Assembly: GCA_016787725.1 (NCBI GenBank)
Contig: JAEUTZ010000016.1
Span: 338,217-402,216, forward strand
From: Cyclobacteriaceae bacterium
Lineage (GTDB): Bacteria; Bacteroidota; Bacteroidia; Cytophagales; Cyclobacteriaceae
Direction: 5' to 3'
DNA: 64,000 nt
The notes under the pieces were generated by a model. The model ran no database searches. It had not been told where the DNA came from and was given only the letters and a program-made list of their open reading frames with translations. The translations under genes and the position numbers were made by a program. How positions within the stretch are numbered: position 1 is the first letter of the stretch; each line of letters starts with the position of its first letter. Positions 1 to 64,000 of this stretch are shown in pieces.

Positions 1-31
1 TAGTCCAGGAAAATTTTAAACCTAGCGTACC

Positions 32-3000
32 TTGGCAAAGAAGACAACAGCAAATAACAGGATTGACTTCTCTTCAATCGAGAAGGTTCTTGATTATCCC
101 GATTTTCTCGATATTCAACTTCAATCCTTTAAGGATTTTCTGCAGATTGAAACACCGGCAGAGAAACGACAGAACGAAGGTCTCTTTAAAGTATTTGCAG
201 AGAACTTTCCAATCTCCGACTCACGCGAGAACTTCGTGCTTGAGTTTGTGGATTATACCATCGATCCTCCGAAGTACAATGTGGATGAATGCATCGACCG
301 TGGACTCACCTTTTCCGTACCGTTGAAGGCGAAACTCCGCCTGACGTGCAATGATGAGGACAATGAAGATTTTCAAACCATCGAACAGGAAGTATTCCTG
401 GGCAATATTCCGTACATGACGGAGAAGGGATCCTTTGTAATTAACGGAGCAGAGCGTGTGATTGTATCGCAATTGCATCGTTCTCCGGGTGTGTTTTTTG
501 CCATGAGTAAACACACCAACGGAACGAAGCTCTATTCAGCCCGGATTATCCCATTCAAGGGTTCCTGGATTGAATTTGCTACCGATGTTAATGCGGTGAT
601 GTATGCCTACATCGACCGGAAGAAGAAATTTCCCGTAACCACCTTGCTGCGTGCTATTGGGTACGGTACCGATAAAGATATTCTTGATCTCTTTGGTTTG
701 TCCGAAGAAATCGAGGCAAATAAAAATACGCTCAAGAAGACAGTAGGCCGCAAGCTGGCTGCCCGGGTTTTGAAAACCTGGACGGAAGACTTCGTGGATG
801 AAGATACCGGTGAAGTTGTGTCCATCGACCGGAATGAAGTGTTGCTGGAACGCGACCATGTTTTGACAGCCGAAGATGTTGACGTCATTCTGGATTCCGG
901 GGTGAAGTCCATCATCCTGCACCGTGAAGATGTAAACGTGGCTGATTACCACATCATCTTCAATACGTTGGCCAAGGACAACTCCAACTCGGAAAAGGAA
1001 GCTGTAGAGCAGATCTATCGTCAATTACGAAATACAGAAGCTCCGGATGAACAAACGGCTCGGGATATTATTCAGAGCTTGTTCTTCAGCGAGAAGCGCT
1101 ATGATTTGGGGGAAGTTGGTCGGTATAGAATTAACAAGAAGTTAGGCCTTGACTTAAGCTTCGATCAGCGCGTATTAACTACTGAGGATATTATCCTCAT
1201 TGTTAAATACCTGATTGGGCTTATCAATTCAAAGGCGGTTGTCGATGATATTGATCACTTAAGCAACAGACGTGTTCGAACAGTTGGAGAACAGTTGTAT
1301 TCTCAGTTTGGTGTAGGTCTTGCCCGGATGGCGAGAACCATCAAGGAAAGAATGAATGTGCGTGATAATGAAGACTTCAAGCCCGTTGATTTGATCAACG
1401 CGCGTACGTTGTCTTCTGTAATCAACTCATTCTTTGGAACCAACCAGTTGTCCCAGTTCATGGATCAAACCAATCCCTTAGCTGAGATCACCCACAAACG
1501 CAGAATGTCGGCACTCGGACCAGGCGGTCTTTCACGCGAGCGTGCCGGTTTTGAAGTACGTGACGTGCACTATACGCACTATGGTCGTTTGTGTACCATT
1601 GAAACACCTGAAGGTCCAAATATTGGATTGATTTCTTCGCTTTGCGTTCATGCTAAGGTGAATAAGATGGGCTTCATCGAGACCCCCTATCGCAAAGTTG
1701 AAAATGGTAAGATCAAAGGTAAGGATGTAATATTCCTGACGGCCGAGGAAGAAGATACACACAACATTGCGCAGGCCAATGTAAAAATCAAATCCAACGG
1801 TGAGTTGGAGGATGATAAAGTAAAAGCCCGTTTTGAGGGTGACTTCCCGGTGGTGGAACCAAAGGAAATCCGCTACATGGATATCGCCCCCAATCAGATT
1901 GTATCGATTGCTGCATCCATGATTCCATTCCTGGAACACGATGATGCCAACCGCGCCTTGATGGGATCGAACATGCAACGTCAGGCAGTTCCGTTAATGC
2001 GGCCGGAGGCTCCCATTGTTGGGACCGGGTTGGAAGGCAGAATTGCCATTGATTCACGCACCTTGATTCTGGCGGAAGGCCATGGTACTGTTGAATTTGT
2101 GGATGCCAAGAAGATTGTTGTACGATATGAAGTGTCAGACGAGCAGCAATTGGTTCGCTTTGATGATGAAGTAAAATCATACAGCCTTATCAAATTCAGA
2201 AGAACGAACCAGGATACCTGCATCAACCTGACTCCGTTAGTAAAGAAAGGCGATAAGGTAAGCAAAGGGCAGCCGTTGTGCCAGGGTTATGGCACTGCCA
2301 ATGGCGAGTTGGCCTTGGGCCGGAATCTGCTTGTAGCCTACATGCCATGGCAGGGTTATAACTTCGAGGATGCGATTGTAATTTCTGAACGCGTTGTTCG
2401 GGATGATGTTTATACGTCCATCCACGTGGAAGAATTTGAACTTGAAGTTCGGGATACCAAACGCGGTGAAGAAGAATTGACTTCTGAAATTCCGAACGTG
2501 AGCGAAGAAGCCGTGAAGCACCTGGATGAGAATGGGATCATTCGCATTGGAGCGGAGGTAAAAGAAGGCGATATCCTGATTGGAAAGATTACACCCAAAG
2601 GTGAAACCGACCCGACTCCGGAAGAAAAACTGCTCCGCGCGATCTTCGGGGATAAAGCGGGAGATGTGAAGGATGCCTCCATGAAGGCACCGCCTTCATT
2701 AAAAGGAGTGGTCATCGAAACCAAGTTATTTTCAAGACCGAAGCGCGACAAAGATGTTCGTTCAAAGTCGAAAAAGGAGTTGGACGCATTGAAGAATCGT
2801 TACAGCAAGGAATTAGGCGAGTTGCGTGCTGAAATGATCAAGAAGTTAACATCGCTGTTGACCGGTAAAACCAGCCAAGGCGTTAAACATAAGTTTGGAG
2901 ACGAGTTAATCAGCAAAGGAGTTAAGTTTACTTCGAAGGTGATTGAGAATAACCTCTTCCCGGATAAGAATATTTATCGCGATGAGAGTAATTACAATGT

Positions 3001-3904
3001 CCCCGAGGAAGTGAACCTGATTGCTGATATCAGTCTGGAGAGCTGGACCACCGATGACCATACAAATGATTTGGTTTCCGAGCTCGTAAAGAACTACCTG
3101 AATAAGAGAAATGTAATCTCTGGTGAATTTAAGCGCGAGCGCTTCACACTTGAAGTGGGAGATGAATTGCCGGCAGGTATTGTACAATTGGCGAAGGTTT
3201 ATGTAGCCAAGAAGCGCAAATTGAAAGTTGGTGATAAGATGGCTGGCCGCCACGGTAATAAAGGCGTGGTTGCCCGCATTGTACGCGAAGAGGACATGCC
3301 ATTCCTGGAAGACGGAACACCGGTGGACATCTGTTTGAACCCGCTGGGTGTGCCTTCGCGTATGAACCTTGGTCAGATCTATGAAACTGTGTTAGCCTGG
3401 GCCGGCAAGAAGTTGGGTCGCAAGTACGCTACTCCAATTTTTGACGGTGCTTCAATTGATCAGGTTTCTGCTGAACTGAAAGAGGCCAATTTACCGGAGT
3501 TTGGACGCACGTATTTATACGATGGGTTGACGGGTGAGAAATTTGATCAACCGGTAACTGTGGGGATTGCTTACATGCTCAAACTGGGTCACCTGGTAGA
3601 TGACAAGATGCACGCCCGTTCCATCGGACCTTACTCGTTGATCACGCAACAGCCTCTTGGCGGTAAAGCTCAATTCGGAGGTCAGCGTTTCGGAGAGATG
3701 GAAGTTTGGGCAATTGAGGCATTTGGGGCTTCGCATATCCTGCAGGAGATTCTTACCATAAAGTCGGACGATGTGATTGGCAGAGCAAAAGCCTACGAAT
3801 CGATTGTGAAAGGTGAGAACATGAGGAAACCTAATATTCCGGAATCGTTCAATGTGCTTGTACACGAATTGCGCGGCCTGGCACTTGAAATTACGATGGA
3901 TTAG
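32..3904 (+). CDS. rpoB: DNA-directed RNA polymerase subunit beta
   Basis: Beta subunit of RNA polymerase, forming one side of the active-site cleft with beta-prime. The 1290-residue product is full length and carries the rifampicin-region segment LSQFMDQ at residues 473-479 followed by [18 protein letters not shown], and the late motif [12 protein letters not shown]. The rifampicin-region residues look wild type. The start is TTG: an in-frame TAG lies at 23-25, the conserved N-terminus (RIDFSS) begins ten residues in, and no in-frame ATG lies between, so TTG at 32 is the only sensible start. rpoC follows about 100 bp downstream with no terminator between, so the two are probably co-transcribed. 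The upstream partner (usually rplL) is outside the window. Confidence 0.98.
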
Positions 3905-4002
3905 TTAAGGCACAAGGTATTGAGCATTAGCAACCAGCAATGCCCAATACCCAATGCCAGTTTTTAAAAAATAGAATTGTTATAACTGAAAACTACCAGA
4001 GC

Positions 4003-7000
4003 ATGTCTTTCAGAAAAAATAAAAAGATCAACAACGACTTCTCAAAAATCACCATTAGTCTGGCTTCACCGGAATCCATTCTGGAAAGTTCACATGGTGA
4101 GGTGACACAGCCGGAAACCATCAACTACCGGACCTACAAGCCGGAAATGGGTGGTTTGTTTTGTGAGCGGATTTTCGGACCCGTTAAAGACTGGGAATGC
4201 CATTGCGGTAAGTACAAGCGCATTCGCTATAAAGGCATTATTTGCGACCGATGTGGTGTAGAAGTAACGGAGAAGAAGGTAAGACGCGAGCGTATGGGTC
4301 ACATTGAACTTGTGGTTCCGGTCGCTCACATCTGGTATTTCCGTTCGTTGCCCAACAAGATTGGTTATCTTTTAGGCCTGCCTACCAAGAAATTAGATCA
4401 GATTATCTACTATGAACGATATGTGGTGATTCAACCCGGTGTGAAGGAAGAAGATGGTGTTAATCGTCTTGATTTCTTAACGGAAGAAGAATACCTCGAC
4501 ATCGTGGATAAATTGCCACGCGAGAATCAAATGCTGGATGACAACGATCCAAAGAAGTTCATTGCCAAAATGGGTGCCGATGCATTAGAAATGCTGTTGT
4601 CACGCGTAAAACTGGATGAACTCTCCTACGAGTTACGTCACCAGGCAGCAACTGATACCTCGCAGCAACGCAAGGCCGAAGCCCTGAAGCGGCTCAAGGT
4701 GGTGGAGGCGTTCCGCGAAGCCAACACCCGCATTGAAAACAGACCGCAGTGGATGACCATTAAAATGGTCCCGGTTATTCCTCCGGAATTGCGCCCCTTG
4801 GTGCCGTTGGATGGCGGCCGTTTTGCAACTTCGGATTTAAATGATCTTTACAGACGTGTTATTATCCGTAACAACCGCCTGAAGAGATTGATTGATATTA
4901 AAGCCCCTGAAGTGATCCTTCGTAACGAGAAGCGCATGCTGCAGGAAGCTGTTGATTCCTTGTTCGATAATTCACGAAAAGTGAATGCCGTCCGTTCCGA
5001 TGGTAACCGTGCTTTGAAGTCGTTGAGTGATATGCTCAAAGGCAAGCAAGGCCGCTTCCGTCAAAACTTATTGGGTAAGCGGGTTGACTATTCAGGTCGT
5101 TCGGTAATTGTGGTAGGTCCTGAATTGAAATTGCATGAATGCGGTTTGCCGAAGGATATGGCTGCGGAGTTGTTCAAGCCATTCATTATCCGCAAACTCA
5201 TTGAAAGAGGAATTGTAAAGACCGTTAAGTCTGCCAAGAAAATAGTGGATCGCAAAGATCCGGTGGTGTGGGATATTTTGGAGAATGTGTTGAAAGGACA
5301 TCCGGTTCTTCTGAACCGCGCCCCAACGCTTCACCGCCTGGGTATCCAGGCCTTCCAGCCGAAGTTGATTGAAGGAAAAGCAATTCAGTTGCACCCGTTG
5401 GTATGTACTGCCTTCAATGCCGACTTTGATGGCGACCAGATGGCCGTTCACGTGCCCCTGGGTCAGGAAGCCATTCTGGAAGCTTCGTTACTGATGCTCT
5501 CCTCACACAATATTTTGAATCCTGCTAACGGAGCTCCGATTACGGTTCCTTCGCAGGACATGGTATTGGGACTATACTACCTTACGAAAGGAAGAAAAGG
5601 TGAGAAAGGTGAGGGTAAGAAATTCTATTCTGCCGAAGAAGTTATCATCGCATACAATGAGGGTAAGCTTTCCAAGCATGCCATCGTGAAAGTGCGCGTG
5701 AAGGCACGTGATAAAAAGACGGGTCAACTCGAGCAAATGACGCTGGAGACAGTAACCGGCCGTGTGATCTTCAATCAAGTGGTTCCGGAAGAAGTAGGCT
5801 TTGTAGATGAACTGTTAACAAAGAAGAAGTTGCAGACCATCATTGCCGATGTATTTAAGTTGGCCGGACAAGCCAAAACGGCTAAGTTTTTGGATGACAT
5901 CAAGGAACTTGGATTCCAGATGGCATACAAGGGTGGATTGTCAATGGGTCTTGGTGATGTTAAAGTTCCTGCCGAGAAGAAAAAGTTGGTGGAAGACGCT
6001 CAAAAAGAAGTTGACTCTGTATGGAACAACTATATGATGGGTCTTATCACCGACAACGAGCGATACAACCAGGTGATTGATATCTGGACCCGTACGAATA
6101 CGATGCTGACCAACACCCTGATGAAACAATTGGAGGAGGATCAGCAAGGCTTTAACTCTATCTACATGATGATGCACTCCGGTGCTCGTGGTAGCCGCGA
6201 ACAGATCCGTCAGTTGGGTGGAATGCGTGGGTTGATGGCGAAGCCGCAGAAAAATCTTGCCGGCTCTGTTGGATCCATTATCGAGAACCCGATTCTTTCC
6301 AACTTCCGCGAAGGATTGGATGTATTGGAGTACTTTATCTCTACGCACGGTGCACGAAAGGGTCTTGCCGATACGGCTTTGAAGACGGCCGATGCCGGAT
6401 ACCTGACCCGCAGGTTGGTAGACGTTGCCCAGGACCTTGTTATTACCGAAGAGGATTGTGGCACCCTGCGTGGTTTGAAAGTAACTGCGCTTAAGGACAA
6501 TGAAGACATTGTTGAGCCCTTGTCAGAAAGAATTTTGGGTCGTGTTACCGTACATGATATCTATGATCCACTCAATGATGAGTTGATTTGTGCAGCCAAT
6601 GAAGAAATTACGGATGAGGTTGCTAAAAAGATTGAAGAAACCAGCATTGAAGAAGTTGAGATCCGTTCTGTATTGACGTGCGAAACCAAGATTGGAGCCT
6701 GCGCGAAATGCTACGGCCGCAACCTCGCAACCGGTAAAATGGTACAAGCCGGTGAAGCCGTGGGGGTAATTGCTGCACAGTCGATTGGTGAACCCGGTAC
6801 GCAGTTAACGTTGCGTACGTTCCACGTAGGGGGTACTGCTTCCAACATTGCGGTGGATGCCAATATCAAAGCTAAATTTACGGGTACGGTAGAATTTGAA
6901 GGTGTTCGCACCGTGGATACTACCGATCGGGACGAAAATAAAGTGAAGGTAGTGATGGGACGTACCGGTGAGATCCGAATTCTTGATGAAGAGAAGCGGG

Positions 7001-8292
7001 TGTTAATCAGCAACAACGTGCCCTATGGTGCTTTCCTAAAAGTGAAAGACGGACAGAAAGTGGAGAAGGGAACCGAGTTATGTTATTGGGATCCTTATAA
7101 TGCAGTGATTCTTTCCGAGTACGATGGTGACATTGAATTCGAATCGATCATTGAAGGGATTACCTATAAAGAAGAGTCGGATGAGCAAACCGGCCACCGT
7201 GAGAAGGTAATTACCGATACCCGAGATAAGACTAAAAACCCGGCTATCATCGTAAAGGGAAAGAGCGACTCCAAGGGATACAACATTCCTGTAGGAGCTC
7301 ACTTGGCGGTGGAAGCAGGGGATAAAATCAAGGCGGGTCAGGTGTTGGCTAAGATTCCTCGTACCATGGGTAAGTCGCGTGATATTACCGGTGGTCTGCC
7401 TCGCGTAACCGAATTGTTTGAAGCCCGCAATCCATCGAATCCGGCTGTGGTAAGTGAGATTGATGGCGTGGTAACCTATGGCGGCATTAAGCGTGGTAAC
7501 CGCGAGATCTTTATCGAATCTAAGGATGGGGTGCAGAAGCGTTACCTCGTACCGTTGTCAAAACACATTTTGGTTCAGGATAATGACTTCGTAAAAGCCG
7601 GCCAGCCGTTGTCTGACGGTGCCATTACACCTTCGGATATCCTTTCGATCAAAGGACCTACGGCCGTACAGGAGTACCTGGTGAATGAAATTCAGGAAGT
7701 GTACCGCCTGCAGGGTGTGAAGATCAACGATAAACACATCGAATGTATCGTAAGTCAGATGATGCAGAAAGTTGAAATCATCGACTCAGGAGATACTACC
7801 TTCCTGCCAGGGGAATACGTTGACAAGTTCGAATTCCGGGAAGAAAACGACCGGGTGTTGGATAAGAAAGTAGTGATGGATGCAGGTGATTCGCAGCGCT
7901 TCAAAGTGGGTCAGATCATCAGCCCCCGCGAGTTGCGCGATGAGAATTCATCCCTGAAGAGAAAAGACCAGAAGGTGGTGGAGGTTCGCGATGCCTTATC
8001 CGCTGTTTCGAGACCTACGTTGCAAGGGATTACCCAGGCATCGTTAAAGACAGAGAGCTGGCTATCCGCTGCATCTTTCCAGGAAACCACCAAGGTGTTA
8101 AGTGAGGCTGCCATTCGTGGTAAGGCTGACCAATTAATGGGGCTGAAAGAGAACGTAATTGTTGGTCACCTGATCCCGGCCGGTACGGGTCAGAGACGCT
8201 TCAATGATCTGATCGTAAACTCGGAAGAAGAGTATAAGCGATTGGTGGAAGCGCCCGACCGCAAGTCAAAAGAGCGTGAATTACAGGATTAA
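4003..8292 (+). CDS. rpoC: DNA-directed RNA polymerase subunit beta-prime
   Basis: Catalytic beta-prime subunit of RNA polymerase, 1429 residues with the start used here. The active-site motif NADFDGDQ, which holds the three Mg-binding aspartates, is at residues 472-479. The N-terminal zinc-binding cysteines are C66, C68, C81 and C84, and a second cysteine set lies in [11 protein letters not shown]. The reading frame is open upstream to 3940, but the extra 21 residues do not resemble the family; ATG at 4003 (MSFRKNKK) begins just before the conserved region and is preferred. A strong intrinsic terminator follows 34 bp after the stop. Confidence 0.98.
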
Positions 8293-8326
8293 TAATAAAT
8301 CCGCTTTTCGCGAATAACTATCGAAT

Positions 8327-8360
8327 GTGCGAACAGTCCGAGACTGTTCGCACTTTTTTT
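8327..8360 (+). terminator. Intrinsic terminator of the rpoBC unit
   Basis: A perfect 11-bp stem (8327-8337 paired with 8343-8353) encloses a 5-base loop and is followed directly by seven T residues (8354-8360). This is a textbook Rho-independent terminator placed between rpoC and the DUF3467 gene. Confidence 0.95.
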
Positions 8361-8388
8361 ATCCCAATTCAGATTTAATAAGAAGCAT

Positions 8389-8712
8389 ATGGCCGAACAG
8401 AAAAACAATCCCCAACAAAACCAGATCAACATCGAATTATCGGAAGAGATTGCCGAGGGTATTTATTCAAATCTGGCGATGATTGCCCACTCCAATAGTG
8501 AGTTCGTAATTGATTTTATCCGGTTGATGCCGGGTGTGCCTAAGGCCCGGGTAAAATCCAGGATTATCATTACCCCGGAACATGCCAAACGGCTGTTGGC
8601 CGCATTGAAGGACAACATCAGTAAGTATGAGGCTACCTTCGGTCCCATTAAACAGACCAATGAGGCACCTCAATTTCCAATGAATTTTGGGGGTACGGTA
8701 GGTGAAGCTTAA
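8389..8712 (+). CDS. DUF3467 family protein
   Basis: A 107-residue cytoplasmic protein of the DUF3467 family. Family-like features are the segment EIAEGIYSNLAMIAHSNSEF, the motif DFIRLMPG, and the stretch containing ARVKSRIIITPEHAKRLL. No biochemical function is established for the family as far as I know. It lies between the rpoC terminator and the rpsL promoter, so it is probably transcribed separately or by read-through; I could not identify a convincing promoter in the 28 bp between the terminator and the ATG. Confidence 0.85.
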   Translation: MAEQKNNPQQNQINIELSEEIAEGIYSNLAMIAHSNSEFVIDFIRLMPGVPKARVKSRIIITPEHAKRLLAALKDNISKYEATFGPIKQTNEAPQFPMNFGGTVGEA

Positions 8713-8765
8713 CCCGTTTTACCGCTTTTTGACCCAAATAGGGTGGAAAATTCTTAAGTCCGGGT

Positions 8766-8796
8766 TTTGCATCCTATTTTACTTTAGATACCTTTG
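8766..8796 (+). promoter_or_regulatory. Bacteroidota-type promoter for rpsL-rpsG-fusA-rpsJ
   Basis: A TTTG element (8766-8769) is followed after 19 bp by TACCTTTG (8789-8796), a perfect match to the Bacteroidota primary sigma -33/-7 pattern TTTG and TAnnTTTG. Transcription would begin near 8802, about 33 bases before the rpsL start. Confidence 0.8.
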
Positions 8797-8834
8797 CAGT
8801 CCTTATTTTTTAAGGGTTTAAAAACAAAACATAA

Positions 8835-9260
8835 ATGCCTACCATTCAGCAACTTGTAAGGAAAGGAAGAAAGAAATTGACTTTCAAGTCAAAGTCTCCG
8901 GCCCTTGATTCTTGCCCTCAGCGCAGGGGAGTTTGTACCCGAGTGTACACGACCACCCCTAAAAAGCCTAATTCAGCCATGCGTAAGGTGGCTCGTGTTC
9001 GTCTTACCAATCATAAAGAAGTAAACGCATACATTCCGGGCGAAGGACATAATCTTCAGGAACACTCGATCGTATTGATCCGCGGAGGCCGGGTTAAGGA
9101 TCTTCCGGGAGTTCGTTATCACATTATTCGTGGTGCATTGGATACTTCCGGTGTTAATGGCCGTCTTCAGGGCCGCTCAAAATATGGTGCAAAACGTCCT
9201 AAGGCCGGTGCCGCAGCGGCTGCTGCCAAAGGCGCTCCCGCAGCCAAGGGCAAAAAATAG
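8835..9260 (+). CDS. rpsL: 30S ribosomal protein S12
   Basis: Decoding-centre protein of the small ribosomal subunit. The streptomycin-relevant segment [12 protein letters not shown] is present with lysine at K43, the usual sensitive form, and the conserved [12 protein letters not shown] follows. At 141 residues it is longer than many S12 proteins because of an alanine/lysine-rich C-terminal tail ([10 protein letters not shown]). It is the first gene of the str-type operon and is followed after 10 bp by rpsG. Confidence 0.97.
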
Positions 9261-9270
9261 TCAATAGCAT

Positions 9271-9741
9271 ATGAGAAAGTCGAAACCCAAGAAAAGATAC
9301 TTACTTCCCGACCCTAAGTTCGGTGACACCCTGGTTACCAAGTTTGTGAACTACATGATGGAAGAGGGCAAGAAAAGCGTTGCCTACAATATTTTCTATG
9401 ATGCCATCGAGCAAGTGGAAAAGAAGGCAGGTGGCGAACCCGGTCTTGAGGTGTGGAAGCGGGCGATGAATAACGTAATGCCTGCTATTGAAGTGAAAAG
9501 CAGACGCGTGGGGGGTGCTACCTTCCAGGTTCCTGTAGAAATAAGACCTGAGCGTAAAATCAATCTTAGCATCAAGTGGCTCATCGACTATGCGAGGGCC
9601 CGTGGCGAAAAGACCATGATGGATAAATTGGCAGCCGAAATCATCGCTGCCTCCAAGGGAGAAGGTGCTGCGATCAAGAAGAAAGATGATACCCACCGGA
9701 TGGCAGAGGCGAATAAGGCGTTTTCACATTTCAGATTCTAA
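9271..9741 (+). CDS. rpsG: 30S ribosomal protein S7
   Basis: Assembly-initiating protein of the 30S head, 156 residues and full length. Recognisable segments are [17 protein letters not shown], the [11 protein letters not shown] loop and [11 protein letters not shown]. It sits between rpsL (10 bp upstream) and fusA (6 bp downstream) in the same operon. Confidence 0.97.
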
Positions 9742-9747
9742 TCCTAC

Positions 9748-11862
9748 ATGGCAAGAGATTTAAAATACACCAGAAACATTGGTATTGCTGCGCACATTGA
9801 TGCCGGAAAGACTACGACTACGGAGCGGATTCTTTATTACGCTGGTGTAAATCATAAGATCGGTGAAGTACACGAAGGAGCGGCCACGATGGACTGGATG
9901 GCGCAAGAGCAAGAGCGTGGTATCACGATTACCTCAGCGGCTACCACCGTTCATTGGAAGTACCGTGGTAAGGAATATCATGTAAATATTATCGATACTC
10001 CTGGCCACGTAGACTTTACCGTGGAAGTGAACCGGTCACTTCGCGTATTAGATGGGTTGGTGTTCTTGTTTAGCTCAGTGGATGGTGTAGAGCCTCAGTC
10101 TGAAACAAACTGGCGCCTGGCCGACAATTATAAAGTTGCCCGTATTGGCTTCGTTAATAAAATGGACCGTTCGGGGGCTGATTTTCTTGGCGTGTGTAAG
10201 CAAGTGAAAGAAAAGCTCGGCAGTAAAGCAGTTGCGCTTCAATTGCCCATAGGTGCCGAAGAAAATTTTAAAGGTGTTGTTGATTTGATTAATAACCGCG
10301 GCATCATCTGGAATGAAGACGACAAGGGGATGACCTTCAAGGAAGTGCCGATTCCCGATGATATGAAGGAGGAAGCTCACGAATACCGTGAGAAGTTACT
10401 GGAAGCAGTGGCAGAGTACGATGAGACCTTAATTGAGAAGTTCTTTGAAGATCCAAGTTCCATCACGGAGACAGAAATCTTAACCGCCCTTCGCAAGGCT
10501 GTTATTGATATGAAGATCGTCCCGATGGTTTGCGGCTCTTCCTTTAAGAATAAAGGGGTTCAAACCATGTTGGATTATGTGATGGAATTACTTCCCTCTC
10601 CCTTGGATAAGGACGTGATCATCGGTACGAACCCGGATACAGAAGCTGAAGTTGAAATTCGCCCTGATGAGAAGGAGCCTTTTGTTGGCCTTGCCTTTAA
10701 AATTGCTACCGATCCATTCGTAGGCCGTCTATGTTTTGTGCGCGCTTATTCAGGCGTACTGGAGTCAGGTTCGTATATTCAGAACACACGTTCAGGACAG
10801 AAGGAACGGATTTCGCGGGTATTTCAAATGCACGCTAACAAGCAGAATCAGATTGAACGACTGCCTGCCGGTGACATTGGCGCAGTGGTAGGATTTAAAG
10901 ACATTAAGACCGGGGATACACTGTGTGACGAAAAGCGTCCGGTGGTGTTGGAATCCATGATCTTCCCGGAGCCGGTTATCGGGTACGCAATTGAGCCTAA
11001 GAAGCAAGCCGATGCTGATAAGTTGGGAATGGCGATCTCCAAATTAGTGGAGGAAGATCCTACCCTGCGCGTGAATACGGATCAGGAAACGGGTCAGACT
11101 ATTCTCCGGGGGATGGGTGAATTACACCTCGAAATTATTATTGACCGCCTGAAGCGTGAGTTCAAAGTGGAGATCAACCAGGGAGCTCCTCAGGTTGCCT
11201 ACAAAGAAGCACTTACCAAGTCGGTGGAGCATAAGGAGGTTTACAAAAAGCAGACGGGTGGTCGTGGAAAATTTGCGGACATCGTGTTTGAACTTTCACC
11301 TCGCGAACTTGGACCGGAAGATAAGCCAGGTCTTGAATTTGAGAACGATATCGTGGGCGGTGTAATCCCTCGCGAATTCATCCCGGCAGTACAGAAAGGA
11401 TTTGAACAAGCCATGGTAAATGGTCCATTGGCCGGCTATCCGATCGACTCCATGAAGGTGAGGTTGTTCCATGGTTCTTACCACGATGTGGACTCCGATT
11501 CATTGTCATTTGAATTAGCGGCACGCCTGGGCTTCAAAGAAGCAGCCAAGAAGTGTGCTCCGCAATTACTCGAACCCATCATGGGCGTGGAAGTAATTTC
11601 TCCGGATGAGTACACAGGTTCCGTAACCGGTGACTTGAACCGTAGAAGAGGGATTATGAAGGGAATGGACACCCGCGGAGGGGCTCAGGTAATTAAAGCC
11701 GATGTACCGTTGTCTGAATTGTTTGGGTATGTTACGGATTTAAGGACCATTACATCGGGTCGTGCTTCTGCTACCTTAACGTTCTCTCATTACGCTCCGG
11801 TACCCCGGAACCTGGCAGAAAAAGTAATTGATGAAGTAAAAGGCGCTGTTGCCGCAAAATAA
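9748..11862 (+). CDS. fusA: Elongation factor G
   Basis: GTPase that drives tRNA-mRNA translocation on the ribosome; 704 residues, full length. The G1 loop [12 protein letters not shown] is at residues 15-26, the G3 motif DTPGHVDFT and the G4 motif NKMDRSGAD follow, and the C-terminal half shows the domain IV segment [14 protein letters not shown]. Third gene of the str operon, followed by rpsJ after 22 bp. Confidence 0.97.
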
Positions 11863-11884
11863 ATATCTAAAAGACGTTTAGATT

Positions 11885-12190
11885 ATGAATCAGAAAATCA
11901 GAATCAAGCTTAAGTCTTACGACCACAACCTGGTTGATAAGTCTTCTGAAAAAATTGTGCGAGCTGTAAAAGCAACAGGGGCTGTAGTAAGTGGACCGAT
12001 TCCGTTGCCAACCGAAAAGGAAAAATTCACGGTATTGCGTTCACCACACGTGAACAAGAAATCACGCGAGCAGTTTCAACTGTGTACCTACAAGCGATTG
12101 GTGGACATTTATTCCAACAGCGCAAAGACCGTAGATGCACTCATGAAGTTGGAGTTACCCAGCGGTGTGGATGTGGAAATCAAAGTGTAG
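11885..12190 (+). CDS. rpsJ: 30S ribosomal protein S10
   Basis: Small-subunit ribosomal protein S10 and NusE transcription factor, 101 residues. Typical segments are [28 protein letters not shown] and [10 protein letters not shown]. In many bacteria rpsJ leads directly into rplC and the rest of the S10 operon; here it is followed by a terminator and an unrelated outer-membrane-type gene, so the S10 ribosomal cluster is elsewhere. Confidence 0.97.
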
Positions 12191-12214
12191 TAATAAGTAA
12201 AGTTTTGTTTTCAG

Positions 12215-12240
12215 AAAGCGCCTCCAGGGGCGCTTTTTTA
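12215..12240 (+). terminator. Intrinsic terminator after rpsJ
   Basis: An 8-bp stem (12215-12222 with 12229-12236) around a 6-base loop runs into a T tract. It closes the rpsL-rpsG-fusA-rpsJ operon 25 bp after the rpsJ stop. Confidence 0.88.
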
Positions 12241-12285
12241 TTGTAGGGACCTTGTAAATCCATAAAGGACACATACTTTTGTTAA

Positions 12286-12306
12286 AGTCTATTAATGTTA
12301 TAGACT
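12286..12306. repeat. Short inverted repeat upstream of the DUF2490 gene
   Basis: AGTCTAT at 12286-12292 and ATAGACT at 12300-12306 form a perfect 7-bp inverted repeat with a 7-base spacer. It lies in the 211-bp gap between rpsJ and the DUF2490 gene, about 95 bp before the ATG. It could be an operator or a chance palindrome; apart from this and the rpsJ terminator I see nothing definite in the gap. Confidence 0.3.
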
Positions 12307-12401
12307 AAAGGATTCTGATTAAGCAGTCACAACTTATATTATTTAAAAATCACCATGAATAGCTAGCTGCTATCTTAGAGCGATACAATCTGCATAAAAT
12401 A

Positions 12402-13148
12402 ATGAGACCAAGAATCAAGATCATGTTTGCACTATTTCTGGCTCTGATCAATTCTACTCTTTTGGCCCAGGAAAAAGTTGTTGAATACCGAGAGCAAGCC
12501 TGGCTCGCTTATTTTAATCAGACACGCTTCTCAGATAAATGGGGTTTGTGGACGGATATACACCTTCGCTTTACAGACAACTATGCAGATCGATTAGGCC
12601 TCAGCATCATTCGGGTTGCCCCAATGTATTACCTGACTGATCAAACCCGGCTAACGGCCGGGTATGCTTACATAACCGCGTACAATACAGATGATAATCC
12701 GAATATCCCGGAGCACAGGTTGTGGCAGCAAATTCAGTGGTTTGAAAAGAAAAAGCATTTTAACATGATGCAATACTTCCGGGTGGAGGAACGTTTCCGC
12801 GGCCAATTGGTAGCGGGTGAGTTGAGTGATGATTATTTATATACATGGCGGTTTCGGTACAGTATGGCATTGACAATTCCTTTAAAATCCGGAGGAGTTG
12901 CTCCCAAGACACCTTTCATTTTTCTAAATGATGAGATTCATATCAATGCCGGTAAGAATATTACAAACAATTATTTTGACCAAAATCGCCTCTTTGCCGG
13001 ACTGGGATACCAATTCACCAACCAACTCAATGCCCAGTTGGGATACCTGTTTGTATTTCAACAACTAACTGCCCCCAACACCTTTGTTCATATCGATGCG
13101 ATCCGTTTTTTTGTGTTTCATAACCTTGATTTCAGAAATACTGACTGA
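12402..13148 (+). CDS. DUF2490 family outer-membrane-type protein
   Basis: A 248-residue exported protein with a signal peptide ending near residue 22 (cleavage after LLAQ). The mature part is rich in alternating aromatic/polar segments such as WGLWTDIHLRF, YYLTDQTRLTAGYAY and LNAQLGYLFVFQQ, as expected of a small outer-membrane beta-barrel, and the N-terminal WLAYFNQTRFSDKWGLW is typical of DUF2490. The function of the family is unknown. Its TGA overlaps by one base the ATG of the following TauE/SafE permease, implying co-expression. Confidence 0.8.
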   Translation: MRPRIKIMFALFLALINSTLLAQEKVVEYREQAWLAYFNQTRFSDKWGLWTDIHLRFTDNYADRLGLSIIRVAPMYYLTDQTRLTAGYAYITAYNTDDNPNIPEHRLWQQIQWFEKKKHFNMMQYFRVEERFRGQLVAGELSDDYLYTWRFRYSMALTIPLKSGGVAPKTPFIFLNDEIHINAGKNITNNYFDQNRLFAGLGYQFTNQLNAQLGYLFVFQQLTAPNTFVHIDAIRFFVFHNLDFRNTD

Positions 13149-14086
13149 TGCGCCCCGATTCAATTGAGGATGACGAGAAACTCATCTACGATGAGTCCCC
13201 CGAACCGGTAGAACCCCGAAGCAGACCGCAGCACATCTGGGTTCTATTGGGCGTAATTATCTCAATGGCCGTCATCCTTCTCATTTTTTACGGAGCCGAC
13301 ACGATTTCTTCTTATGACTGGAGCTCGTTAATCAGCAGTGATCTTTTATGGTTTGTGTTGGGAGGGTTTATTGCCCAAATGATTGATGGCTCTCTGGGCA
13401 TGGCCTATGGCGTGAGTGCCACAACTTTTCTGTTATCCTTTGGTATTTCTCCGGCTGCGTCCAGTGCCAGCGTTCACACGGCCGAAATTTTTACCAGTGG
13501 GGTTTCAGGCCTTACTCACCTGCGGTTTCAAAATGTAAACAAGAAGCTTTTCAGAAGTTTGTTGATTCCTGGAATGCTGGGGGCGGTGGCGGGGGCTTAT
13601 GTATTGTATTCTTTGGAGGAGTACAACTACATTATCCGGCCGTTGGTTTCGGTTTACACATTCATTCTGGGGGTTGCGATTATCCGGAAGGCTGTCTTAA
13701 TGCGTATCCGGAAGAGACGCAAAACCAAGAATGTACCTGCCCTGGCTTCTATTGGCGGCTTCCTGGATTCCATTGGGGGCGGTGGCTGGGGTCCCATAGT
13801 TTCAACCACATTAATCGCCCGGGGCCGTCATCCCCGTTACACCATCGGCTCCGTTAACCTGGCCGAGTTCTTTGTTTCATTGGCCAGTTCCCTTACCTTC
13901 TTTGCTACCATTGGTATCAGTCACATTAAAATTATCGTTGGACTGATTATCGGAGGTATTATTGCGGCCCCAATAGCTGCCCACATCACCCGAAAATTAC
14001 CCGTAAAGCGAATGATGATTTTTGTAGGCTTTGTTGTCATCCTGGTAAGCATTAGGCTGCTGGTAAAATCGCTCGCTGCGATCTGA
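13148..14086 (+). CDS. TauE/SafE family membrane permease
   Basis: Inner-membrane protein of the sulfite exporter TauE/SafE family, 312 residues, with a hydrophilic N-terminal tail of about 28 residues and roughly seven to eight hydrophobic segments. Two similar glycine-rich segments, GGFIAQMIDGSLGMAYG and GGFLDSIGGGGWGPIVST, are the typical internal repeat of the family. Members transport sulfur oxyanions, organosulfonates or related small anions; the substrate here cannot be read from the sequence. The start overlaps the DUF2490 stop by one base. Confidence 0.85.
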   Translation: MRPDSIEDDEKLIYDESPEPVEPRSRPQHIWVLLGVIISMAVILLIFYGADTISSYDWSSLISSDLLWFVLGGFIAQMIDGSLGMAYGVSATTFLLSFGISPAASSASVHTAEIFTSGVSGLTHLRFQNVNKKLFRSLLIPGMLGAVAGAYVLYSLEEYNYIIRPLVSVYTFILGVAIIRKAVLMRIRKRRKTKNVPALASIGGFLDSIGGGGWGPIVSTTLIARGRHPRYTIGSVNLAEFFVSLASSLTFFATIGISHIKIIVGLIIGGIIAAPIAAHITRKLPVKRMMIFVGFVVILVSIRLLVKSLAAI

Positions 14087-14132
14087 TCAATCTCCTTTAT
14101 TAACACAGGATTTCATTTATCTTCGCGCCCTT

Positions 14133-14630
14133 ATGGCGTTATTGGAAAAGAAAATGGTAATAAAGAAGTCTACCTTGCCGGGTGCCGGCAAAGGACTCTT
14201 CACAAAAGTATTCATCCCCAAAGGAACCCGCATTGTGGAATACAAAGGCGAAGTTGTCACGTGGAAAGAAGTTGAAAAAATGGCGGACGACCGCAATGGA
14301 TATGTCTTTTTCTTCAATAACCTATATTGCATTGACGCCTGGAAAACAAAAAAAGGGATCGCCCATTATGCGAATGATGCAAAAGGCATTGTGCGGGTAA
14401 AGGGAATAACCAATAATTCTGAATATGTAACGGAAAAAAAGCGCTGTTATATTGAGGCCACCAAAGATATTCCGGCCGGCTCTGAAATTCTTGTTGGCTA
14501 TGGAGCAGACTATTGGCAGGTGATCCGGTACAACATTCGATTAGAACAACGGAATAGAGAAAAAGCGGGTCGAATAGCCAGGACGGAATTACCCCATCAA
14601 AAAGCGGCCAAGCGACAAAAGAAATCCTGA
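14133..14630 (+). CDS. Small SET-domain protein
   Basis: A 165-residue protein consisting essentially of one SET domain, the fold of lysine methyltransferases. Visible motifs are STLPGAGKGLFTK near the N-terminus (SAM-binding side), AHYANDAKG at the position of the usual NHS-C motif, and EILVGYGADYW at the end. The canonical NHSC sequence is replaced by ANDAKG, so catalytic activity is not certain. A basic tail (AAKRQKKS) follows. The gene converges with the lipoprotein gene, with 10 bp between the stops. Its protein target is unknown. Confidence 0.8.
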   Translation: MALLEKKMVIKKSTLPGAGKGLFTKVFIPKGTRIVEYKGEVVTWKEVEKMADDRNGYVFFFNNLYCIDAWKTKKGIAHYANDAKGIVRVKGITNNSEYVTEKKRCYIEATKDIPAGSEILVGYGADYWQVIRYNIRLEQRNREKAGRIARTELPHQKAAKRQKKS

Positions 14631-14640
14631 CTGAAGCGGG

Positions 14641-15087
14641 TTAATTTTTAGCCCCTTCTTCCTTCGCCTTTTCAATTGATTCTAACATCAACGTCTTCAC
14701 TTTCCGAATCCGCTCCATCTCGGTCTCCAAATATTCACGTGCCTTCTCCTGATCCACCGAATCTGGTAAAGGATTAAACTCATGCATCCAGGTCATCATC
14801 GCGTTGCTGGCCGAGTCAAGATTGGAAATTACTTGCTCCAACTCGGCCTTCCGCTCAGCAATCATGTCTGGCGAGGAGGCGATCTTTTCCTTGAGCTCGC
14901 GCTGAAGCCGGTTGATTTCACCCATCCTGGGCATCACTTCATCATGTACATCCATTACCTGATCATACAAAGCTTGGTTTGGGCCCGATTCAGTGGAAGA
15001 GTCCTCTTGGGCACGGTGTTCACCACCTTTACCACAGGCCATTAGACTTACGAGTAGAATCAAAGCAAGACCCTTCGTGGAGTTCAT
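14641..15087 (-). CDS. Coiled-coil lipoprotein of unknown function
   Basis: A 148-residue predicted lipoprotein. The signal peptide ends in the lipobox LMAC with the modified cysteine at C18. After a short Ser/Glu-rich linker the rest is almost all charged helix (INRLQRELKEKIASS, EYLETEMERIRKVKTLM), predicted as coiled coil by eye. I cannot assign a function. A perfect TACCTTTG promoter element lies upstream. Confidence 0.75.
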   Translation of the reverse strand: MNSTKGLALILLVSLMACGKGGEHRAQEDSSTESGPNQALYDQVMDVHDEVMPRMGEINRLQRELKEKIASSPDMIAERKAELEQVISNLDSASNAMMTWMHEFNPLPDSVDQEKAREYLETEMERIRKVKTLMLESIEKAKEEGAKN

Positions 15088-15109
15088 AGGAGTAAGATTT
15101 AGAGTTTTA

Positions 15110-15117
15110 CAAAGGTA
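15110..15117 (-). promoter_or_regulatory. Promoter -7 element of the lipoprotein gene
   Basis: On the minus strand this reads TACCTTTG, a perfect TAnnTTTG match, 22 bases before the ATG at 15087. No clear TTG -33 element is found at the usual distance. Confidence 0.5.
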
Positions 15118-15248
15118 TAATTAAGGGGTGATGATTGCTATAAAAATGGGCTAACAAGGGTTAGTTATAACTGATTTTTTGTAAAAAATAGGGAGCTTCT
15201 TTGCAGATGCCGATTTTTTCATTTTTCTTGGATGCACATTTGAACGAC

Positions 15249-15326
15249 ATGACGAACAACCGATTTTATTTCTTTTACTTTTTTTATCAATCCCGCGCGG
15301 GACTTGAGATTAAATCGGTTTGTTAA
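15249..15326 (+). CDS. Phe/Tyr-rich leader peptide of the aromatic operon
   Basis: A 25-codon open reading frame, ATG 15249 to TAA 15326. Codons 6-13 encode FYFFYFFY: five Phe and three Tyr codons in a row (15264-15287). It lies directly before a terminator (15350-15384) and the prephenate dehydratase gene. This is the classical form of a leader peptide for ribosome-mediated attenuation, with amino acids that match the end products of the operon. Not annotated by gene length alone, but composition, position and the flanking alternative RNA structures all agree. No purine-rich ribosome site is evident, as is usual for this phylum. Confidence 0.85.
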   Translation: MTNNRFYFFYFFYQSRAGLEIKSVC

Positions 15327-15363
15327 CTAAAAAATAAACGAAGAAACTCAGAAAGTCCCCCGC
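15255..15363 (+). promoter_or_regulatory. Pause and antiterminator structures of the Phe/Tyr attenuator
   Basis: Two mutually dependent pairings can be drawn. (1) 15255-15266 pairs with 15312-15324 (12 bp, one bulged T); its 5' arm precedes and just enters the Phe/Tyr codons and would be covered by a stalled ribosome. (2) 15297-15308 (GCGGGACTTGAG) can pair with 15347-15363 (CTCAGAAAGTCCCCCGC) with small bulges, sequestering the left arm of the terminator. A small palindrome, TCCCGCGCGGGA, sits at 15291-15302. Stalling would therefore favour pairing 2 and read-through. The pairings are read from sequence; the energetics were not computed. Confidence 0.7.
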
Positions 15364-15384
15364 AAAACGGGGGACTTTCTTTTT
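15350..15384 (+). terminator. Attenuator terminator before the aromatic operon
   Basis: A 13-bp stem (15350-15362 with 15368-15380) with a 5-base loop is followed by T residues to 15384, only nine bases before the ATG of the prephenate dehydratase gene. A terminator in this position must be conditional for the operon to be expressed. Confidence 0.92.
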
Positions 15385-15393
15385 GACAGGATT

Positions 15394-16236
15394 ATGACCA
15401 AAAAGAAGAAACCAACGATTGCCATTCAGGGTATCGCTACCAGCTTTCATGAAGTAGCTGCGATGCAATACTTTCAGAAGCCCATCCAGACGATCGAGTG
15501 CCTTACCTTTCATGCATTGTGCGAATCGCTGAAAAATGGAGAATCGGATTTTGCTGTCATGGCCATTGAGAACTCGATTGCAGGCAGCATTTTGCCCAAC
15601 TACTTTCTATTGCAGGAATACCATTTCTCAATCATCGGTGAAGTATACTTACCCATTCACATGCACCTATTGGCATTGCCTGGCGTCAGGTTGAGTGAGA
15701 TTAAAACCATTGAATCACATCCGATGGCCATCAGGCAATGTTCAGATTACCTTTACAAGTTGAACGGTGTTCAAATTATGGAGAGTGAGGACACGGCCCT
15801 CTCTGCACGAAAGGTAAAAGAGCAAAAACTGAAGACAACGGGAGCCATTGCCAATGAATATGCAGCAAAAAAGTTTGGACTGCAGATTTTAGAGAAGCGA
15901 ATTGAAACGCATAAGAAGAACTTCACCCGGTTCCTGATTTTAACCCGCAAGTCAAAAGATAACATCGAAAGCAACAAAGCTTCGTTGTGTTTTGAAGTTG
16001 CCAATGAGGTAGGGAGCCTGGCGGAAGCGTTAATGACGTTCAAAAATAACAGCATTAACCTTTCTAAAATCCAATCGATACCCATTATCGGAAAGCCGAG
16101 TGAATATTCCATTCACATCGATGTAGAGTGGCGTAAACGGAAAAGTTATGATCAGGCCATACAGGCGGTTTTGCGGCAAGTAAAGAACCTGAACATTTTA
16201 GGTGAGTATAAAAAAGCGAAAATTGAATACGTATAG
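15394..16236 (+). CDS. pheA: Prephenate dehydratase
   Basis: Converts prephenate to phenylpyruvate in phenylalanine synthesis. The 280-residue protein has an N-terminal dehydratase domain with ATSFHEVAAMQYF, MAIENSIAGSI and the catalytic TRF motif at residues 178-180, and a C-terminal ACT domain from about residue 200. There is no chorismate mutase domain; that activity is fused to the DAHP synthase at the end of the operon. In the ACT domain the usual Phe-binding ESRP sequence is QSIP (227-230), and the GALV region reads VGSLAEAL, so feedback inhibition by Phe may be altered. First structural gene behind the attenuator. Confidence 0.92.
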   Translation: MTKKKKPTIAIQGIATSFHEVAAMQYFQKPIQTIECLTFHALCESLKNGESDFAVMAIENSIAGSILPNYFLLQEYHFSIIGEVYLPIHMHLLALPGVRLSEIKTIESHPMAIRQCSDYLYKLNGVQIMESEDTALSARKVKEQKLKTTGAIANEYAAKKFGLQILEKRIETHKKNFTRFLILTRKSKDNIESNKASLCFEVANEVGSLAEALMTFKNNSINLSKIQSIPIIGKPSEYSIHIDVEWRKRKSYDQAIQAVLRQVKNLNILGEYKKAKIEYV

Positions 16237-16238
16237 TG

Positions 16239-17432
16239 ATGATAAAAACAGCCAACAGAATTGAGCGAGTAGAGGAGTATTACTTCAGTAAGAAGCTGGC
16301 AGAAGTGCGGGGTTTAGACACGCCCGAGTTTCCGGTAATCAATCTTGGAATCGGCAGCCCGGACCTTGCACCTACGTCAAAAACCATCGCGGCATTGATT
16401 ACTACCGCACAAAAGGAGAATAGTCATGGTTACCAAAGCTATAAAGGTATACCTGCGTTGCGGCAGGCAATTGGAAACTTTTATCAGAACACATACAAAG
16501 TTGGGCTCAATCCAGAAACCGAGATTCTCCCGCTCATGGGTTCCAAGGAGGGCATCATGCACATTACACTCGCCTTTGTTAATGAAGGTGAGGAGGTATT
16601 GATCCCAAATCCAGGGTATCCTACCTATGCTTCCGTGGCCAACCTGGTGGGGGCTAAGGTAAGCACCTATGCATTAAAGGAGTCGCTGGATTGGGGCATT
16701 GATATTGAGGAGTTGAAACGCAGGGATTTATCACATGTGAAAATCATGTGGGTGAATTTTCCACACATGCCGACAGGGCGCGTGGCTTCATCGGCAGAAT
16801 TGAAAGAATTGGTAGATCTTGCCCGTGCCAATAATTTCCTGATTGTTAATGATAATCCGTATTCACTCATTTTGAATGATGCGCCCATTAGCATTCTTGC
16901 AATAGCAGGGGCATCAGAGGTAGCCTTGGAATTGAACTCCCTTAGTAAATCACACAACCTCGCTGGCTGGCGTATTGGTTGGGTGGCCGGTAAGAAGGAA
17001 TACATTGATTCCGTACTGCGTGTAAAAAGTAATATGGATTCGGGTATGTTTCTTGGACTGCAGCACGCGGCTGTGGAGGCCCTTCAGAATGGACCGGAGT
17101 GGTTCCATGATTTAAATGCTGTCTATAGAAAGCGCAGGGCAGCTGCAAGTAAGATATTGGATTCATTGGGATGTAACTATTCTGATAAACAATCCGGACT
17201 TTTTAGTTGGGCAAAAGTACCCGATCGGGTGCGCGATGTAGAAAAGTGGATTGATGAGATCCTATACGAGACCCATGTGTTTATTACTCCGGGCTTTATT
17301 TTTGGCGATGCGGGGAAGCGACACATTCGGATTTCCTTGTGTGCTCCCGAAGAAAAATTTCTGGAAGCAAATACCCGGATCGCAAAATTTTTTAAGAGCA
17401 AATCAGTATTGGCAAACCTGCGTGTACTATGA
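16239..17432 (+). CDS. PLP-dependent aminotransferase class I/II, aromatic operon
   Basis: Fold-type I aminotransferase of 397 residues. The PLP lysine is K237 in the segment SLSKSHNLAGWRIGW; NPGYPTY and the region around VNFPHMPTGR are also typical. In this operon it most plausibly transaminates phenylpyruvate and 4-hydroxyphenylpyruvate (or prephenate) to finish Phe and Tyr synthesis, but substrate specificity cannot be read directly. ATG at 16239 is preferred; a GTG at 16236 overlapping the pheA stop is an alternative. The 3' end overlaps tyrA by four bases (ATGA). Confidence 0.88.
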   Translation: MIKTANRIERVEEYYFSKKLAEVRGLDTPEFPVINLGIGSPDLAPTSKTIAALITTAQKENSHGYQSYKGIPALRQAIGNFYQNTYKVGLNPETEILPLMGSKEGIMHITLAFVNEGEEVLIPNPGYPTYASVANLVGAKVSTYALKESLDWGIDIEELKRRDLSHVKIMWVNFPHMPTGRVASSAELKELVDLARANNFLIVNDNPYSLILNDAPISILAIAGASEVALELNSLSKSHNLAGWRIGWVAGKKEYIDSVLRVKSNMDSGMFLGLQHAAVEALQNGPEWFHDLNAVYRKRRAAASKILDSLGCNYSDKQSGLFSWAKVPDRVRDVEKWIDEILYETHVFITPGFIFGDAGKRHIRISLCAPEEKFLEANTRIAKFFKSKSVLANLRVL

Positions 17433-18328
17433 AGGCCACCGTAATTGGATTAGGACTTATTGGGGGCTCAATCGCACTGGGGTTGCGCAAGGCTGGTCTC
17501 ACAAAAGAGATCCTTGGGGTGGATGTTAATCCGGGTCATGGAATTAAAGCGGTGGAATTAGGACTGGTTGATAAAATCGTAACGGAAGATGTTGCCCTGG
17601 CTACCTCGGATTTGATTGTACTATCCATTCCAGTAAATGCATTGAATGCTTTTCTACCTGCCGTGCTGGATGCCATTAAGAAGGATGCCGTAGTGATCGA
17701 TGCAGGTTCTACGAAAGCGGCCATTTGCAAGTCAGTGGCAAACCACCCTAAACGCGCTCAATTTGTAGCGGCCCACCCGATTGCCGGAACTGAAAATTCT
17801 GGTCCACAAGCAGCATTTCATGGCTTGTTCAAAGGTAAGACCAATATCATATGTGAAGCTGGCAAGTCCTCCATAGACGCATTGAAGGTAGCCATGCAGA
17901 TTTTTGATGCTCTGGAAATGAAAACCATTTTCATGGAAGCAGAAGAGCACGACCGACATGTAGCCTATGTATCGCACCTCTCGCACGTAAGTTCCTTCCT
18001 GCTCGGTCAAACTGTTCTGGACATCGAAAAAGATGAGAAGAATATTTTTGATCTGGCCGGTAGTGGCTTTGCTTCTACCGTTCGATTGGCAAAAAGTTCA
18101 CCAGATATGTGGACTCCAATCTTTGAGCAAAATGTTGAATACCTGAGCCAGGCCTTGTTGGAATACATCATGCACTTGCAAAAGTTTCATTATCACCTGA
18201 TGAAGCACGACACAAAAGAAATCCATCGCATTATGTCAATGGCCAATGAAATTCGCAGGGTATTGGACCAACATTCCGATCAACAAACTCAACCCGATTC
18301 TAAAAAACCTGAACCAACGTTAAACTAA
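17429..18328 (+). CDS. tyrA: Prephenate dehydrogenase
   Basis: NAD(P)-dependent oxidative decarboxylation of prephenate to 4-hydroxyphenylpyruvate in tyrosine synthesis. The N-terminal Rossmann motif GLGLIGGS is at residues 7-14; AAHPIAGTENSG and the helix containing YVSHLSHVSSFLL are typical of the family. 299 residues, no ACT or chorismate mutase domain. Translationally coupled to the aminotransferase by an ATGA overlap; the C-terminal tail is polar and Pro/Gln-rich. Confidence 0.92.
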   Translation: MKATVIGLGLIGGSIALGLRKAGLTKEILGVDVNPGHGIKAVELGLVDKIVTEDVALATSDLIVLSIPVNALNAFLPAVLDAIKKDAVVIDAGSTKAAICKSVANHPKRAQFVAAHPIAGTENSGPQAAFHGLFKGKTNIICEAGKSSIDALKVAMQIFDALEMKTIFMEAEEHDRHVAYVSHLSHVSSFLLGQTVLDIEKDEKNIFDLAGSGFASTVRLAKSSPDMWTPIFEQNVEYLSQALLEYIMHLQKFHYHLMKHDTKEIHRIMSMANEIRRVLDQHSDQQTQPDSKKPEPTLN

Positions 18329-18359
18329 ACAAATATTATCCAGTTAATTTTATAGCCTT

Positions 18360-19463
18360 ATGACAAAGAAAGGATTACAGCTCGAGCCGATTTCTTCCTG
18401 GATGAAGGTAAATCGCCCGATTATCATTAGCGGACCTTGCAGTGCCGAAACGGAAGAGCAAACCGTAGCCACGGCCAAGCAAGTGGCAGCGACCGGAAAA
18501 GTTCATGCCTTGCGAGCCGGAATTTGGAAACCCCGCACCCGGCCGGGTCAATATGAGGGTGCCGGTAATGAAGGATTGAAGTGGCTGATCAGTGCCAAGA
18601 AGGAGACGGGATTGCCGGTTACAACTGAAGTGGCGAATGCGGCCCACGTGGAAGCCTGTTTAAAAGCGGGAGTCGACTTTTTGTGGGTGGGTGCCCGCAC
18701 CACGGTAAATCCTTTTTCAGTTCAGGAAGTGGCCGATGCATTGAAGGGAGTGGATATACCCGTCCTTGTAAAAAACCCAATTAACCCGGATGTGGAATTG
18801 TGGTTAGGTGCGTTGGAGCGTTTAAACAAAGCCGGCATTACGAAACTGGCTGCCATTCACCGCGGGTTCTCTTCCTTTGAAAAGGGACCCTTCCGGAACG
18901 CACCCATGTGGGATTTAGCCATTGAATTGAAAACACGCGTACCGGAATTGGATATGATTTGCGACCCCAGCCACATTGCCGGAACCCGTGATCTTATTTC
19001 CCTCATCTCTCAGAAAGCACTTGACCTTGATATGGCTGGTTTGATGATTGAGAGCCACATCAACCCCGATGCCGCCTGGAGTGATGCCAAGCAGCAAGTG
19101 ACCCCGGCTGTGCTGAGTAAAATTATCAGCGACCTGGTGGTACGGACCCAAACGGTTGAAAACAAAAGCTTCAAGGATACCCTTAGTATTTTGCGTGAGC
19201 AGATCGACCACCTTGATGACGAAATCATGCAGAAACTTTCTCAACGTATGAAAATCTCTGAGAAGATTGGACAGTATAAAAAAGAAAATAACGTAACCAT
19301 CCTTCAGGTCAATCGCTGGGAAGAAATTATACAAACCCGCATTGCCTTGTGTAAGGCGATGGGGTTGAGTGAAGAGTTTACCACAGAGCTGCTAAAGCTG
19401 ATTCATAACGAATCTATTCAGATTCAGACCAAGGTGATGAACCGGGTTGCAGAACGGGTATAA
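18360..19463 (+). CDS. Bifunctional DAHP synthase / chorismate mutase
   Basis: The N-terminal part (about residues 15-260) is a DAHP synthase of the short KDSA-like class: SGPCSAE (24-30), GIWKPRTRPGQYEG, KNPINPD, HRGFSS and CDPSHIAGTR. The C-terminal part (from about residue 270) is an AroQ-type chorismate mutase with LREQIDHLDDEIMQKLSQRM. It therefore supplies the first shikimate-pathway step and the chorismate-to-prephenate step from one polypeptide, the latter feeding pheA and tyrA of the same operon. Such fusions let the mutase domain act as an allosteric sensor of prephenate or chorismate in characterised relatives. Last gene of the operon. Confidence 0.92.
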   Translation: MTKKGLQLEPISSWMKVNRPIIISGPCSAETEEQTVATAKQVAATGKVHALRAGIWKPRTRPGQYEGAGNEGLKWLISAKKETGLPVTTEVANAAHVEACLKAGVDFLWVGARTTVNPFSVQEVADALKGVDIPVLVKNPINPDVELWLGALERLNKAGITKLAAIHRGFSSFEKGPFRNAPMWDLAIELKTRVPELDMICDPSHIAGTRDLISLISQKALDLDMAGLMIESHINPDAAWSDAKQQVTPAVLSKIISDLVVRTQTVENKSFKDTLSILREQIDHLDDEIMQKLSQRMKISEKIGQYKKENNVTILQVNRWEEIIQTRIALCKAMGLSEEFTTELLKLIHNESIQIQTKVMNRVAERV

Positions 19464-19517
19464 GTTTTTTTCTCGCGAACTTCGGGCGGGAGGAATGTGA
19501 TTTGGGAACGAACAACC

Positions 19518-20231
19518 ATGAGACATTTCATCTTTTATTTTCTTGCGATTGCGCACGGTGTATACGCCCAGTCGGCAGATAAGGATTATCTCTTGGGAAA
19601 GTTTGATCCCACCACGCACAACCAGTTTGTCAAGTTGCAGGATGAACATACCCGGGGCAGTGCCCGAGGAGCATATTTACGAAAGGAAACATATGAGGCA
19701 TTTATAAAAATGAGCGAGGCTGCCCGAAAGGATGGGGTTAAGCTAGTGATCATTTCTGCTACCCGGAATTTTGAAGCTCAAAAACGGATTTGGGAGAACA
19801 AATGGAATGGGAAAGTGCCGGTAGAAGGGAAGGACCTCACGACAGTAAATGACCCGAACGAACGTGCCCGCCTGATTCTGTTATACAGTTCCATGCCGGC
19901 CACCTCCCGTCACCATTGGGGAACGGATATGGATTTGAACTCCTTAGAGAATAGTTTTTTTGAAAGCGGTGATGGCCTGAAGACGCACCAGTGGCTTACC
20001 GCCCATGCCGCAGAATATGGATTTTGTCAACCCTACACATCGAAGACGAATGGTCGCACGGGGTATGAGGAAGAAAAATGGCATTGGTCGTATTTGCCAT
20101 TAAGCGGTGAGTTATTAAAACTCTATAAATCCAAAATAAAATACACGGATATAAAAGGATTTACCGGTAGTGAAGTGGCTAAGTCCCTGCAGGTTATTAC
20201 CCACTATGTCGCTGGCGTTGCATGTAATTAG
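19518..20231 (+). CDS. M15 family D-Ala-D-Ala carboxypeptidase-like metallopeptidase
   Basis: Exported zinc peptidase related to VanY/DdcY, 237 residues from the ATG at 19518. The frame is open back to a GTG at 19497, but the ATG gives a clean signal peptide (RHFIFYFLAIAHGVYAQ). The zinc motif S-x-H-xx-G-xxx-D is SRHHWGTDMD at 130-139 (H132, D139) and the second motif WHW has H189. Likely acts on peptidoglycan stem peptides in the periplasm. It follows the aromatic operon by 54 bp but has no functional link to it that I can see. Confidence 0.88.
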   Translation: MRHFIFYFLAIAHGVYAQSADKDYLLGKFDPTTHNQFVKLQDEHTRGSARGAYLRKETYEAFIKMSEAARKDGVKLVIISATRNFEAQKRIWENKWNGKVPVEGKDLTTVNDPNERARLILLYSSMPATSRHHWGTDMDLNSLENSFFESGDGLKTHQWLTAHAAEYGFCQPYTSKTNGRTGYEEEKWHWSYLPLSGELLKLYKSKIKYTDIKGFTGSEVAKSLQVITHYVAGVACN

Positions 20232-20380
20232 AAAAAGAGAATCACAACGGATAGCATGGTTTCCTCCAATTCCTTTGCTAATCTTACATCTAGAATTTTT
20301 AACGGCCTCCTCGCAATTTCTCTTGCGCTTTTACGATATTTAATATCTGCAAAAGTTATCAGTCGAATTAAGCATTCACC

Positions 20381-23300
20381 ATGAAAAAAGTAATCATCGG
20401 GGTAATGGCCGTAGGGGTTGCGGCTTTAGCCATTTTCTATTACACGACAAGCAAGAGCGCTAAAACCTTTAACTCCGCAATCAACCCGGCTTTTGGCGAA
20501 TACATTACATCCTATACAGCCGGGGTAATCAGCTCGAATTCACCGATTCGCATGGTCCTTTCGCAAGACGCGGTGGATTCGCTTGCCATTGGTGCGGAGA
20601 CTACGGTAAAGCTTTTTGAGTTGAGCCCAGCTGTGAAGGGGGTCACAATTTGGTTGGATAAACGCACGGTTGAGTTCAGACCGGACGCCCGGTTGACTTC
20701 CGGTCAGATTTATCAAGTCAATTTCAATCTGGCGCGTTTAATGGAAGTTCCAAAAGCCCTGAGCACATTCGAATACACCCTTCAGGTAATCCCTCAAAAT
20801 TTTGAAGTGACCGTAGAGAACATTAAACCGTATGTGAAAACAGATTTGAAGCGGCAAAAAATTGAAGGGGTATTATTAACAGCCGACTATGCTGATGGCG
20901 CGGTTATCGAGAAAATGCTTAATGCCCAGCAGGACGGCAATTCCTTAAAAGTAAATTGGACCCACACTTCTGAGGGGAAACAACACTCGTTTATTGTGGA
21001 AGAAGTAGCCCGTAAGGAAGCCGCCAGCAAAGTGAGCCTGACTTTTCAAGGCGCCCACCTCGGGGTTGAACGTGATGATGATCGGGAGGTAGAGATTCCG
21101 GCCCTGGGTGATTTTAAAGTTACCCATGTGCGCGTAGTGCAGGGAAGCAGCCAACATGTGGTGGTTCAGTTTTCCGATCCGCTCAATGAAACACAAAATC
21201 TGGAAGGCCTGGTGACCATTGCTGAACTTGCTAATCTTGATTTTGAAATTAAAGATAATGAGGTACGCGTATTTCCCTCCGTTCGCCAAACAGGTTCGCG
21301 AACCATTACCGTTGAAGCCGGTGTAAGAAATATCCTAAACTACAAAATGAGTGATGCATCCACTTTTGATATTGCTTTTGAGCAAGTGCTTCCGGCTGTT
21401 CGGTTTACGGGGAAGGGAAATGTTCTACCGTCCAGCGATGGTTTGATCATGCCGTTTGAGGCGGTGAATCTGAAGTCGGTGGATGTGCAGATCATCAAGG
21501 TGTATGAAAGCAATATGTTGCAGTTTTTACAGGTTAACGATTTAAGTGGCAACCAGGAACTAAGAAGAGTAGGCAAGCCGGTGTTGAATAAGACGGTTTC
21601 CCTTGAAAATACCGGGGTAACTGATTTGGGAAAGTGGAATCGATTCACCCTGGATCTGGCAACTCTTATCAATGCTGAACCAGGGGCAATTTATCAGGTA
21701 CGCATTGGCTTTAAGCGATCGTACCTGGCCTATGTGTGCGAAGAAGACGCTGAGTCGGGAACCACAAACTCACAGCTGGCTCTTGAGGAGGAAAGTTGGG
21801 ATGAAGGTGAAAATGAAAACAGTTATTGGGATTCCTACGATGACTACTATTATGGTGAGGACTATGAGTGGAAGCAACGCGATAATCCATGCCATTCCTC
21901 GTACTACACCGGTAATCGCAATATCAAACGAAATGTAATTGCATCCGACCTTGGCTTGTTGGCTAAGCGCGGCAGTGATGGAAATACATTGGTTGTTGTG
22001 AATGACTTGAAGACCACCCAGCCCCTTTCTGGTGTTCAGCTGGAGTTATACGACTTTCAACAGCAATTAATTGGAACAGCTTCAACCGGTACAGATGGTA
22101 AGGCGCTCATTTCTTCAAAGCAAAATCCATTTGTTGTCATTGCCAAAAACGGCCCGCAGCGTGGCTATCTTAAATTGCAGGATGGGGAGTCACTTTCGTT
22201 GAGCAACTTCAACATTGGGGGTGAATTTGTACGTAAAGGATTAAAAGGGTTTTTATATGGTGAACGGGGAGTTTGGCGGCCGGGTGATTCGCTTTACCTG
22301 AGTTTTATTCTGGAGGATAAAAATAAACTTTTACCGGCATCGCATCCAGTTGTTTTTGAATTGCAGAATCCTCAAGGTCTGGTCACTGCCCGACTGGTGC
22401 GTTCCAACTCCGAAAATGGATTTTACAAATTTGCAACCGCAACGAGTCATGATGCGCCTACCGGCAATTGGATGGGCCGCGTAAAAGTAGGCGGGACGGA
22501 ATTTACACAGCCGCTCAAGATTGAAATGGTAAAGCCCAATCGGCTTAAAATCAATCTTGATTTTGGTGTTGACAAATTAAAGGGAGCCAGTAATACTACC
22601 ACCGGTAACTTAAAAGTTAACTGGCTGCACGGGGCACCCGGCAAAAACCTGCGTACACAATTCGATGTCCTGCTTACCCCGGGCACAACTCAGTTTGATC
22701 AATATAAGGAATACGTCTTTGATAATCCGGCCATCGAGTTTTATTCAGAATCCCAAACCATTTTTGACGGGTATACAGATGCCGAAGGCCGCGCAATAGT
22801 AAATGCCAACCTCGAGGTGACTACGGAAGCGCCAGCCACTCTCAATGCGATTTTCCGGGGCAAGGTCTATGAGGAAAGTGGCAACTTCAGCATTGATCGA
22901 TTTAGCATTCCGTATTATCCCTACCGTTCAATGGTGGGTGTTCGATTGCCCTTAGGCGACAAAGCTCGCGGTATGTTATTAACCGACACCACCCATCAGG
23001 TAGATGTGGTTACCATTGATCCTGATGGTAATCCGTTGTCAAAGGCCATTGAATTATCTATTTATAAAATCGAATGGAGTTGGTGGTGGGATAGCTCGCA
23101 AGGATCAGTGAATTTTATGAGTGGGAATTATTCGCAACCCATATCCACCGGCCGAATCCGTACAGTCAATGGCAAGGGAACCTGGAACTTTAAGATTAAA
23201 TATCCTGAGTGGGGAAGATTTTATGTTAAGGCATATGATCCGGAGTCGGGCCACAGTACCGGAAAAATTGTATACATCGATTGGCCGGGCTGGGCAGGCC

Positions 23301-25939
23301 GTGCACGCAAGGAAGGGGAAGGGGCTACGATGTTATCGTTCTCTTCCGACAAACCCATCTATAACATCGGAGAAAAGGCTAATCTGGTCATTCCCGGAAG
23401 CGATCAGGGTCGTGCGTTGATCAGTGTCGAAAACGGCAGCCGGGTGTTGCAAACCTATTGGCTAGAAACACAAAAAGGTGACAATCCTTTCACGTTCGAG
23501 CTCACCAAAGACATGACCCCGAATGTGTTTGTTAATATCACCTTGCTGCAGCCCCATGCTCAGACTTCCAACGATTTACCCATGCGTATGTATGGTGTGA
23601 TCCCGATTCAGGTCGAAGATCCGGAAACCCATTTGGAACCAATAATTACCATGCCTGATGTATTGGAGCCTGGCAAGGAAGTAGTGATTAAAGTATCTGA
23701 GCAATCGAAACGCAAGATGACCTATACCCTGGCGATGGTGGATGAGGGGTTGCTCGATCTTACCCGATTTAAAACTCCGGATGCATGGTCCCGGTTTTAC
23801 GCACGGGAAGCATTGGGTGTAAAAACCTGGGATTTATATGATGAGGTAATGGGCTCATTTGGCGGACGGTTGGAAAGACTATTGGCGCTGGGCGGTGATG
23901 CTGAACTTGCCGCGAAGGAAGATGATGCAAAGGCAAACCGCTTTAAACCGGTAGTGAAGTTCTTTGGACCTATTACCCTGGATGGCACCAGTCACGAGCA
24001 TAGGTTCATCATGCCCCAATACATTGGTTCGGTGCGCACGATGGTGATTGCCGGATTTGAAGGTGCGTATGGTAAAACCGAGAAGGCAACCCCCGTACGG
24101 AAGCCATTGATGGTGCTGGCCACGTTGCCACGCGTGCTGGGACCGGAAGAACAGGTAAAACTGCCCATCACGCTGTTCAAGAGCGAAAAGAATATCAACA
24201 ACGTAAAAGTGGAGATAAAAGTAAGTGGACCTGTGGCGATGACGGCAGAAACCTCTCGTACCGTTTCGATGGGGGATGAATCGGACTTAACATTGGACTT
24301 TGATCTTTCGGTAAAGAGCGAAACCGGAATTGCCAAAATTCAGGTTACGGCTACTTCGGGCAGTTACACCGCTACCGATGAAATTGAAATGGAGGTACGC
24401 AACCCGAACCCACCGATTACACGGGTGCAGGATGTTGTGCTTGAAGCAGGAAAAAGCTGGAGTACCTCAGTCACTCCTTTTGGTGTGACTGGTACAAACA
24501 GGGCTACTCTGGAAGTTTCGAGTTTGCCTCCGGTTAACCTGGGGCAACGCATGCGCTACCTGCTCCAGTATCCTTACGGATGCATTGAGCAAACTACTTC
24601 TTCTGTATTTCCACAATTATATCTCCACCAGGTGAAATCACTGACGGAGGATGAAAAAAACATGATTCAGCGCAATGTGAAGGCAGGGGTAGAACGGTTG
24701 AAAACTTTCATCAACCGCGATGGAGGGTTCAGCTATTGGCCGGGTTATGAAGATTCGGATAGCTGGGGCACCACGTATGCCGGGCATTTTCTGATCGAAG
24801 CGGAAGCGAAGGGGTACTACATCCCCAATGATATGGTGAAGCGATGGAAAAAATATCAGAAAAATAAAGCCCAGAGCTGGCGCAAAAACCAGGAGTATAG
24901 TAGCAGCGAGTTAATACAAGCGTATCGTTTATACACGTTGGCCCTTGCAGGGGAGGCGGAGTTAGGCGCGATGAACCGCTTACGCGAACAAGTGTTGCCC
25001 GCAACAGCCGCCTGGATGTTGGCGGCAGCCTATGTTAAAGCGGGCCAGCCCGAGGCTGCCAGAAAACTGATTGAGAAGTTACCGATTCAAGTCAAGCCGT
25101 ATCAGGAAATGGCTTATTCTTACGGTTCTGATTTACGAGATCGTGCGATCATCCTGGAAACTTTGCTGTTGCTTAATGACCGTACAACTGGGTTTGAACT
25201 CGTGAAGGCATTGTCGGAAGCATTAAGTAACCCCAATTATTGGATGAGCACACAAACCCTGGCATGGAGTTTAAAATCGGTGGGTGCTTATGCAGGTGGT
25301 GAAAAAGGTGATTTGAAGTTTACGTATACATACAACGGCAAGGAAATTACTGCGAATACCGAGATGACGATTGCCCAGGTGAACTTACCGATGGATGGAA
25401 TGAAAGCCGGTAACCTGAAGGTAGTGAGCAACAGTAAGGGTGCGCTTTTTGCCCGCATTATACAGGAAGGCGTTCCGGCACGGGGCGAGGAAGAGGACAG
25501 CGAAAAAAATTTGAGCATTTCAGTAAGTTATACTGATTCGGATGGGGCAGTTGTTGATCCGGTCCGGTTGGAGCAAGGAACAGAATTTGTAGCAACGGTT
25601 ACCATTTACAATCCAGGTTTTCGTGGCATTTATAAGAACCTCGCGATCAACCAGATTTTTCCTTCGGGTTGGGAGATTAACAACCTGCGTCTTACCGGAG
25701 ATGAGACTGCGGGAATCACAGGGGATGTTCCAACCTACCAGGATATCCGCGATGACCGGGTGTATACCTACTTTGACTTGGGTGCCAATCAACGTAAAAC
25801 CTTTAAGGTGTTGCTAACAGCAAGTTATGCCGGATCGTACTATTTGCCAGCTGTAAGTTGCGAAGCCATGTATGACAACAGCGTATATGCACGCAAAAAG
25901 GGACGGGTAGTGGAGGTAGTGAAACGGTTGGTGCAATAA
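20381..25939 (+). CDS. Large bacterial alpha-2-macroglobulin family protein
   Basis: An 1852-residue bacterial alpha-2-macroglobulin, a periplasmic or surface protease trap. The N-terminus has one hydrophobic segment (residues 3-23) without a lipobox cysteine, so it is either anchored by it or cleaved. MG-type domains are recognisable, for example ERGVWRPGDSLYLSF, and the thioester motif CIEQ is intact with the reactive cysteine at C1401, followed by the alpha-alpha-toroid region (FINRDGGFSYWPG). A very acidic, Tyr-rich insertion (around residues 450-500) is unusual. Many bacterial members are next to pbpC; here the PBP1C gene is about 10 kb downstream. The 149 bp upstream gap shows no clear promoter. 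Confidence 0.9.
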   Translation: MKKVIIGVMAVGVAALAIFYYTTSKSAKTFNSAINPAFGEYITSYTAGVISSNSPIRMVLSQDAVDSLAIGAETTVKLFELSPAVKGVTIWLDKRTVEFRPDARLTSGQIYQVNFNLARLMEVPKALSTFEYTLQVIPQNFEVTVENIKPYVKTDLKRQKIEGVLLTADYADGAVIEKMLNAQQDGNSLKVNWTHTSEGKQHSFIVEEVARKEAASKVSLTFQGAHLGVERDDDREVEIPALGDFKVTHVRVVQGSSQHVVVQFSDPLNETQNLEGLVTIAELANLDFEIKDNEVRVFPSVRQTGSRTITVEAGVRNILNYKMSDASTFDIAFEQVLPAVRFTGKGNVLPSSDGLIMPFEAVNLKSVDVQIIKVYESNMLQFLQVNDLSGNQELRRVGKPVLNKTVSLENTGVTDLGKWNRFTLDLATLINAEPGAIYQVRIGFKRSYLAYVCEEDAESGTTNSQLALEEESWDEGENENSYWDSYDDYYYGEDYEWKQRDNPCHSSYYTGNRNIKRNVIASDLGLLAKRGSDGNTLVVVNDLKTTQPLSGVQLELYDFQQQLIGTASTGTDGKALISSKQNPFVVIAKNGPQRGYLKLQDGESLSLSNFNIGGEFVRKGLKGFLYGERGVWRPGDSLYLSFILEDKNKLLPASHPVVFELQNPQGLVTARLVRSNSENGFYKFATATSHDAPTGNWMGRVKVGGTEFTQPLKIEMVKPNRLKINLDFGVDKLKGASNTTTGNLKVNWLHGAPGKNLRTQFDVLLTPGTTQFDQYKEYVFDNPAIEFYSESQTIFDGYTDAEGRAIVNANLEVTTEAPATLNAIFRGKVYEESGNFSIDRFSIPYYPYRSMVGVRLPLGDKARGMLLTDTTHQVDVVTIDPDGNPLSKAIELSIYKIEWSWWWDSSQGSVNFMSGNYSQPISTGRIRTVNGKGTWNFKIKYPEWGRFYVKAYDPESGHSTGKIVYIDWPGWAGRARKEGEGATMLSFSSDKPIYNIGEKANLVIPGSDQGRALISVENGSRVLQTYWLETQKGDNPFTFELTKDMTPNVFVNITLLQPHAQTSNDLPMRMYGVIPIQVEDPETHLEPIITMPDVLEPGKEVVIKVSEQSKRKMTYTLAMVDEGLLDLTRFKTPDAWSRFYAREALGVKTWDLYDEVMGSFGGRLERLLALGGDAELAAKEDDAKANRFKPVVKFFGPITLDGTSHEHRFIMPQYIGSVRTMVIAGFEGAYGKTEKATPVRKPLMVLATLPRVLGPEEQVKLPITLFKSEKNINNVKVEIKVSGPVAMTAETSRTVSMGDESDLTLDFDLSVKSETGIAKIQVTATSGSYTATDEIEMEVRNPNPPITRVQDVVLEAGKSWSTSVTPFGVTGTNRATLEVSSLPPVNLGQRMRYLLQYPYGCIEQTTSSVFPQLYLHQVKSLTEDEKNMIQRNVKAGVERLKTFINRDGGFSYWPGYEDSDSWGTTYAGHFLIEAEAKGYYIPNDMVKRWKKYQKNKAQSWRKNQEYSSSELIQAYRLYTLALAGEAELGAMNRLREQVLPATAAWMLAAAYVKAGQPEAARKLIEKLPIQVKPYQEMAYSYGSDLRDRAIILETLLLLNDRTTGFELVKALSEALSNPNYWMSTQTLAWSLKSVGAYAGGEKGDLKFTYTYNGKEITANTEMTIAQVNLPMDGMKAGNLKVVSNSKGALFARIIQEGVPARGEEEDSEKNLSISVSYTDSDGAVVDPVRLEQGTEFVATVTIYNPGFRGIYKNLAINQIFPSGWEINNLRLTGDETAGITGDVPTYQDIRDDRVYTYFDLGANQRKTFKVLLTASYAGSYYLPAVSCEAMYDNSVYARKKGRVVEVVKRLVQ

Positions 25940-25986
25940 GAAGGGCATTCGTGATTGTTCTCTTGGATCAGTAAATAAAGTGTAGG

Positions 25987-26340
25987 ATGGATGTTATTTT
26001 ATACGGAATCAAAAACTGCAACACCGTTAAAGCAGCACTTGCCTGGCTGGGCAAAAACAAAATTCAATTTGAGTTTCATGATTATAAGAAAGCAGGAATA
26101 ACACCCGCTAAGCTATCCGGTTGGTGTAAACAGGTGGGGTGGGAGAGTTTAATAAACAAACGCGGCACCACCTGGCGACAATTGGATGAAACGATACAAA
26201 AGAAAGTCACCAACGAAAAGGCAGCGATTGCTCTGATGTTGGAAAAGAACAGTGTTATCAAACGGCCGCTTGTTGAAAAAAATAGTAAGGTGTTGTTGTT
26301 GGGATTTGATGAGGCGGAATATGTAAAGAAATTGAGATAG
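25987..26340 (+). CDS. ArsC/Spx-type thioredoxin-fold protein (YffB-like)
   Basis: A 117-residue protein with the ArsC/Spx thioredoxin-like fold. The start ILYGIKNCNTVKAALAW places the single active-site-type cysteine at C11, and SVIKRPLVE near residue 90 is the conserved KRP loop. It resembles the YffB/ArsC-like branch rather than Spx, which has a CxxC. Arsenate reductase activity is not implied; no other arsenic genes are nearby. A role in thiol reduction is possible. Confidence 0.82.
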   Translation: MDVILYGIKNCNTVKAALAWLGKNKIQFEFHDYKKAGITPAKLSGWCKQVGWESLINKRGTTWRQLDETIQKKVTNEKAAIALMLEKNSVIKRPLVEKNSKVLLLGFDEAEYVKKLR

Positions 26341-26384
26341 ATTTTTACTTGTTTTGAGTGGTTAATACTCGATGAAGTATTGTT

Positions 26385-27020
26385 ATGGGTTTCTTCTCTT
26401 TTTTAAATTCGAACCAGACCTATACAGATAAAGTGTGGCGCACACGAACTTTCGCCTTTCGCGGAATGATTGCAGAAGCAATGTTGACCATCACACAAAA
26501 TGAGATCCCGGTTGTTTTTACTTTTTTTGAGCAAACCCGTCAAGAGGTCCTTACTTTTCTGAACACAAACCAGGTTCCACACGTTGCCCTTACTGCTGAC
26601 TCATTTTTGACGGCTGCCCAGGAGGATAAAGGGGTATTCGTTGCGGATGCTCAATTAATTCACTCAAAAAAATTTCTTGATTGGGTCTACCACGGGCTGC
26701 CTCGCGTGAATTTCTTTTTTGCCGGGCATTATCCGCTGCCACAAAGAGAAAGTATAATCATTCAAAAATTACAAACCGCTTTTCCCAAACGGCCGCTTGT
26801 CTTCCACTCGTCCATGGAGGACCCTTCTTTTACCATCTTTGGCACTGACAAGTTGGGGGAGTTATTGGATAAATTGGGAATGAAGGAGGAAGAGCCCATC
26901 GAACATACCTTTGTCACCCGTTCTATGCAACGGGCGCGCGAGAAAGTCCAAAGGATGGTGCGCAGTGAGATTGTCGCTCATTCTGAAGAAGAATGGTTCA
27001 CCCGAAATGTAAAGCGTTAA
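26385..27020 (+). CDS. SecA-related protein lacking ATPase motifs
   Basis: A 211-residue protein that resembles SecA from its second nucleotide-binding domain onward. Its start (YTDKVWRTRTFAFRGMIAEA) matches the beginning of SecA NBD2; IPVVFTFFEQTRQEVLTFL matches the GQPVLVGT region; and FHSSMEDPSFTIFG, LLDKLGMKEEEPIEH and FVTRSMQRAREKV match the SecA segments FYLSMED..., KLGM...EAIEH and VTKAIANAQRKV. The SecA motifs with AGRGTD and the QLRGRSGRQGD arginine finger are replaced, and NBD1 is absent, so it cannot hydrolyse ATP as SecA does. The alignment was made by eye from memory of SecA. Function unknown; it converges with the next gene, 15 bp between stops. Confidence 0.65.
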   Translation: MGFFSFLNSNQTYTDKVWRTRTFAFRGMIAEAMLTITQNEIPVVFTFFEQTRQEVLTFLNTNQVPHVALTADSFLTAAQEDKGVFVADAQLIHSKKFLDWVYHGLPRVNFFFAGHYPLPQRESIIIQKLQTAFPKRPLVFHSSMEDPSFTIFGTDKLGELLDKLGMKEEEPIEHTFVTRSMQRAREKVQRMVRSEIVAHSEEEWFTRNVKR

Positions 27021-27035
27021 CTTTTCAGCTTTTAA

Positions 27036-28637
27036 TCAGGCAGGCACTTCAAACTTTTCTGCAGAAGCACGCTTCAAATAATCTTCGTAGTCAAATGGAA
27101 CATCGCCCCCATCCAGCAGGCAGCCATCCGGTACGGTGGGGTAAATCTCTTCGTAGGTTTTTACCATGTTCATAAATACCCTGCGATAAACGTGAGTGCG
27201 ATTGATTTTATCGGGATGATCGATACCCGAAGCAGACAACAACTCCACAAAGCTTTCCACGGTATGTTTGTGATAATTCGCTACCCGTGTAGTTTTATCT
27301 TCCACCACCAGACCTTTCATGAAGTAGGGATCTTGTGTGGCCACACCGGTAGGGCAGGTGTTCTTATTACACTCCAGCGCCTGAATGCAACCCAGGGCCA
27401 TCATCATGGCGCGCGCACTATTACAGGTGTCTGCACCCAGTGCCATTGCCCGAACGATATGAAATCCTGTAAGAATTTTACCAGAAGCTATAATTTTCAT
27501 CTCATTTCGAATGCCAAATCCCCGCAAGGCATTGTCGGCAAACGCGATGGCATCCAATAACGGCATGCCTACAAAGTTGGTAAACTCGGGAGGAGCCGCC
27601 CCGGTACCTCCCTCTCCACCGTCAATGGTAATGAAGTCCGGATACGTATTTAATTGCACCATGGCCTTGCAGATGGAAAGAAATTCGCTCTTACGTCCGA
27701 TGCAAAGTTTAAACCCAACAGGCTTACCACCGGATAGCTCGCGCAAGCGCTTGATGAATTGAATTAATTCGACAGGAGTACCAAAGGCGCTGTGAAAAGG
27801 TGGCGAGAAAACGGTTGTACCAGGTTCTACCAACCGGATGGCTGCTATCTCAGGAGTATTTTTCTTGCCCGGCAAAATTCCACCATGACCGGGTTTGGCA
27901 CCTTGCGAAAGTTTGATTTCAATCATTTTCACATTGGGCTTGGTGGCATTCTGTTGAAAGGCTTCGTCAGAGAATTTTCCATCCCTTGTGCGGGCCCCGA
28001 AATAACCGGTTCCTATTTGCCAAATAATGTCTCCACCAGGTTGCAAATGATAAGGACTCAATCCACCCTCGCCTGTGTTGTGGGCAAAGCCTCCAATTTT
28101 TGCACCGCCATTCAGGGCCAGAATGGCATTTTTACTTAGCGAACCAAAACTCATCGCACTGATATTAAGGACGCTAATGTCGTACGGTTGCTTGCATTCT
28201 TTTCCGCCCATTCGCACGCGCGGATTGTGATCCATTTTATGAAAGTCGATGGGAACAATAGAGTGGGTCATCCACTCATAGCCCTCGGCATAAACATCCA
28301 ATTGAGTACCAAAAGGAATCGTGTCAACCTGCTTTTTTGCCCGTTGGTAGATTACCGATCGTTCATTCCGGTTGATCGGGGCGCCATCGGTATCACTTTC
28401 AACAAAGTATTGTTGAATTTTTGGTCGCAGGTCCTCAAATACATACCGCAATCGACCCAACACGGGAAAGTTTCTGCGAATGGACTGCCGGGTTTGAATC
28501 ATGTCTACGATACCCATAACAATAATTGGCCCCGCAATTACAAACAAAAGCAGTACGTCAATCCAGAAATAGCTCCAGACAATAATTATAAGAGAAGTAA
28601 GAAGGGAGCTTACAACGAACAATTGACGTGGTGTCAT
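27036..28637 (-). CDS. FMN-binding glutamate synthase-like protein
   Basis: A 533-residue protein of the glutamate synthase FMN-domain family, with one or two N-terminal membrane segments (about residues 8-43). It contains ISAMSFGSLSKNAILALN, GGLSPYHLQPGGDIIWQIG, EIKLSQGAKPGHGG and DGGEGGTGAAPPEF, the FMN/substrate site of GltB, and the cysteine segment CNKNTCPTGVATQ. It lacks the glutaminase domain of GltB. Such stand-alone proteins are widespread; their physiological reaction is uncertain. Confidence 0.88.
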   Translation of the reverse strand: MTPRQLFVVSSLLTSLIIIVWSYFWIDVLLLFVIAGPIIVMGIVDMIQTRQSIRRNFPVLGRLRYVFEDLRPKIQQYFVESDTDGAPINRNERSVIYQRAKKQVDTIPFGTQLDVYAEGYEWMTHSIVPIDFHKMDHNPRVRMGGKECKQPYDISVLNISAMSFGSLSKNAILALNGGAKIGGFAHNTGEGGLSPYHLQPGGDIIWQIGTGYFGARTRDGKFSDEAFQQNATKPNVKMIEIKLSQGAKPGHGGILPGKKNTPEIAAIRLVEPGTTVFSPPFHSAFGTPVELIQFIKRLRELSGGKPVGFKLCIGRKSEFLSICKAMVQLNTYPDFITIDGGEGGTGAAPPEFTNFVGMPLLDAIAFADNALRGFGIRNEMKIIASGKILTGFHIVRAMALGADTCNSARAMMMALGCIQALECNKNTCPTGVATQDPYFMKGLVVEDKTTRVANYHKHTVESFVELLSASGIDHPDKINRTHVYRRVFMNMVKTYEEIYPTVPDGCLLDGGDVPFDYEDYLKRASAEKFEVPA

Positions 28638-28708
28638 GACGGGTTGGGTTAGATTGGTCGGATAAATTAGTGATTTTCGAAGGATGTATCAAACCCTGAA
28701 TCTGGAGT

Positions 28709-29212
28709 TCAAGCCACTTTCATCTGCACAATCCCCCTGCTCCGGTGAATCTTTACATCAAAGTGTTTCAGGATGAAATGGTTCATTCGATTTTCGGCAA
28801 GTTCGGCATGCCGGTTGTCGGGAAGAAAAACGGTAAGGTCCAGAACGGCCTGAATGAAAAGTTCATGCTTACAGAAGTCGGTGGTCCAGGCCAGAAATGC
28901 AGCCTTCCACTCTTCCTTGTAGATTTCCTGATGGTCGCGACCATCCCAACAGAAGGTGAGTTGGTTTTCACCATACTTGTACCGGTATACACCGGCCAGG
29001 TTTTGATAGAAGTTGTAAAGCGGCTTTAAAGTTCTTGAATGGTGGTTTTTTAATCGCAGACTAAACTCGTCTTCGAGCCCCAGTGGGTTGTGAATGCACT
29101 GATAAACCTCTTTTACTTGTTCAACCAGCCGGGTGAGGAGTATATCCTGAAGAGAAAGTTGAGCTTCTTCAAGTAAGTAGTTTTTGTCTAGCGGAAAAAA
29201 TTTTCGGATCAC
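28709..29212 (-). CDS. Hypothetical protein
   Basis: A 167-residue soluble protein I do not recognise. It starts with GTG at 29212 (no ATG is available upstream in frame) and has a TACCTTTG promoter element just upstream. It is mostly amphipathic helix at the N-terminus (EEAQLSLQDILLTRLVEQVKEV) with a Trp/Phe-rich middle (FCWDGRDHQEIYKEEWKAAFLAW). No signal peptide or membrane segment. Lies between the glutamate-synthase-like gene and queG on the same strand. Confidence 0.65.
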   Translation of the reverse strand: MIRKFFPLDKNYLLEEAQLSLQDILLTRLVEQVKEVYQCIHNPLGLEDEFSLRLKNHHSRTLKPLYNFYQNLAGVYRYKYGENQLTFCWDGRDHQEIYKEEWKAAFLAWTTDFCKHELFIQAVLDLTVFLPDNRHAELAENRMNHFILKHFDVKIHRSRGIVQMKVA

Positions 29213-29231
29213 GCTGGGACAGAGGGTTTTG

Positions 29232-29239
29232 CAAAGGTA
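29232..29239 (-). promoter_or_regulatory. Promoter -7 element of the hypothetical gene at 28709-29212
   Basis: Minus strand reads TACCTTTG, a perfect TAnnTTTG match, 19 bases before the GTG start. No TTG at the -33 spacing was found. Confidence 0.45.
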
Positions 29240-29272
29240 TAAATAAATTCAATCCGGTGGGAGGTTCGATCA

Positions 29273-30238
29273 TTATTCCGTACGCGCGGATGGTGCGGCA
29301 TTGTTGTCTGGCTTAAGGAATCTGATATTGCGTTTCAAGCCTTCGTACCGGGTACGCTTCACGGCTGAGTTTTTAAAGATCGTCTCAAAGACTTCTTCCG
29401 TGATTTCAGTCCATTCCTGCCGGGTAAGACTTTCCAGCTGGGGGTGTGGATTGAACCGGGGTTCATGATGAGGTTTCGAGAAACTATTCCAGGGGCACAC
29501 ATCCTGGCAGATATCGCACCCGAAAATCCAATTTTCAAATTTTCCTTTTACTTCCTGGGGAATTTCCCCTTTTAATTCAATGGTAAAGTAGGAGATGCAT
29601 TTACTTCCATCTACTACGTAAGGCTCGGGTATGGCTTCGGTGGGGCAGGCATCCATACAGGCAGTGCAGGTGCCACAATAGTCTTTTACGGGGCCATCAT
29701 ACTCCAACTCCAGGTCAACAATCAATTCAGCCAGAAAGAAAAAACTACCCATGTTTTTATTAAGCAACAAACTGTTTTTACCAATCCAACCAAGCCCCGC
29801 TTTTTTAGCCCAGGCCCGTTCATGCACCGGGGCTGAATCAACAAAGGCACGGCCCGACACCGAACCAATTGTCTCCTGAATTTTATCGAGAAAGGTTTTC
29901 AGTTTTTCTTTGATAACGAGGTGGTAGTCTTCCCCGTAAGCATATTTGGCAACCTTAAACTGATCGGTATCCTTCTGTCCCAAATCTTTTTCAGGATAGT
30001 AATTGTAAATAAGACTGATCACCGATTTAGCTCCGGGCACCAGCAGCGCAGGATCCAATCGTTTATCAAAATGCTTTTCCAGGTAACTCATTTTTCCCTG
30101 GTAGTTGCGTTTAAGCCAGGCTTCCAAACGGGGTGCCTCTTCGGCTAAAAACTCGGCCTTTGCAATGCCACAATAACTGAAGCCGAGCTCAGTGGCAATG
30201 GATTTTATGAAATGTGTTGCTGATGGAATGCTTTTCAT
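29273..30238 (-). CDS. queG: Epoxyqueuosine reductase
   Basis: Reduces epoxyqueuosine to queuosine in tRNA wobble position 34, using cobalamin and two [4Fe-4S] clusters. 321 residues. The first cluster motif CxxCxxCxxxCP has C188, C191, C194 and C198; the second, [10 protein letters not shown], has C241, C244 and C248. The N-terminal corrinoid-binding region shows [18 protein letters not shown], and [15 protein letters not shown] contains further conserved residues. 37 bp downstream of the ruvB stop, possibly co-transcribed with it. Confidence 0.92.
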
Positions 30239-30275
30239 ACTCCTGGGTATCGAGCCAGCGCTTCATCAGACCCGG

Positions 30276-31307
30276 TTAATCAAACAACCCTGGCCCACGG
30301 GAGGATGGCGGTGCAATTTTTAAATGCTTGTAAGCACTTTCGGTAGCTTCTCTTCCCCGCGATGTCCGCTTGATATATCCTTCCTGTATTAAAAAGGGTT
30401 CATAAACTTCTTCAATGGTTTCGGCTTCTTCCCCCACGGCTGTGGCAATGGTGGTAAGGCCTACCGGACCGCCCTTGAATTTTTCAATAATGGTGGAGAG
30501 AATGCGGTTATCCATATCGTCCAACCCGTTCTCATCAACATCCAGGGCTTTCAACGCCATTTGCGCAATCGCCTTGTTGATGGTGCCATCCCCTTTTATC
30601 TGGGCAAAGTCGCGGGTGCGTCTTAACAAATTATTGGCCACCCGGGGTGTGCCTCTGCTTCTCCGGGCGATTTCATAGGCGGCATCATCAACAATAGGGG
30701 TTTTTAGAATTTCAGCCGATCGTTTCACTATTTTGGTTAACAAGTGAGAATCGTAATACTCCAACCGGGCATTGATGGCGAATCGCGCCCGCAACGGTGC
30801 GGTTAACAAACCGGCCCGGGTAGTGGCTCCTATTAAAGTAAAAGGGTTCAGACTGATTTGAACCGAGCGGGCATTGGGTCCCGAATCCAGCATGATATCG
30901 ATCCGGTAGTCTTCCATGGCTGAGTATAAATACTCCTCCACGATGGGATTGAGGCGGTGGATTTCGTCAATAAACAACACATCGTTAGGTTCGAGATTGG
31001 TGAGCAGCCCCGCCAGGTCGCTGGGTTTGTCGAGTACCGGGCCACTTGTAATCTTGATGTTGGATCCTAATTCATGGGCAATGATGAATGACAAGGTTGT
31101 TTTACCCAACCCGGGTGGGCCATGCAGGAGCACATGGTCAAGGGATTCTTCTCGTTGCTTGGCTGCCTGCACAAACACCTTAATATTATCCACTACCTTT
31201 TGCTGCCCGGTAAAATCACTGAACGACAACGGCCGCAGAGCCTTCTCAATTTCTTTTTCGGTAGCACTCAATCCTTCCGGATCGCCTTTTAAATAGTCTT
31301 CGCGCAT
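30276..31307 (-). CDS. ruvB: Holliday junction branch migration helicase RuvB
   Basis: AAA+ motor of the RuvABC recombination complex. From the ATG at 31307 the protein has 343 residues with Walker A GPPGLGKT (63-70) and Walker B DEIH (114-117), then sensor 1 and the arginine finger region ([22 protein letters not shown]) and the winged-helix C-terminus ([17 protein letters not shown]). The frame extends to a TTG at 31334, but MREDYLKG is the usual RuvB-like beginning. Divergent from apbE. Confidence 0.95.
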
Positions 31308-31398
31308 GGCTGTTTCAATTCGAAAGTTAAGCAAATAAACCGCTCAAACGTTTAGGGTCTGGTGAAGGCTTATAACTTGCGTGGCAATTCTACCAGAT

Positions 31399-32427
31399 AT
31401 GAATAATCGTTGGAAAAATGCCATTTACTCGGTGCTCTTGTTGGCAGCCATGTGGGCGGTATGGAAATGGCGGCAAGCCCATGCACCGCAGGAACCCATA
31501 AAAGTGGAGGGTGAAACGATGGCCACCACGTATCATATTACTTATTTTGATCCTCAAAGCCGCAACTTTAAAAAGGCAATAGACTCGTTGCTGGTGTTGG
31601 TAAACCAGTCCATTAACAACTACAATCCGAACTCTGAGATTTCGGTTTTTAATAAGTCGGAGGGATTCCGGTTTCAGCTTCCTTACCTGTTGCCTCCGTT
31701 GCAAGTAGCGCAAAAGGTATTTTCAGAATCCCAGGGAGCGTTTGATCCTACCGTAATGCCCCTGGTTAATTTGTGGGGGTTTGGGTATCAGAAAGTGGAT
31801 CGGCCAGATAGTTCCAAGATTGATTCAATTCGTGCCATTATCGGGTTTGAAAAAATTCAGTTTAATCAGGATAGCGTTTGGAAGTTAGACCCGCGCTCGC
31901 AACTGGACTTTGGAGGCATTGGCCAGGGATATGGGGCAGATGTGATTACTGATTTTTTAAAGTCGAAGGGAATTAAAAACATGCTGGTGGAGTTAGGGGG
32001 GGAAGGTATGGCTTGCGGCATCAATCTGAAAACTGGAAAACCCTGGGAACTCGGGATACTCGATCCTAACTCAACAGAAGAGAATCAATTTTTCAAAGCC
32101 TATGTAACCCTGTCAGACCAATCCTTTACCACGTCTGGAAATTATTTCAATTACAAAATAATAGGCGATCAAAAATATTCTCATACCATTGACCCGGAGT
32201 CAGGGTATCCGGTAACCCGATCCATTTTAAGCGCTTCGGTGTTTACCAAAGACTGTACGACAGCCGATGCCTGGGGCACAGCGTTGATGGTCATGGGCCA
32301 TGAACGGGCCATTGCCTTGCTTGGAAAACATCCCGAGCTCGATGTTTTCCTGATCTATACAACCCCGGATGGGATTGCTACCTTTGCCACTGAAAAAATA
32401 AGCAGGCAGATATCCATTAATCCTTAA
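31399..32427 (+). CDS. apbE: FAD:protein FMN transferase
   Basis: Transfers FMN from FAD to a threonine of target flavoproteins such as NqrB/RnfG in the periplasm. 342 residues from the ATG at 31399, with one N-terminal membrane segment; an in-frame GTG at 31381 is an alternative. Motifs: EGETMATTYHITY, LDFGGIGQGYGADVI, LVELGGEGMACG, YSHTIDPESGYPV and CTTADAWGTALMVMG, the last containing the Mg2+-binding residues. No known flavinylation target is in this window. Confidence 0.9.
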   Translation: MNNRWKNAIYSVLLLAAMWAVWKWRQAHAPQEPIKVEGETMATTYHITYFDPQSRNFKKAIDSLLVLVNQSINNYNPNSEISVFNKSEGFRFQLPYLLPPLQVAQKVFSESQGAFDPTVMPLVNLWGFGYQKVDRPDSSKIDSIRAIIGFEKIQFNQDSVWKLDPRSQLDFGGIGQGYGADVITDFLKSKGIKNMLVELGGEGMACGINLKTGKPWELGILDPNSTEENQFFKAYVTLSDQSFTTSGNYFNYKIIGDQKYSHTIDPESGYPVTRSILSASVFTKDCTTADAWGTALMVMGHERAIALLGKHPELDVFLIYTTPDGIATFATEKISRQISINP

Positions 32428-32449
32428 AAGGTTTATTGTCTTCAGACTT

Positions 32450-33211
32450 ATGACATTAAAATTACTCGTTCTCTTTTTGACTCCCCTGTTAGCTGGATTA
32501 GTGGTGTACCTGGTTCCTTCTGCCAAGGGAAACAACTTTAAGTTATTGTTGGTCTTTGCCGGTTCGTATCTGTTCGCCATTACGGTTACACACATTTTGC
32601 CTGAGTTATACCGGCAACACCTGGAGGTTGAATTGATTGGTTTGTTTGTATTAGCAGGATTCTTTTTACAACAACTGCTGGAGTATTTCACTTCAGGCGT
32701 AGAACATGGACATATCCACACACACGATCATGAGCATCACCATGGTCACAACCACACCCATCACACGGTTTCAGCGTTGGTTTTACTCTCCGCACTCTGC
32801 GTACATGCCTTTCTGGAAGGAAGTATGCTGGCCCAACCCGCCACAGAAGGATTTGGATATGACGTTAATGCGGTCTTGCTGGGCATTGCCTTACACCGTG
32901 CCCCGGCAGCGTTTGCATTAATGACCGTGTTGGCAAGCCAACTTCACTCCAGGAAAAGGGCATTGCCGCACCTGATTGTCTTTTCATTAGCAGCCCCTAT
33001 CGGATTGATTTTAAGTTCGTACTTTGTAGAGCGCCAGGTGTTAACCGATACTGGGCTAATCTATTTGTATGCATTGGTGAGCGGAAACTTCCTCCACATT
33101 TCAACGACCATTGTTTTTGAAAGCAGTCCTGAGCATCGCTTTAATGCAAAAAAACTTGCGGTGGCGGTGGTTGGGGCTTTGTTGGCAGTGGCCGTGGAAT
33201 ATGTGATTTAA
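32450..33211 (+). CDS. ZIP family metal transporter
   Basis: Integral membrane divalent-metal permease, 253 residues, about eight hydrophobic segments. A histidine-rich cytoplasmic-type loop occupies residues 86-105. The ZIP core is visible as HILPE (48-52), VHAFLEGSML and IALHRAPAAFALM, which carry the metal-site histidines and glutamate. Zn2+ or Fe2+ uptake is the usual role. 22 bp after apbE, so probably in the same unit. Confidence 0.88.
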   Translation: MTLKLLVLFLTPLLAGLVVYLVPSAKGNNFKLLLVFAGSYLFAITVTHILPELYRQHLEVELIGLFVLAGFFLQQLLEYFTSGVEHGHIHTHDHEHHHGHNHTHHTVSALVLLSALCVHAFLEGSMLAQPATEGFGYDVNAVLLGIALHRAPAAFALMTVLASQLHSRKRALPHLIVFSLAAPIGLILSSYFVERQVLTDTGLIYLYALVSGNFLHISTTIVFESSPEHRFNAKKLAVAVVGALLAVAVEYVI

Positions 33212-33292
33212 CCGTTTGGCCGCTTCGGCTTTTGAAATCTGCCCGAAGAAATCGATTTTAGAGGAGTATAATTGTACTAACAATCTACCTCC

Positions 33293-35185
33293 ATGAAACG
33301 CATTACCAGTCCTTCCGAATATCAGCAGGTTTATCAGGAGAGTGTCCAGCAGCCTGAAAAATTTTGGGCGGATGTTGCCTCCGATTTTGTATGGCGGAAA
33401 AAGTGGGATAAAGTGTTGGAGTGGGACTTCCACAAACCTGAAGTGAAATGGTTCATCGGAGGAAAAATGAACATTACAGAAAATTGCATTGACCGACACC
33501 TCCCGGTGCGTGCAAATCAAACGGCACTTATCTGGGAACCGAATGATCCGCAAGAAGAGTACCGGTCTATCACTTATCAGGAATTGTATGACCAGGTTTG
33601 CCGGGTGGCCAACATGCTTAAGAATCACGGTGTAAAAAAAGGGGATCGGGTTTGTATTTATATGCCCATGATTCCGGAAGTAGCCTTCGCCATGTTGGGC
33701 TGTGCGAGGATTGGTGCTGTGCATTCCGTGGTCTTCGCTGGATTTTCATCAGGCTCTCTGGTGGATCGCATTAATGATGCGGGCTGTAAGTTGGTGTTGA
33801 CTTCGGATGGTTCGTTCCGAGGGGATAAGAAAATTGATTTAAAATCCATTATTGATGAAGCGTTGCTGAAGTGTCCTTCCGTTGAAAAAACGATTGTGTA
33901 TAAGCGGAGTGGAAGTTCGGTGAAAATGAAGAGTGGTCGGGATTTCTGGTGGCACGATGAAATCAAAAAGGCGACCAGCACCTGTGAACCTGAAGTGATG
34001 GATTCGGAAGATTTGCTCTTCATCCTTTATACGTCAGGCTCCACCGGTAAGCCCAAGGGCATGGTGCATACGTGCGGTGGCTATATGGTGTATACGTCCT
34101 ATACGTTTCAAACTGCATTCCAATACCAACCCGGCCAAATCTACTGGTGTACGGCCGATGTAGGTTGGATTACCGGTCACTCCTATATCCTGTATGGCCC
34201 CTTGGCTTCTGGAGCCACTTCGTTAATGTTCGAAGGAATCCCTTCCTGGCCCGACATGGGTCGATTCTGGCACGTAGCAGAAAAACATCGGGTCAATATT
34301 TTTTATACAGCCCCGACCGCCATTCGCTCGCTGGAAAAAGCCCCGCTTAGTTTTATCCATCAGTATGATTTGCATACAATTAAAGTGCTGGGCACCGTGG
34401 GTGAACCGATTAATGAAGAAGCCTGGCATTGGTATCAGGAACACATTGGTCGCAATCAATGTCCGGTTATTGATACCTGGTGGCAAACTGAAACCGGTGG
34501 ATTTATGATTTCACCCATTGCCCATGTAACGAAGCTAAAACCAGCTTATGCAACCTTGCCCTTGCCGGGGGTTCAACCTGCGGTGATGGATGAGAACGGA
34601 AAAGAACTCACTGAAAATGGTGTGGAGGGAAGATTAACCCTTAAGTTCCCCTGGCCTGCCATGGCCCGCACCATCTATGGCGATCATCAACGATTTAAGG
34701 ACACCTATTTCTCAACCTTTCCGGGAAAGTATTTTACAGGTGATGGGTGCAAGCGGGATGAAGAAGGGTATTACCGCATTACCGGCCGGGTTGATGATAT
34801 CATCATTGTTTCTGGTCATAACATGGGTACAGCCGAAGTAGAAAGCGCCATTGACGAGCATTCTGCCGTGTGCGAGTCGGCTGTGGTAGGTTACCCGCAT
34901 GATATCAAAGGCCAGGGCATTTATGCCTACGTAATCTGCTACGATAAACCACACGAGGAGGACAAGCTGCGTTCGGAAATCCGCGACCTTGTTTCTAAAA
35001 TCATCGGCCCGATTGCCAAGCCTGACAAAATTCAATTTGTGAGTGGATTACCCAAGACCCGCTCGGGAAAAATTATGCGAAGAATTTTACGAAAAGTGGC
35101 GGAGGGGGAAACTTCCAATTTAGGCGATACTTCTACGCTTTTGGATCCGGCCATTGTGGATGAAATTAAATCGGGGGCACTATAA
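33293..35185 (+). CDS. acs: Acetyl-CoA synthetase
   Basis: Activates acetate to acetyl-CoA through acetyl-AMP. 630 residues. The AMP-binding P-loop-like motif YTSGSTGKPKG starts at Y246, IDTWWQTETGG and the hinge region YYRITGRVDDIIIVSGH follow, and the C-terminal PKTRSGKIMRR contains K593, the conserved lysine that is acetylated in homologues. The very similar propionyl-CoA synthetase cannot be wholly excluded, but the length and motifs fit Acs. Confidence 0.93.
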   Translation: MKRITSPSEYQQVYQESVQQPEKFWADVASDFVWRKKWDKVLEWDFHKPEVKWFIGGKMNITENCIDRHLPVRANQTALIWEPNDPQEEYRSITYQELYDQVCRVANMLKNHGVKKGDRVCIYMPMIPEVAFAMLGCARIGAVHSVVFAGFSSGSLVDRINDAGCKLVLTSDGSFRGDKKIDLKSIIDEALLKCPSVEKTIVYKRSGSSVKMKSGRDFWWHDEIKKATSTCEPEVMDSEDLLFILYTSGSTGKPKGMVHTCGGYMVYTSYTFQTAFQYQPGQIYWCTADVGWITGHSYILYGPLASGATSLMFEGIPSWPDMGRFWHVAEKHRVNIFYTAPTAIRSLEKAPLSFIHQYDLHTIKVLGTVGEPINEEAWHWYQEHIGRNQCPVIDTWWQTETGGFMISPIAHVTKLKPAYATLPLPGVQPAVMDENGKELTENGVEGRLTLKFPWPAMARTIYGDHQRFKDTYFSTFPGKYFTGDGCKRDEEGYYRITGRVDDIIIVSGHNMGTAEVESAIDEHSAVCESAVVGYPHDIKGQGIYAYVICYDKPHEEDKLRSEIRDLVSKIIGPIAKPDKIQFVSGLPKTRSGKIMRRILRKVAEGETSNLGDTSTLLDPAIVDEIKSGAL

Positions 35186-35226
35186 GTCGTAATTAGTAAG
35201 TACTTTTATTGTAATAAACTAGAGTT

Positions 35227-35580
35227 ATGGCAATGGATATCAGCGGCACGGTAGTGGCCTTGTTACCTCAACAAACCGGGCAAGGAAAGAATGGCGTTTG
35301 GAAGAAACAGGAATTTATACTCGAAACCCCCGGCCAATTTCCCAAAAAAGTTTGTCTTTCTCTTTGGGGAGAAAAAGTGGATGAGAACCGGTTAACCATT
35401 GGTGAAAAAATAACCGCTTCCGTCAATATTGAAAGCAGGGAGTATAATGGACGCTGGTACACAGATGTACGCGCCTGGAAAATTTCGCGACAATCAGCCA
35501 GTGGAAATGCGGAAACTCCACCGCCTGCAGGTGACTCATTTGTGCCGGAGAGCAATGCCAGTGATGACCTTCCTTTTTAA
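35227..35580 (+). CDS. DUF3127 protein with SSB-like acidic tail
   Basis: A 117-residue protein of the Bacteroidota family DUF3127. The body (residues 3-90) is beta-rich and looks OB-fold-like by eye (ISGTVVALLP, WKKQEFILET, EKITASVNIESREYNGRWYTDVRAWKI). A flexible Ser/Pro linker follows, and the protein ends SDDLPF, very similar to the DDIPF tip through which SSB recruits repair and replication proteins. No function is known for the family. It lies 41 bp after acs. Confidence 0.82.
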   Translation: MAMDISGTVVALLPQQTGQGKNGVWKKQEFILETPGQFPKKVCLSLWGEKVDENRLTIGEKITASVNIESREYNGRWYTDVRAWKISRQSASGNAETPPPAGDSFVPESNASDDLPF

Positions 35581-35632
35581 CAGGGTTAAGCATCTGGCTG
35601 AACCTTAGGTTCGAAAATTAATTGGTTGCACG

Positions 35633-37990
35633 GTGGGGATTTTGAAGAAATACCGATATCTGCTTTTGATGTTCGGAATTCTGCTGGCGCTCTACATCTT
35701 CTCGTTGCCCAAACGTCTCTTTCATGATCCCTTTTCAACGGTCTTGGAAGATCGTTCTGGAAAATTGTTAGGCGCAGCCATAGCCGGGGATGGACAATGG
35801 CGATTCCCGGAAGGCAATCCAATACCCGAGAAATTTAAGGAATCGATTATTCTTTTTGAGGATAAGCGATTCAATGCACATCCCGGGGTGGATGTTCTTT
35901 CACTCGCCCGGGCGGTGCGGCAAAATTTTCGTGCCGGAAAAATCGTGAGTGGTGGCAGTACGATATCGATGCAAGTCATTCGACTTTCGCGTAAAAATAA
36001 GTCGCGCACAGTGTGGGAAAAGTTGCTTGAAATCGTATTGGCTACGCGATTAGAGCTTCGCTATTCAAAGGAAGAAATTCTTGCTCTTTATGCTTCGCAC
36101 GCACCTTTTGGTGGCAATGTGGTTGGTATCGAAGCAGCTTGCTGGCGTTATTTCGGCCGCGATGCTGCAGAACTAAGTTGGGCGGAAGCTGCCTTATTGG
36201 CTGTACTGCCAAACAATCCATCCCTCATTCATCCTGGAAAAAATCGAGACGTATTGAAGGCAAAACGCGACCGGTTATTGCTGCGCCTGTTGCAACGCGG
36301 AAGGCTGGATTCTCTTTCGTTTGAACTTTCTATTACTGAATCGATTCCGGAAAATCCATTACCATTGCCTCGCAGCGCACCACACCTTCTTGTCCAGGCG
36401 GCAAAAAATGGGTTAGCACAACAACGTATCCGTACAACCCTTGACCTTGCCCTGCAAGATCGCACGAGTCAGATTGTAGCCGATCATTCAGAACGGTTGC
36501 GGGGCAACCAGGTACACAATGCGGCTGCTCTTGTGATGGAAGTAAATTCCGGTCGGGTGTTGGCCTATGTCGGTAATGTGCCTGCAGGTCGCGAACATGG
36601 GGAAGATGTTGACATCATTCAATCTCCGCGTAGTACCGGAAGCATTTTAAAACCCTTTCTCTATGCTGCCCTGCTCAACGAAGGGAAAATTTTACCACGC
36701 ACTCTTCAACCCGACATTCCCACCCTGATTAACGGATTTTCTCCCCGGAATTTTTCCAATGATCATGATGGTGCGGTGCCGGCTGATCAGGCGTTGATTC
36801 GTTCTCTCAACATTCCTGCGGTGCATGAGTTGCGTGATTATCGCTATGAGAAATTTTATGACTTGCTTAACAATGTAGGCATTACAACACTGTCTCAACC
36901 ACCCGATCATTATGGCCTTTCTTTAATTCTGGGTGGGGCAGAAGCCACGGTGTGGGATCTTACCGGAGCCTATGCTTCGCTGGCCCGGTCACTGAATCGT
37001 TATTTTGAAACACCGGGTAAGATTCGATATGATAAAAGTGATTTCCATCCCCCGATTTATCTGTTGCGCGACTCGGTGATGCGCACGAACCCGGAAGAAA
37101 ACTCATGGCTCAGTGCCGCTTCTTGTTACCTGACCTTTGAAGTGCTAAGTGAAGTTTTTCGACCGGGGGAGGAAACAGGATGGCGGTTGTTTAACAGTTC
37201 TAAAAAGATTGCCTGGAAAACCGGCACCAGTCATGGTTTACGCGATGGGTGGGCAATTGGCGTAAACGGGGATTACGCGGTGGGAGTTTGGGTTGGCAAT
37301 GCCGATGGCGAGGGCCGGCCCGGGCTAACGGGTACGGAGTCTGCATCACCCATTCTGTTTGATATTTTTTCACAACTGCCTGGGTACACCTGGTTTCAAA
37401 TCCCTCGTCCGGAGCTGTCTGAAATCAAGGTTTGTTCTGCCAGCGGTATGAGGGCAACGGAATTATGCACTTCTGTTCAATCCGAATCAGTGCCCCATAC
37501 CGGGTTGCAAAGTTTGCCGTGTCCCTATCATCAACGGATTCACATGTCTACCGATGAGCGATATCGGGTCCATGCAGATTGTGAATCCTTGAGCAACCTG
37601 AAAGCTACCTCGTGGTTTGTGTTGCCCCCGGTGCAGGAGTACTATTATAAGTCCAAAAACCTAAGTTATAAGGCCCTACCACCCCTTCGAAAAGATTGTT
37701 CCAATCAGGCATCATTGATTACCATGGACCTCATCTATCCCAAAGCAAACGCCCGGATTTTTATCCCGCGCGAATTGGACGGAACCGGGGGGAGAGCCTT
37801 ATTTGAAGTGGCGCACCGGCAAACTTCGGCCTCTGTTTTCTGGCACCTTGATGGTAAATACCTTGGGGTTACAAAAGGAACTCATCGGCTGGCGGTTGCC
37901 CCGGAGTCGGGCATGCATACATTAACACTGGTGGATGAGTGGGGTACAGTGGTAGAGCAACATTTTAGTGTTGTCGATAGAAGTCACTAA
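35633..37990 (+). CDS. pbpC: Penicillin-binding protein 1C
   Basis: Bifunctional peptidoglycan glycosyltransferase/transpeptidase-like protein, 785 residues. N-terminal membrane anchor (about residues 9-24); GT51 domain with catalytic E76 in LFEDKRFNAHPG; transpeptidase domain with S337-I-L-K340 and the KTGT motif at 529-532; and a C-terminal BiPBP_C-type beta domain. The start is GTG at 35633 (TTG at 35642 is possible). PBP1C is usually paired with an alpha-2-macroglobulin; here that gene is 10 kb upstream, with unrelated genes between. Confidence 0.93.
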   Translation: MGILKKYRYLLLMFGILLALYIFSLPKRLFHDPFSTVLEDRSGKLLGAAIAGDGQWRFPEGNPIPEKFKESIILFEDKRFNAHPGVDVLSLARAVRQNFRAGKIVSGGSTISMQVIRLSRKNKSRTVWEKLLEIVLATRLELRYSKEEILALYASHAPFGGNVVGIEAACWRYFGRDAAELSWAEAALLAVLPNNPSLIHPGKNRDVLKAKRDRLLLRLLQRGRLDSLSFELSITESIPENPLPLPRSAPHLLVQAAKNGLAQQRIRTTLDLALQDRTSQIVADHSERLRGNQVHNAAALVMEVNSGRVLAYVGNVPAGREHGEDVDIIQSPRSTGSILKPFLYAALLNEGKILPRTLQPDIPTLINGFSPRNFSNDHDGAVPADQALIRSLNIPAVHELRDYRYEKFYDLLNNVGITTLSQPPDHYGLSLILGGAEATVWDLTGAYASLARSLNRYFETPGKIRYDKSDFHPPIYLLRDSVMRTNPEENSWLSAASCYLTFEVLSEVFRPGEETGWRLFNSSKKIAWKTGTSHGLRDGWAIGVNGDYAVGVWVGNADGEGRPGLTGTESASPILFDIFSQLPGYTWFQIPRPELSEIKVCSASGMRATELCTSVQSESVPHTGLQSLPCPYHQRIHMSTDERYRVHADCESLSNLKATSWFVLPPVQEYYYKSKNLSYKALPPLRKDCSNQASLITMDLIYPKANARIFIPRELDGTGGRALFEVAHRQTSASVFWHLDGKYLGVTKGTHRLAVAPESGMHTLTLVDEWGTVVEQHFSVVDRSH

Positions 37991-38031
37991 CATATCACGC
38001 GTTGAAGTCAGGCACGTGAGTTGGTGTGTCC

Positions 38032-38063
38032 TTTGCGTAATAGCTAAACAATAATTACCTTCA
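38032..38063 (+). promoter_or_regulatory. Candidate promoter before the first SPOR-OmpA gene
   Basis: TTTG (38032-38035), 20 bp spacer, TACCTTCA (38056-38063), which matches four of the six fixed positions of TAnnTTTG. If used, the hairpin and direct repeats at 38075-38125 would lie in the untranslated leader. Weak evidence. Confidence 0.28.
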
Positions 38064-38074
38064 TCGCAATTTAA

Positions 38075-38096
38075 AGGGGTCAGCCCCTGATTTTTT
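38075..38096 (+). terminator. Hairpin with T tract downstream of pbpC
   Basis: AGGGG-TCAG-CCCCT forms a 5-bp stem with a 4-base loop (38075-38088), followed two bases later by six Ts. It could terminate pbpC transcripts, or act in the 5' leader of the next gene. The stem is short. Confidence 0.45.
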
Positions 38097-38125
38097 AGAC
38101 TAATAAAGCGGTTATTTTTTAGACT
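38090..38125 (+). repeat. Direct repeat ATTTTTTAGACT
   Basis: The 12-mer ATTTTTTAGACT occurs at 38090-38101 and again at 38114-38125, with a 24-bp period, just before the first SPOR-OmpA gene. It may be a binding site pair or the edge of a decayed mobile element; nothing further supports either. Confidence 0.4.
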
Positions 38126-38139
38126 CTAGCCAAAAGCCT

Positions 38140-39351
38140 ATGTACCGTCTATGCCTGGTAGTTATTTGTATGCTTCCTGTTTTTGGATTTGCGCAGGAAA
38201 AGCCCCACACCGATCAGTCGCTCTACGTTGTGATTGGAGCCTTTAGCATTCCCCGAAATGCAATTGAGTTTACCGAAAATGCGCGAACGCTGGGGTATAA
38301 TGCGCAGTATGAATTAAACCCTAAACGGAAGCTATTTTACGTTTACGTTCTGCATTCGGAAGATCGAAAGGTTGCGATTACCGAAACAATTCGATTCCAA
38401 AAACAATCTCCTTATCATGATACCTGGATGTATTCAGGATTGTTAGGCGATAATCCGCAAGTAATAAAGATTGACGAAGCAGAGCGCAAGGAAGCCATTG
38501 CCCAGATTGCAGCAGAGGATAAAGACCAAGCTGCGGTTATTCCGGTTGTTAACGAAGTAGTTCAGCAACCGGAGCAAATAGTAGATCAGGGGCAGGTTAA
38601 ACCAATGGAGGCAAAACCCTCATCTGCATCGGGTGAGCCTCTTACCAAGTCATTTATTTTTCGAATTACGGCTTTGGTGGATGGTGATACGCTGGCCGGT
38701 GATGTAGACATCTTTGATGCAGATGCCGTCAACAAAAATCGAAAGGCTGCCACCTACCGCGGCAACGACCTGGTGAATGTGAAGCCTGTAAACGAATCCG
38801 GAAGTATACTCCTGGAATGTGAGGTGTTTGGGTATCGAAAGGCTCAATTGCCGTTAAATTATAATTCGCCAGAGGCGACCGAAGGCGTACACGTTGTTAA
38901 CGGGCAAATCGTTGTTCCCTTTGAGTTGGTGCGATTACAAAAGGGCGATAAGGCAATTATGTTTAACGTTTATTTCTATAAAGATGCTGCCATCATGCGA
39001 CCTGATTCTCGCTATGAAGTGAATAGTTTGCTGGAAATGATGCAGGAAAATCCAAACTATAAGATCCGGATTCATGGCCACACCAATGGAAATTCAGCCG
39101 GAAAGATTATTTCAATGGGGGAGAGTAAGAATTTTTATCAGCTAAATAAGGACAATAAGGAAGGTGTAGGGTCAGCCAAAAAGCTTTCTGAGGAACGGGC
39201 GTTGCTAATTCAGCGATACCTGACCGAAAATGGCATTGAAGCATCCCGTATCCAGGTGAAAGCCTGGGGTGGTAAACAACCCATTTATGAGGTTGACCAT
39301 GCATCGGCTCATGCCAATGTGCGCGTAGAGGTTGAAATTCTGGAACATTGA
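38140..39351 (+). CDS. SPOR-like/OmpA family envelope protein, copy 1
   Basis: A 403-residue exported protein. Signal peptide to about residue 18 (CMLPVFGFAQ), an N-terminal SPOR-like domain (SLYVVIGAFSIPRNAIEFTENA), a variable acidic/Pro linker, a middle beta domain (about 165-265), and a C-terminal OmpA-like peptidoglycan-binding domain. In the last, the usual HTD motif reads GHTNG (313-317). A paralogue lies directly downstream. Probably links the outer membrane or periplasm to peptidoglycan. Confidence 0.82.
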   Translation: MYRLCLVVICMLPVFGFAQEKPHTDQSLYVVIGAFSIPRNAIEFTENARTLGYNAQYELNPKRKLFYVYVLHSEDRKVAITETIRFQKQSPYHDTWMYSGLLGDNPQVIKIDEAERKEAIAQIAAEDKDQAAVIPVVNEVVQQPEQIVDQGQVKPMEAKPSSASGEPLTKSFIFRITALVDGDTLAGDVDIFDADAVNKNRKAATYRGNDLVNVKPVNESGSILLECEVFGYRKAQLPLNYNSPEATEGVHVVNGQIVVPFELVRLQKGDKAIMFNVYFYKDAAIMRPDSRYEVNSLLEMMQENPNYKIRIHGHTNGNSAGKIISMGESKNFYQLNKDNKEGVGSAKKLSEERALLIQRYLTENGIEASRIQVKAWGGKQPIYEVDHASAHANVRVEVEILEH

Positions 39352-39392
39352 GGTCCATCCATATTGAATACCAAGCCTGAAATACTTCAAAA

Positions 39393-39425
39393 TTTGGGGT
39401 TTACTTAGGGAAAGTATTAAATTGG
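39393..39425 (+). promoter_or_regulatory. Candidate promoter of the second SPOR-OmpA gene
   Basis: TTTG (39393-39396), 21 bp, TAAATTGG (39418-39425), matching five of six fixed -7 positions. The start codon is 24 bases further on. Confidence 0.4.
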
Positions 39426-39448
39426 GTGTTATTCCAAGATAAACCGGT

Positions 39449-40627
39449 ATGCGGAAAATAACCTTCACCCTCCTTTTCGTAGTGCTGATGTCCTCGTTGG
39501 GGGCGCAGGCGCAATCACAGACAAACTATTATGTAACCATTGGGGTATTTGCCAAACTGGACAATGCGGTCCGGTACACGAATAAGGCCAATCAAAATGG
39601 ATTTAATGCGCAATATGCGATTCATCCGCGGCAGAAGTGGAATTATGTCTATTTGCTTCAAACTACAGACAAGCGTAAAGCGTATGCCTTTGTAATCCGG
39701 TTGCGGGCAGATACTGAATATAAGGATGCCTGGGTATTTACCGGAACCTTGGGCGAAGGACAAGCGGTGGTCGTGGAGGAGAAGCCGGTAGAAAAACCGG
39801 TTGAGGAAAAACCTGTTGAGGAAAAGCCGCTGGTTGTTATTGACCCGGTTGTTACCGACTCGGTAAAAGCGGTAGAAGAAAAACCTGTAGAAGAGAAGCC
39901 GATAATCACACCGGAGGTAAAAAAACCTTCCGGAAAACCATTCTTATTCAAGTTTGAGAATAGAGAAAATGGGGAGCCCGTTTCTGGTGTTATACATGTT
40001 CAGGAATCAGCCAACGCAACGCGCTATCAGGAATTTAAGGCGAATGAAATCGTATACCTGGAAGCTCCAAAGAATGCCCGGGGTAATTACGTGATTGTTA
40101 CACAGGCAGCCGGCTTCCAGCCACAGAGTTTCATTGTGAATTATCAGGAGCCCAGTCCCGAAAGAGGAAGTGAAGGCGAAGCAATCTTGCCCATTGAACT
40201 TAGCAAAGCCAAGCGGGGCGATTATGTTGATTTCACGAACGTCAGGTTCTTCAGAAACTCGGCCATTCTCGAACCGGTTTCGCAGAATGAGTTAGACGGA
40301 TTGGTGGATTTGATGAATGAATCACCTGGCTATAAGATCCGTGTACACGGCCATTGCAATGGCACGCAGGACCGCGAAGGCTCTGTTCTTGGTACGAGCA
40401 CCAATTATTTTGCGCTCGATCCTTCAAAAAATAAGATTGGAAGATTTTCAGCCAAGGAGCTAACTACTGAACGGGCTGCCACTGTGAAAGCCTACCTGGT
40501 GAGTCAAGGCATCAGCGCCTCGCGCATTGACGTTAAAGGAGATGGCGGAAAAATTCCATTATATCCAAGCGGGGGAACCTTGGCCCAGTATAATGACCGG
40601 GTTGAAATAGAAATAACGAAACGCTAA
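39449..40627 (+). CDS. SPOR-like/OmpA family envelope protein, copy 2
   Basis: A 392-residue paralogue of the preceding gene with the same order: signal peptide (SSLGAQAQ), SPOR-like domain (YYVTIGVFAKLDNAVRYTNKA), Lys/Glu/Pro linker with EKPVEEKP repeats, beta domain, and OmpA-like domain in which the motif is GHCNG (301-305). The two genes are a tandem duplication that has diverged mainly in the linker. A strong terminator follows. Confidence 0.82.
   Translation: MRKITFTLLFVVLMSSLGAQAQSQTNYYVTIGVFAKLDNAVRYTNKANQNGFNAQYAIHPRQKWNYVYLLQTTDKRKAYAFVIRLRADTEYKDAWVFTGTLGEGQAVVVEEKPVEKPVEEKPVEEKPLVVIDPVVTDSVKAVEEKPVEEKPIITPEVKKPSGKPFLFKFENRENGEPVSGVIHVQESANATRYQEFKANEIVYLEAPKNARGNYVIVTQAAGFQPQSFIVNYQEPSPERGSEGEAILPIELSKAKRGDYVDFTNVRFFRNSAILEPVSQNELDGLVDLMNESPGYKIRVHGHCNGTQDREGSVLGTSTNYFALDPSKNKIGRFSAKELTTERAATVKAYLVSQGISASRIDVKGDGGKIPLYPSGGTLAQYNDRVEIEITKR
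39775..39900 (+). repeat. EKPVEEKP-type repeat tract inside copy 2
   Basis: Within the linker of the second SPOR-OmpA protein, units of Glu-Lys-Pro-Val-Glu recur five or six times, partly interrupted by VVIDPVVTDSVKAV. Such Pro/Glu/Lys tracts are flexible spacers and prone to length change. Confidence 0.75.
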
Positions 40628-40642
40628 CGTTTGCGGATAAAG

Positions 40643-40679
40643 AAAATCGCCTGTCGGCATTCCGGCAGGCGATTTTTTT
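40643..40679. terminator. Bidirectional terminator between convergent genes
   Basis: A 15-bp stem (40643-40657 with 40662-40676, one G-T pair) around a CATT loop has A residues before and T residues after it, so it can act on both strands. It ends the SPOR-OmpA transcript (+) and the cystathionine synthase transcript (-); the TAA of the latter (40678-40680) lies in its T tract. Confidence 0.9.
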
Positions 40680-42048
40680 ATGTTGTCATGGCCCGCAAAA
40701 TGTCGTGTTGGGTAATGATGTGTGCTTTTTCCTGATCATCCCGCACCAGCAGCGCCCTGTTATTCTTGTTCAGTAAAGAGGAGAGTACATCGAGCGTGCT
40801 GTCCAGCGCTACTACCTGCATGGGTTTGTCCATGATCTCGCCAACGGCCTTGTCTTTTAAAGTCGGGTCATTAATAATCTTTTCAATCAGGGTGGAAGTG
40901 GTAACACTGCCCACAAATTCATTTCCCTCTACGACCGGCATTTGGTCAACGCCTTCTTTATTCATGATGCGAATGGCCTCCCCTATGGTGGAGTGTTTTG
41001 TTACGGTGAGCAGGCTGTCTTTTCCATTGCGCTTGTAAATAATTTCCCGAGCTGTTCCGTACGAACGTTCCTCCAGAAAGCCATGGTCTTTCATCCACAT
41101 GTCGTTATACACTTTGTTGAGATACCGGGTGCCATGATCCGGTAACAAGATCACCATTACATCCTCTTTTTTTAGATTTTCCCGGGCGTACTCCAATGCC
41201 CCATGCAGGGCTGAGCCACTGCTCCAACCTACAAACAACCCTTCCTCTCGGGCCAGTTTTCGGGCCGCAATCGCTCCGTCCTTATCGGTTACTTTAATAA
41301 ACGTGTCGATCACATTAAAATCCACATTCTTTGGCAGTATATCCTCACCAAACCCTTCGGTCAGGTAGGGGTAAATTTCGTTTTTGTCAAAGATTCCGGT
41401 TTCCTTATACTTTTTGAAAACCGAGCCGTAGGTATCAATGCCCACCGCAACCAGGTTGGGATTTCGTTCTTTCAAAAATTTGGCGGTGCCGCACATAGAG
41501 CCACCGGTACCCACCGTAGCAACATAGTGTGTAATTTTTCCGGCCGTTTGATGCCAGATTTCAGGTCCTGTGGTTTCATAATGCGCCTGGGCATTTGAAG
41601 GGTTATCGTATTGATTAGGATAAATTGAATTGGGGATTTCCTTGTTCAATTTGCGGGCTACCGAGTAATACGAGCGGGGATCATCCGGTTCCACGTTGGT
41701 TGGGCAAACGATTACCTCCGCCCCCACCGCCCGCAGAATGTTTATTTTTTCCTGCGATTGCTTATCGGCCATCGTGAAAATGCACTTATATCCTTTGGCA
41801 ACGGCCGTTAATGCCAGGCCCATGCCCGTGTTGCCCGAGGTTCCCTCAATGATGGTGCCTCCGGGTTTTAACAACCCTGCTTTTTCCGCATCCTCAATCA
41901 TCTTCAGCGCCATACGGTCTTTGGTGGAATTGCCGGGATTAAAGTACTCTACTTTCGCCAACACCGTTCCGGCAATTCCTTTCACCACGTTGTTCAGGCG
42001 CACCATGGGGGTATTGCCAATCGTTTCAATAATGGAGTTATAAATCAT
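40678..42048 (-). CDS. Cystathionine beta-synthase / cysteine synthase with CBS pair
   Basis: PLP enzyme of the cysteine synthase/CBS superfamily, 456 residues. N-terminal catalytic domain with the Schiff-base lysine K43 in NPGNSTKDR, the substrate loop EGTSGNTG and the phosphate-cup VGTGGS; C-terminal pair of CBS regulatory domains (about 335-456). This layout is that of cystathionine beta-synthase, which condenses serine and homocysteine, but O-acetylserine sulfhydrylase activity is possible. Separate from pyrB by 85 bp. Confidence 0.9.
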   Translation of the reverse strand: MIYNSIIETIGNTPMVRLNNVVKGIAGTVLAKVEYFNPGNSTKDRMALKMIEDAEKAGLLKPGGTIIEGTSGNTGMGLALTAVAKGYKCIFTMADKQSQEKINILRAVGAEVIVCPTNVEPDDPRSYYSVARKLNKEIPNSIYPNQYDNPSNAQAHYETTGPEIWHQTAGKITHYVATVGTGGSMCGTAKFLKERNPNLVAVGIDTYGSVFKKYKETGIFDKNEIYPYLTEGFGEDILPKNVDFNVIDTFIKVTDKDGAIAARKLAREEGLFVGWSSGSALHGALEYARENLKKEDVMVILLPDHGTRYLNKVYNDMWMKDHGFLEERSYGTAREIIYKRNGKDSLLTVTKHSTIGEAIRIMNKEGVDQMPVVEGNEFVGSVTTSTLIEKIINDPTLKDKAVGEIMDKPMQVVALDSTLDVLSSLLNKNNRALLVRDDQEKAHIITQHDILRAMTT

Positions 42049-42133
42049 ACCATGAGATTGAGAGGTAAAATTACAAAGAAGAGAACTAACGGGAGTTAGC
42101 CTTTTAAAATCAATTTTTGAGAGAAAATTATTT

Positions 42134-43057
42134 TTAGGCAGCGCCTGCCAACAGATACAGCACCGCCATGCGCACGGCCACTCCGTTTTCTACCTGATCC
42201 AGAATGATGGAATGTGGCGAGTCTGCGGCATCGCTGCTCAATTCAACCCCCCGGTTGATGGGGCCCGGGTGCATGATTACGATTTGCTTTTTAAGATTGT
42301 CAAGCGTGCGTTTGGTGATGCCGTAGTACAATGAATATTCGCGCAGGGATGGGAAGTATTTGATTTGCTGCCGTTCCAGTTGGATACGCAGCACGTTGGC
42401 AACATCGCACCATTCCAACGCTTTTTTTACATCCAGTTCAACTTGCACCCCCAGCGAACTGATGAACTTGGGTAATAATGTGGGCGGACCGCAGACCATA
42501 ACCTTGGCTCCCAATTTTTGCAAGGCAAAGATGTTGGAAAGCGCTACGCGTGAGTGTAAAATATCTCCGATGATCGCCACTTTTTTGCCTGCTACACCCC
42601 CGAGTTTTTCACGAATGGAATACGTGTCCAATAAGGCCTGGGTTGGGTGTTCGTGCGTGCCATCGCCTGCATTTACAATGTTGGCTTTAATGTGCCGCGC
42701 TAAAAAGTGCGGAGCACCCACACTGGCATGACGCATTACCACCATGTCCACCTTCATGGCCAGAATATTATTTACGGTGTCCAGCAAGGTCTCTCCCTTT
42801 TTTACTGAACTGGTGGAGGCGGAAAAATTAACCACATCTGCCGATAATCGCTTTTCCGCCAGTTCGAATGATAAGCGGGTTCGCGTGGAGTTTTCAAAGA
42901 AGATGTTGGCGATGGTCACATCCCGCAAGGAAGGAACCTTTTTAATCGGGCGGTTAATTACCTCTTTAAAGGTGTCGGCTGTTTCAAATATTAATTCAAT
43001 GTCTTGGGCGGTGATATTTTTGATTCCGAGCAGGTGCCTTTGACTGAGTTTTGACAT
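42134..43057 (-). CDS. pyrB: Aspartate carbamoyltransferase catalytic chain
   Basis: Condenses carbamoyl phosphate and aspartate in pyrimidine synthesis. 307 residues. The carbamoyl-phosphate motif STRTR is at 57-61, and DGTHEHPTQALLD and the late HPGPINRGVE are conserved. No regulatory chain gene (pyrI) is nearby. Four bases separate it from pyrR, so the two are co-transcribed. Confidence 0.95.
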   Translation of the reverse strand: MSKLSQRHLLGIKNITAQDIELIFETADTFKEVINRPIKKVPSLRDVTIANIFFENSTRTRLSFELAEKRLSADVVNFSASTSSVKKGETLLDTVNNILAMKVDMVVMRHASVGAPHFLARHIKANIVNAGDGTHEHPTQALLDTYSIREKLGGVAGKKVAIIGDILHSRVALSNIFALQKLGAKVMVCGPPTLLPKFISSLGVQVELDVKKALEWCDVANVLRIQLERQQIKYFPSLREYSLYYGITKRTLDNLKKQIVIMHPGPINRGVELSSDAADSPHSIILDQVENGVAVRMAVLYLLAGAA

Positions 43058-43061
43058 TGTC

Positions 43062-43607
43062 TTAATCCTTAGTATTGACTAACCAGATTCTGTTCTGTTT
43101 GTGTCCCTGAGCAACCAGTTCCACCAGCACCCGCTGCGACTCCAGTGTATCTACATGCTTGCCAACATAATCCGCGGCAATGGGAAGATCCCGGGTGTGG
43201 GTGCGGTCCACCAATACCAGCAATTCCACTTTTTCGGGTCGGCCAAAGGCAATCATGGCATCCAATGCTGCCCGTACGGTGCGTCCGGTAAACAACACAT
43301 CATCAATCAAAATCACTTGTTTGCCTTCGATCACAAACGGAACCTTTGTTTCACTGGCTTTGGCCGGAGTATCCCGTCTGCGGAAATCATCACGGTGAAA
43401 GGTGGCATCCAGGTAACCGAGGGGAATCTCTTTTTTGGCCAGGTCGCGTAGTTTATTTTGAATCAATTCTGCCAGGAAAATTCCACGGGGTTGTAATCCC
43501 AGAATAACACTATTGGCAAACGTGTTGTGATTTTCAATCAATTCCTCGCAAAGGCGGCTCAGGGTAATGTCAAGCAGGTCGGAATCGAGGATGAGTTTCT
43601 TCTGCAT
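43062..43607 (-). CDS. pyrR: PyrR family phosphoribosyltransferase/regulator
   Basis: 181-residue PRT-fold protein, start ATG 43607 (a TTG further upstream at 43628 is less likely). The PRPP-binding motif VILIDDVLFTGRT is at 98-110; SVILGLQPRGIFLAELI and LDATFHRDDF are typical of PyrR. PyrR binds pyr mRNA leaders in Firmicutes and has uracil phosphoribosyltransferase activity; here only 38 bp separate it from the preceding gene, leaving no room for an attenuator just upstream of pyrR. Confidence 0.9.
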   Translation of the reverse strand: MQKKLILDSDLLDITLSRLCEELIENHNTFANSVILGLQPRGIFLAELIQNKLRDLAKKEIPLGYLDATFHRDDFRRRDTPAKASETKVPFVIEGKQVILIDDVLFTGRTVRAALDAMIAFGRPEKVELLVLVDRTHTRDLPIAADYVGKHVDTLESQRVLVELVAQGHKQNRIWLVNTKD

Positions 43608-43645
43608 ACGCCTGCGCGAAGTTAACAAAAATCCATGGGCTCTAA

Positions 43646-45166
43646 CTAGGGATAGGCCAGCTTTACGATAAAAAATACCTTTCGATACGCCTTATCCACA
43701 GAGGCTTTGTTGCGAACGATCTGGGTACCGGAGGCAAAAAAATGATGATCATACCAATAATCGAGTTTACTGCTTTCAGTATCACGCTCCTTTACAACAT
43801 CAAAGTCGAACCGGTTCTTCAGAGGGTCGGTTGCTTCGCCCTCCAACACTTCATTGTTCTGAATAATTTTTGACCGGACTAAATTCTTATGGAGATAAAA
43901 CAACGAGATCGATTGATTTTGGGGTGCGATTTTGACCATTTGCTGCAACTCAAAGGTTTTGACGTCATTGATTTCAAAGCTATTGTCCCACACCAGGTTA
44001 CCGCTGCTATTAAATCCGATCACAATGGCATGGGTGTATTGATAGCCATCAAAAATCCGCTCACCCCGCATTAAGGAGTTCGAGTAAAAACCATAAATAT
44101 TTCCACGGCCGCTGGTGTATGTATAGCGCGGGTAAAAGGCTTCTCCTAACATGACATACGAATTTTGATACGGCATTACTTCATGCACCAGGAAACGGTA
44201 GTTGAATTTAATTTTCTTGCCCTTGATCTTTCTGCGCTCAATTCTTTCTTTTACCCGTTTTTCTCTTCTTGCAGTCATATAGTTAAAGAAGTTTTCAAGG
44301 TCTCCGAAATTGTGATAATTGATGACGTATTCTCCAAAAGGATTTATTTCGGCAACGAAAATTCCGCGCGAATACTCTACGTTACGACCTCCATATACAC
44401 CAGCCACTACCTGAGCGCCATTCGGCATTTTTATCGCTCTGCCAAAAATCAGGTTCCGGTTTACTTCCGGCTCCAAGATGATTGTTTTAATAAGATCGCC
44501 ATCTTCGTTGTAGGTTCTTACCCAAATGCAATTTTCCCGCTCCCAATTCTTGGCGCTTACCAAAATATCAACGGTTCCATCGGAGTAGGGTTTTATTTGA
44601 GTAAGTTCCCCCATTTCGTAAAAAAAGCCGGGCAGGATTTTTGACAATTGAGATTTGAAATTGAAGTACAGAACCAAAGGTCGATAGTTGAAATACCCTC
44701 CGATCATCACGCCCGTTCCGGTGATGACAAAATCGGTGGGGTTGAATGGAATAAGATTTTTAACGGTTGCGATTCCATAATTGCCATCCTCAATTTTAAT
44801 GGAAATTATCTGAAAGCCGGTGGATTGTATGGACTTCATTAGAATGAAGACAAAACTGTCTTTCATTCTAATGTGTGAGATTTTATTTTCTTTGGGGATG
44901 TTAATATATCCTTTCCACGTTTCGCGTAGAGATGTATCTATTTTGATGAGTTCTATGATATCGTCAGTTTTTCCGAGGAGCCTCCGGGATAATAATAGTC
45001 CTTTTTCCTCCAGGGAGGAGACCTGGTAATTTTCATTATCATCCTGTTCATTTAACAAGATTTCCAGTCGATCGAGTTGGTTAACCTGAGCCCGAACGAC
45101 CGGTAAACAGAGAAGTGTGAGGAGAAGGAAACTAATTAATTTCAATCTTATTGATGTAAAAGACAT
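43646..45166 (-). CDS. Secreted protein of unknown family, tandem paralogue B
   Basis: A 506-residue exported protein from the ATG at 45166 (the frame is open further upstream but the extra region does not look coding). The signal peptide runs through LKLISFLLLTLLCLPVVRAQ; a TTG at 45145 is an alternative start. The mature protein is beta-rich with repeated aromatic strands and ends FFIVKLAYP. It is clearly homologous to the preceding gene: PGFF followed by an acidic segment, NPFGEYVINYHNFGDLENF against DPFKKQPIHFYDFGQFNHF, and a common C-terminal YWYxxxF...RNK. The start overlaps the upstream gene by 35 bases. Function unknown. Confidence 0.72.
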   Translation of the reverse strand: MSFTSIRLKLISFLLLTLLCLPVVRAQVNQLDRLEILLNEQDDNENYQVSSLEEKGLLLSRRLLGKTDDIIELIKIDTSLRETWKGYINIPKENKISHIRMKDSFVFILMKSIQSTGFQIISIKIEDGNYGIATVKNLIPFNPTDFVITGTGVMIGGYFNYRPLVLYFNFKSQLSKILPGFFYEMGELTQIKPYSDGTVDILVSAKNWERENCIWVRTYNEDGDLIKTIILEPEVNRNLIFGRAIKMPNGAQVVAGVYGGRNVEYSRGIFVAEINPFGEYVINYHNFGDLENFFNYMTARREKRVKERIERRKIKGKKIKFNYRFLVHEVMPYQNSYVMLGEAFYPRYTYTSGRGNIYGFYSNSLMRGERIFDGYQYTHAIVIGFNSSGNLVWDNSFEINDVKTFELQQMVKIAPQNQSISLFYLHKNLVRSKIIQNNEVLEGEATDPLKNRFDFDVVKERDTESSKLDYWYDHHFFASGTQIVRNKASVDKAYRKVFFIVKLAYP

Positions 45167-46712
45167 ACCGGTTAGGATCATCCACACTTTCTGATTTATT
45201 TCGGATACTCTGATAACCCCAAACATAGAAATTTGTTTTATACCAATACCGGATCGCAGTATTTTGGTCGGAGTCATACTTGATGAAGTCTGTTGGCACT
45301 TGCGATTCGGATTGAATGGTGTCTGAAAGAACAGATCCATCCGGAAGATTGCCCATCAGGAATATTTCCTTTTCTTTTTTATAGGCCAACACCTGGCAGT
45401 CTTCATAGTAAATGAAGTCGGCCGTTTGCTCCACCATCCCCACTAATTTTTTGTTATCTAATTTAATTCCGTAATCCTGAATATATTTCCCCTGCCGATC
45501 AAATATCATAAAGGAGGTGTGAAGCATTTTAGTATCGCCTGTATTTGTATTGTTGTATTGGTAGGGCGAATTGTAATACCGGTTGGTGAAGGAGTTGTAA
45601 CCATAGGCGTTGTATCCGTAATACGGCATTCCATAATTCCAGCTGGGGTAAGTATTCAAACTGGTGGCAGGCAGGTACACTTCAGAGAGCAAGGCAAACC
45701 CTTCGGGTTGTTCAGCAAGGCGCATGGGTGCTGCATAAGTTTTAAAATCAGGAACAATACCTAATTTTTTTGCTTGTACCGATTTTTGTTTGACGGAGGC
45801 TGCACGTTTTGAAGATAGATAATCTACGAAATGATTGAATTGCCCGAAATCGTAAAAGTGAATAGGTTGCTTTTTAAACGGATCAACCAGGGTGGTGTAG
45901 ATTCCGCTTGCTTGTTTTGAGTTCCCTTCTGTCCACGTTCCAGCCAACAGCATCTCATCATTGATCAAAGTACTGGTAAGGCCTGTCAGGATAGTCAATT
46001 TGGGATCGATTTCAATTTGATCTTCCAGTAAAAGAGCCCCCTGGCTGTCAAAGGTTTTGAGTACTAAAAATTTATTCTGTTTATTAGTTCGTTCGGCAAT
46101 GAGAGTATTGAATGTATTATTTGTATTGACGCGTAAGTCGAGCAGTTCTGTCTCCGAAACAAAAAAACCAGGAACGAGTTTCGCTTTTTCTGTTTCAAGA
46201 TTGTAAAGCAGAACAGCAGGCTCGTTGGAGACATACCCCCCTAACGCAATATTACCAGTCATGGCGCAAAAATGAGTAACCCGAAAGGACAGTTCCTGCT
46301 TAATCAGGTAGCGATGAATGTCCTGAGTGATTGCGTGAATGGTAAAAAGAGTAAGGTCATTGGCTTCGTGCTCGCCATCGCGATATAATAAATAAATCAA
46401 GTCGTCCTTGAATTCATAACCAACAAGCCGGTGTCTGTTTTCGATGTCGAGCTCCATCATCCACACTTCCTGCAGGGCAGTATCCAGTCGGGTTAACTCC
46501 CATAACTGTTTACCCTCCTTGTACTTTTCCTTATCCCGGATCAAGGCGATGCCTGATTCGTGCATCGAAATAATGATAAAGTCGTGATCGTTGTTTTTTT
46601 GTTCCCGCTCATATCGCGCTGGTTGAGAAATCTGTCCAAAGGAAAGGGATGAAAGGACAATCATCACAATTGTCAATCCTCCCGACCAGATACCATAGGA
46701 TGCAGCCTGCAT
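45132..46712 (-). CDS. Secreted protein of unknown family, tandem paralogue A
   Basis: A 526-residue exported protein with a signal peptide ending around SLSFGQ (residue 27). Mostly beta-type, with a Tyr/Asn/Pro-rich insertion (NYGMPYYGYNAYGYNSFTN) around residues 355-390. Its C-terminus (YWYKTNFYVWGYQSIRNKSE) matches that of the downstream paralogue. I do not recognise a family; a propeller-like or surface-exposed sensor/adhesion role is only a guess. Four bases downstream of the EVE gene, so the two are in one unit. Confidence 0.72.
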   Translation of the reverse strand: MQAASYGIWSGGLTIVMIVLSSLSFGQISQPARYEREQKNNDHDFIIISMHESGIALIRDKEKYKEGKQLWELTRLDTALQEVWMMELDIENRHRLVGYEFKDDLIYLLYRDGEHEANDLTLFTIHAITQDIHRYLIKQELSFRVTHFCAMTGNIALGGYVSNEPAVLLYNLETEKAKLVPGFFVSETELLDLRVNTNNTFNTLIAERTNKQNKFLVLKTFDSQGALLLEDQIEIDPKLTILTGLTSTLINDEMLLAGTWTEGNSKQASGIYTTLVDPFKKQPIHFYDFGQFNHFVDYLSSKRAASVKQKSVQAKKLGIVPDFKTYAAPMRLAEQPEGFALLSEVYLPATSLNTYPSWNYGMPYYGYNAYGYNSFTNRYYNSPYQYNNTNTGDTKMLHTSFMIFDRQGKYIQDYGIKLDNKKLVGMVEQTADFIYYEDCQVLAYKKEKEIFLMGNLPDGSVLSDTIQSESQVPTDFIKYDSDQNTAIRYWYKTNFYVWGYQSIRNKSESVDDPNRYVFYINKIEIN

Positions 46713-46716
46713 AGGT

Positions 46717-47115
46717 TTATTGACTCAATTCAATCACCCAATCAAATTCTTCTTTTTTTACCGGTTGAACCGATAGTCTGGAATTCCGCACCAGTACCAT
46801 TTGACTTAACCGTTTATCTTTTTTGATTATTCCAAGTGCTACAGACGACTTCAATTTTTTTAACGGCTTCAGGTCAACCGCAATCCAATCCTTGTCTTTT
46901 GGTTCGGGATAAGCTTCTTTAATAATTTCCGCGATACCAATTACCGCTTTGTCATCACCACTATGGTAAATGAATGCCTGATCACCCTTTTTCATTGCTT
47001 TCAGGTTATTGCGGGCTTGGAAGTTACGCACACCATCCCACACCGCTTTTTTATCTCGTTCCAGATCTTCCCATGAAAATGTACCCGGTTCGGTTTTCAG
47101 GAGCCAATAGTTCAT
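46717..47115 (-). CDS. EVE domain protein
   Basis: A 132-residue EVE domain protein (PUA-like fold). Typical segments are YWLLKTEPGTFSWEDL, WDGVRNFQARNNLK, GDQAFIYHSGDDK and VGIAEI-like GIAEIIKEAYPEP. EVE domains bind modified bases in nucleic acids; no restriction or modification gene is adjacent here. First gene of the minus-strand unit containing the two secreted paralogues, pyrR and pyrB. Confidence 0.9.
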   Translation of the reverse strand: MNYWLLKTEPGTFSWEDLERDKKAVWDGVRNFQARNNLKAMKKGDQAFIYHSGDDKAVIGIAEIIKEAYPEPKDKDWIAVDLKPLKKLKSSVALGIIKKDKRLSQMVLVRNSRLSVQPVKKEEFDWVIELSQ

Positions 47116-47213
47116 ATCAGTATTTATTAAGTTTTGATCTTTTAAGTTCTAGGAGGCATCTAAAATAGCGAAATTGTATTTGTATTTTTCGGAACTCACA
47201 GAATTTGGCGGTA

Positions 47214-48218
47214 ATGAAGGTTCTGATTATTCGTTTTTCGTCCATTGGGGATATTGTTCTCACCACACCGGTGGTACGTGCGCTTAAAACTCAGTTGAAG
47301 GATGCCGAAATTCACTATACAACAAAACCAAAGTTCAAGGTGATTCTTGAATCCAATCCCTATGTCGATAAACTGATTCTATTGGAAAACGGACTTTGGT
47401 CCCTGATCCGGCAACTGCGGAGAGAGCGTTATGATTGCATCATCGATTTGCATAATAATTTACGTACGCGCTTCATCAAGATGGCGCTGGGGGTACAGTC
47501 GTATAGTTTCAATAAGCTGAATATAGAAAAGTGGCTGCGGGTTACTTTCAAAATTGATAAACTCCCCAACATACATCTGGTGGAACGTTATTTGGCAACA
47601 ACCGCGCCACTCGGTATAAAGGCAGATGCGTTGGGACTCGATTATTTCATTCCGGAAAGCGATGAGGTACCCATTGATTGGCTCCCGGCCACTCACCGCA
47701 GCGGATATGTTGTCTATGCCATCGGGGCGCAGCACGCTACTAAAAGATTGCCTCTGAAGCGCATGATTGAACTGTGCGATAAAATCAACAAACCCATCAT
47801 TTTATTGGGTGGACCGGACGATGCAATCGTTGGCCAACAGCTTCAGGAATTCTTTGAGTATCCCGCTGACCAGGACTATGAAGCTGGCTTGAAAGAACTG
47901 AATAAACAGGCGATTGTGTATAATGCCTGTGGCAAGTTTAATCTCAACCAATCGGCCAGTGTATTGCGGCAGGCGAAGTATGTGTTTACACACGATACCG
48001 GGTTGATGCACATTGCCGCTGCTTTTAAGAAAGAAATTTTTTCAATTTGGGGAAATACCATTCCCGAGTTTGGTATGTACCCCTATCGAACGCGATTTAC
48101 AGTATTGGAAAACAAAAAAGTAGACTGCCGCCCCTGTTCAAAAATCGGGTATCAGAAATGCCCGAAGGGTCATTTCAATTGTATGAATGGAATTGTTTTT
48201 GATTTCTACCTTCCCTGA
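47214..48218 (+). CDS. Glycosyltransferase family 9 (heptosyltransferase-like)
   Basis: A 334-residue GT9 protein, ADP-heptose:LPS heptosyltransferase-like. Start IIRFSSIGDIVLTTPVVRALK, the donor-site segment THDTGLMHIAAAFKKE, and the ending KCPKGHFNCM are typical of the family. ATG at 47214 is used; TTG at 47205 is in frame. Probably acts in lipopolysaccharide core synthesis, but donor sugar and acceptor are not known. Converges with purF, 7 bp between stops. Confidence 0.88.
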   Translation: MKVLIIRFSSIGDIVLTTPVVRALKTQLKDAEIHYTTKPKFKVILESNPYVDKLILLENGLWSLIRQLRRERYDCIIDLHNNLRTRFIKMALGVQSYSFNKLNIEKWLRVTFKIDKLPNIHLVERYLATTAPLGIKADALGLDYFIPESDEVPIDWLPATHRSGYVVYAIGAQHATKRLPLKRMIELCDKINKPIILLGGPDDAIVGQQLQEFFEYPADQDYEAGLKELNKQAIVYNACGKFNLNQSASVLRQAKYVFTHDTGLMHIAAAFKKEIFSIWGNTIPEFGMYPYRTRFTVLENKKVDCRPCSKIGYQKCPKGHFNCMNGIVFDFYLP

Positions 48219-48225
48219 CGTGAAC

Positions 48226-50109
48226 TTAATACGCTCGCACTAACTTACCATCCATGTAGTTCATGTACGAACGGTTCACCACACGCATGCCGCCTGGCGT
48301 TGGGTAGTCTCCTGTAAAATACCAATCGCCCGAATGACCGGGAATGGCCTTGTGTAAATTTTCTACCGTTTGGAATAACACCTGCAAGTCTGCTTTCATA
48401 TCGGGTGGACGAACGATGTCAGTAATTTTTTCAGAAATTTCATCATAGGTGAATTGGTCATACAATCGCTTCACATAGTTAACCGGCTCCTGATTATGTT
48501 CGGCCTGACGACACTGCTCGTAGACTTCTCCCAACAAGTAATCTTTCCCCTGGTCTTTTAACAATTGAATAACTGCACGGAAGGCAACAAACTCACCCAT
48601 CTTGCTCATATCAATTCCATAGCAATCCGGGAACCGGATTTGCGGGGCCGAAGAGATCACCACAATTTTCTTGGGCTGTAACCGATCCAGCATTTTCAGA
48701 ATGCTTTTTTCCAATGTGGTACCCCGAACAATGGAATCGTCAATGACCACCAGCGTATCCTTCCCTTTGTTTACCACTTCGTAGGTGGTATCATAAACGT
48801 GGGCCACCATATCATCGCGGTGCGAATCGTCTGTAATAAACGTTCGTAACTTAACATCCTTAATGACGATTTTTTCAATGCGCGGCCGGAAGGACAAAAT
48901 ATCTTCGAGCGAGTCCACCGAAGGCTTGGCATCAATGATGATATCTTTTTGTTTGGCCACCAGATAGTCTTCAATGCCTTTCATCATTCCCATAAAAGCG
49001 GTTTCAGCTGTATTGGGTATGTAAGAGAAGATGGTGTTCTTCAAATCAAAGTTGATGGCTTTTAATACCTGAGGTACCAATAACCGGCCTAACTGTTTTC
49101 GCTCCTGATAAATTTCCGGATCGGTACCCCTTGAAAAATAGATCCGTTCAAAGCTGCACGATTTCTTTTCAGTGGCTTTCAGAATTTCCTGTACCTGAAA
49201 CTCTCCATTTTTAGCAATCACCAGGGCGTGGCCGGGTGAAATTTCCTGAATTTGGGAATAGTTGACATTGAAGGCCGTCTTTATGGCTGGTTTTTCGGAT
49301 GCCACCACCACCACTTCTTCATCAGCATAGTAATAAGCCGGGCGAATACCACCGGGGTCCCGTACCACAAAGGCAGAGCCGGATCCGGTCATGCCTGCCA
49401 TGGTGTATCCCCCGTCAAAATCCTTACAGGCACGCCTTAATACGCGGGTTAGATCCAATTCATTTTCGATGATATCGGATACCTCCTTGTTGGTGAAATC
49501 ATCTTTGTATTTTTCGAAGAGAGACTGAACTTCAAGATCCAGAAAGTGACCGATCTTTTCCATCACCGTAACGGTATCCACCTTGTCTTTGGGATGCTGC
49601 CCTAACTCCACCAGAATATTGAACAACTCATCAACATTGGTCATGTTAAAATTTCCCGCCATGACCAGGTTGCGGCTGCGCCAGTTGTTTTGGCGGAGAA
49701 AGGGGTGAACGTTTTCAATACTATTCAAGCCGTGGGTACCATACCGGAGATGACCGAGCCAGACTTCTCCGCTGAAGGCTACATTTTCTTTCAGCCAGTG
49801 CTCATCGCGGAACTTATCTTTTCCTTCTTTTTGAGCTTTCTTGTACTTCTTTCCGATCTTTTTGAATAAGTGAGCCACCGGTTGGGCTTTAATGGAGCGA
49901 TAGCGGCTGAAAAAGCGGAACCCGGGTTTTTGATCAATCTTGATGTTGGCGATTCCGGCTCCATCCTGGCCCCGGTTGTGCTGTTTTTCCATCAGAATGT
50001 ACATCTTATTAATGGCGTAGGTAGGGCCATACTTTTCGATGTAATAGGAGAGGGGTTTGCGCAATCGAATGAGGGCTATGCCACATTCATGAAGGATGGA
50101 ATCGCTCAT
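48226..50109 (-). CDS. Long-form amidophosphoribosyltransferase
   Basis: First step of purine synthesis, glutamine + PRPP to phosphoribosylamine, or a closely related glutamine amidotransferase. At 627 residues it is longer than standard PurF (about 470-510). The N-terminus is MSDSILHECGIAL, so the catalytic cysteine is C9 and needs removal of an 8-residue propeptide. GHLRYGTHG and the glutaminase loop are present, and the PRPP motif VVIDDSIVRGTT lies in the C-terminal half. Extra sequence is scattered insertions and a C-terminal extension (SYMNYMDGKLVRAY). A good promoter lies upstream. Confidence 0.85.
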   Translation of the reverse strand: MSDSILHECGIALIRLRKPLSYYIEKYGPTYAINKMYILMEKQHNRGQDGAGIANIKIDQKPGFRFFSRYRSIKAQPVAHLFKKIGKKYKKAQKEGKDKFRDEHWLKENVAFSGEVWLGHLRYGTHGLNSIENVHPFLRQNNWRSRNLVMAGNFNMTNVDELFNILVELGQHPKDKVDTVTVMEKIGHFLDLEVQSLFEKYKDDFTNKEVSDIIENELDLTRVLRRACKDFDGGYTMAGMTGSGSAFVVRDPGGIRPAYYYADEEVVVVASEKPAIKTAFNVNYSQIQEISPGHALVIAKNGEFQVQEILKATEKKSCSFERIYFSRGTDPEIYQERKQLGRLLVPQVLKAINFDLKNTIFSYIPNTAETAFMGMMKGIEDYLVAKQKDIIIDAKPSVDSLEDILSFRPRIEKIVIKDVKLRTFITDDSHRDDMVAHVYDTTYEVVNKGKDTLVVIDDSIVRGTTLEKSILKMLDRLQPKKIVVISSAPQIRFPDCYGIDMSKMGEFVAFRAVIQLLKDQGKDYLLGEVYEQCRQAEHNQEPVNYVKRLYDQFTYDEISEKITDIVRPPDMKADLQVLFQTVENLHKAIPGHSGDWYFTGDYPTPGGMRVVNRSYMNYMDGKLVRAY

Positions 50110-50174
50110 AAATTTTTAGTTCAAATCGCCCAAACTCACCGCCTTTTCGGGGAAGCTGTCAATGAGTTATTCAA

Positions 50175-51638
50175 TTAAAGTACAAAGGTAATCCGATTAA
50201 TCCATCCCATCAACAAGTCTGGCTGCAGGAAGAGGTAGATTAAAGCTATAACCAAGACCAGATGTAAAAGATTACTGAACCCGGAACTTTTTATTGTGAC
50301 CCCTACGGGCGCCTCCTTGATAAACAAAAAATAGGGGATTTTAAGGTAGAAGAAGAGCGAAACTACCGTGTTCAGCAGCCCAACCAGAAACAGAGCAATT
50401 AAAATCATGGAATGGGTCTCCTGATAGGAGGACCAAAGGGAACTGAAGATCAGCAACTTTGCGGTAAACCCTGCCGTGGGTGGTAATCCGGTTAAGGCAA
50501 CCATGCCAATCAACATGGAGAATGCCGGGAACCAGGATAGGCGCCCCAAACCGGATAATGAGTTTACAGAATTGATATCGCCATGTTTTTCATAGTAGGT
50601 AAGAACCGCAAATACCAGGAAGTTCATCAGGAGAAAGATCGCACCATAGAAGATCGCGAAATGAATGCCCTCCAATTGCAGGGTTGTTAGACCCACCAAC
50701 ATGAACCCCGACTGGGCCACCGAAGAATAGGCCAACATCCGTTTCGGATTGGTTTGAACCAGGGCGGAGAGATTGCCCACAAGTATGGAAGCGATTGAAA
50801 CAGCCGCGATCATTTCCGGCCAGAGGTATACCGACTGACCGAACAAGTAAAACGACAAAACGAGCTTGATCAAAACAGCCATCCCTGCCAGTTTGGGGAC
50901 CACGGATAAAAAGGCAACCACGGCAGTCGGGGCAGCTTCATACACATCGGGAGCCCAGAGGTGCAAGGGTACTGCGGCCATCTTGAAGAGGAAGCCGGCC
51001 AGAATCAGAAGACACGATACCAACAGTAATGGCGATTGAGTACGCATCAATGAATCGATAAACGGAGAAGATGAAAAATCGAGAGTGCCGGCTAACCCGT
51101 ACAGGAGCGAAAGTCCATAAATCATGACCGCTGTTGCCACGGTACCAAAGAGAAAGTATTTCAAACTTCCCTCTGCGCTTTTTCGATCGAAGCTAAAGCC
51201 AACCAGCAAATAAGAGCTTAACGAAATAAGTTCCAGAGCCAACAGCACCATTACGAAATTCATACTCATGACCAGCAAACAAGCACCTAATACAACAGCC
51301 AATATCAGGAGGTGAAATTCGGCCGCTTCCTTTTTCTTGCCGGTAATAGTGAGTGTTAATAATCCGCCAATTAGAAACAGCACCTTGAAAAAAGCTGCAA
51401 AGTCATCGACCCGAAGCATGTTGCTAAAAAGTGAGACGGGTTGTTGAGGCCAGGTGATCAGAACCGGAATCAATGCAACTGCCAGAGCGATTCCTGAAAG
51501 TACAAAGGTGACATGACTTTTTTCTTTAAAGATCAAGCCCGTTGTTAATACTACAAGTATTGAAAAAGTCAAAATTAATTCCGGCCATACATAGCCGAGG
51601 CTTTCATAAATCGAGTCGAGCTGATTATTTAAGCCCAT
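50175..51638 (-). CDS. nuoN: NADH-quinone oxidoreductase subunit N
   Basis: Antiporter-like membrane subunit of respiratory complex I, 487 residues with about 14 hydrophobic segments. LHLWAPDVYEAAPTAVVAFLSVVPK is the conserved proton-channel region, and KRMLAYSSVAQSGFML is the matching later segment. Last gene of the nuoH-N operon, three bases after nuoM. Confidence 0.93.
   Translation of the reverse strand: MGLNNQLDSIYESLGYVWPELILTFSILVVLTTGLIFKEKSHVTFVLSGIALAVALIPVLITWPQQPVSLFSNMLRVDDFAAFFKVLFLIGGLLTLTITGKKKEAAEFHLLILAVVLGACLLVMSMNFVMVLLALELISLSSYLLVGFSFDRKSAEGSLKYFLFGTVATAVMIYGLSLLYGLAGTLDFSSSPFIDSLMRTQSPLLLVSCLLILAGFLFKMAAVPLHLWAPDVYEAAPTAVVAFLSVVPKLAGMAVLIKLVLSFYLFGQSVYLWPEMIAAVSIASILVGNLSALVQTNPKRMLAYSSVAQSGFMLVGLTTLQLEGIHFAIFYGAIFLLMNFLVFAVLTYYEKHGDINSVNSLSGLGRLSWFPAFSMLIGMVALTGLPPTAGFTAKLLIFSSLWSSYQETHSMILIALFLVGLLNTVVSLFFYLKIPYFLFIKEAPVGVTIKSSGFSNLLHLVLVIALIYLFLQPDLLMGWINRITFVL
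50183..50213 (-). promoter_or_regulatory. Promoter of the purF-like gene inside the nuoN 3' end
   Basis: On the minus strand TTG (50213-50211), 20 bp, TACCTTTG (50190-50183): a perfect -7 element and correct spacing. Transcription would start near 50176, leaving a leader of about 65 bases before the ATG at 50109. Confidence 0.65.
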
Positions 51639-51641
51639 CGT

Positions 51642-53231
51642 TTATGGAATTAATGTTTCCGGGGCGAACCAGCGAATGACAAATTCAGCGGCAAACGGAT
51701 TAATGTAATTCAGCAACAGTTGTGGCAGGATTCCAAAAACCAAGGCAGCCAACGCCAGCGGAATCAGCAAACTATACTCTCTGCTATCTAAATCAGCAAG
51801 GTTCCCGAGGTAGTTTTTCACCGAAAAAAGGCCATAAAACATTCGTTGAATGGTCCATAGATAATAGCCAGCTCCTAATAAAAGTCCAAACGTGGCTGCA
51901 AGGGCCATCCACGAAGGAATCAATCCGTTAATGAACTTTGATTGGAAAGCTCCAAAGAGCACTAAGACTTCACCGATAAATCCGGCAAATCCTGGCAATC
52001 CCATCGATGCAAAAAAGGCGATCAATACAAAGGCAGTATAACCTTTCATTTTGGTGGCAAGGCCTGAATAATTTTCAATGAGACGGTCGTGGGTGCGATC
52101 GTACAAGACACCTGCAATCAGGAAGAGCATGGCGGAGATGATGCCATGGCTGAACATTTGATAAACAGCCCCGGTAATTCCTTCCACCGTTGCTGAAGCA
52201 ATTCCCAACAGAACAAATCCCATATGAGAAACAGAAGAATAAGCGATCAATCTTTTAAGATCTTTGGAGGCCATGGCATTCAGGGCTCCATAAATAATGG
52301 AGAGCAACCCGATGAATCCCACCAGCCAACTGAAGTAGATGGCACCATCTGGAAAAATGGGATAGGCAAATCGTAACAATCCATAGCCGCCAAATTTCAA
52401 TAACAAGGCGGCCAGTATAACGGATATTGGCGTGGGGGCTTCTACGTGGGCATCGGGCAACCAGGTATGAAAAGGTACGGCTGGAAGTTTGATGATGAAT
52501 CCAACAAATAAAAGTAAGAAAGCCCAGAGCCGGAACGAATAGGGCCCGAGGTAAGAATTCGAATCCAAAGCCAGTGCTGATCCGGAAATCAGGTTGGCAG
52601 GATCTTGCATATAGAGTACGTTGAAGGTGTGGACCAGGTCCGCCTGCCCCGGTGTTTTTGTTGATAAGTAGAGTCCAACCAATACAATCAAAATGAAAAT
52701 GGAGCCAAGCAACGTATAAAGAAAAAACTTGATCGATGCATATTCCCTTTTTGGACCGCCCCAGATTCCAATCAAAAAATACATGGGCAGCAGCATGAAT
52801 TCAAAGAAGACGTAAAAGAGAAGAAAGTCGAGTGCACAAAAGCTGCCCAAAATGGCGCCATTTAAAGTCAACAACAACACAAAATAGCCTTTCCGATTTT
52901 GTTCAATCGTCCAGGAAGAGACGGTGGCGATAAACATAATGAAAACAGACAAGGCCACCAGTGGAAAACTTAATCCATCCAAGGCAACAAAATATTCTGC
53001 TCGTAATTCCCCCCACGCTCCAAGATTCATGGTAATCCAAGGGGTTTTTTCAATGAGTTGATAACCCGCACTGATTTTAAAATTGAGAACGATGGCCAGC
53101 AGGACCAGCAGTTGAAGGATATTTACTGTTAAACTCACGGCCCTGAAAGCATTTGATAGTCGCGCTGGCATCGCCAGAATTACCAGGGCTGCGACTATTG
53201 GGATGAAGATGAGGTAAGACAGTAAGTGCAT
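51642..53231 (-). CDS. nuoM: NADH-quinone oxidoreductase subunit M
   Basis: Antiporter-like complex I subunit, 529 residues from the ATG at 53231; a longer frame from a TTG at 53279 overlaps nuoL and is not credible. Conserved: FHTWLPDAHVEAPTPISVILAALLLK and LKRLIAYSSVSHMGFVLLG. Start ATG overlaps the nuoL TGA by one base. Confidence 0.93.
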   Translation of the reverse strand: MHLLSYLIFIPIVAALVILAMPARLSNAFRAVSLTVNILQLLVLLAIVLNFKISAGYQLIEKTPWITMNLGAWGELRAEYFVALDGLSFPLVALSVFIMFIATVSSWTIEQNRKGYFVLLLTLNGAILGSFCALDFLLFYVFFEFMLLPMYFLIGIWGGPKREYASIKFFLYTLLGSIFILIVLVGLYLSTKTPGQADLVHTFNVLYMQDPANLISGSALALDSNSYLGPYSFRLWAFLLLFVGFIIKLPAVPFHTWLPDAHVEAPTPISVILAALLLKFGGYGLLRFAYPIFPDGAIYFSWLVGFIGLLSIIYGALNAMASKDLKRLIAYSSVSHMGFVLLGIASATVEGITGAVYQMFSHGIISAMLFLIAGVLYDRTHDRLIENYSGLATKMKGYTAFVLIAFFASMGLPGFAGFIGEVLVLFGAFQSKFINGLIPSWMALAATFGLLLGAGYYLWTIQRMFYGLFSVKNYLGNLADLDSREYSLLIPLALAALVFGILPQLLLNYINPFAAEFVIRWFAPETLIP

Positions 53232-55147
53232 CAGTAAATAATCCAAAGTATAAAAATAAGGAGGCCCGCCATTGCCCAAAGCAGGTACGATTGAATTTTT
53301 CCATTGACAATGGATCGCGCGAATATTCCAACTCCGCGAGCCGCACTAGCCGAACCATTAACTAGGCCATCTAAAATGTATCGATCGGTCCAATTGGTGA
53401 TAAAGGCCATCGTTACCTGAACATATATGAGCTGGTGGATGAAGAGATCGATCAGATTTTTATCAACGAACGAAGTGATCCGGGAAAATAGATGCGACAG
53501 GATGATGATTTGGAGATCAATCCAATCTAATAGATGATGCGGAGCCAGCCATGGTGCAACCGCTTTCACACTTCTGCTGCGATAGAGCAGATACCCAATA
53601 ATCAGAGATAGAATTATAAGTGATACCGATATGACGGTTATACTAAAGGGTGTGTGATGGGTTGTGCCCATCAACCAATTGGTTAAAGAGTTCAATTGAC
53701 CTTGATAAAAGAGAAACGAAATTGACCCGAAAGCAAGCGCCAGGACGGGTATTCTCATGATCATAGGCACTTCCCGTACCGGAGTGAGATTTTCCTTGCC
53801 AAAGAAAACATACCACACCAAACGGAACGTATAGAGGGGTGTGAGGAAGGTAACTACCCAGGCAGAAAGAAGAACCAGCCACCGTATTGAAAAAATAGAT
53901 CCCGCCCAGGTCTGCACATCTGTTAAGATCATTTCTTTGGAAATAAATCCAGCGGTCAAAGGCAATCCCGCCAGCGATGCAGCACAAATCAAAAAGCCAA
54001 GATAGGTTACCGGTAATTTTTTTCTCAAGCCGCCCAGGCTGCGAATGTCCTGAACATCGAAAGCGGGTTGTTCATGCTTAATGACCTGCTGCATGGCATG
54101 AAGGATGGAACCTGTGCCAAGAAAAAGGCCGGCTTTAAAAAACGCATGGTGTAAAAGGTGTTCATATGCGCCTTGCATTGCGCCTGATCCAATGGCCATC
54201 ACCATCAAACCCAATTGCGAAATGGTTGAATAAGCCAGAATTTTTTTGATATCGAATTGCACCAAAGCTCCGAGGGCGCCCCATACTGCCGTGATTGCCC
54301 CGACACTGGCGACAATCAAAAGGCTATTGGCAGTAAAAATTGGTTCGATGCGGATTAAAAGAAATACTCCCGCTGCCACCATGGTTGCTGCGTGGATCAG
54401 GGCCGATACGGGGGTAGGTCCCTCCATGGCATCGGGCAACCAGTTTAAGAGTGGAAACTGTGCCGACTTGCCAACGACTCCAAAAAAGATACAGATCCCG
54501 GCTGTTGTCAACCAGGTTGGGTCAATAGCCGTAAAGGCGTCAATGTCCAGATTACCGGCTTGTGACCATAGAATCATTAATCCAATCAAAAATCCGAGAT
54601 CACCAACTTTATTAAGGAGATAAGCTTTGGTGGAAGCCTGAGCCGCTGCTTGCTTTTCATGCCAGTGGCCGATCAGCCGGTATGAACTGAAGCCAACCAA
54701 TTCCCAAAAACAAAACGTTACCAATAAGTTATTGCTCATCACGAGACCAAGCATGGCAAATGTGAAGAACCCCAGCAGACTGAAGTACCGGATTACATTT
54801 TTATCTTGGGCCATGTACCCAATAGAAAATATGTGCACAAAAAAGGAAACCCAGGTAACCACGGTCACCATTGTTAGCGTAGTTGGGTCGAGTAGAAATC
54901 CAATCGACACGATTTTGTTGTTGAGGGTAAACCAGGGGATCGAAAATTTCTGATCGGGAATGCCCGCATCAGCTAACAGAACAGCAGTGCCTAACGCAGT
55001 CAACAATAATAAAAAACTGCTAATGAGTGGAGTCAACCAGGAAAATTTTTCCTTGATAAGATTGGCGATTCCTGCTGCGAGTAATGGTGTACAGAGAACG
55101 CTTACTGCCAAGCCTTGTGAAAACGATATGTCAGAAATTGAGATCAC
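53231..55147 (-). CDS. nuoL: NADH-quinone oxidoreductase subunit L
   Basis: Largest antiporter-like subunit, 638 residues, including the C-terminal lateral helix region. Conserved LLNWLPDAMEGPTPVSALIHAATMV and KKILAYSTISQLGLM. Starts with GTG at 55147, overlapping the nuoK TGA by four bases (GTGA). Confidence 0.93.
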   Translation of the reverse strand: MISISDISFSQGLAVSVLCTPLLAAGIANLIKEKFSWLTPLISSFLLLLTALGTAVLLADAGIPDQKFSIPWFTLNNKIVSIGFLLDPTTLTMVTVVTWVSFFVHIFSIGYMAQDKNVIRYFSLLGFFTFAMLGLVMSNNLLVTFCFWELVGFSSYRLIGHWHEKQAAAQASTKAYLLNKVGDLGFLIGLMILWSQAGNLDIDAFTAIDPTWLTTAGICIFFGVVGKSAQFPLLNWLPDAMEGPTPVSALIHAATMVAAGVFLLIRIEPIFTANSLLIVASVGAITAVWGALGALVQFDIKKILAYSTISQLGLMVMAIGSGAMQGAYEHLLHHAFFKAGLFLGTGSILHAMQQVIKHEQPAFDVQDIRSLGGLRKKLPVTYLGFLICAASLAGLPLTAGFISKEMILTDVQTWAGSIFSIRWLVLLSAWVVTFLTPLYTFRLVWYVFFGKENLTPVREVPMIMRIPVLALAFGSISFLFYQGQLNSLTNWLMGTTHHTPFSITVISVSLIILSLIIGYLLYRSRSVKAVAPWLAPHHLLDWIDLQIIILSHLFSRITSFVDKNLIDLFIHQLIYVQVTMAFITNWTDRYILDGLVNGSASAARGVGIFARSIVNGKIQSYLLWAMAGLLIFILWIIY

Positions 55148-55452
55148 AATTTTTCGTGTAAGTCCCGAAACTGATCCGGAACCACAGTTTGATAAAACCG
55201 ATAGGCTTTTAATAGAATTGCAATGCCAACGGCTGCTTCACATACCGCCACAATGATGATGAATAAGGCAAACAATTGGCCATCCAATCCGGGAGTTGAT
55301 TGATTAAAGGCAACCAGGTTCAGATTAGCCGCGTTCAACATAAGTTCAATGCCCATCAGAATCATAATGGCATTCTTTTTTGTGAAAACCATTAGCAATC
55401 CCGAACAGAATAGGAAAACACCCAAATAAAAGAGCAGATCGGTTTTATTCAT
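55144..55452 (-). CDS. nuoK: NADH-quinone oxidoreductase subunit K
   Basis: Small membrane subunit, 102 residues from the ATG at 55452, the normal NuoK length. The upstream extension in the frame is spurious. Three hydrophobic segments; MILMGIELMLNAANLNLVAF carries the conserved glutamate and Asn. Overlaps nuoJ by eight bases and nuoL by four. Confidence 0.93.
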   Translation of the reverse strand: MNKTDLLFYLGVFLFCSGLLMVFTKKNAIMILMGIELMLNAANLNLVAFNQSTPGLDGQLFALFIIIVAVCEAAVGIAILLKAYRFYQTVVPDQFRDLHEKL

Positions 55453-55954
55453 GTGGATGTTTTTTGAACCAGGAGGCTGTGAAAGCTGCGCCCACCAGGC
55501 AAACCAACAAAAGCACTCCACTTACTTCAAATGGCGCTACATAGGTGCTCATCAATTCAATTCCAATGGCCTGGCTATTCATAGAAATTTGGGAAGCAAT
55601 TCGGCTTTCGAATTGAGTTTCATGATAAGAGATTATTAAAACCGAAGCTACGCCAACGGTCAGGGCAATTCCAAAAAACCAATGGGTTGCGGCTGTAAGC
55701 AGCGGTTTTCCGGCAATCCGATTAGTCAGCATGATTCCGAAAATGATCAACACCAGCACCCCACCCGCGTAAATCAGAAGTTGAGTAGCGGCTAAAAATT
55801 CCGCGTGAAGCAAAGCGAAAATGCCCGCCAGCGAAATCAGGCAACCCATCAGGCCCAACGCGGCATACATCAGATTCTTATGAGCAATCATCAACAGGAC
55901 GCTACCTGTGCAGGTTCCTGCCAATGCATAAAGTATAATCTCTTGCAAAATCAT
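55445..55954 (-). CDS. nuoJ: NADH-quinone oxidoreductase subunit J
   Basis: Membrane subunit, 169 residues, five hydrophobic segments; FLAATQLLIYAGGVLVLIIF is the conserved NuoJ core. ATGA overlap with nuoI at its start. Confidence 0.93.
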   Translation of the reverse strand: MILQEIILYALAGTCTGSVLLMIAHKNLMYAALGLMGCLISLAGIFALLHAEFLAATQLLIYAGGVLVLIIFGIMLTNRIAGKPLLTAATHWFFGIALTVGVASVLIISYHETQFESRIASQISMNSQAIGIELMSTYVAPFEVSGVLLLVCLVGAAFTASWFKKHPHE

Positions 55955-56604
55955 GCAGGTATATCGGGACTAGTGGGTGGTTTAATTTTTGGTTTAAATG
56001 TTGGCTTGGCAGAGGGGGCACTGGTGGTTGCGCTTGTAGATTGTGTTTTTAATTGTTGGTGCTCCTCCCATTCCTTCTTTTTGCTTTCAATTTCATCGGG
56101 ACTCATCGAACCAAATGGAAAATTATGACTGGTAATATCAAACGTTGCAAAGTCATACTCTTTGGTCATCGTGAGGCATTCTGTTGGGCAAACCGTGGTG
56201 CACAATCCACAAAAGCAACACTTGGCCATATCGATGTCAAACTTGGCGGCATAGATACGCTTTGGGGTGCCATCCGAGGTTTTTCCAAACTCTTCGGCAG
56301 AGCGAATGGGTTCAATGGTGATGCAATTCACCGGGCAGATTTTAGCACATTTATCGCATACAATGCAATCATCAATTTCATTGTGCAATTTATACCGCCC
56401 GTTATCCGGAACAGGAATAGTTTCATGGGGATATTGCACTGTGGCAATTCCGGTTTGCTGATCAAAATAACCCGATTCTTGAATGGAGATCTTGCTTCTG
56501 CTCTTACGGGCCTTAAGAATATGCGCAAAGGTAAGGCGTAAACCCTGGGCGAGGGTGCGAATTGATTGGGTGAGGCCAGTCCAGTAGGTTATTTTTCTTT
56601 CCAT
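55951..56604 (-). CDS. nuoI: NADH-quinone oxidoreductase subunit I
   Basis: Peripheral-arm subunit that carries clusters N6a and N6b. 217 residues. First CxxCxxCxxxCP is C80, C83, C86, C90; second is C129, C132, C135, C139. A C-terminal tail of about 40 residues rich in Lys, Ser, Thr and Pro (PTFKPKIKPPTSPDIPA) is longer than in most homologues. Follows the histidine kinase gene by 41 bp. Confidence 0.93.
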   Translation of the reverse strand: MERKITYWTGLTQSIRTLAQGLRLTFAHILKARKSRSKISIQESGYFDQQTGIATVQYPHETIPVPDNGRYKLHNEIDDCIVCDKCAKICPVNCITIEPIRSAEEFGKTSDGTPKRIYAAKFDIDMAKCCFCGLCTTVCPTECLTMTKEYDFATFDITSHNFPFGSMSPDEIESKKKEWEEHQQLKTQSTSATTSAPSAKPTFKPKIKPPTSPDIPA

Positions 56605-56616
56605 CTATTGTACAAA

Positions 56617-56624
56617 CAAAAATA
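56617..56624 (-). promoter_or_regulatory. Possible internal promoter before nuoI
   Basis: Minus strand reads TATTTTTG, a perfect TAnnTTTG, 12 bases before the nuoI ATG and just after the kinase gene. No TTG at the -33 distance, so support is moderate to weak. Confidence 0.3.
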
Positions 56625-56645
56625 GAAGGAAATTGCTTATGGCCT

Positions 56646-58676
56646 TTACGAAGCTTTCTTTATCGTAAAATAAAAGGTACTGCCCTTACCTTCTTCACTT
56701 TGAAGCCAGATTTTGCCACCGTTCTTCTCAACAAACTCCTTGCATAAAATCAGACCTAAACCGGTGCCTTTTTCGTTGGCCGTTCCCCGTGTGCTGTAGC
56801 CTGAGGTTTTCTCAAAAAGAATTTTTTGGACATCGGCACGAATACCTACCCCGTAATCTTTGATGGATACTTCAATGGTATCTCCTTTTTCGGTGGCAGC
56901 CACTTCTACAAGACCCCCTTTTTCAGAAAACTTGATTGCATTTAAGATCAGATTACGAAATACAAGGTTGATCATGTTTTGGTCGCCTATTCCGGCAAGG
57001 GCAGGAGCAACCTGATTCACCAGCTTTATTTCTTTCAAATGAAGAGAGCTCAATAGCTTAAAGTTTTCTTCAATCATCGCTGCCAGATTAATTTTCTCGG
57101 GCTGGATTTTCAATTTATCCATTTGCAGAAGTGCCCAATCCAATAAGTTGCTGATCAATGTGCGAGTATGGTTGAATTGTACTCTCAATTCTTTTGTAAG
57201 ATTCGAAAACTCCTCCCGACTGATCTGGTCGTTATCCATCAGGTCTAATATCCCGGAAAGCGCATTGATGGGCGATCGCAAATCGTGCGAGATGATCGAA
57301 AAGAATTTATCCTTAACCTGATTCAGTTGTTCTAGTTCGAGACTGCGTTTTTTGATTTCTTCCTGGTGTTCAATCAGCAGGTTATTGATCCGGATTCTGC
57401 GCTGACCACTGCGATAGACCGTGAACAATAGAATTCCAACAAGGGCAATTACCACGACCAAAATATTCCGAAGGAATTCCTCTCTTCTTAATTCAGTTTC
57501 TTGTTGTGTTTTCGCTTTGCTTAGGGCTGCAATTTCGAAATCTTTTGTTTCGGTTTGAAACCGGAGCTGATCCTGAAAAACCTTTTCAACCATGTCCTGG
57601 CTGAAAAGAGAGTCTTCCATTTCTTTGTAGTTTTTATGATAGTCCAAAGCGGTTTTGAAATCCCCTTGCCGTTCAGCCAATTCCGAAAGCAGATGGTAGC
57701 ATTCAATTTCCATCCGTTCGGCATTAAATCCCTTGGCGGTCTCCAAACTCCGGCCGATTAGCCCCTCCGCTTCGTTGAAGCGTTCTTCTGAAATAAGAAT
57801 TTTGGATACACCCAGGTTGATCTCAGCGACACCAAAATCGTTGCTGGCAAGCCGATACAGCATTGCCGCAGTATCGTAATACGCCAATGCTTTTTCTGAG
57901 TCACCCAATTCAAAATTCAGCTGAGCCAGGTGCTTTAATGCGCGGGGTTCAATAACCGTGATGTTGCGTGAACGAATGCTGTTGAGAGCCTGCTGAAGGT
58001 ATTCTTCTGCCTTCTTATAATCCTTCTTTCGTAAGTAGACATCGCCAATGACCTCTTGCGTGTAAGGAGTACCGTCTTCATCCCCTATTAAATCACTTAT
58101 TTTTGAGCTTACATGAAAGTGATCGAGAGCCAGATCATATTGACCCAACTCATTCAACACACGACCGATGTTGAAGATGGCTTTTGTCATTTTAAGCGAA
58201 TCATCAATGGCCCGAGCTACGCGATAGGATTGCGTAAAATAGTAATAGGCTTCATCATACTTGCCGATGTCGTTGTAATCATTGCCTAAAAAGTTCAACG
58301 ATTCAGCGATGGCAGAGCTGTCGCCATCAGCAATAACCAATTGCAGGTTTTCGTTGTCCAATCGAATGGCGCGTGTGTAGTCACCACTCAACGTAGCCAA
58401 AAAGGCTTGTTGCGTAAGGGATTTTGGTTTTGCCCATCGCCACCCGTTCGTTGCAACTAATTCTGCGGCTTGATTTGAATATTTTTCGGCCTTCGAAAAA
58501 TCCCGGTATTGAAATTCTTCCGATAAACTTAATAATGCGACAAATTGTACAGAATCGGAGGTGGCATTACGAAGCACATTTTCCAGACTGTCAATTGCGG
58601 GTTGTGCAAATGACTTTCCAACCAGAAGAAGTCCGATGGAAAATAGAAATATCGGTATTCGTATGCCCCGGGTCAC
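56646..58676 (-). CDS. TPR-containing sensor histidine kinase within the nuo operon
   Basis: 676 residues from GTG 58676. The start gives a signal peptide (RIPIFLFSIGLLLVGKSFAQ) and overlaps the nuoH stop by four bases; the longer open frame upstream lies within nuoH. A TPR-type helical region fills about residues 30-370, then a coiled stretch, a membrane segment (ILVVVIALVGILLFTVY, about 405-421), a HisKA dimerisation domain with phospho-acceptor H464 in ISHDLRSPINAL, and a HATPase with GTGLGLILCKEF. No response regulator or receiver domain is adjacent. The ligand sensed by the TPR region is unknown. Confidence 0.9.
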   Translation of the reverse strand: MTRGIRIPIFLFSIGLLLVGKSFAQPAIDSLENVLRNATSDSVQFVALLSLSEEFQYRDFSKAEKYSNQAAELVATNGWRWAKPKSLTQQAFLATLSGDYTRAIRLDNENLQLVIADGDSSAIAESLNFLGNDYNDIGKYDEAYYYFTQSYRVARAIDDSLKMTKAIFNIGRVLNELGQYDLALDHFHVSSKISDLIGDEDGTPYTQEVIGDVYLRKKDYKKAEEYLQQALNSIRSRNITVIEPRALKHLAQLNFELGDSEKALAYYDTAAMLYRLASNDFGVAEINLGVSKILISEERFNEAEGLIGRSLETAKGFNAERMEIECYHLLSELAERQGDFKTALDYHKNYKEMEDSLFSQDMVEKVFQDQLRFQTETKDFEIAALSKAKTQQETELRREEFLRNILVVVIALVGILLFTVYRSGQRRIRINNLLIEHQEEIKKRSLELEQLNQVKDKFFSIISHDLRSPINALSGILDLMDNDQISREEFSNLTKELRVQFNHTRTLISNLLDWALLQMDKLKIQPEKINLAAMIEENFKLLSSLHLKEIKLVNQVAPALAGIGDQNMINLVFRNLILNAIKFSEKGGLVEVAATEKGDTIEVSIKDYGVGIRADVQKILFEKTSGYSTRGTANEKGTGLGLILCKEFVEKNGGKIWLQSEEGKGSTFYFTIKKAS

Positions 58677-59758
58677 AGCAACAACAATTTCCAAATTGAA
58701 CAAATAATCAGGATAGCTAAAGCCAGCGGAGTTAAAAATTTCCAACTCAAAGCTGTTAGTTGATCAAGACGAATGCGGGGATATGTCCAGCGCACCCACA
58801 TCTGTAAGGCAACCAGTAAAAGTGTTTTGGAGATCAACCAGAAGATTCCCCAGGCATGAAAACCGAATGAACCGGAGCTACCGGTTGTCCAATCCGCCAA
58901 TGCCACGGAGCCAAAATTAGGTAACGGTGTGTTCCAGCTTCCCCAAAAGAAAATGACACCCACAAAACTTACCAACAGCATCATGGCATATTCCGCCAAC
59001 ATGATGACTGCCCAGCGAAAGCCAGAATATTCCGTTTGAAAACCAGCCACCAATTCAGATTCTGCCTCCGGTAAGTCAAAAGGGGCCCGGTTACTTTCTG
59101 CTAACGAAGCGATGAAGAAAATAATCCATGCAAAAAAGAGGATGGGCATTCTGAAAACATTCCACGAAAGAAATCCACCCACGGAGGCAATATCGATACC
59201 CGATGACTTAATCCCAAACAAATAGGTTGTTTGATTAGACAGAATTCCTTGTTGGTAAGAAATCTCTTGTAAGTCCAAAGACTGACTGAGGATACACACG
59301 GATAAGATGGACAAACCGAGGGGAACTTCATAGGAAATGATTTGTGCAGCCGAGCGGATGGTACCCAGCATACTGTATTTATTATTGGATGCCCAACCGG
59401 CTACCACAATGCCGATCACGTCTAACGAGATGATAGCCAATAAGAAGAAAAGGGCGGATGAAAATGGAGCTACCGACCAGGCTGGTGAAAGCGGGAGTAC
59501 GCTGAACCCCAAAAAAATCGGCACAAAAATTAAGAGCGGAGCAATTTTAAAGAGCTTTTTATCTGCTGCTGCGGGCACGATATCTTCTTTTTGAAGCAGC
59601 TTCATCAGATCGGCTACCGTTTGCAGCAGGCCGTAATATCCCACTTCCATAGGCCCGAGCCGATCTTGCATGAAGGCTGAAATTTTACGTTCTGCATAAA
59701 CGGCTATGACGGTGTAAAGCACCAGAAAAGGCAGAATGAAAAGTAACGTGGTGAGCAC
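58673..59758 (-). CDS. nuoH: NADH-quinone oxidoreductase subunit H
   Basis: Quinone-site membrane subunit, 361 residues, about eight hydrophobic segments. Conserved: RLGPMEVGYYGLLQTVADLMKLL, GWASNNKYSMLGTIRSAAQIISYEVPL and AESNRAPFDLPEAESELVAGFQTEYSG. Starts with GTG. First complex I gene in this cluster; nuoA-G are not in the window. A near-consensus -7 element (CACCTTTG, 59779-59786 on the minus strand) lies upstream. Confidence 0.93.
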   Translation of the reverse strand: MLTTLLFILPFLVLYTVIAVYAERKISAFMQDRLGPMEVGYYGLLQTVADLMKLLQKEDIVPAAADKKLFKIAPLLIFVPIFLGFSVLPLSPAWSVAPFSSALFFLLAIISLDVIGIVVAGWASNNKYSMLGTIRSAAQIISYEVPLGLSILSVCILSQSLDLQEISYQQGILSNQTTYLFGIKSSGIDIASVGGFLSWNVFRMPILFFAWIIFFIASLAESNRAPFDLPEAESELVAGFQTEYSGFRWAVIMLAEYAMMLLVSFVGVIFFWGSWNTPLPNFGSVALADWTTGSSGSFGFHAWGIFWLISKTLLLVALQMWVRWTYPRIRLDQLTALSWKFLTPLALAILIICSIWKLLLL

Positions 59759-59846
59759 TATGTTCTTTAATTTAACTCCAAAGGTGAATTTTTATATCAA
59801 TTTAAAATCTTCCGAATTGAAGAAAAACCTACATACTTATTATTAC

Positions 59847-60659
59847 TTAATTCCAGAGCGGGTGCCGCTCCAGGGCAACCAGTTCGTGAAAGAATAGCCG
59901 GGTGGAAGCCTCAAATGCTTCGGTATAATCGGAAACAAAAAAGTGACGTTCCGGTTTACCGCTTTGATTGAGAAGTTGATTTTCAATGAGATACTCACAA
60001 AGTGCTTTCGCTACTACTTCTGCCGAATCAAGAACATCAATTCGATTTTGATAAAACTCGTTGATTTCTTTTTTGATTAGCGGATAATGAGTGCAAGCCA
60101 GGACTAGTGCATCAATATTTTCCAGCGTTGCATCCGATAAATATTGAGCAATGATTTCATGACTGATTTGATTGTTGAAGAAGCCTTCTTCAATCATCGG
60201 AGCGAGAAGGGGTGTGGCCAGCGAATGCAGAAGTATGTTTTTGTCACCCTCTTTAAGCTTTTGCGCATAAATTCCGGAGTGCACCGTTCGCTTCGTTCCA
60301 ATCAAACCAATGGTTTTTCCCCCATAATGCCGTGTCAGGTAATCCACCATCGGATCAATAACGTTGATGATGTGCGCATCCTTCCGTACATACTCCTTTA
60401 ATAATTCGTAGGCTGCGGAGCTGGCTGAGTTGCATGCGATAACAATTACTTTACAGCCCTTCTTTAATAGTACATCAGCAATTTTGATGGAATATGCCTG
60501 GATGGCCGCCTCCGATTTATCCCCATACGGCAGGTGGGCGGTATCCCCAAAGTAAATCATGTTTTCATGAGGCAGTAATTGTCGGATGGCATCCGCTACG
60601 GTAAGACCACCGATGCCACTATCAAAAATTCCGATGGGGGCACTAACGCTTTTATTCAT
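59847..60659 (-). CDS. murI: Glutamate racemase
   Basis: Makes D-glutamate for peptidoglycan. 270 residues with the two catalytic cysteines C76 in ACNSASS and C189 in LACTHYPL; PIGIFDSGIGGLTV at the N-terminus is typical. Divergent from fabI. Confidence 0.94.
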   Translation of the reverse strand: MNKSVSAPIGIFDSGIGGLTVADAIRQLLPHENMIYFGDTAHLPYGDKSEAAIQAYSIKIADVLLKKGCKVIVIACNSASSAAYELLKEYVRKDAHIINVIDPMVDYLTRHYGGKTIGLIGTKRTVHSGIYAQKLKEGDKNILLHSLATPLLAPMIEEGFFNNQISHEIIAQYLSDATLENIDALVLACTHYPLIKKEINEFYQNRIDVLDSAEVVAKALCEYLIENQLLNQSGKPERHFFVSDYTEAFEASTRLFFHELVALERHPLWN

Positions 60660-60666
60660 GGAACCA

Positions 60667-60674
60667 CAAAAATA
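60667..60674 (-). promoter_or_regulatory. Promoter -7 element of murI
   Basis: Minus strand TATTTTTG, perfect TAnnTTTG, ending seven bases before the ATG at 60659. If functional, transcription would begin at or next to the start codon, giving a nearly leaderless mRNA. No good -33 element. Confidence 0.35.
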
Positions 60675-60729
60675 GCGGCTGTGGGCAGGAATTCGTAATA
60701 TTGCGCCTAAACTTTAAAACCTGACAGTC

Positions 60730-61542
60730 ATGGGTAATAATCTGCTTAAAGGAAAAAAGGGAATCATCTTTGGAGCGTTGGATGAAAATTCAATCGCCTG
60801 GAAAACTGCGTTAAAAGTGAAAGAAGAGGGAGGCGAATTTACACTTACAAATGCCCCCATCGCCATGCGCCTGGGCACCATCAATCAGTTAGCAAAAGCC
60901 TGCCAGGCAGAGGTGATTCCTGCGGATGCAACCTCCGAACAGGATCTTAGCAACCTATTTACAAAATCCATGGACGTGTTGGGCGGCAAGCTTGATTTTG
61001 TTTTGCACTCCATTGGAATGAGCCCCAACATCCGCAAAGGCAAGGAGTATGGTGATATGAATTACGATTGGTATCTAAAGACCATTGACATCTCTGCCCT
61101 GTCATTCCATAAAGTTTTACAGGCCTCCGAAAAGTTGGATGCGATGAACGAGTGGGGGTCGGTAGTTGCCCTAAGTTACATTGCAGCACAGCGCGCCTAT
61201 CCCGATTATACCGATATGGCCCAGGCAAAAGCCATGCTCGAATCGATTGCCCGCAGCTACGGCCAGCGCTATGGAACCAAAAAGAAAGTGCGGGTGAATA
61301 CGATTTCTCAATCGCCCACCAAAACTACAGCGGGCACCGGCATCTCGGGATTTGATGTGTTTTTTGATTTTGCACAGATGATGTCACCCCTTGGTAATGC
61401 AACTGCCGAAGATTGTGCCAATTACATTACCGTGATGTTCTCCGATTACACCCGCATGGTAACGATGCAGAACCTGATGCACGATGGAGGATTTTCTTCC
61501 TCCGGCATAACAAATGAGTTAGTGGCACGATTATCCAAGTAA
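60730..61542 (+). CDS. fabI: Enoyl-[acyl-carrier-protein] reductase (NADH)
   Basis: Last reductive step of fatty acid elongation. 270 residues; SDR fold with the atypical FabI site Y150, Y160 and K167 (Y-x6-K) and HSIGMSP. Followed after 12 bp by ispE. Confidence 0.94.
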   Translation: MGNNLLKGKKGIIFGALDENSIAWKTALKVKEEGGEFTLTNAPIAMRLGTINQLAKACQAEVIPADATSEQDLSNLFTKSMDVLGGKLDFVLHSIGMSPNIRKGKEYGDMNYDWYLKTIDISALSFHKVLQASEKLDAMNEWGSVVALSYIAAQRAYPDYTDMAQAKAMLESIARSYGQRYGTKKKVRVNTISQSPTKTTAGTGISGFDVFFDFAQMMSPLGNATAEDCANYITVMFSDYTRMVTMQNLMHDGGFSSSGITNELVARLSK

Positions 61543-61554
61543 GGCAGGTAAGAC

Positions 61555-62364
61555 GTGGTCGCCTTTCCACCTTGTAAGATCAACCTGGGCCTGCGGATAA
61601 TTTCAAAGCGACCGGACGGGTATCATGATCTTGAGACCTGTTTTTACCCGGTTCCCTGGACGGATGTTTTAGAGATTGTTCGTTCGGATTCGTTTTCATT
61701 TACACAATCCGGGTTGCCAATTCCCGGGCAAGAAGCAGACAACCTTTGCATTGGTGCTTATCGGATGCTTCAACAAGAATTTCAATTAGCACCCGTAAAA
61801 ATTCACCTGCACAAAGTGCTGCCTACCGGGGCGGGGTTGGGCGGAGGATCTTCGGATGCCGCCTATACGCTCCGTCTTTTAAGTCAGGTTTTTGAGTTAG
61901 GGCTGTCCACCGAGCAACTCCACCAGTATGCTGCTCAATTGGGAAGTGATTGTTCATTTTTTATTCAGGATACCCCCATGTTGGGAAGTGGCCGGGGCCA
62001 GATCTTATCACCTTGCTCGGTTATATTGACGGGGTTATACCTGGTGATTGTGAAGCCAGAAATTCATGTTTCAACGGCCGAAGCGTACCAAAACGTAACA
62101 CCTGCAAAACCTGATCAATTCTTGACAAACGTGTTGGATAGCCCTATTTCCAGTTGGAAGAATACCCTCATTAACGACTTTGAGAAATCAGTTTTTGAAA
62201 AGTACCCACGTATTCGAAAAATCAAGGACGATCTGTATGAAGCGGGTGCATTGTATGCCAGCATGAGTGGATCCGGGGCCTCGGTATTTGGCATTTTTAA
62301 TACACCCGTCAATCTAAAAAGGACCTTTGCGGGAATGACTTACTGGGCCGGCACGGTATCCTGA
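61555..62364 (+). CDS. ispE: 4-diphosphocytidyl-2-C-methyl-D-erythritol kinase
   Basis: GHMP kinase of the MEP isoprenoid pathway, 269 residues, starting with GTG at 61555. CKINLGLRI at the start, ATP loop PTGAGLGGGSSDAA (90-103), GSDCSFFI and the C-terminal MSGSGASVFGIF are all diagnostic. The 3' end overlaps the convergent EamA gene by 25 bases. Confidence 0.93.
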   Translation: MVAFPPCKINLGLRIISKRPDGYHDLETCFYPVPWTDVLEIVRSDSFSFTQSGLPIPGQEADNLCIGAYRMLQQEFQLAPVKIHLHKVLPTGAGLGGGSSDAAYTLRLLSQVFELGLSTEQLHQYAAQLGSDCSFFIQDTPMLGSGRGQILSPCSVILTGLYLVIVKPEIHVSTAEAYQNVTPAKPDQFLTNVLDSPISSWKNTLINDFEKSVFEKYPRIRKIKDDLYEAGALYASMSGSGASVFGIFNTPVNLKRTFAGMTYWAGTVS

Positions 62365-63236
62365 AATTTTTTCTTTAATACCGGATAGAGAACAACCGCG
62401 CTCAAAACGATGAAGGTGCCTACATAAAAATTAAGGCTCATCACTTCCTGGCTTCCAAAAATGATCAACGCCAGGAGGATGCCGTACACGGGTTCCAGGT
62501 TCAACGCCAGCTGGATAAAGAAAACAGAAATTTTTCTGGAAAGATTGATTGATACCGAAAAAGCGTAGACGGAGCAAGCCCATGCCATGATGGCGATGTA
62601 CATCCAATCCAGAAGAGAAGCCTCTAGATTTAATGAAGTGTGCGCAAGTGCCTGGTAGATGGGCATGAACAATAGAATGACAAAGCAAGCTCCTAGCATT
62701 TCGTAAAAGGTGATGGTGTAGGCATTTACCCGGTGTATAAGCCTTGAATTGATGACGCTGAATATAGCAGCTGTTAATCCGGAAATAACTCCCAGAAAGA
62801 GTCCGAGTGGATGCTGAAAATTAAAGGCAAGAATGATCCCGAGGCCGATCAACACAACACATCCCAATCCGATTTCCAACCAATGAATTTTTTTTCCTTT
62901 TACCAGGGGCTCAATGAGGGCCGCCCAGAACGAGCAGGTGGCAAACCCAACCAGACTGGTGGAGGGATTTGAGATTTTTCCGGAACTGAAAAACGTAATC
63001 CAATGAATCGCCACGATGATGCTGGTGAGAAAAATTTTGAGGAGGTCGTTACCGGAAACGGAAAATGGTTTTTGAAGGAACAGCATAACCACGCCCATCC
63101 CCACGGCAGCCAACAGGGTCCGATAAAAAACCATCTCCACCGAGGGAATGGAAATAAGCTTTCCCAACACCGCGGTGAAGCCCCAAAGAAAAACAATGAA
63201 ATGGAGTTTAAAATAATCTTGGGTTGTGGCGGTCAC
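62340..63236 (-). CDS. EamA family drug/metabolite transporter
   Basis: A 298-residue inner-membrane protein with ten hydrophobic segments in two EamA repeats (FIVFLWGFTAVLGKLISI and LGLFLGVISGLTAAIFSVINSR). Substrate unknown. Starts with GTG at 63236, overlapping the lptG TGA by four bases, so it is translated from the same message. Confidence 0.85.
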   Translation of the reverse strand: MTATTQDYFKLHFIVFLWGFTAVLGKLISIPSVEMVFYRTLLAAVGMGVVMLFLQKPFSVSGNDLLKIFLTSIIVAIHWITFFSSGKISNPSTSLVGFATCSFWAALIEPLVKGKKIHWLEIGLGCVVLIGLGIILAFNFQHPLGLFLGVISGLTAAIFSVINSRLIHRVNAYTITFYEMLGACFVILLFMPIYQALAHTSLNLEASLLDWMYIAIMAWACSVYAFSVSINLSRKISVFFIQLALNLEPVYGILLALIIFGSQEVMSLNFYVGTFIVLSAVVLYPVLKKKFQDTVPAQ

Positions 63237-64000
63237 CGGGGTACATATTTATACAAACCCATTGAAATTAATGCAAACACCCCATTCGGCAACCAGGCAG
63301 CCAGTAAGGGCGGAAGCGAACCGGTTTCCGCAAAAGTACGAGTCATGGTAAAAAACAGGATGAACACGAAGGATAACATAAACCCCAGGGCAATCTGAAA
63401 TCCGGTTCCGCCCCTGCTCTTTTGCGAGGAAACGATGGCACCCATAAACACCAAAACAAAAATCGTAAATGGAGTAGCAAAGCGAATTTGTTTTTCTACC
63501 TCATATATTTCTACCCCGGTTGACCCGCGGAAACGCATTTTTTCAATATGCTGTGTTAGCTCCGGTATCGTCATTCCATCATAGCCACGGTCATTGGCTG
63601 CAAAATCTTTTGGCGTAATGGAGAGGGTGGTGTCCATGGTTTCGCCCCGGCTGCTGAATGGTAATCCCGGTGTATTTCTGACCTTAAAGAGGGTGTCCAC
63701 CTTTTTCATTCGCCAATAGCGTAATGTCCATTTTTGTTTTACCGAGTCCCACTGAATATTTTCTGCCGAGAGTTTTTCAACCAACCGATTATTCTCAAAG
63801 CGTTCCAGTGAGAATTGGTTGCCCGTGTTGGCGTGATTATTGAAAAATTGTATAAAGAGCATCACATTGGGCTCGATCTGCATGTGGATGTTGGTACGGC
63901 TGCCCAGGTTACTTTTCTTAAAGTACTGCATCTCAAAAACAAGTCTTTCCTGATTTGATTTCGGAATCACCCACCCATTTAAATAAAAGCTTAAACTGGC
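63233..64000 (-). CDS. lptG: LptF/LptG family permease, 5'-truncated by the window end
   Basis: The frame is open to the last base of the window, so at least 255 C-terminal codons are present and the N-terminus is missing. The first in-window residues (LSFYLNGWVIPKSNQERLVFE) are typical of LptG/YjgQ, the inner-membrane part of the LPS export machine, and the final part has three or four membrane segments. The internal GTG at 63970 is not the real start. LptF is a possible alternative. Confidence 0.88.
   Translation of the reverse strand, partial: ASLSFYLNGWVIPKSNQERLVFEMQYFKKSNLGSRTNIHMQIEPNVMLFIQFFNNHANTGNQFSLERFENNRLVEKLSAENIQWDSVKQKWTLRYWRMKKVDTLFKVRNTPGLPFSSRGETMDTTLSITPKDFAANDRGYDGMTIPELTQHIEKMRFRGSTGVEIYEVEKQIRFATPFTIFVLVFMGAIVSSQKSRGGTGFQIALGFMLSFVFILFFTMTRTFAETGSLPPLLAAWLPNGVFALISMGLYKYVPR

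Follow-up and report, generated by a model that had tools for sequence, protein, structure and literature searches.

A Phe/Tyr leader peptide and a probable transcription attenuator upstream of the aromatic amino acid operon of a Cyclobacteriaceae bacterium

The aromatic amino acid operon of a Cyclobacteriaceae bacterium, which consists of pheA, an aminotransferase gene, tyrA, and a gene for a DAHP synthase fused to chorismate mutase, is very probably under the control of a transcription attenuator that works through a ribosome translating a leader ORF with both Phe and Tyr control codons. This reading is based on the sequence of a window of 64,000 nt (the whole stretch of DNA that was analyzed) and on comparison with related genomes. 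The leader and the terminator that follows it would most likely allow the bacterium to switch on these genes when Phe or Tyr runs short. An attenuator had been proposed for this region in the initial annotation, and as a whole that proposal is supported: its parts, their conservation, and the co-variation of two helices (1:2 and 2:3) are evident from the sequences and the statistics presented below.

Results

The leader ORF and the operon

An ORF of 25 codons with the uninterrupted run FYFFYFFY had been reported upstream of pheA, and direct reading of the sequence confirmed both. The ORF, the control codons, and the genes downstream are located as follows.

15249..15326, + strand: leader ORF, 25 codons, peptide MTNNRFYFFYFFYQSRAGLEIKSVC, with the ATG at 15249 and the stop codon TAA at 15324-15326 (from sequence)
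15264..15287, + strand: eight consecutive Phe/Tyr control codons, TTT TAT TTC TTT TAC TTT TTT TAT, that is, FYFFYFFY (from sequence)
15394..16236, + strand: pheA, prephenate dehydratase (PF00800)
16236..17432, + strand: class I/II aminotransferase gene (PF00155), one-base overlap with pheA
17429..18328, + strand: tyrA, prephenate dehydrogenase (NF006307, above cut-off), four-base overlap with the aminotransferase gene
18360..19463, + strand: DAHP synthase fused to a type II chorismate mutase domain (PF00793, PF01817), 31 bases past tyrA

The four genes form a tight operon. The short ORF in front of them, which is predicted from its sequence to be translated, contains many codons for the amino acids that this operon serves to make. 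A run of seven TWY codons has four matches at three places in the genome, compared to four matches for a reversed control pattern, and the two further places fall within ORFs of 119 and 309 aa. Since the reversed pattern is equally common, the rarity of the codon run was dropped as evidence; the run alone is not rare, and its significance comes from its position and conservation.

Just 5' of the leader ATG (15200-15249 in the window), many members of the genus contain TTTG-like and TTTCTT-like elements about 20 nt apart, as judged by eye; in L010, L013, L014, L026, and L027, also by eye, the second element, TTTCTT or TTTATT, is separated from the ATG by only about 7 nt. Read against the Bacteroidota promoter consensus, these elements would put the leader ORF right at the start of the mRNA or very close to it. 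The neighboring ORFs on either side resemble, by eye, a SET-domain protein (14133-14630, 165 aa) and an alpha-2-macroglobulin-like protein (20381-25939, 1852 aa).

Terminator, antiterminator, and first hairpin

Folding and duplex prediction placed the following RNA elements between the leader ATG and pheA.

15261..15272, + strand: region 1, 5' arm of the first (1:2) hairpin, overlapping the Arg-Phe-Tyr-Phe codons (fold; 1:2 co-variation)
15306..15317, + strand: 3' arm of the first hairpin (fold; 1:2 co-variation)
15291..15302, + strand: small inner hairpin, 15291-15294 with 15299-15302, which would hold the antiterminator 5' arm (fold)
15299..15308, + strand: region 2, antiterminator 5' arm, GGGACTTGAG, to which 15295-15297 contributes three more pairs (duplex prediction, permutation test)
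15347..15363, + strand: region 3, antiterminator 3' arm, which includes the left arm of the terminator (duplex prediction)
15350..15384, + strand: intrinsic terminator, 13 bp stem 15350-15362 / 15368-15380 with a T tail to 15384 (folding)

A strong intrinsic terminator is thus present between the leader ORF and the first structural gene. It had been claimed nine bases 5' of pheA, and indeed nine bases separate the end of its T tail (15384) from the pheA ATG (15394); the distance from the stop codon of the leader to the terminator is 23 nt, and the stem has a folding energy of -23.5 kcal/mol. Over its 201 nt, the RNA of 15200-15400, the folding of which had been suggested as a check, has a more stable fold than every one of 200 dinucleotide-shuffled versions (z -3.07).

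The 5' arm of the antiterminator mimics the right arm of the terminator, and its pairing with the left arm (15299-15308 : 15347-15359) would take the terminator apart. A pairing of 15297-15308 with 15347-15363 that hides the left arm had been put forward, and duplex prediction recovered it at matching coordinates: the duplex 15295-15297 + 15299-15308 : 15347-15363 has an energy of -19.5 kcal/mol, with none of 100 shuffles as good, and 15295-15363 folds at -20.5 kcal/mol. A second alternative pairing, likewise put forward, was found by folding as the first hairpin, 15261-15272 : 15306-15317, with an energy of -11.2 kcal/mol including the enclosed inner hairpin (-5.2 kcal/mol for the region 15288-15306). 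By its fold and its co-variation, this first hairpin competes with the antiterminator and overlaps the control codons.

Across 69 non-redundant leaders, the distance from the last Phe/Tyr codon to the start of the contiguous antiterminator helix has a median of 10 nt (range 6-24), which is about as far as a ribosome extends beyond its A site. The stop codon of these leaders is found between 6 nt upstream and 31 nt downstream of the point where the helix starts.

Conservation of the leader

The comparison with relatives, also suggested as a check, revealed that the Phe/Tyr codon runs, the terminator, and the antiterminator pairs are kept and that the pairs co-vary. Within the genus, 35 relatives were searched, of which 31 had a match to pheA and 4 had none. 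With the window's own genome included, the Phe/Tyr leader, defined as a short ORF with at least six Phe/Tyr in ten codons, is present in 32 of 32 pheA-bearing genomes. Thirty loci of this genus set were recovered by the search and two (L035 and L036) were fetched separately; G099 and G207, which belong to the same genus and carry pheA, were left out. In L012, the leader is present but in a broken frame, and its pheA is frame-broken as well, which looks like an assembly error; because both are broken, this locus was left out of the pairing and codon counts. The pheA of G019 (L036) is also broken.

A wider set was obtained by a scan with a ten-member PheA alignment, from which the best 80 of 587 relatives, those nearest to the query, were taken. 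By their labels, 76 of the 80 are Bacteroidota (the exceptions are L061, L107, L109, and L124), and at least eight of the 80 loci lie on the same contigs as the genus set (for example, L048, L051, L052, L055, L057, L058, and L060). Two loci, L063 and L115, had too little upstream DNA and were left out, so that 78 were counted. At the threshold of 6/10, the leader was found in 52 of these 78 loci from the best 80 of 587 relatives, mostly in Bacteroidota, and was not found in the other 26. A stricter threshold of at least seven Phe/Tyr in ten codons retained 49 of the 78. The background at this stricter threshold is low: such a run was found in 1 of 1431 stretches drawn at random from these loci and in none of 780 dinucleotide-shuffled sequences. 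Among regions upstream of long ORFs other than pheA, it was found in 2 of 389 (an initial 396, less 7 that turned out to be pheA with an earlier start codon). Judged from these sequence counts, the conservation of the leader is not due to chance.

The two sets overlap in some contigs and, when pooled, comprise 82 leaders; for the pairing tests, identical arm pairs were merged to give 69, whereas the codon count was made on 81 leaders with duplicates not merged. A revised finder placed a terminator after 80 of the 81 leaders, although the stems of L078 and L079 are doubtful, and none was placed for L123. Both Phe and Tyr are present in all 81 leaders, with means of 4.1 Phe and 3.4 Tyr in the densest ten codons, and Trp occurs within those ten codons in 22 of the 81, bearing in mind that these leaders are related sequences, including some duplicate contigs, and not independent cases.

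The constant presence of Tyr codons bears on the best of the alternatives, that is, a Phe-only attenuator like the enterobacterial pheL, in which the Tyr codons would be filler that drifted from Phe by a single base. The first gene downstream is pheA, TTT and TAT differ in one base only, and the Rfam model RF01859 (Phe_leader), which we take to be an enterobacterial family, can be aligned to the window over all of its 125 positions. With 43.5 bits (E 2.1e-6 for 221 bases), however, that alignment falls short of the family's gathering score of 55, and neither the window nor 20 relatives has a match to this family at gathering. Mere filler is difficult to reconcile with the retention of Tyr in every leader counted, nor would it account for the presence of tyrA in the operon, and we consider a Phe-only attenuator improbable.

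Several individual leaders deserve mention. A leader of the Phe/Tyr type is found in L116 (Flavobacterium sp.). In Pedobacter and similar bacteria (L062, L064, L065, L070, L076, L080, L089), the leader contains TYWFGYFYYF or a sequence close to it, so that Trp is also within the control stretch, and these leaders often end with SRD or SRG at the antiterminator arm. L061 lies on a contig labeled Legionellaceae, but its PheA is 56% identical to that of the window and its Phe/Tyr leader is of the Pedobacter type; the simplest reading is a Bacteroidota contig in the wrong bin.

Co-variation of the two helices

In the 69 non-redundant loci, the antiterminator arms pair better with their own partners (mean -18.9 kcal/mol) than with swapped ones (-14.7 kcal/mol), and none of 10000 permutations was as low, in a test that takes no account of the relatedness among loci. 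In 34 loci outside of the genus set, the corresponding values are -19.2 and -14.6 kcal/mol. The controls shifted slightly as well, both for reversed sequences (-11.0 vs -10.1 kcal/mol, P 0.0004; outside the genus set P 0.043) and for complemented sequences (-13.5 vs -12.4 kcal/mol, no permutation as low), so that part of the co-variation signal may be due to shared composition. Altogether, 67 loci have a core of at least six pairs, of which 33 have the commonest core, 14 differ from it on one side, and up to 20 differ on both sides; the last number is an upper bound, because about six of these cores look like a shifted register of the common helix. Clear changes on both sides include GGGGCT:AGCCCC, GAGGCT:AGCCTC, TGGAAC:GTTCCG, and ACGAGT:ACTCGT. 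The pairing of the antiterminator with the left arm of the terminator is thus conserved and co-varies. For helix 1:2, the own partner gives -14.1 kcal/mol and swapped partners -10.7 kcal/mol; the reversed control is not significant over all 69 loci (P 0.17), but has a P of 0.007 within the genus set.

These data also speak to a second alternative, by which the short ORF would be a small protein gene with a function of its own and the hairpin its ordinary 3' terminator. The ORF is conserved, and a terminator 23 nt past its stop codon would suit such a gene. Outside of the Phe/Tyr run, however, the peptide varies between groups (RFYFFYFFYQS..., TYWFGYFYYFSKSRD, TFFYFYFYFFYEGKSEAVCM), the RNA pairing co-varies while the peptide differs, and a separate gene would have no need of an antiterminator. 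The location of pheA downstream of the leader was not counted against this explanation because it follows from the design of the search. Even so, an independent small protein gene appears very unlikely.

Stalling model and proposed mechanism

The effect of a ribosome on the leader was modeled by blocking the RNA codon by codon, on the assumption that the ribosome covers 13 nt on the 5' side and 12 nt on the 3' side of the codon in its A site. For each position, the probability of pairing between regions 2 and 3, at a stage when the terminator's right arm has yet to be transcribed, was calculated under equilibrium folding. In the window, this probability is 0.99 with the ribosome on the first six Phe/Tyr codons and 0.89 and 0.67 on the following two. 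It is 0.00 on the next nine codons, from Gln to Lys, and returns to 0.39-0.98 at Ser, Val, Cys, and the stop codon (0.98 at the stop). Averaged over 80 leaders, the probability is 0.84 on the Phe/Tyr codons and 0.30 at the stop codon, and the former value exceeds the latter in 74 of the 80. These probabilities suggest that a stall on either amino acid would open the operon and that passing the run would close it.

The equilibrium model also favors the antiterminator on RNA free of ribosomes (0.99 in the window, mean 0.77 over 80 loci), a value that the Phe/Tyr stall exceeds in only 34 of the 80 leaders, and it does not predict default termination on ribosome-free RNA. Hence, at equilibrium, the stalled and the pass-over states match what attenuation needs, whereas the ribosome-free state and, in the window, the stop-codon state do not. 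Because both of the latter favor the antiterminator, default termination would need kinetic folding or timing. We infer that the decision is kinetic, with the first hairpin preceding the synthesis of region 3 and a well-fed ribosome located over region 2 as the polymerase reaches the terminator.

For the ribosome-mediated attenuator with a dual leader peptide, we infer a coupling of transcription and translation, a sequence of steps, and a response to each of the two amino acids, as follows. The ribosome on the leader would sense charged tRNA-Phe and tRNA-Tyr, and if either became scarce, it would stall on the codons at 15264-15287. The stalled ribosome would break the first hairpin and free GGGACTTGAG (15299-15308), which could then pair with CTCAGAAAGTCCC (15347-15359). 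With the left arm of the terminator occupied in this way, RNA polymerase would read through into pheA. When both charged tRNAs are plentiful, the ribosome would move on over 15288-15317 and cover the antiterminator 5' arm, and the terminator at 15350-15384 would form.

Distribution in Cytophagales and tandem leaders

To these sets, pheA upstream stretches from 54 further Cytophagales genomes (beyond L035 and L036) were added. The leader is present in 15 of 15 genomes of family f13, for which Hymenobacter polaris (L118) is the named relative by likeness of the leader, in 2 of 2 genomes of genus g23, which belongs to the family of the window, and in 3 of 3 genomes of family f2. In f16, three genomes just reach the threshold with a weak candidate, MLFAFYYFYQS or a similar sequence; in the remaining genomes of the 54, no stretch reached 6/10. 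Among the genomes fetched from other genera of the window's family, the leader was not found in 8 of 10. These eight, from four other genera (L149-L155 and L172), have a match to pheA, which in L172 is weak and short, and no leader in the 700 nt upstream, which may reflect either a loss or another mode of control. Thus, the distribution is patchy at the family level, and control by the leader is not universal, given its absence from the 26 of 78 loci in the wider set, from the 8 of 10 other-genus genomes, and from most other Cytophagales families sampled.

Six of the 15 f13 genomes (L033, L133, L134, L138, L139, and L140) have two Phe/Tyr leaders in series, which are located about 150-330 nt upstream of pheA and are followed, by eye, by terminator-like hairpins. 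An automatic check found a stem for 11 of the 12 tandem leaders, and several of these stems are short or were probably put in the wrong place. Only 3 of 11 antiterminators are convincing, in the sense that no more than 5 of 200 shuffles were equally good. The candidate tandem leaders are a lead, not a result; if the reading is true, they would act as two successive gates. A known case of two short ORFs in one leader is that of the tandem attenuators of Salmonella mgtCBR, with different signals and genes according to the accessible part of the report (PMC3641672); this comparison bears only on the f13 leaders and not on the window.

Genes downstream of the leader

The initial annotation had regarded a mixed Phe/Tyr sensor as suited to an operon containing both pheA and tyrA. 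This holds for the window, where tyrA is present, but not generally: within about 4 kb downstream of the 52 leader-bearing loci of the wider set, a tyrA-like gene was found in 25 and a DAHP synthase gene in 49, and in 25 of the 52 only the DAHP synthase gene was found. The commoner partner of the leader is thus DAHP synthase rather than tyrA. One of the remaining loci, L122, has an aminotransferase and a DAHP synthase gene behind the leader, and L123 has too little sequence to judge. For comparison, among the 26 loci that had sufficient upstream DNA and no leader, at least one of the three genes lies nearby in 12. Two of the loci with DAHP synthase only, L066 and L067, were read further downstream, and their operons go on with ORFs that resemble aroA (EPSP synthase) and aroC (chorismate synthase), as judged from the start sequences.

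Because these genes belong to the branch point and to the common pathway, a general sensor of the aromatic supply fits better than a strict pheA-plus-tyrA logic. Every leader counted mixes Phe and Tyr, some also contain Trp, and branch-point and common-pathway genes follow, which led us to the broader reading of a pan-aromatic leader-peptide sensor over much of Bacteroidota, with the f13 tandem leaders as two gates in a row, apparently with one terminator each. We give this broader reading about even chances.

Discussion

Comparison with known systems

The leader of enterobacterial pheA has a Phe-rich short ORF, competing hairpins, and an intrinsic terminator just 5' of pheA; pheL has Phe codons and is not known to have Tyr codons. 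The window element resembles these enterobacterial attenuators (pheA and pheST) in all three respects and differs from pheL in having Tyr besides Phe codons and an operon that includes tyrA and DAHP synthase. That one leader reports on several amino acids of one operon is known from enterobacterial thrL (Thr/Ile) and ilvL (Leu/Val/Ile), with which the window shares the mixed-codon principle, the amino acids being different; the comparison is one of principle, not of sequence.

A third alternative, by which a T-box, a riboswitch, or an RNA-binding regulator would work the same terminator in response to a metabolite or a protein and the ORF would be secondary, draws on the fact that the structured 5' regions of aromatic operons in Firmicutes can be T-boxes. 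It is highly improbable, since no Rfam family reached its cut-off in the window, no T-box model reached gathering in the window and none of the 22 matches listed for 15150-15420 at the loose threshold of E <=5 is to a T-box, 20 relatives gave only two matches at cut-off (both to Flavo-1 in L116, away from the leader), and the control codons are placed where stalling would free the antiterminator. A link to BTnc231 (RF04180, a Bacteroides sRNA) was rejected as well: the score was 23.9 bits compared to a cut-off of 80.4, and a class-wide search had matches in 8 of 119 genomes, one of them over the cut-off, with no pheA or Phe/Tyr leader at 7 of the 8 matched loci (L178 was left out).

A comparative study by Vitreschak and others (2004, FEMS Microbiology Letters) reportedly includes attenuators of Bacteroidetes/Chlorobi. 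The literature searched, which lay mostly outside subscription journals, yielded no report of a Bacteroidota pheA preceded by a Phe/Tyr leader. In the accessible texts, attenuation in this phylum is hinted at, not worked out. For Flavobacteriaceae, a conserved and structured 5' element upstream of pheA without an Rfam family has been reported, along with strong indications that amino acid operons of Flavobacterium psychrophilum are attenuated through leader peptides (PMC9723704); gene and phylum are the same as here, and the accessible text gives no leader sequence, Phe/Tyr content, or pairing model. In Bacteroides thetaiotaomicron, sORFs reminiscent of leader peptides have been described (PMC7366714). 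Furthermore, a survey of five genomes, none of them from Bacteroidota, tied upstream ORFs with notable Phe and Tyr to shikimate metabolism genes, a shared Phe/Tyr content for which the accessible portion gives no mechanism (PMC6429828).

The enterobacterial logic that had been invoked for the window is supported, and the mixed Phe/Tyr sensor is less novel than had been hoped: mixed-codon attenuation is known, and, as far as the accessible text goes, a pheA 5' element has been reported in Flavobacteriaceae (PMC9723704). From the comparison with Rfam and the literature, the window contains an element of an already known type, in which the mix of codons is uncommon and which is spread more widely than expected. 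The unusual points are this spread and the possible tandem copies.

Implications

The results provide a concrete account of how many Bacteroidota may regulate the synthesis of aromatic amino acids. Since the leader is so widespread, a study in one tractable species, such as a Flavobacterium or a Pedobacter, would be informative for a large group of bacteria. The dual sensor also raises the question of how one leader weighs the shortage of two amino acids.

Two further candidates were found in the genome of the window, with their terminators read by eye. One is a His-rich ORF, MSNTQNIHGHHHHATRISGRSLF, that precedes hisG (L173, contig C22) and is followed by a terminator-like hairpin. The other is a Trp-containing ORF, MNRITTYTAGWWHKSNFDW, likewise followed by such a hairpin, in front of the best match to trpE (L174, contig C23), which scores below the cut-off of that model. 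Thus, classic attenuation seems to be used elsewhere in this organism.
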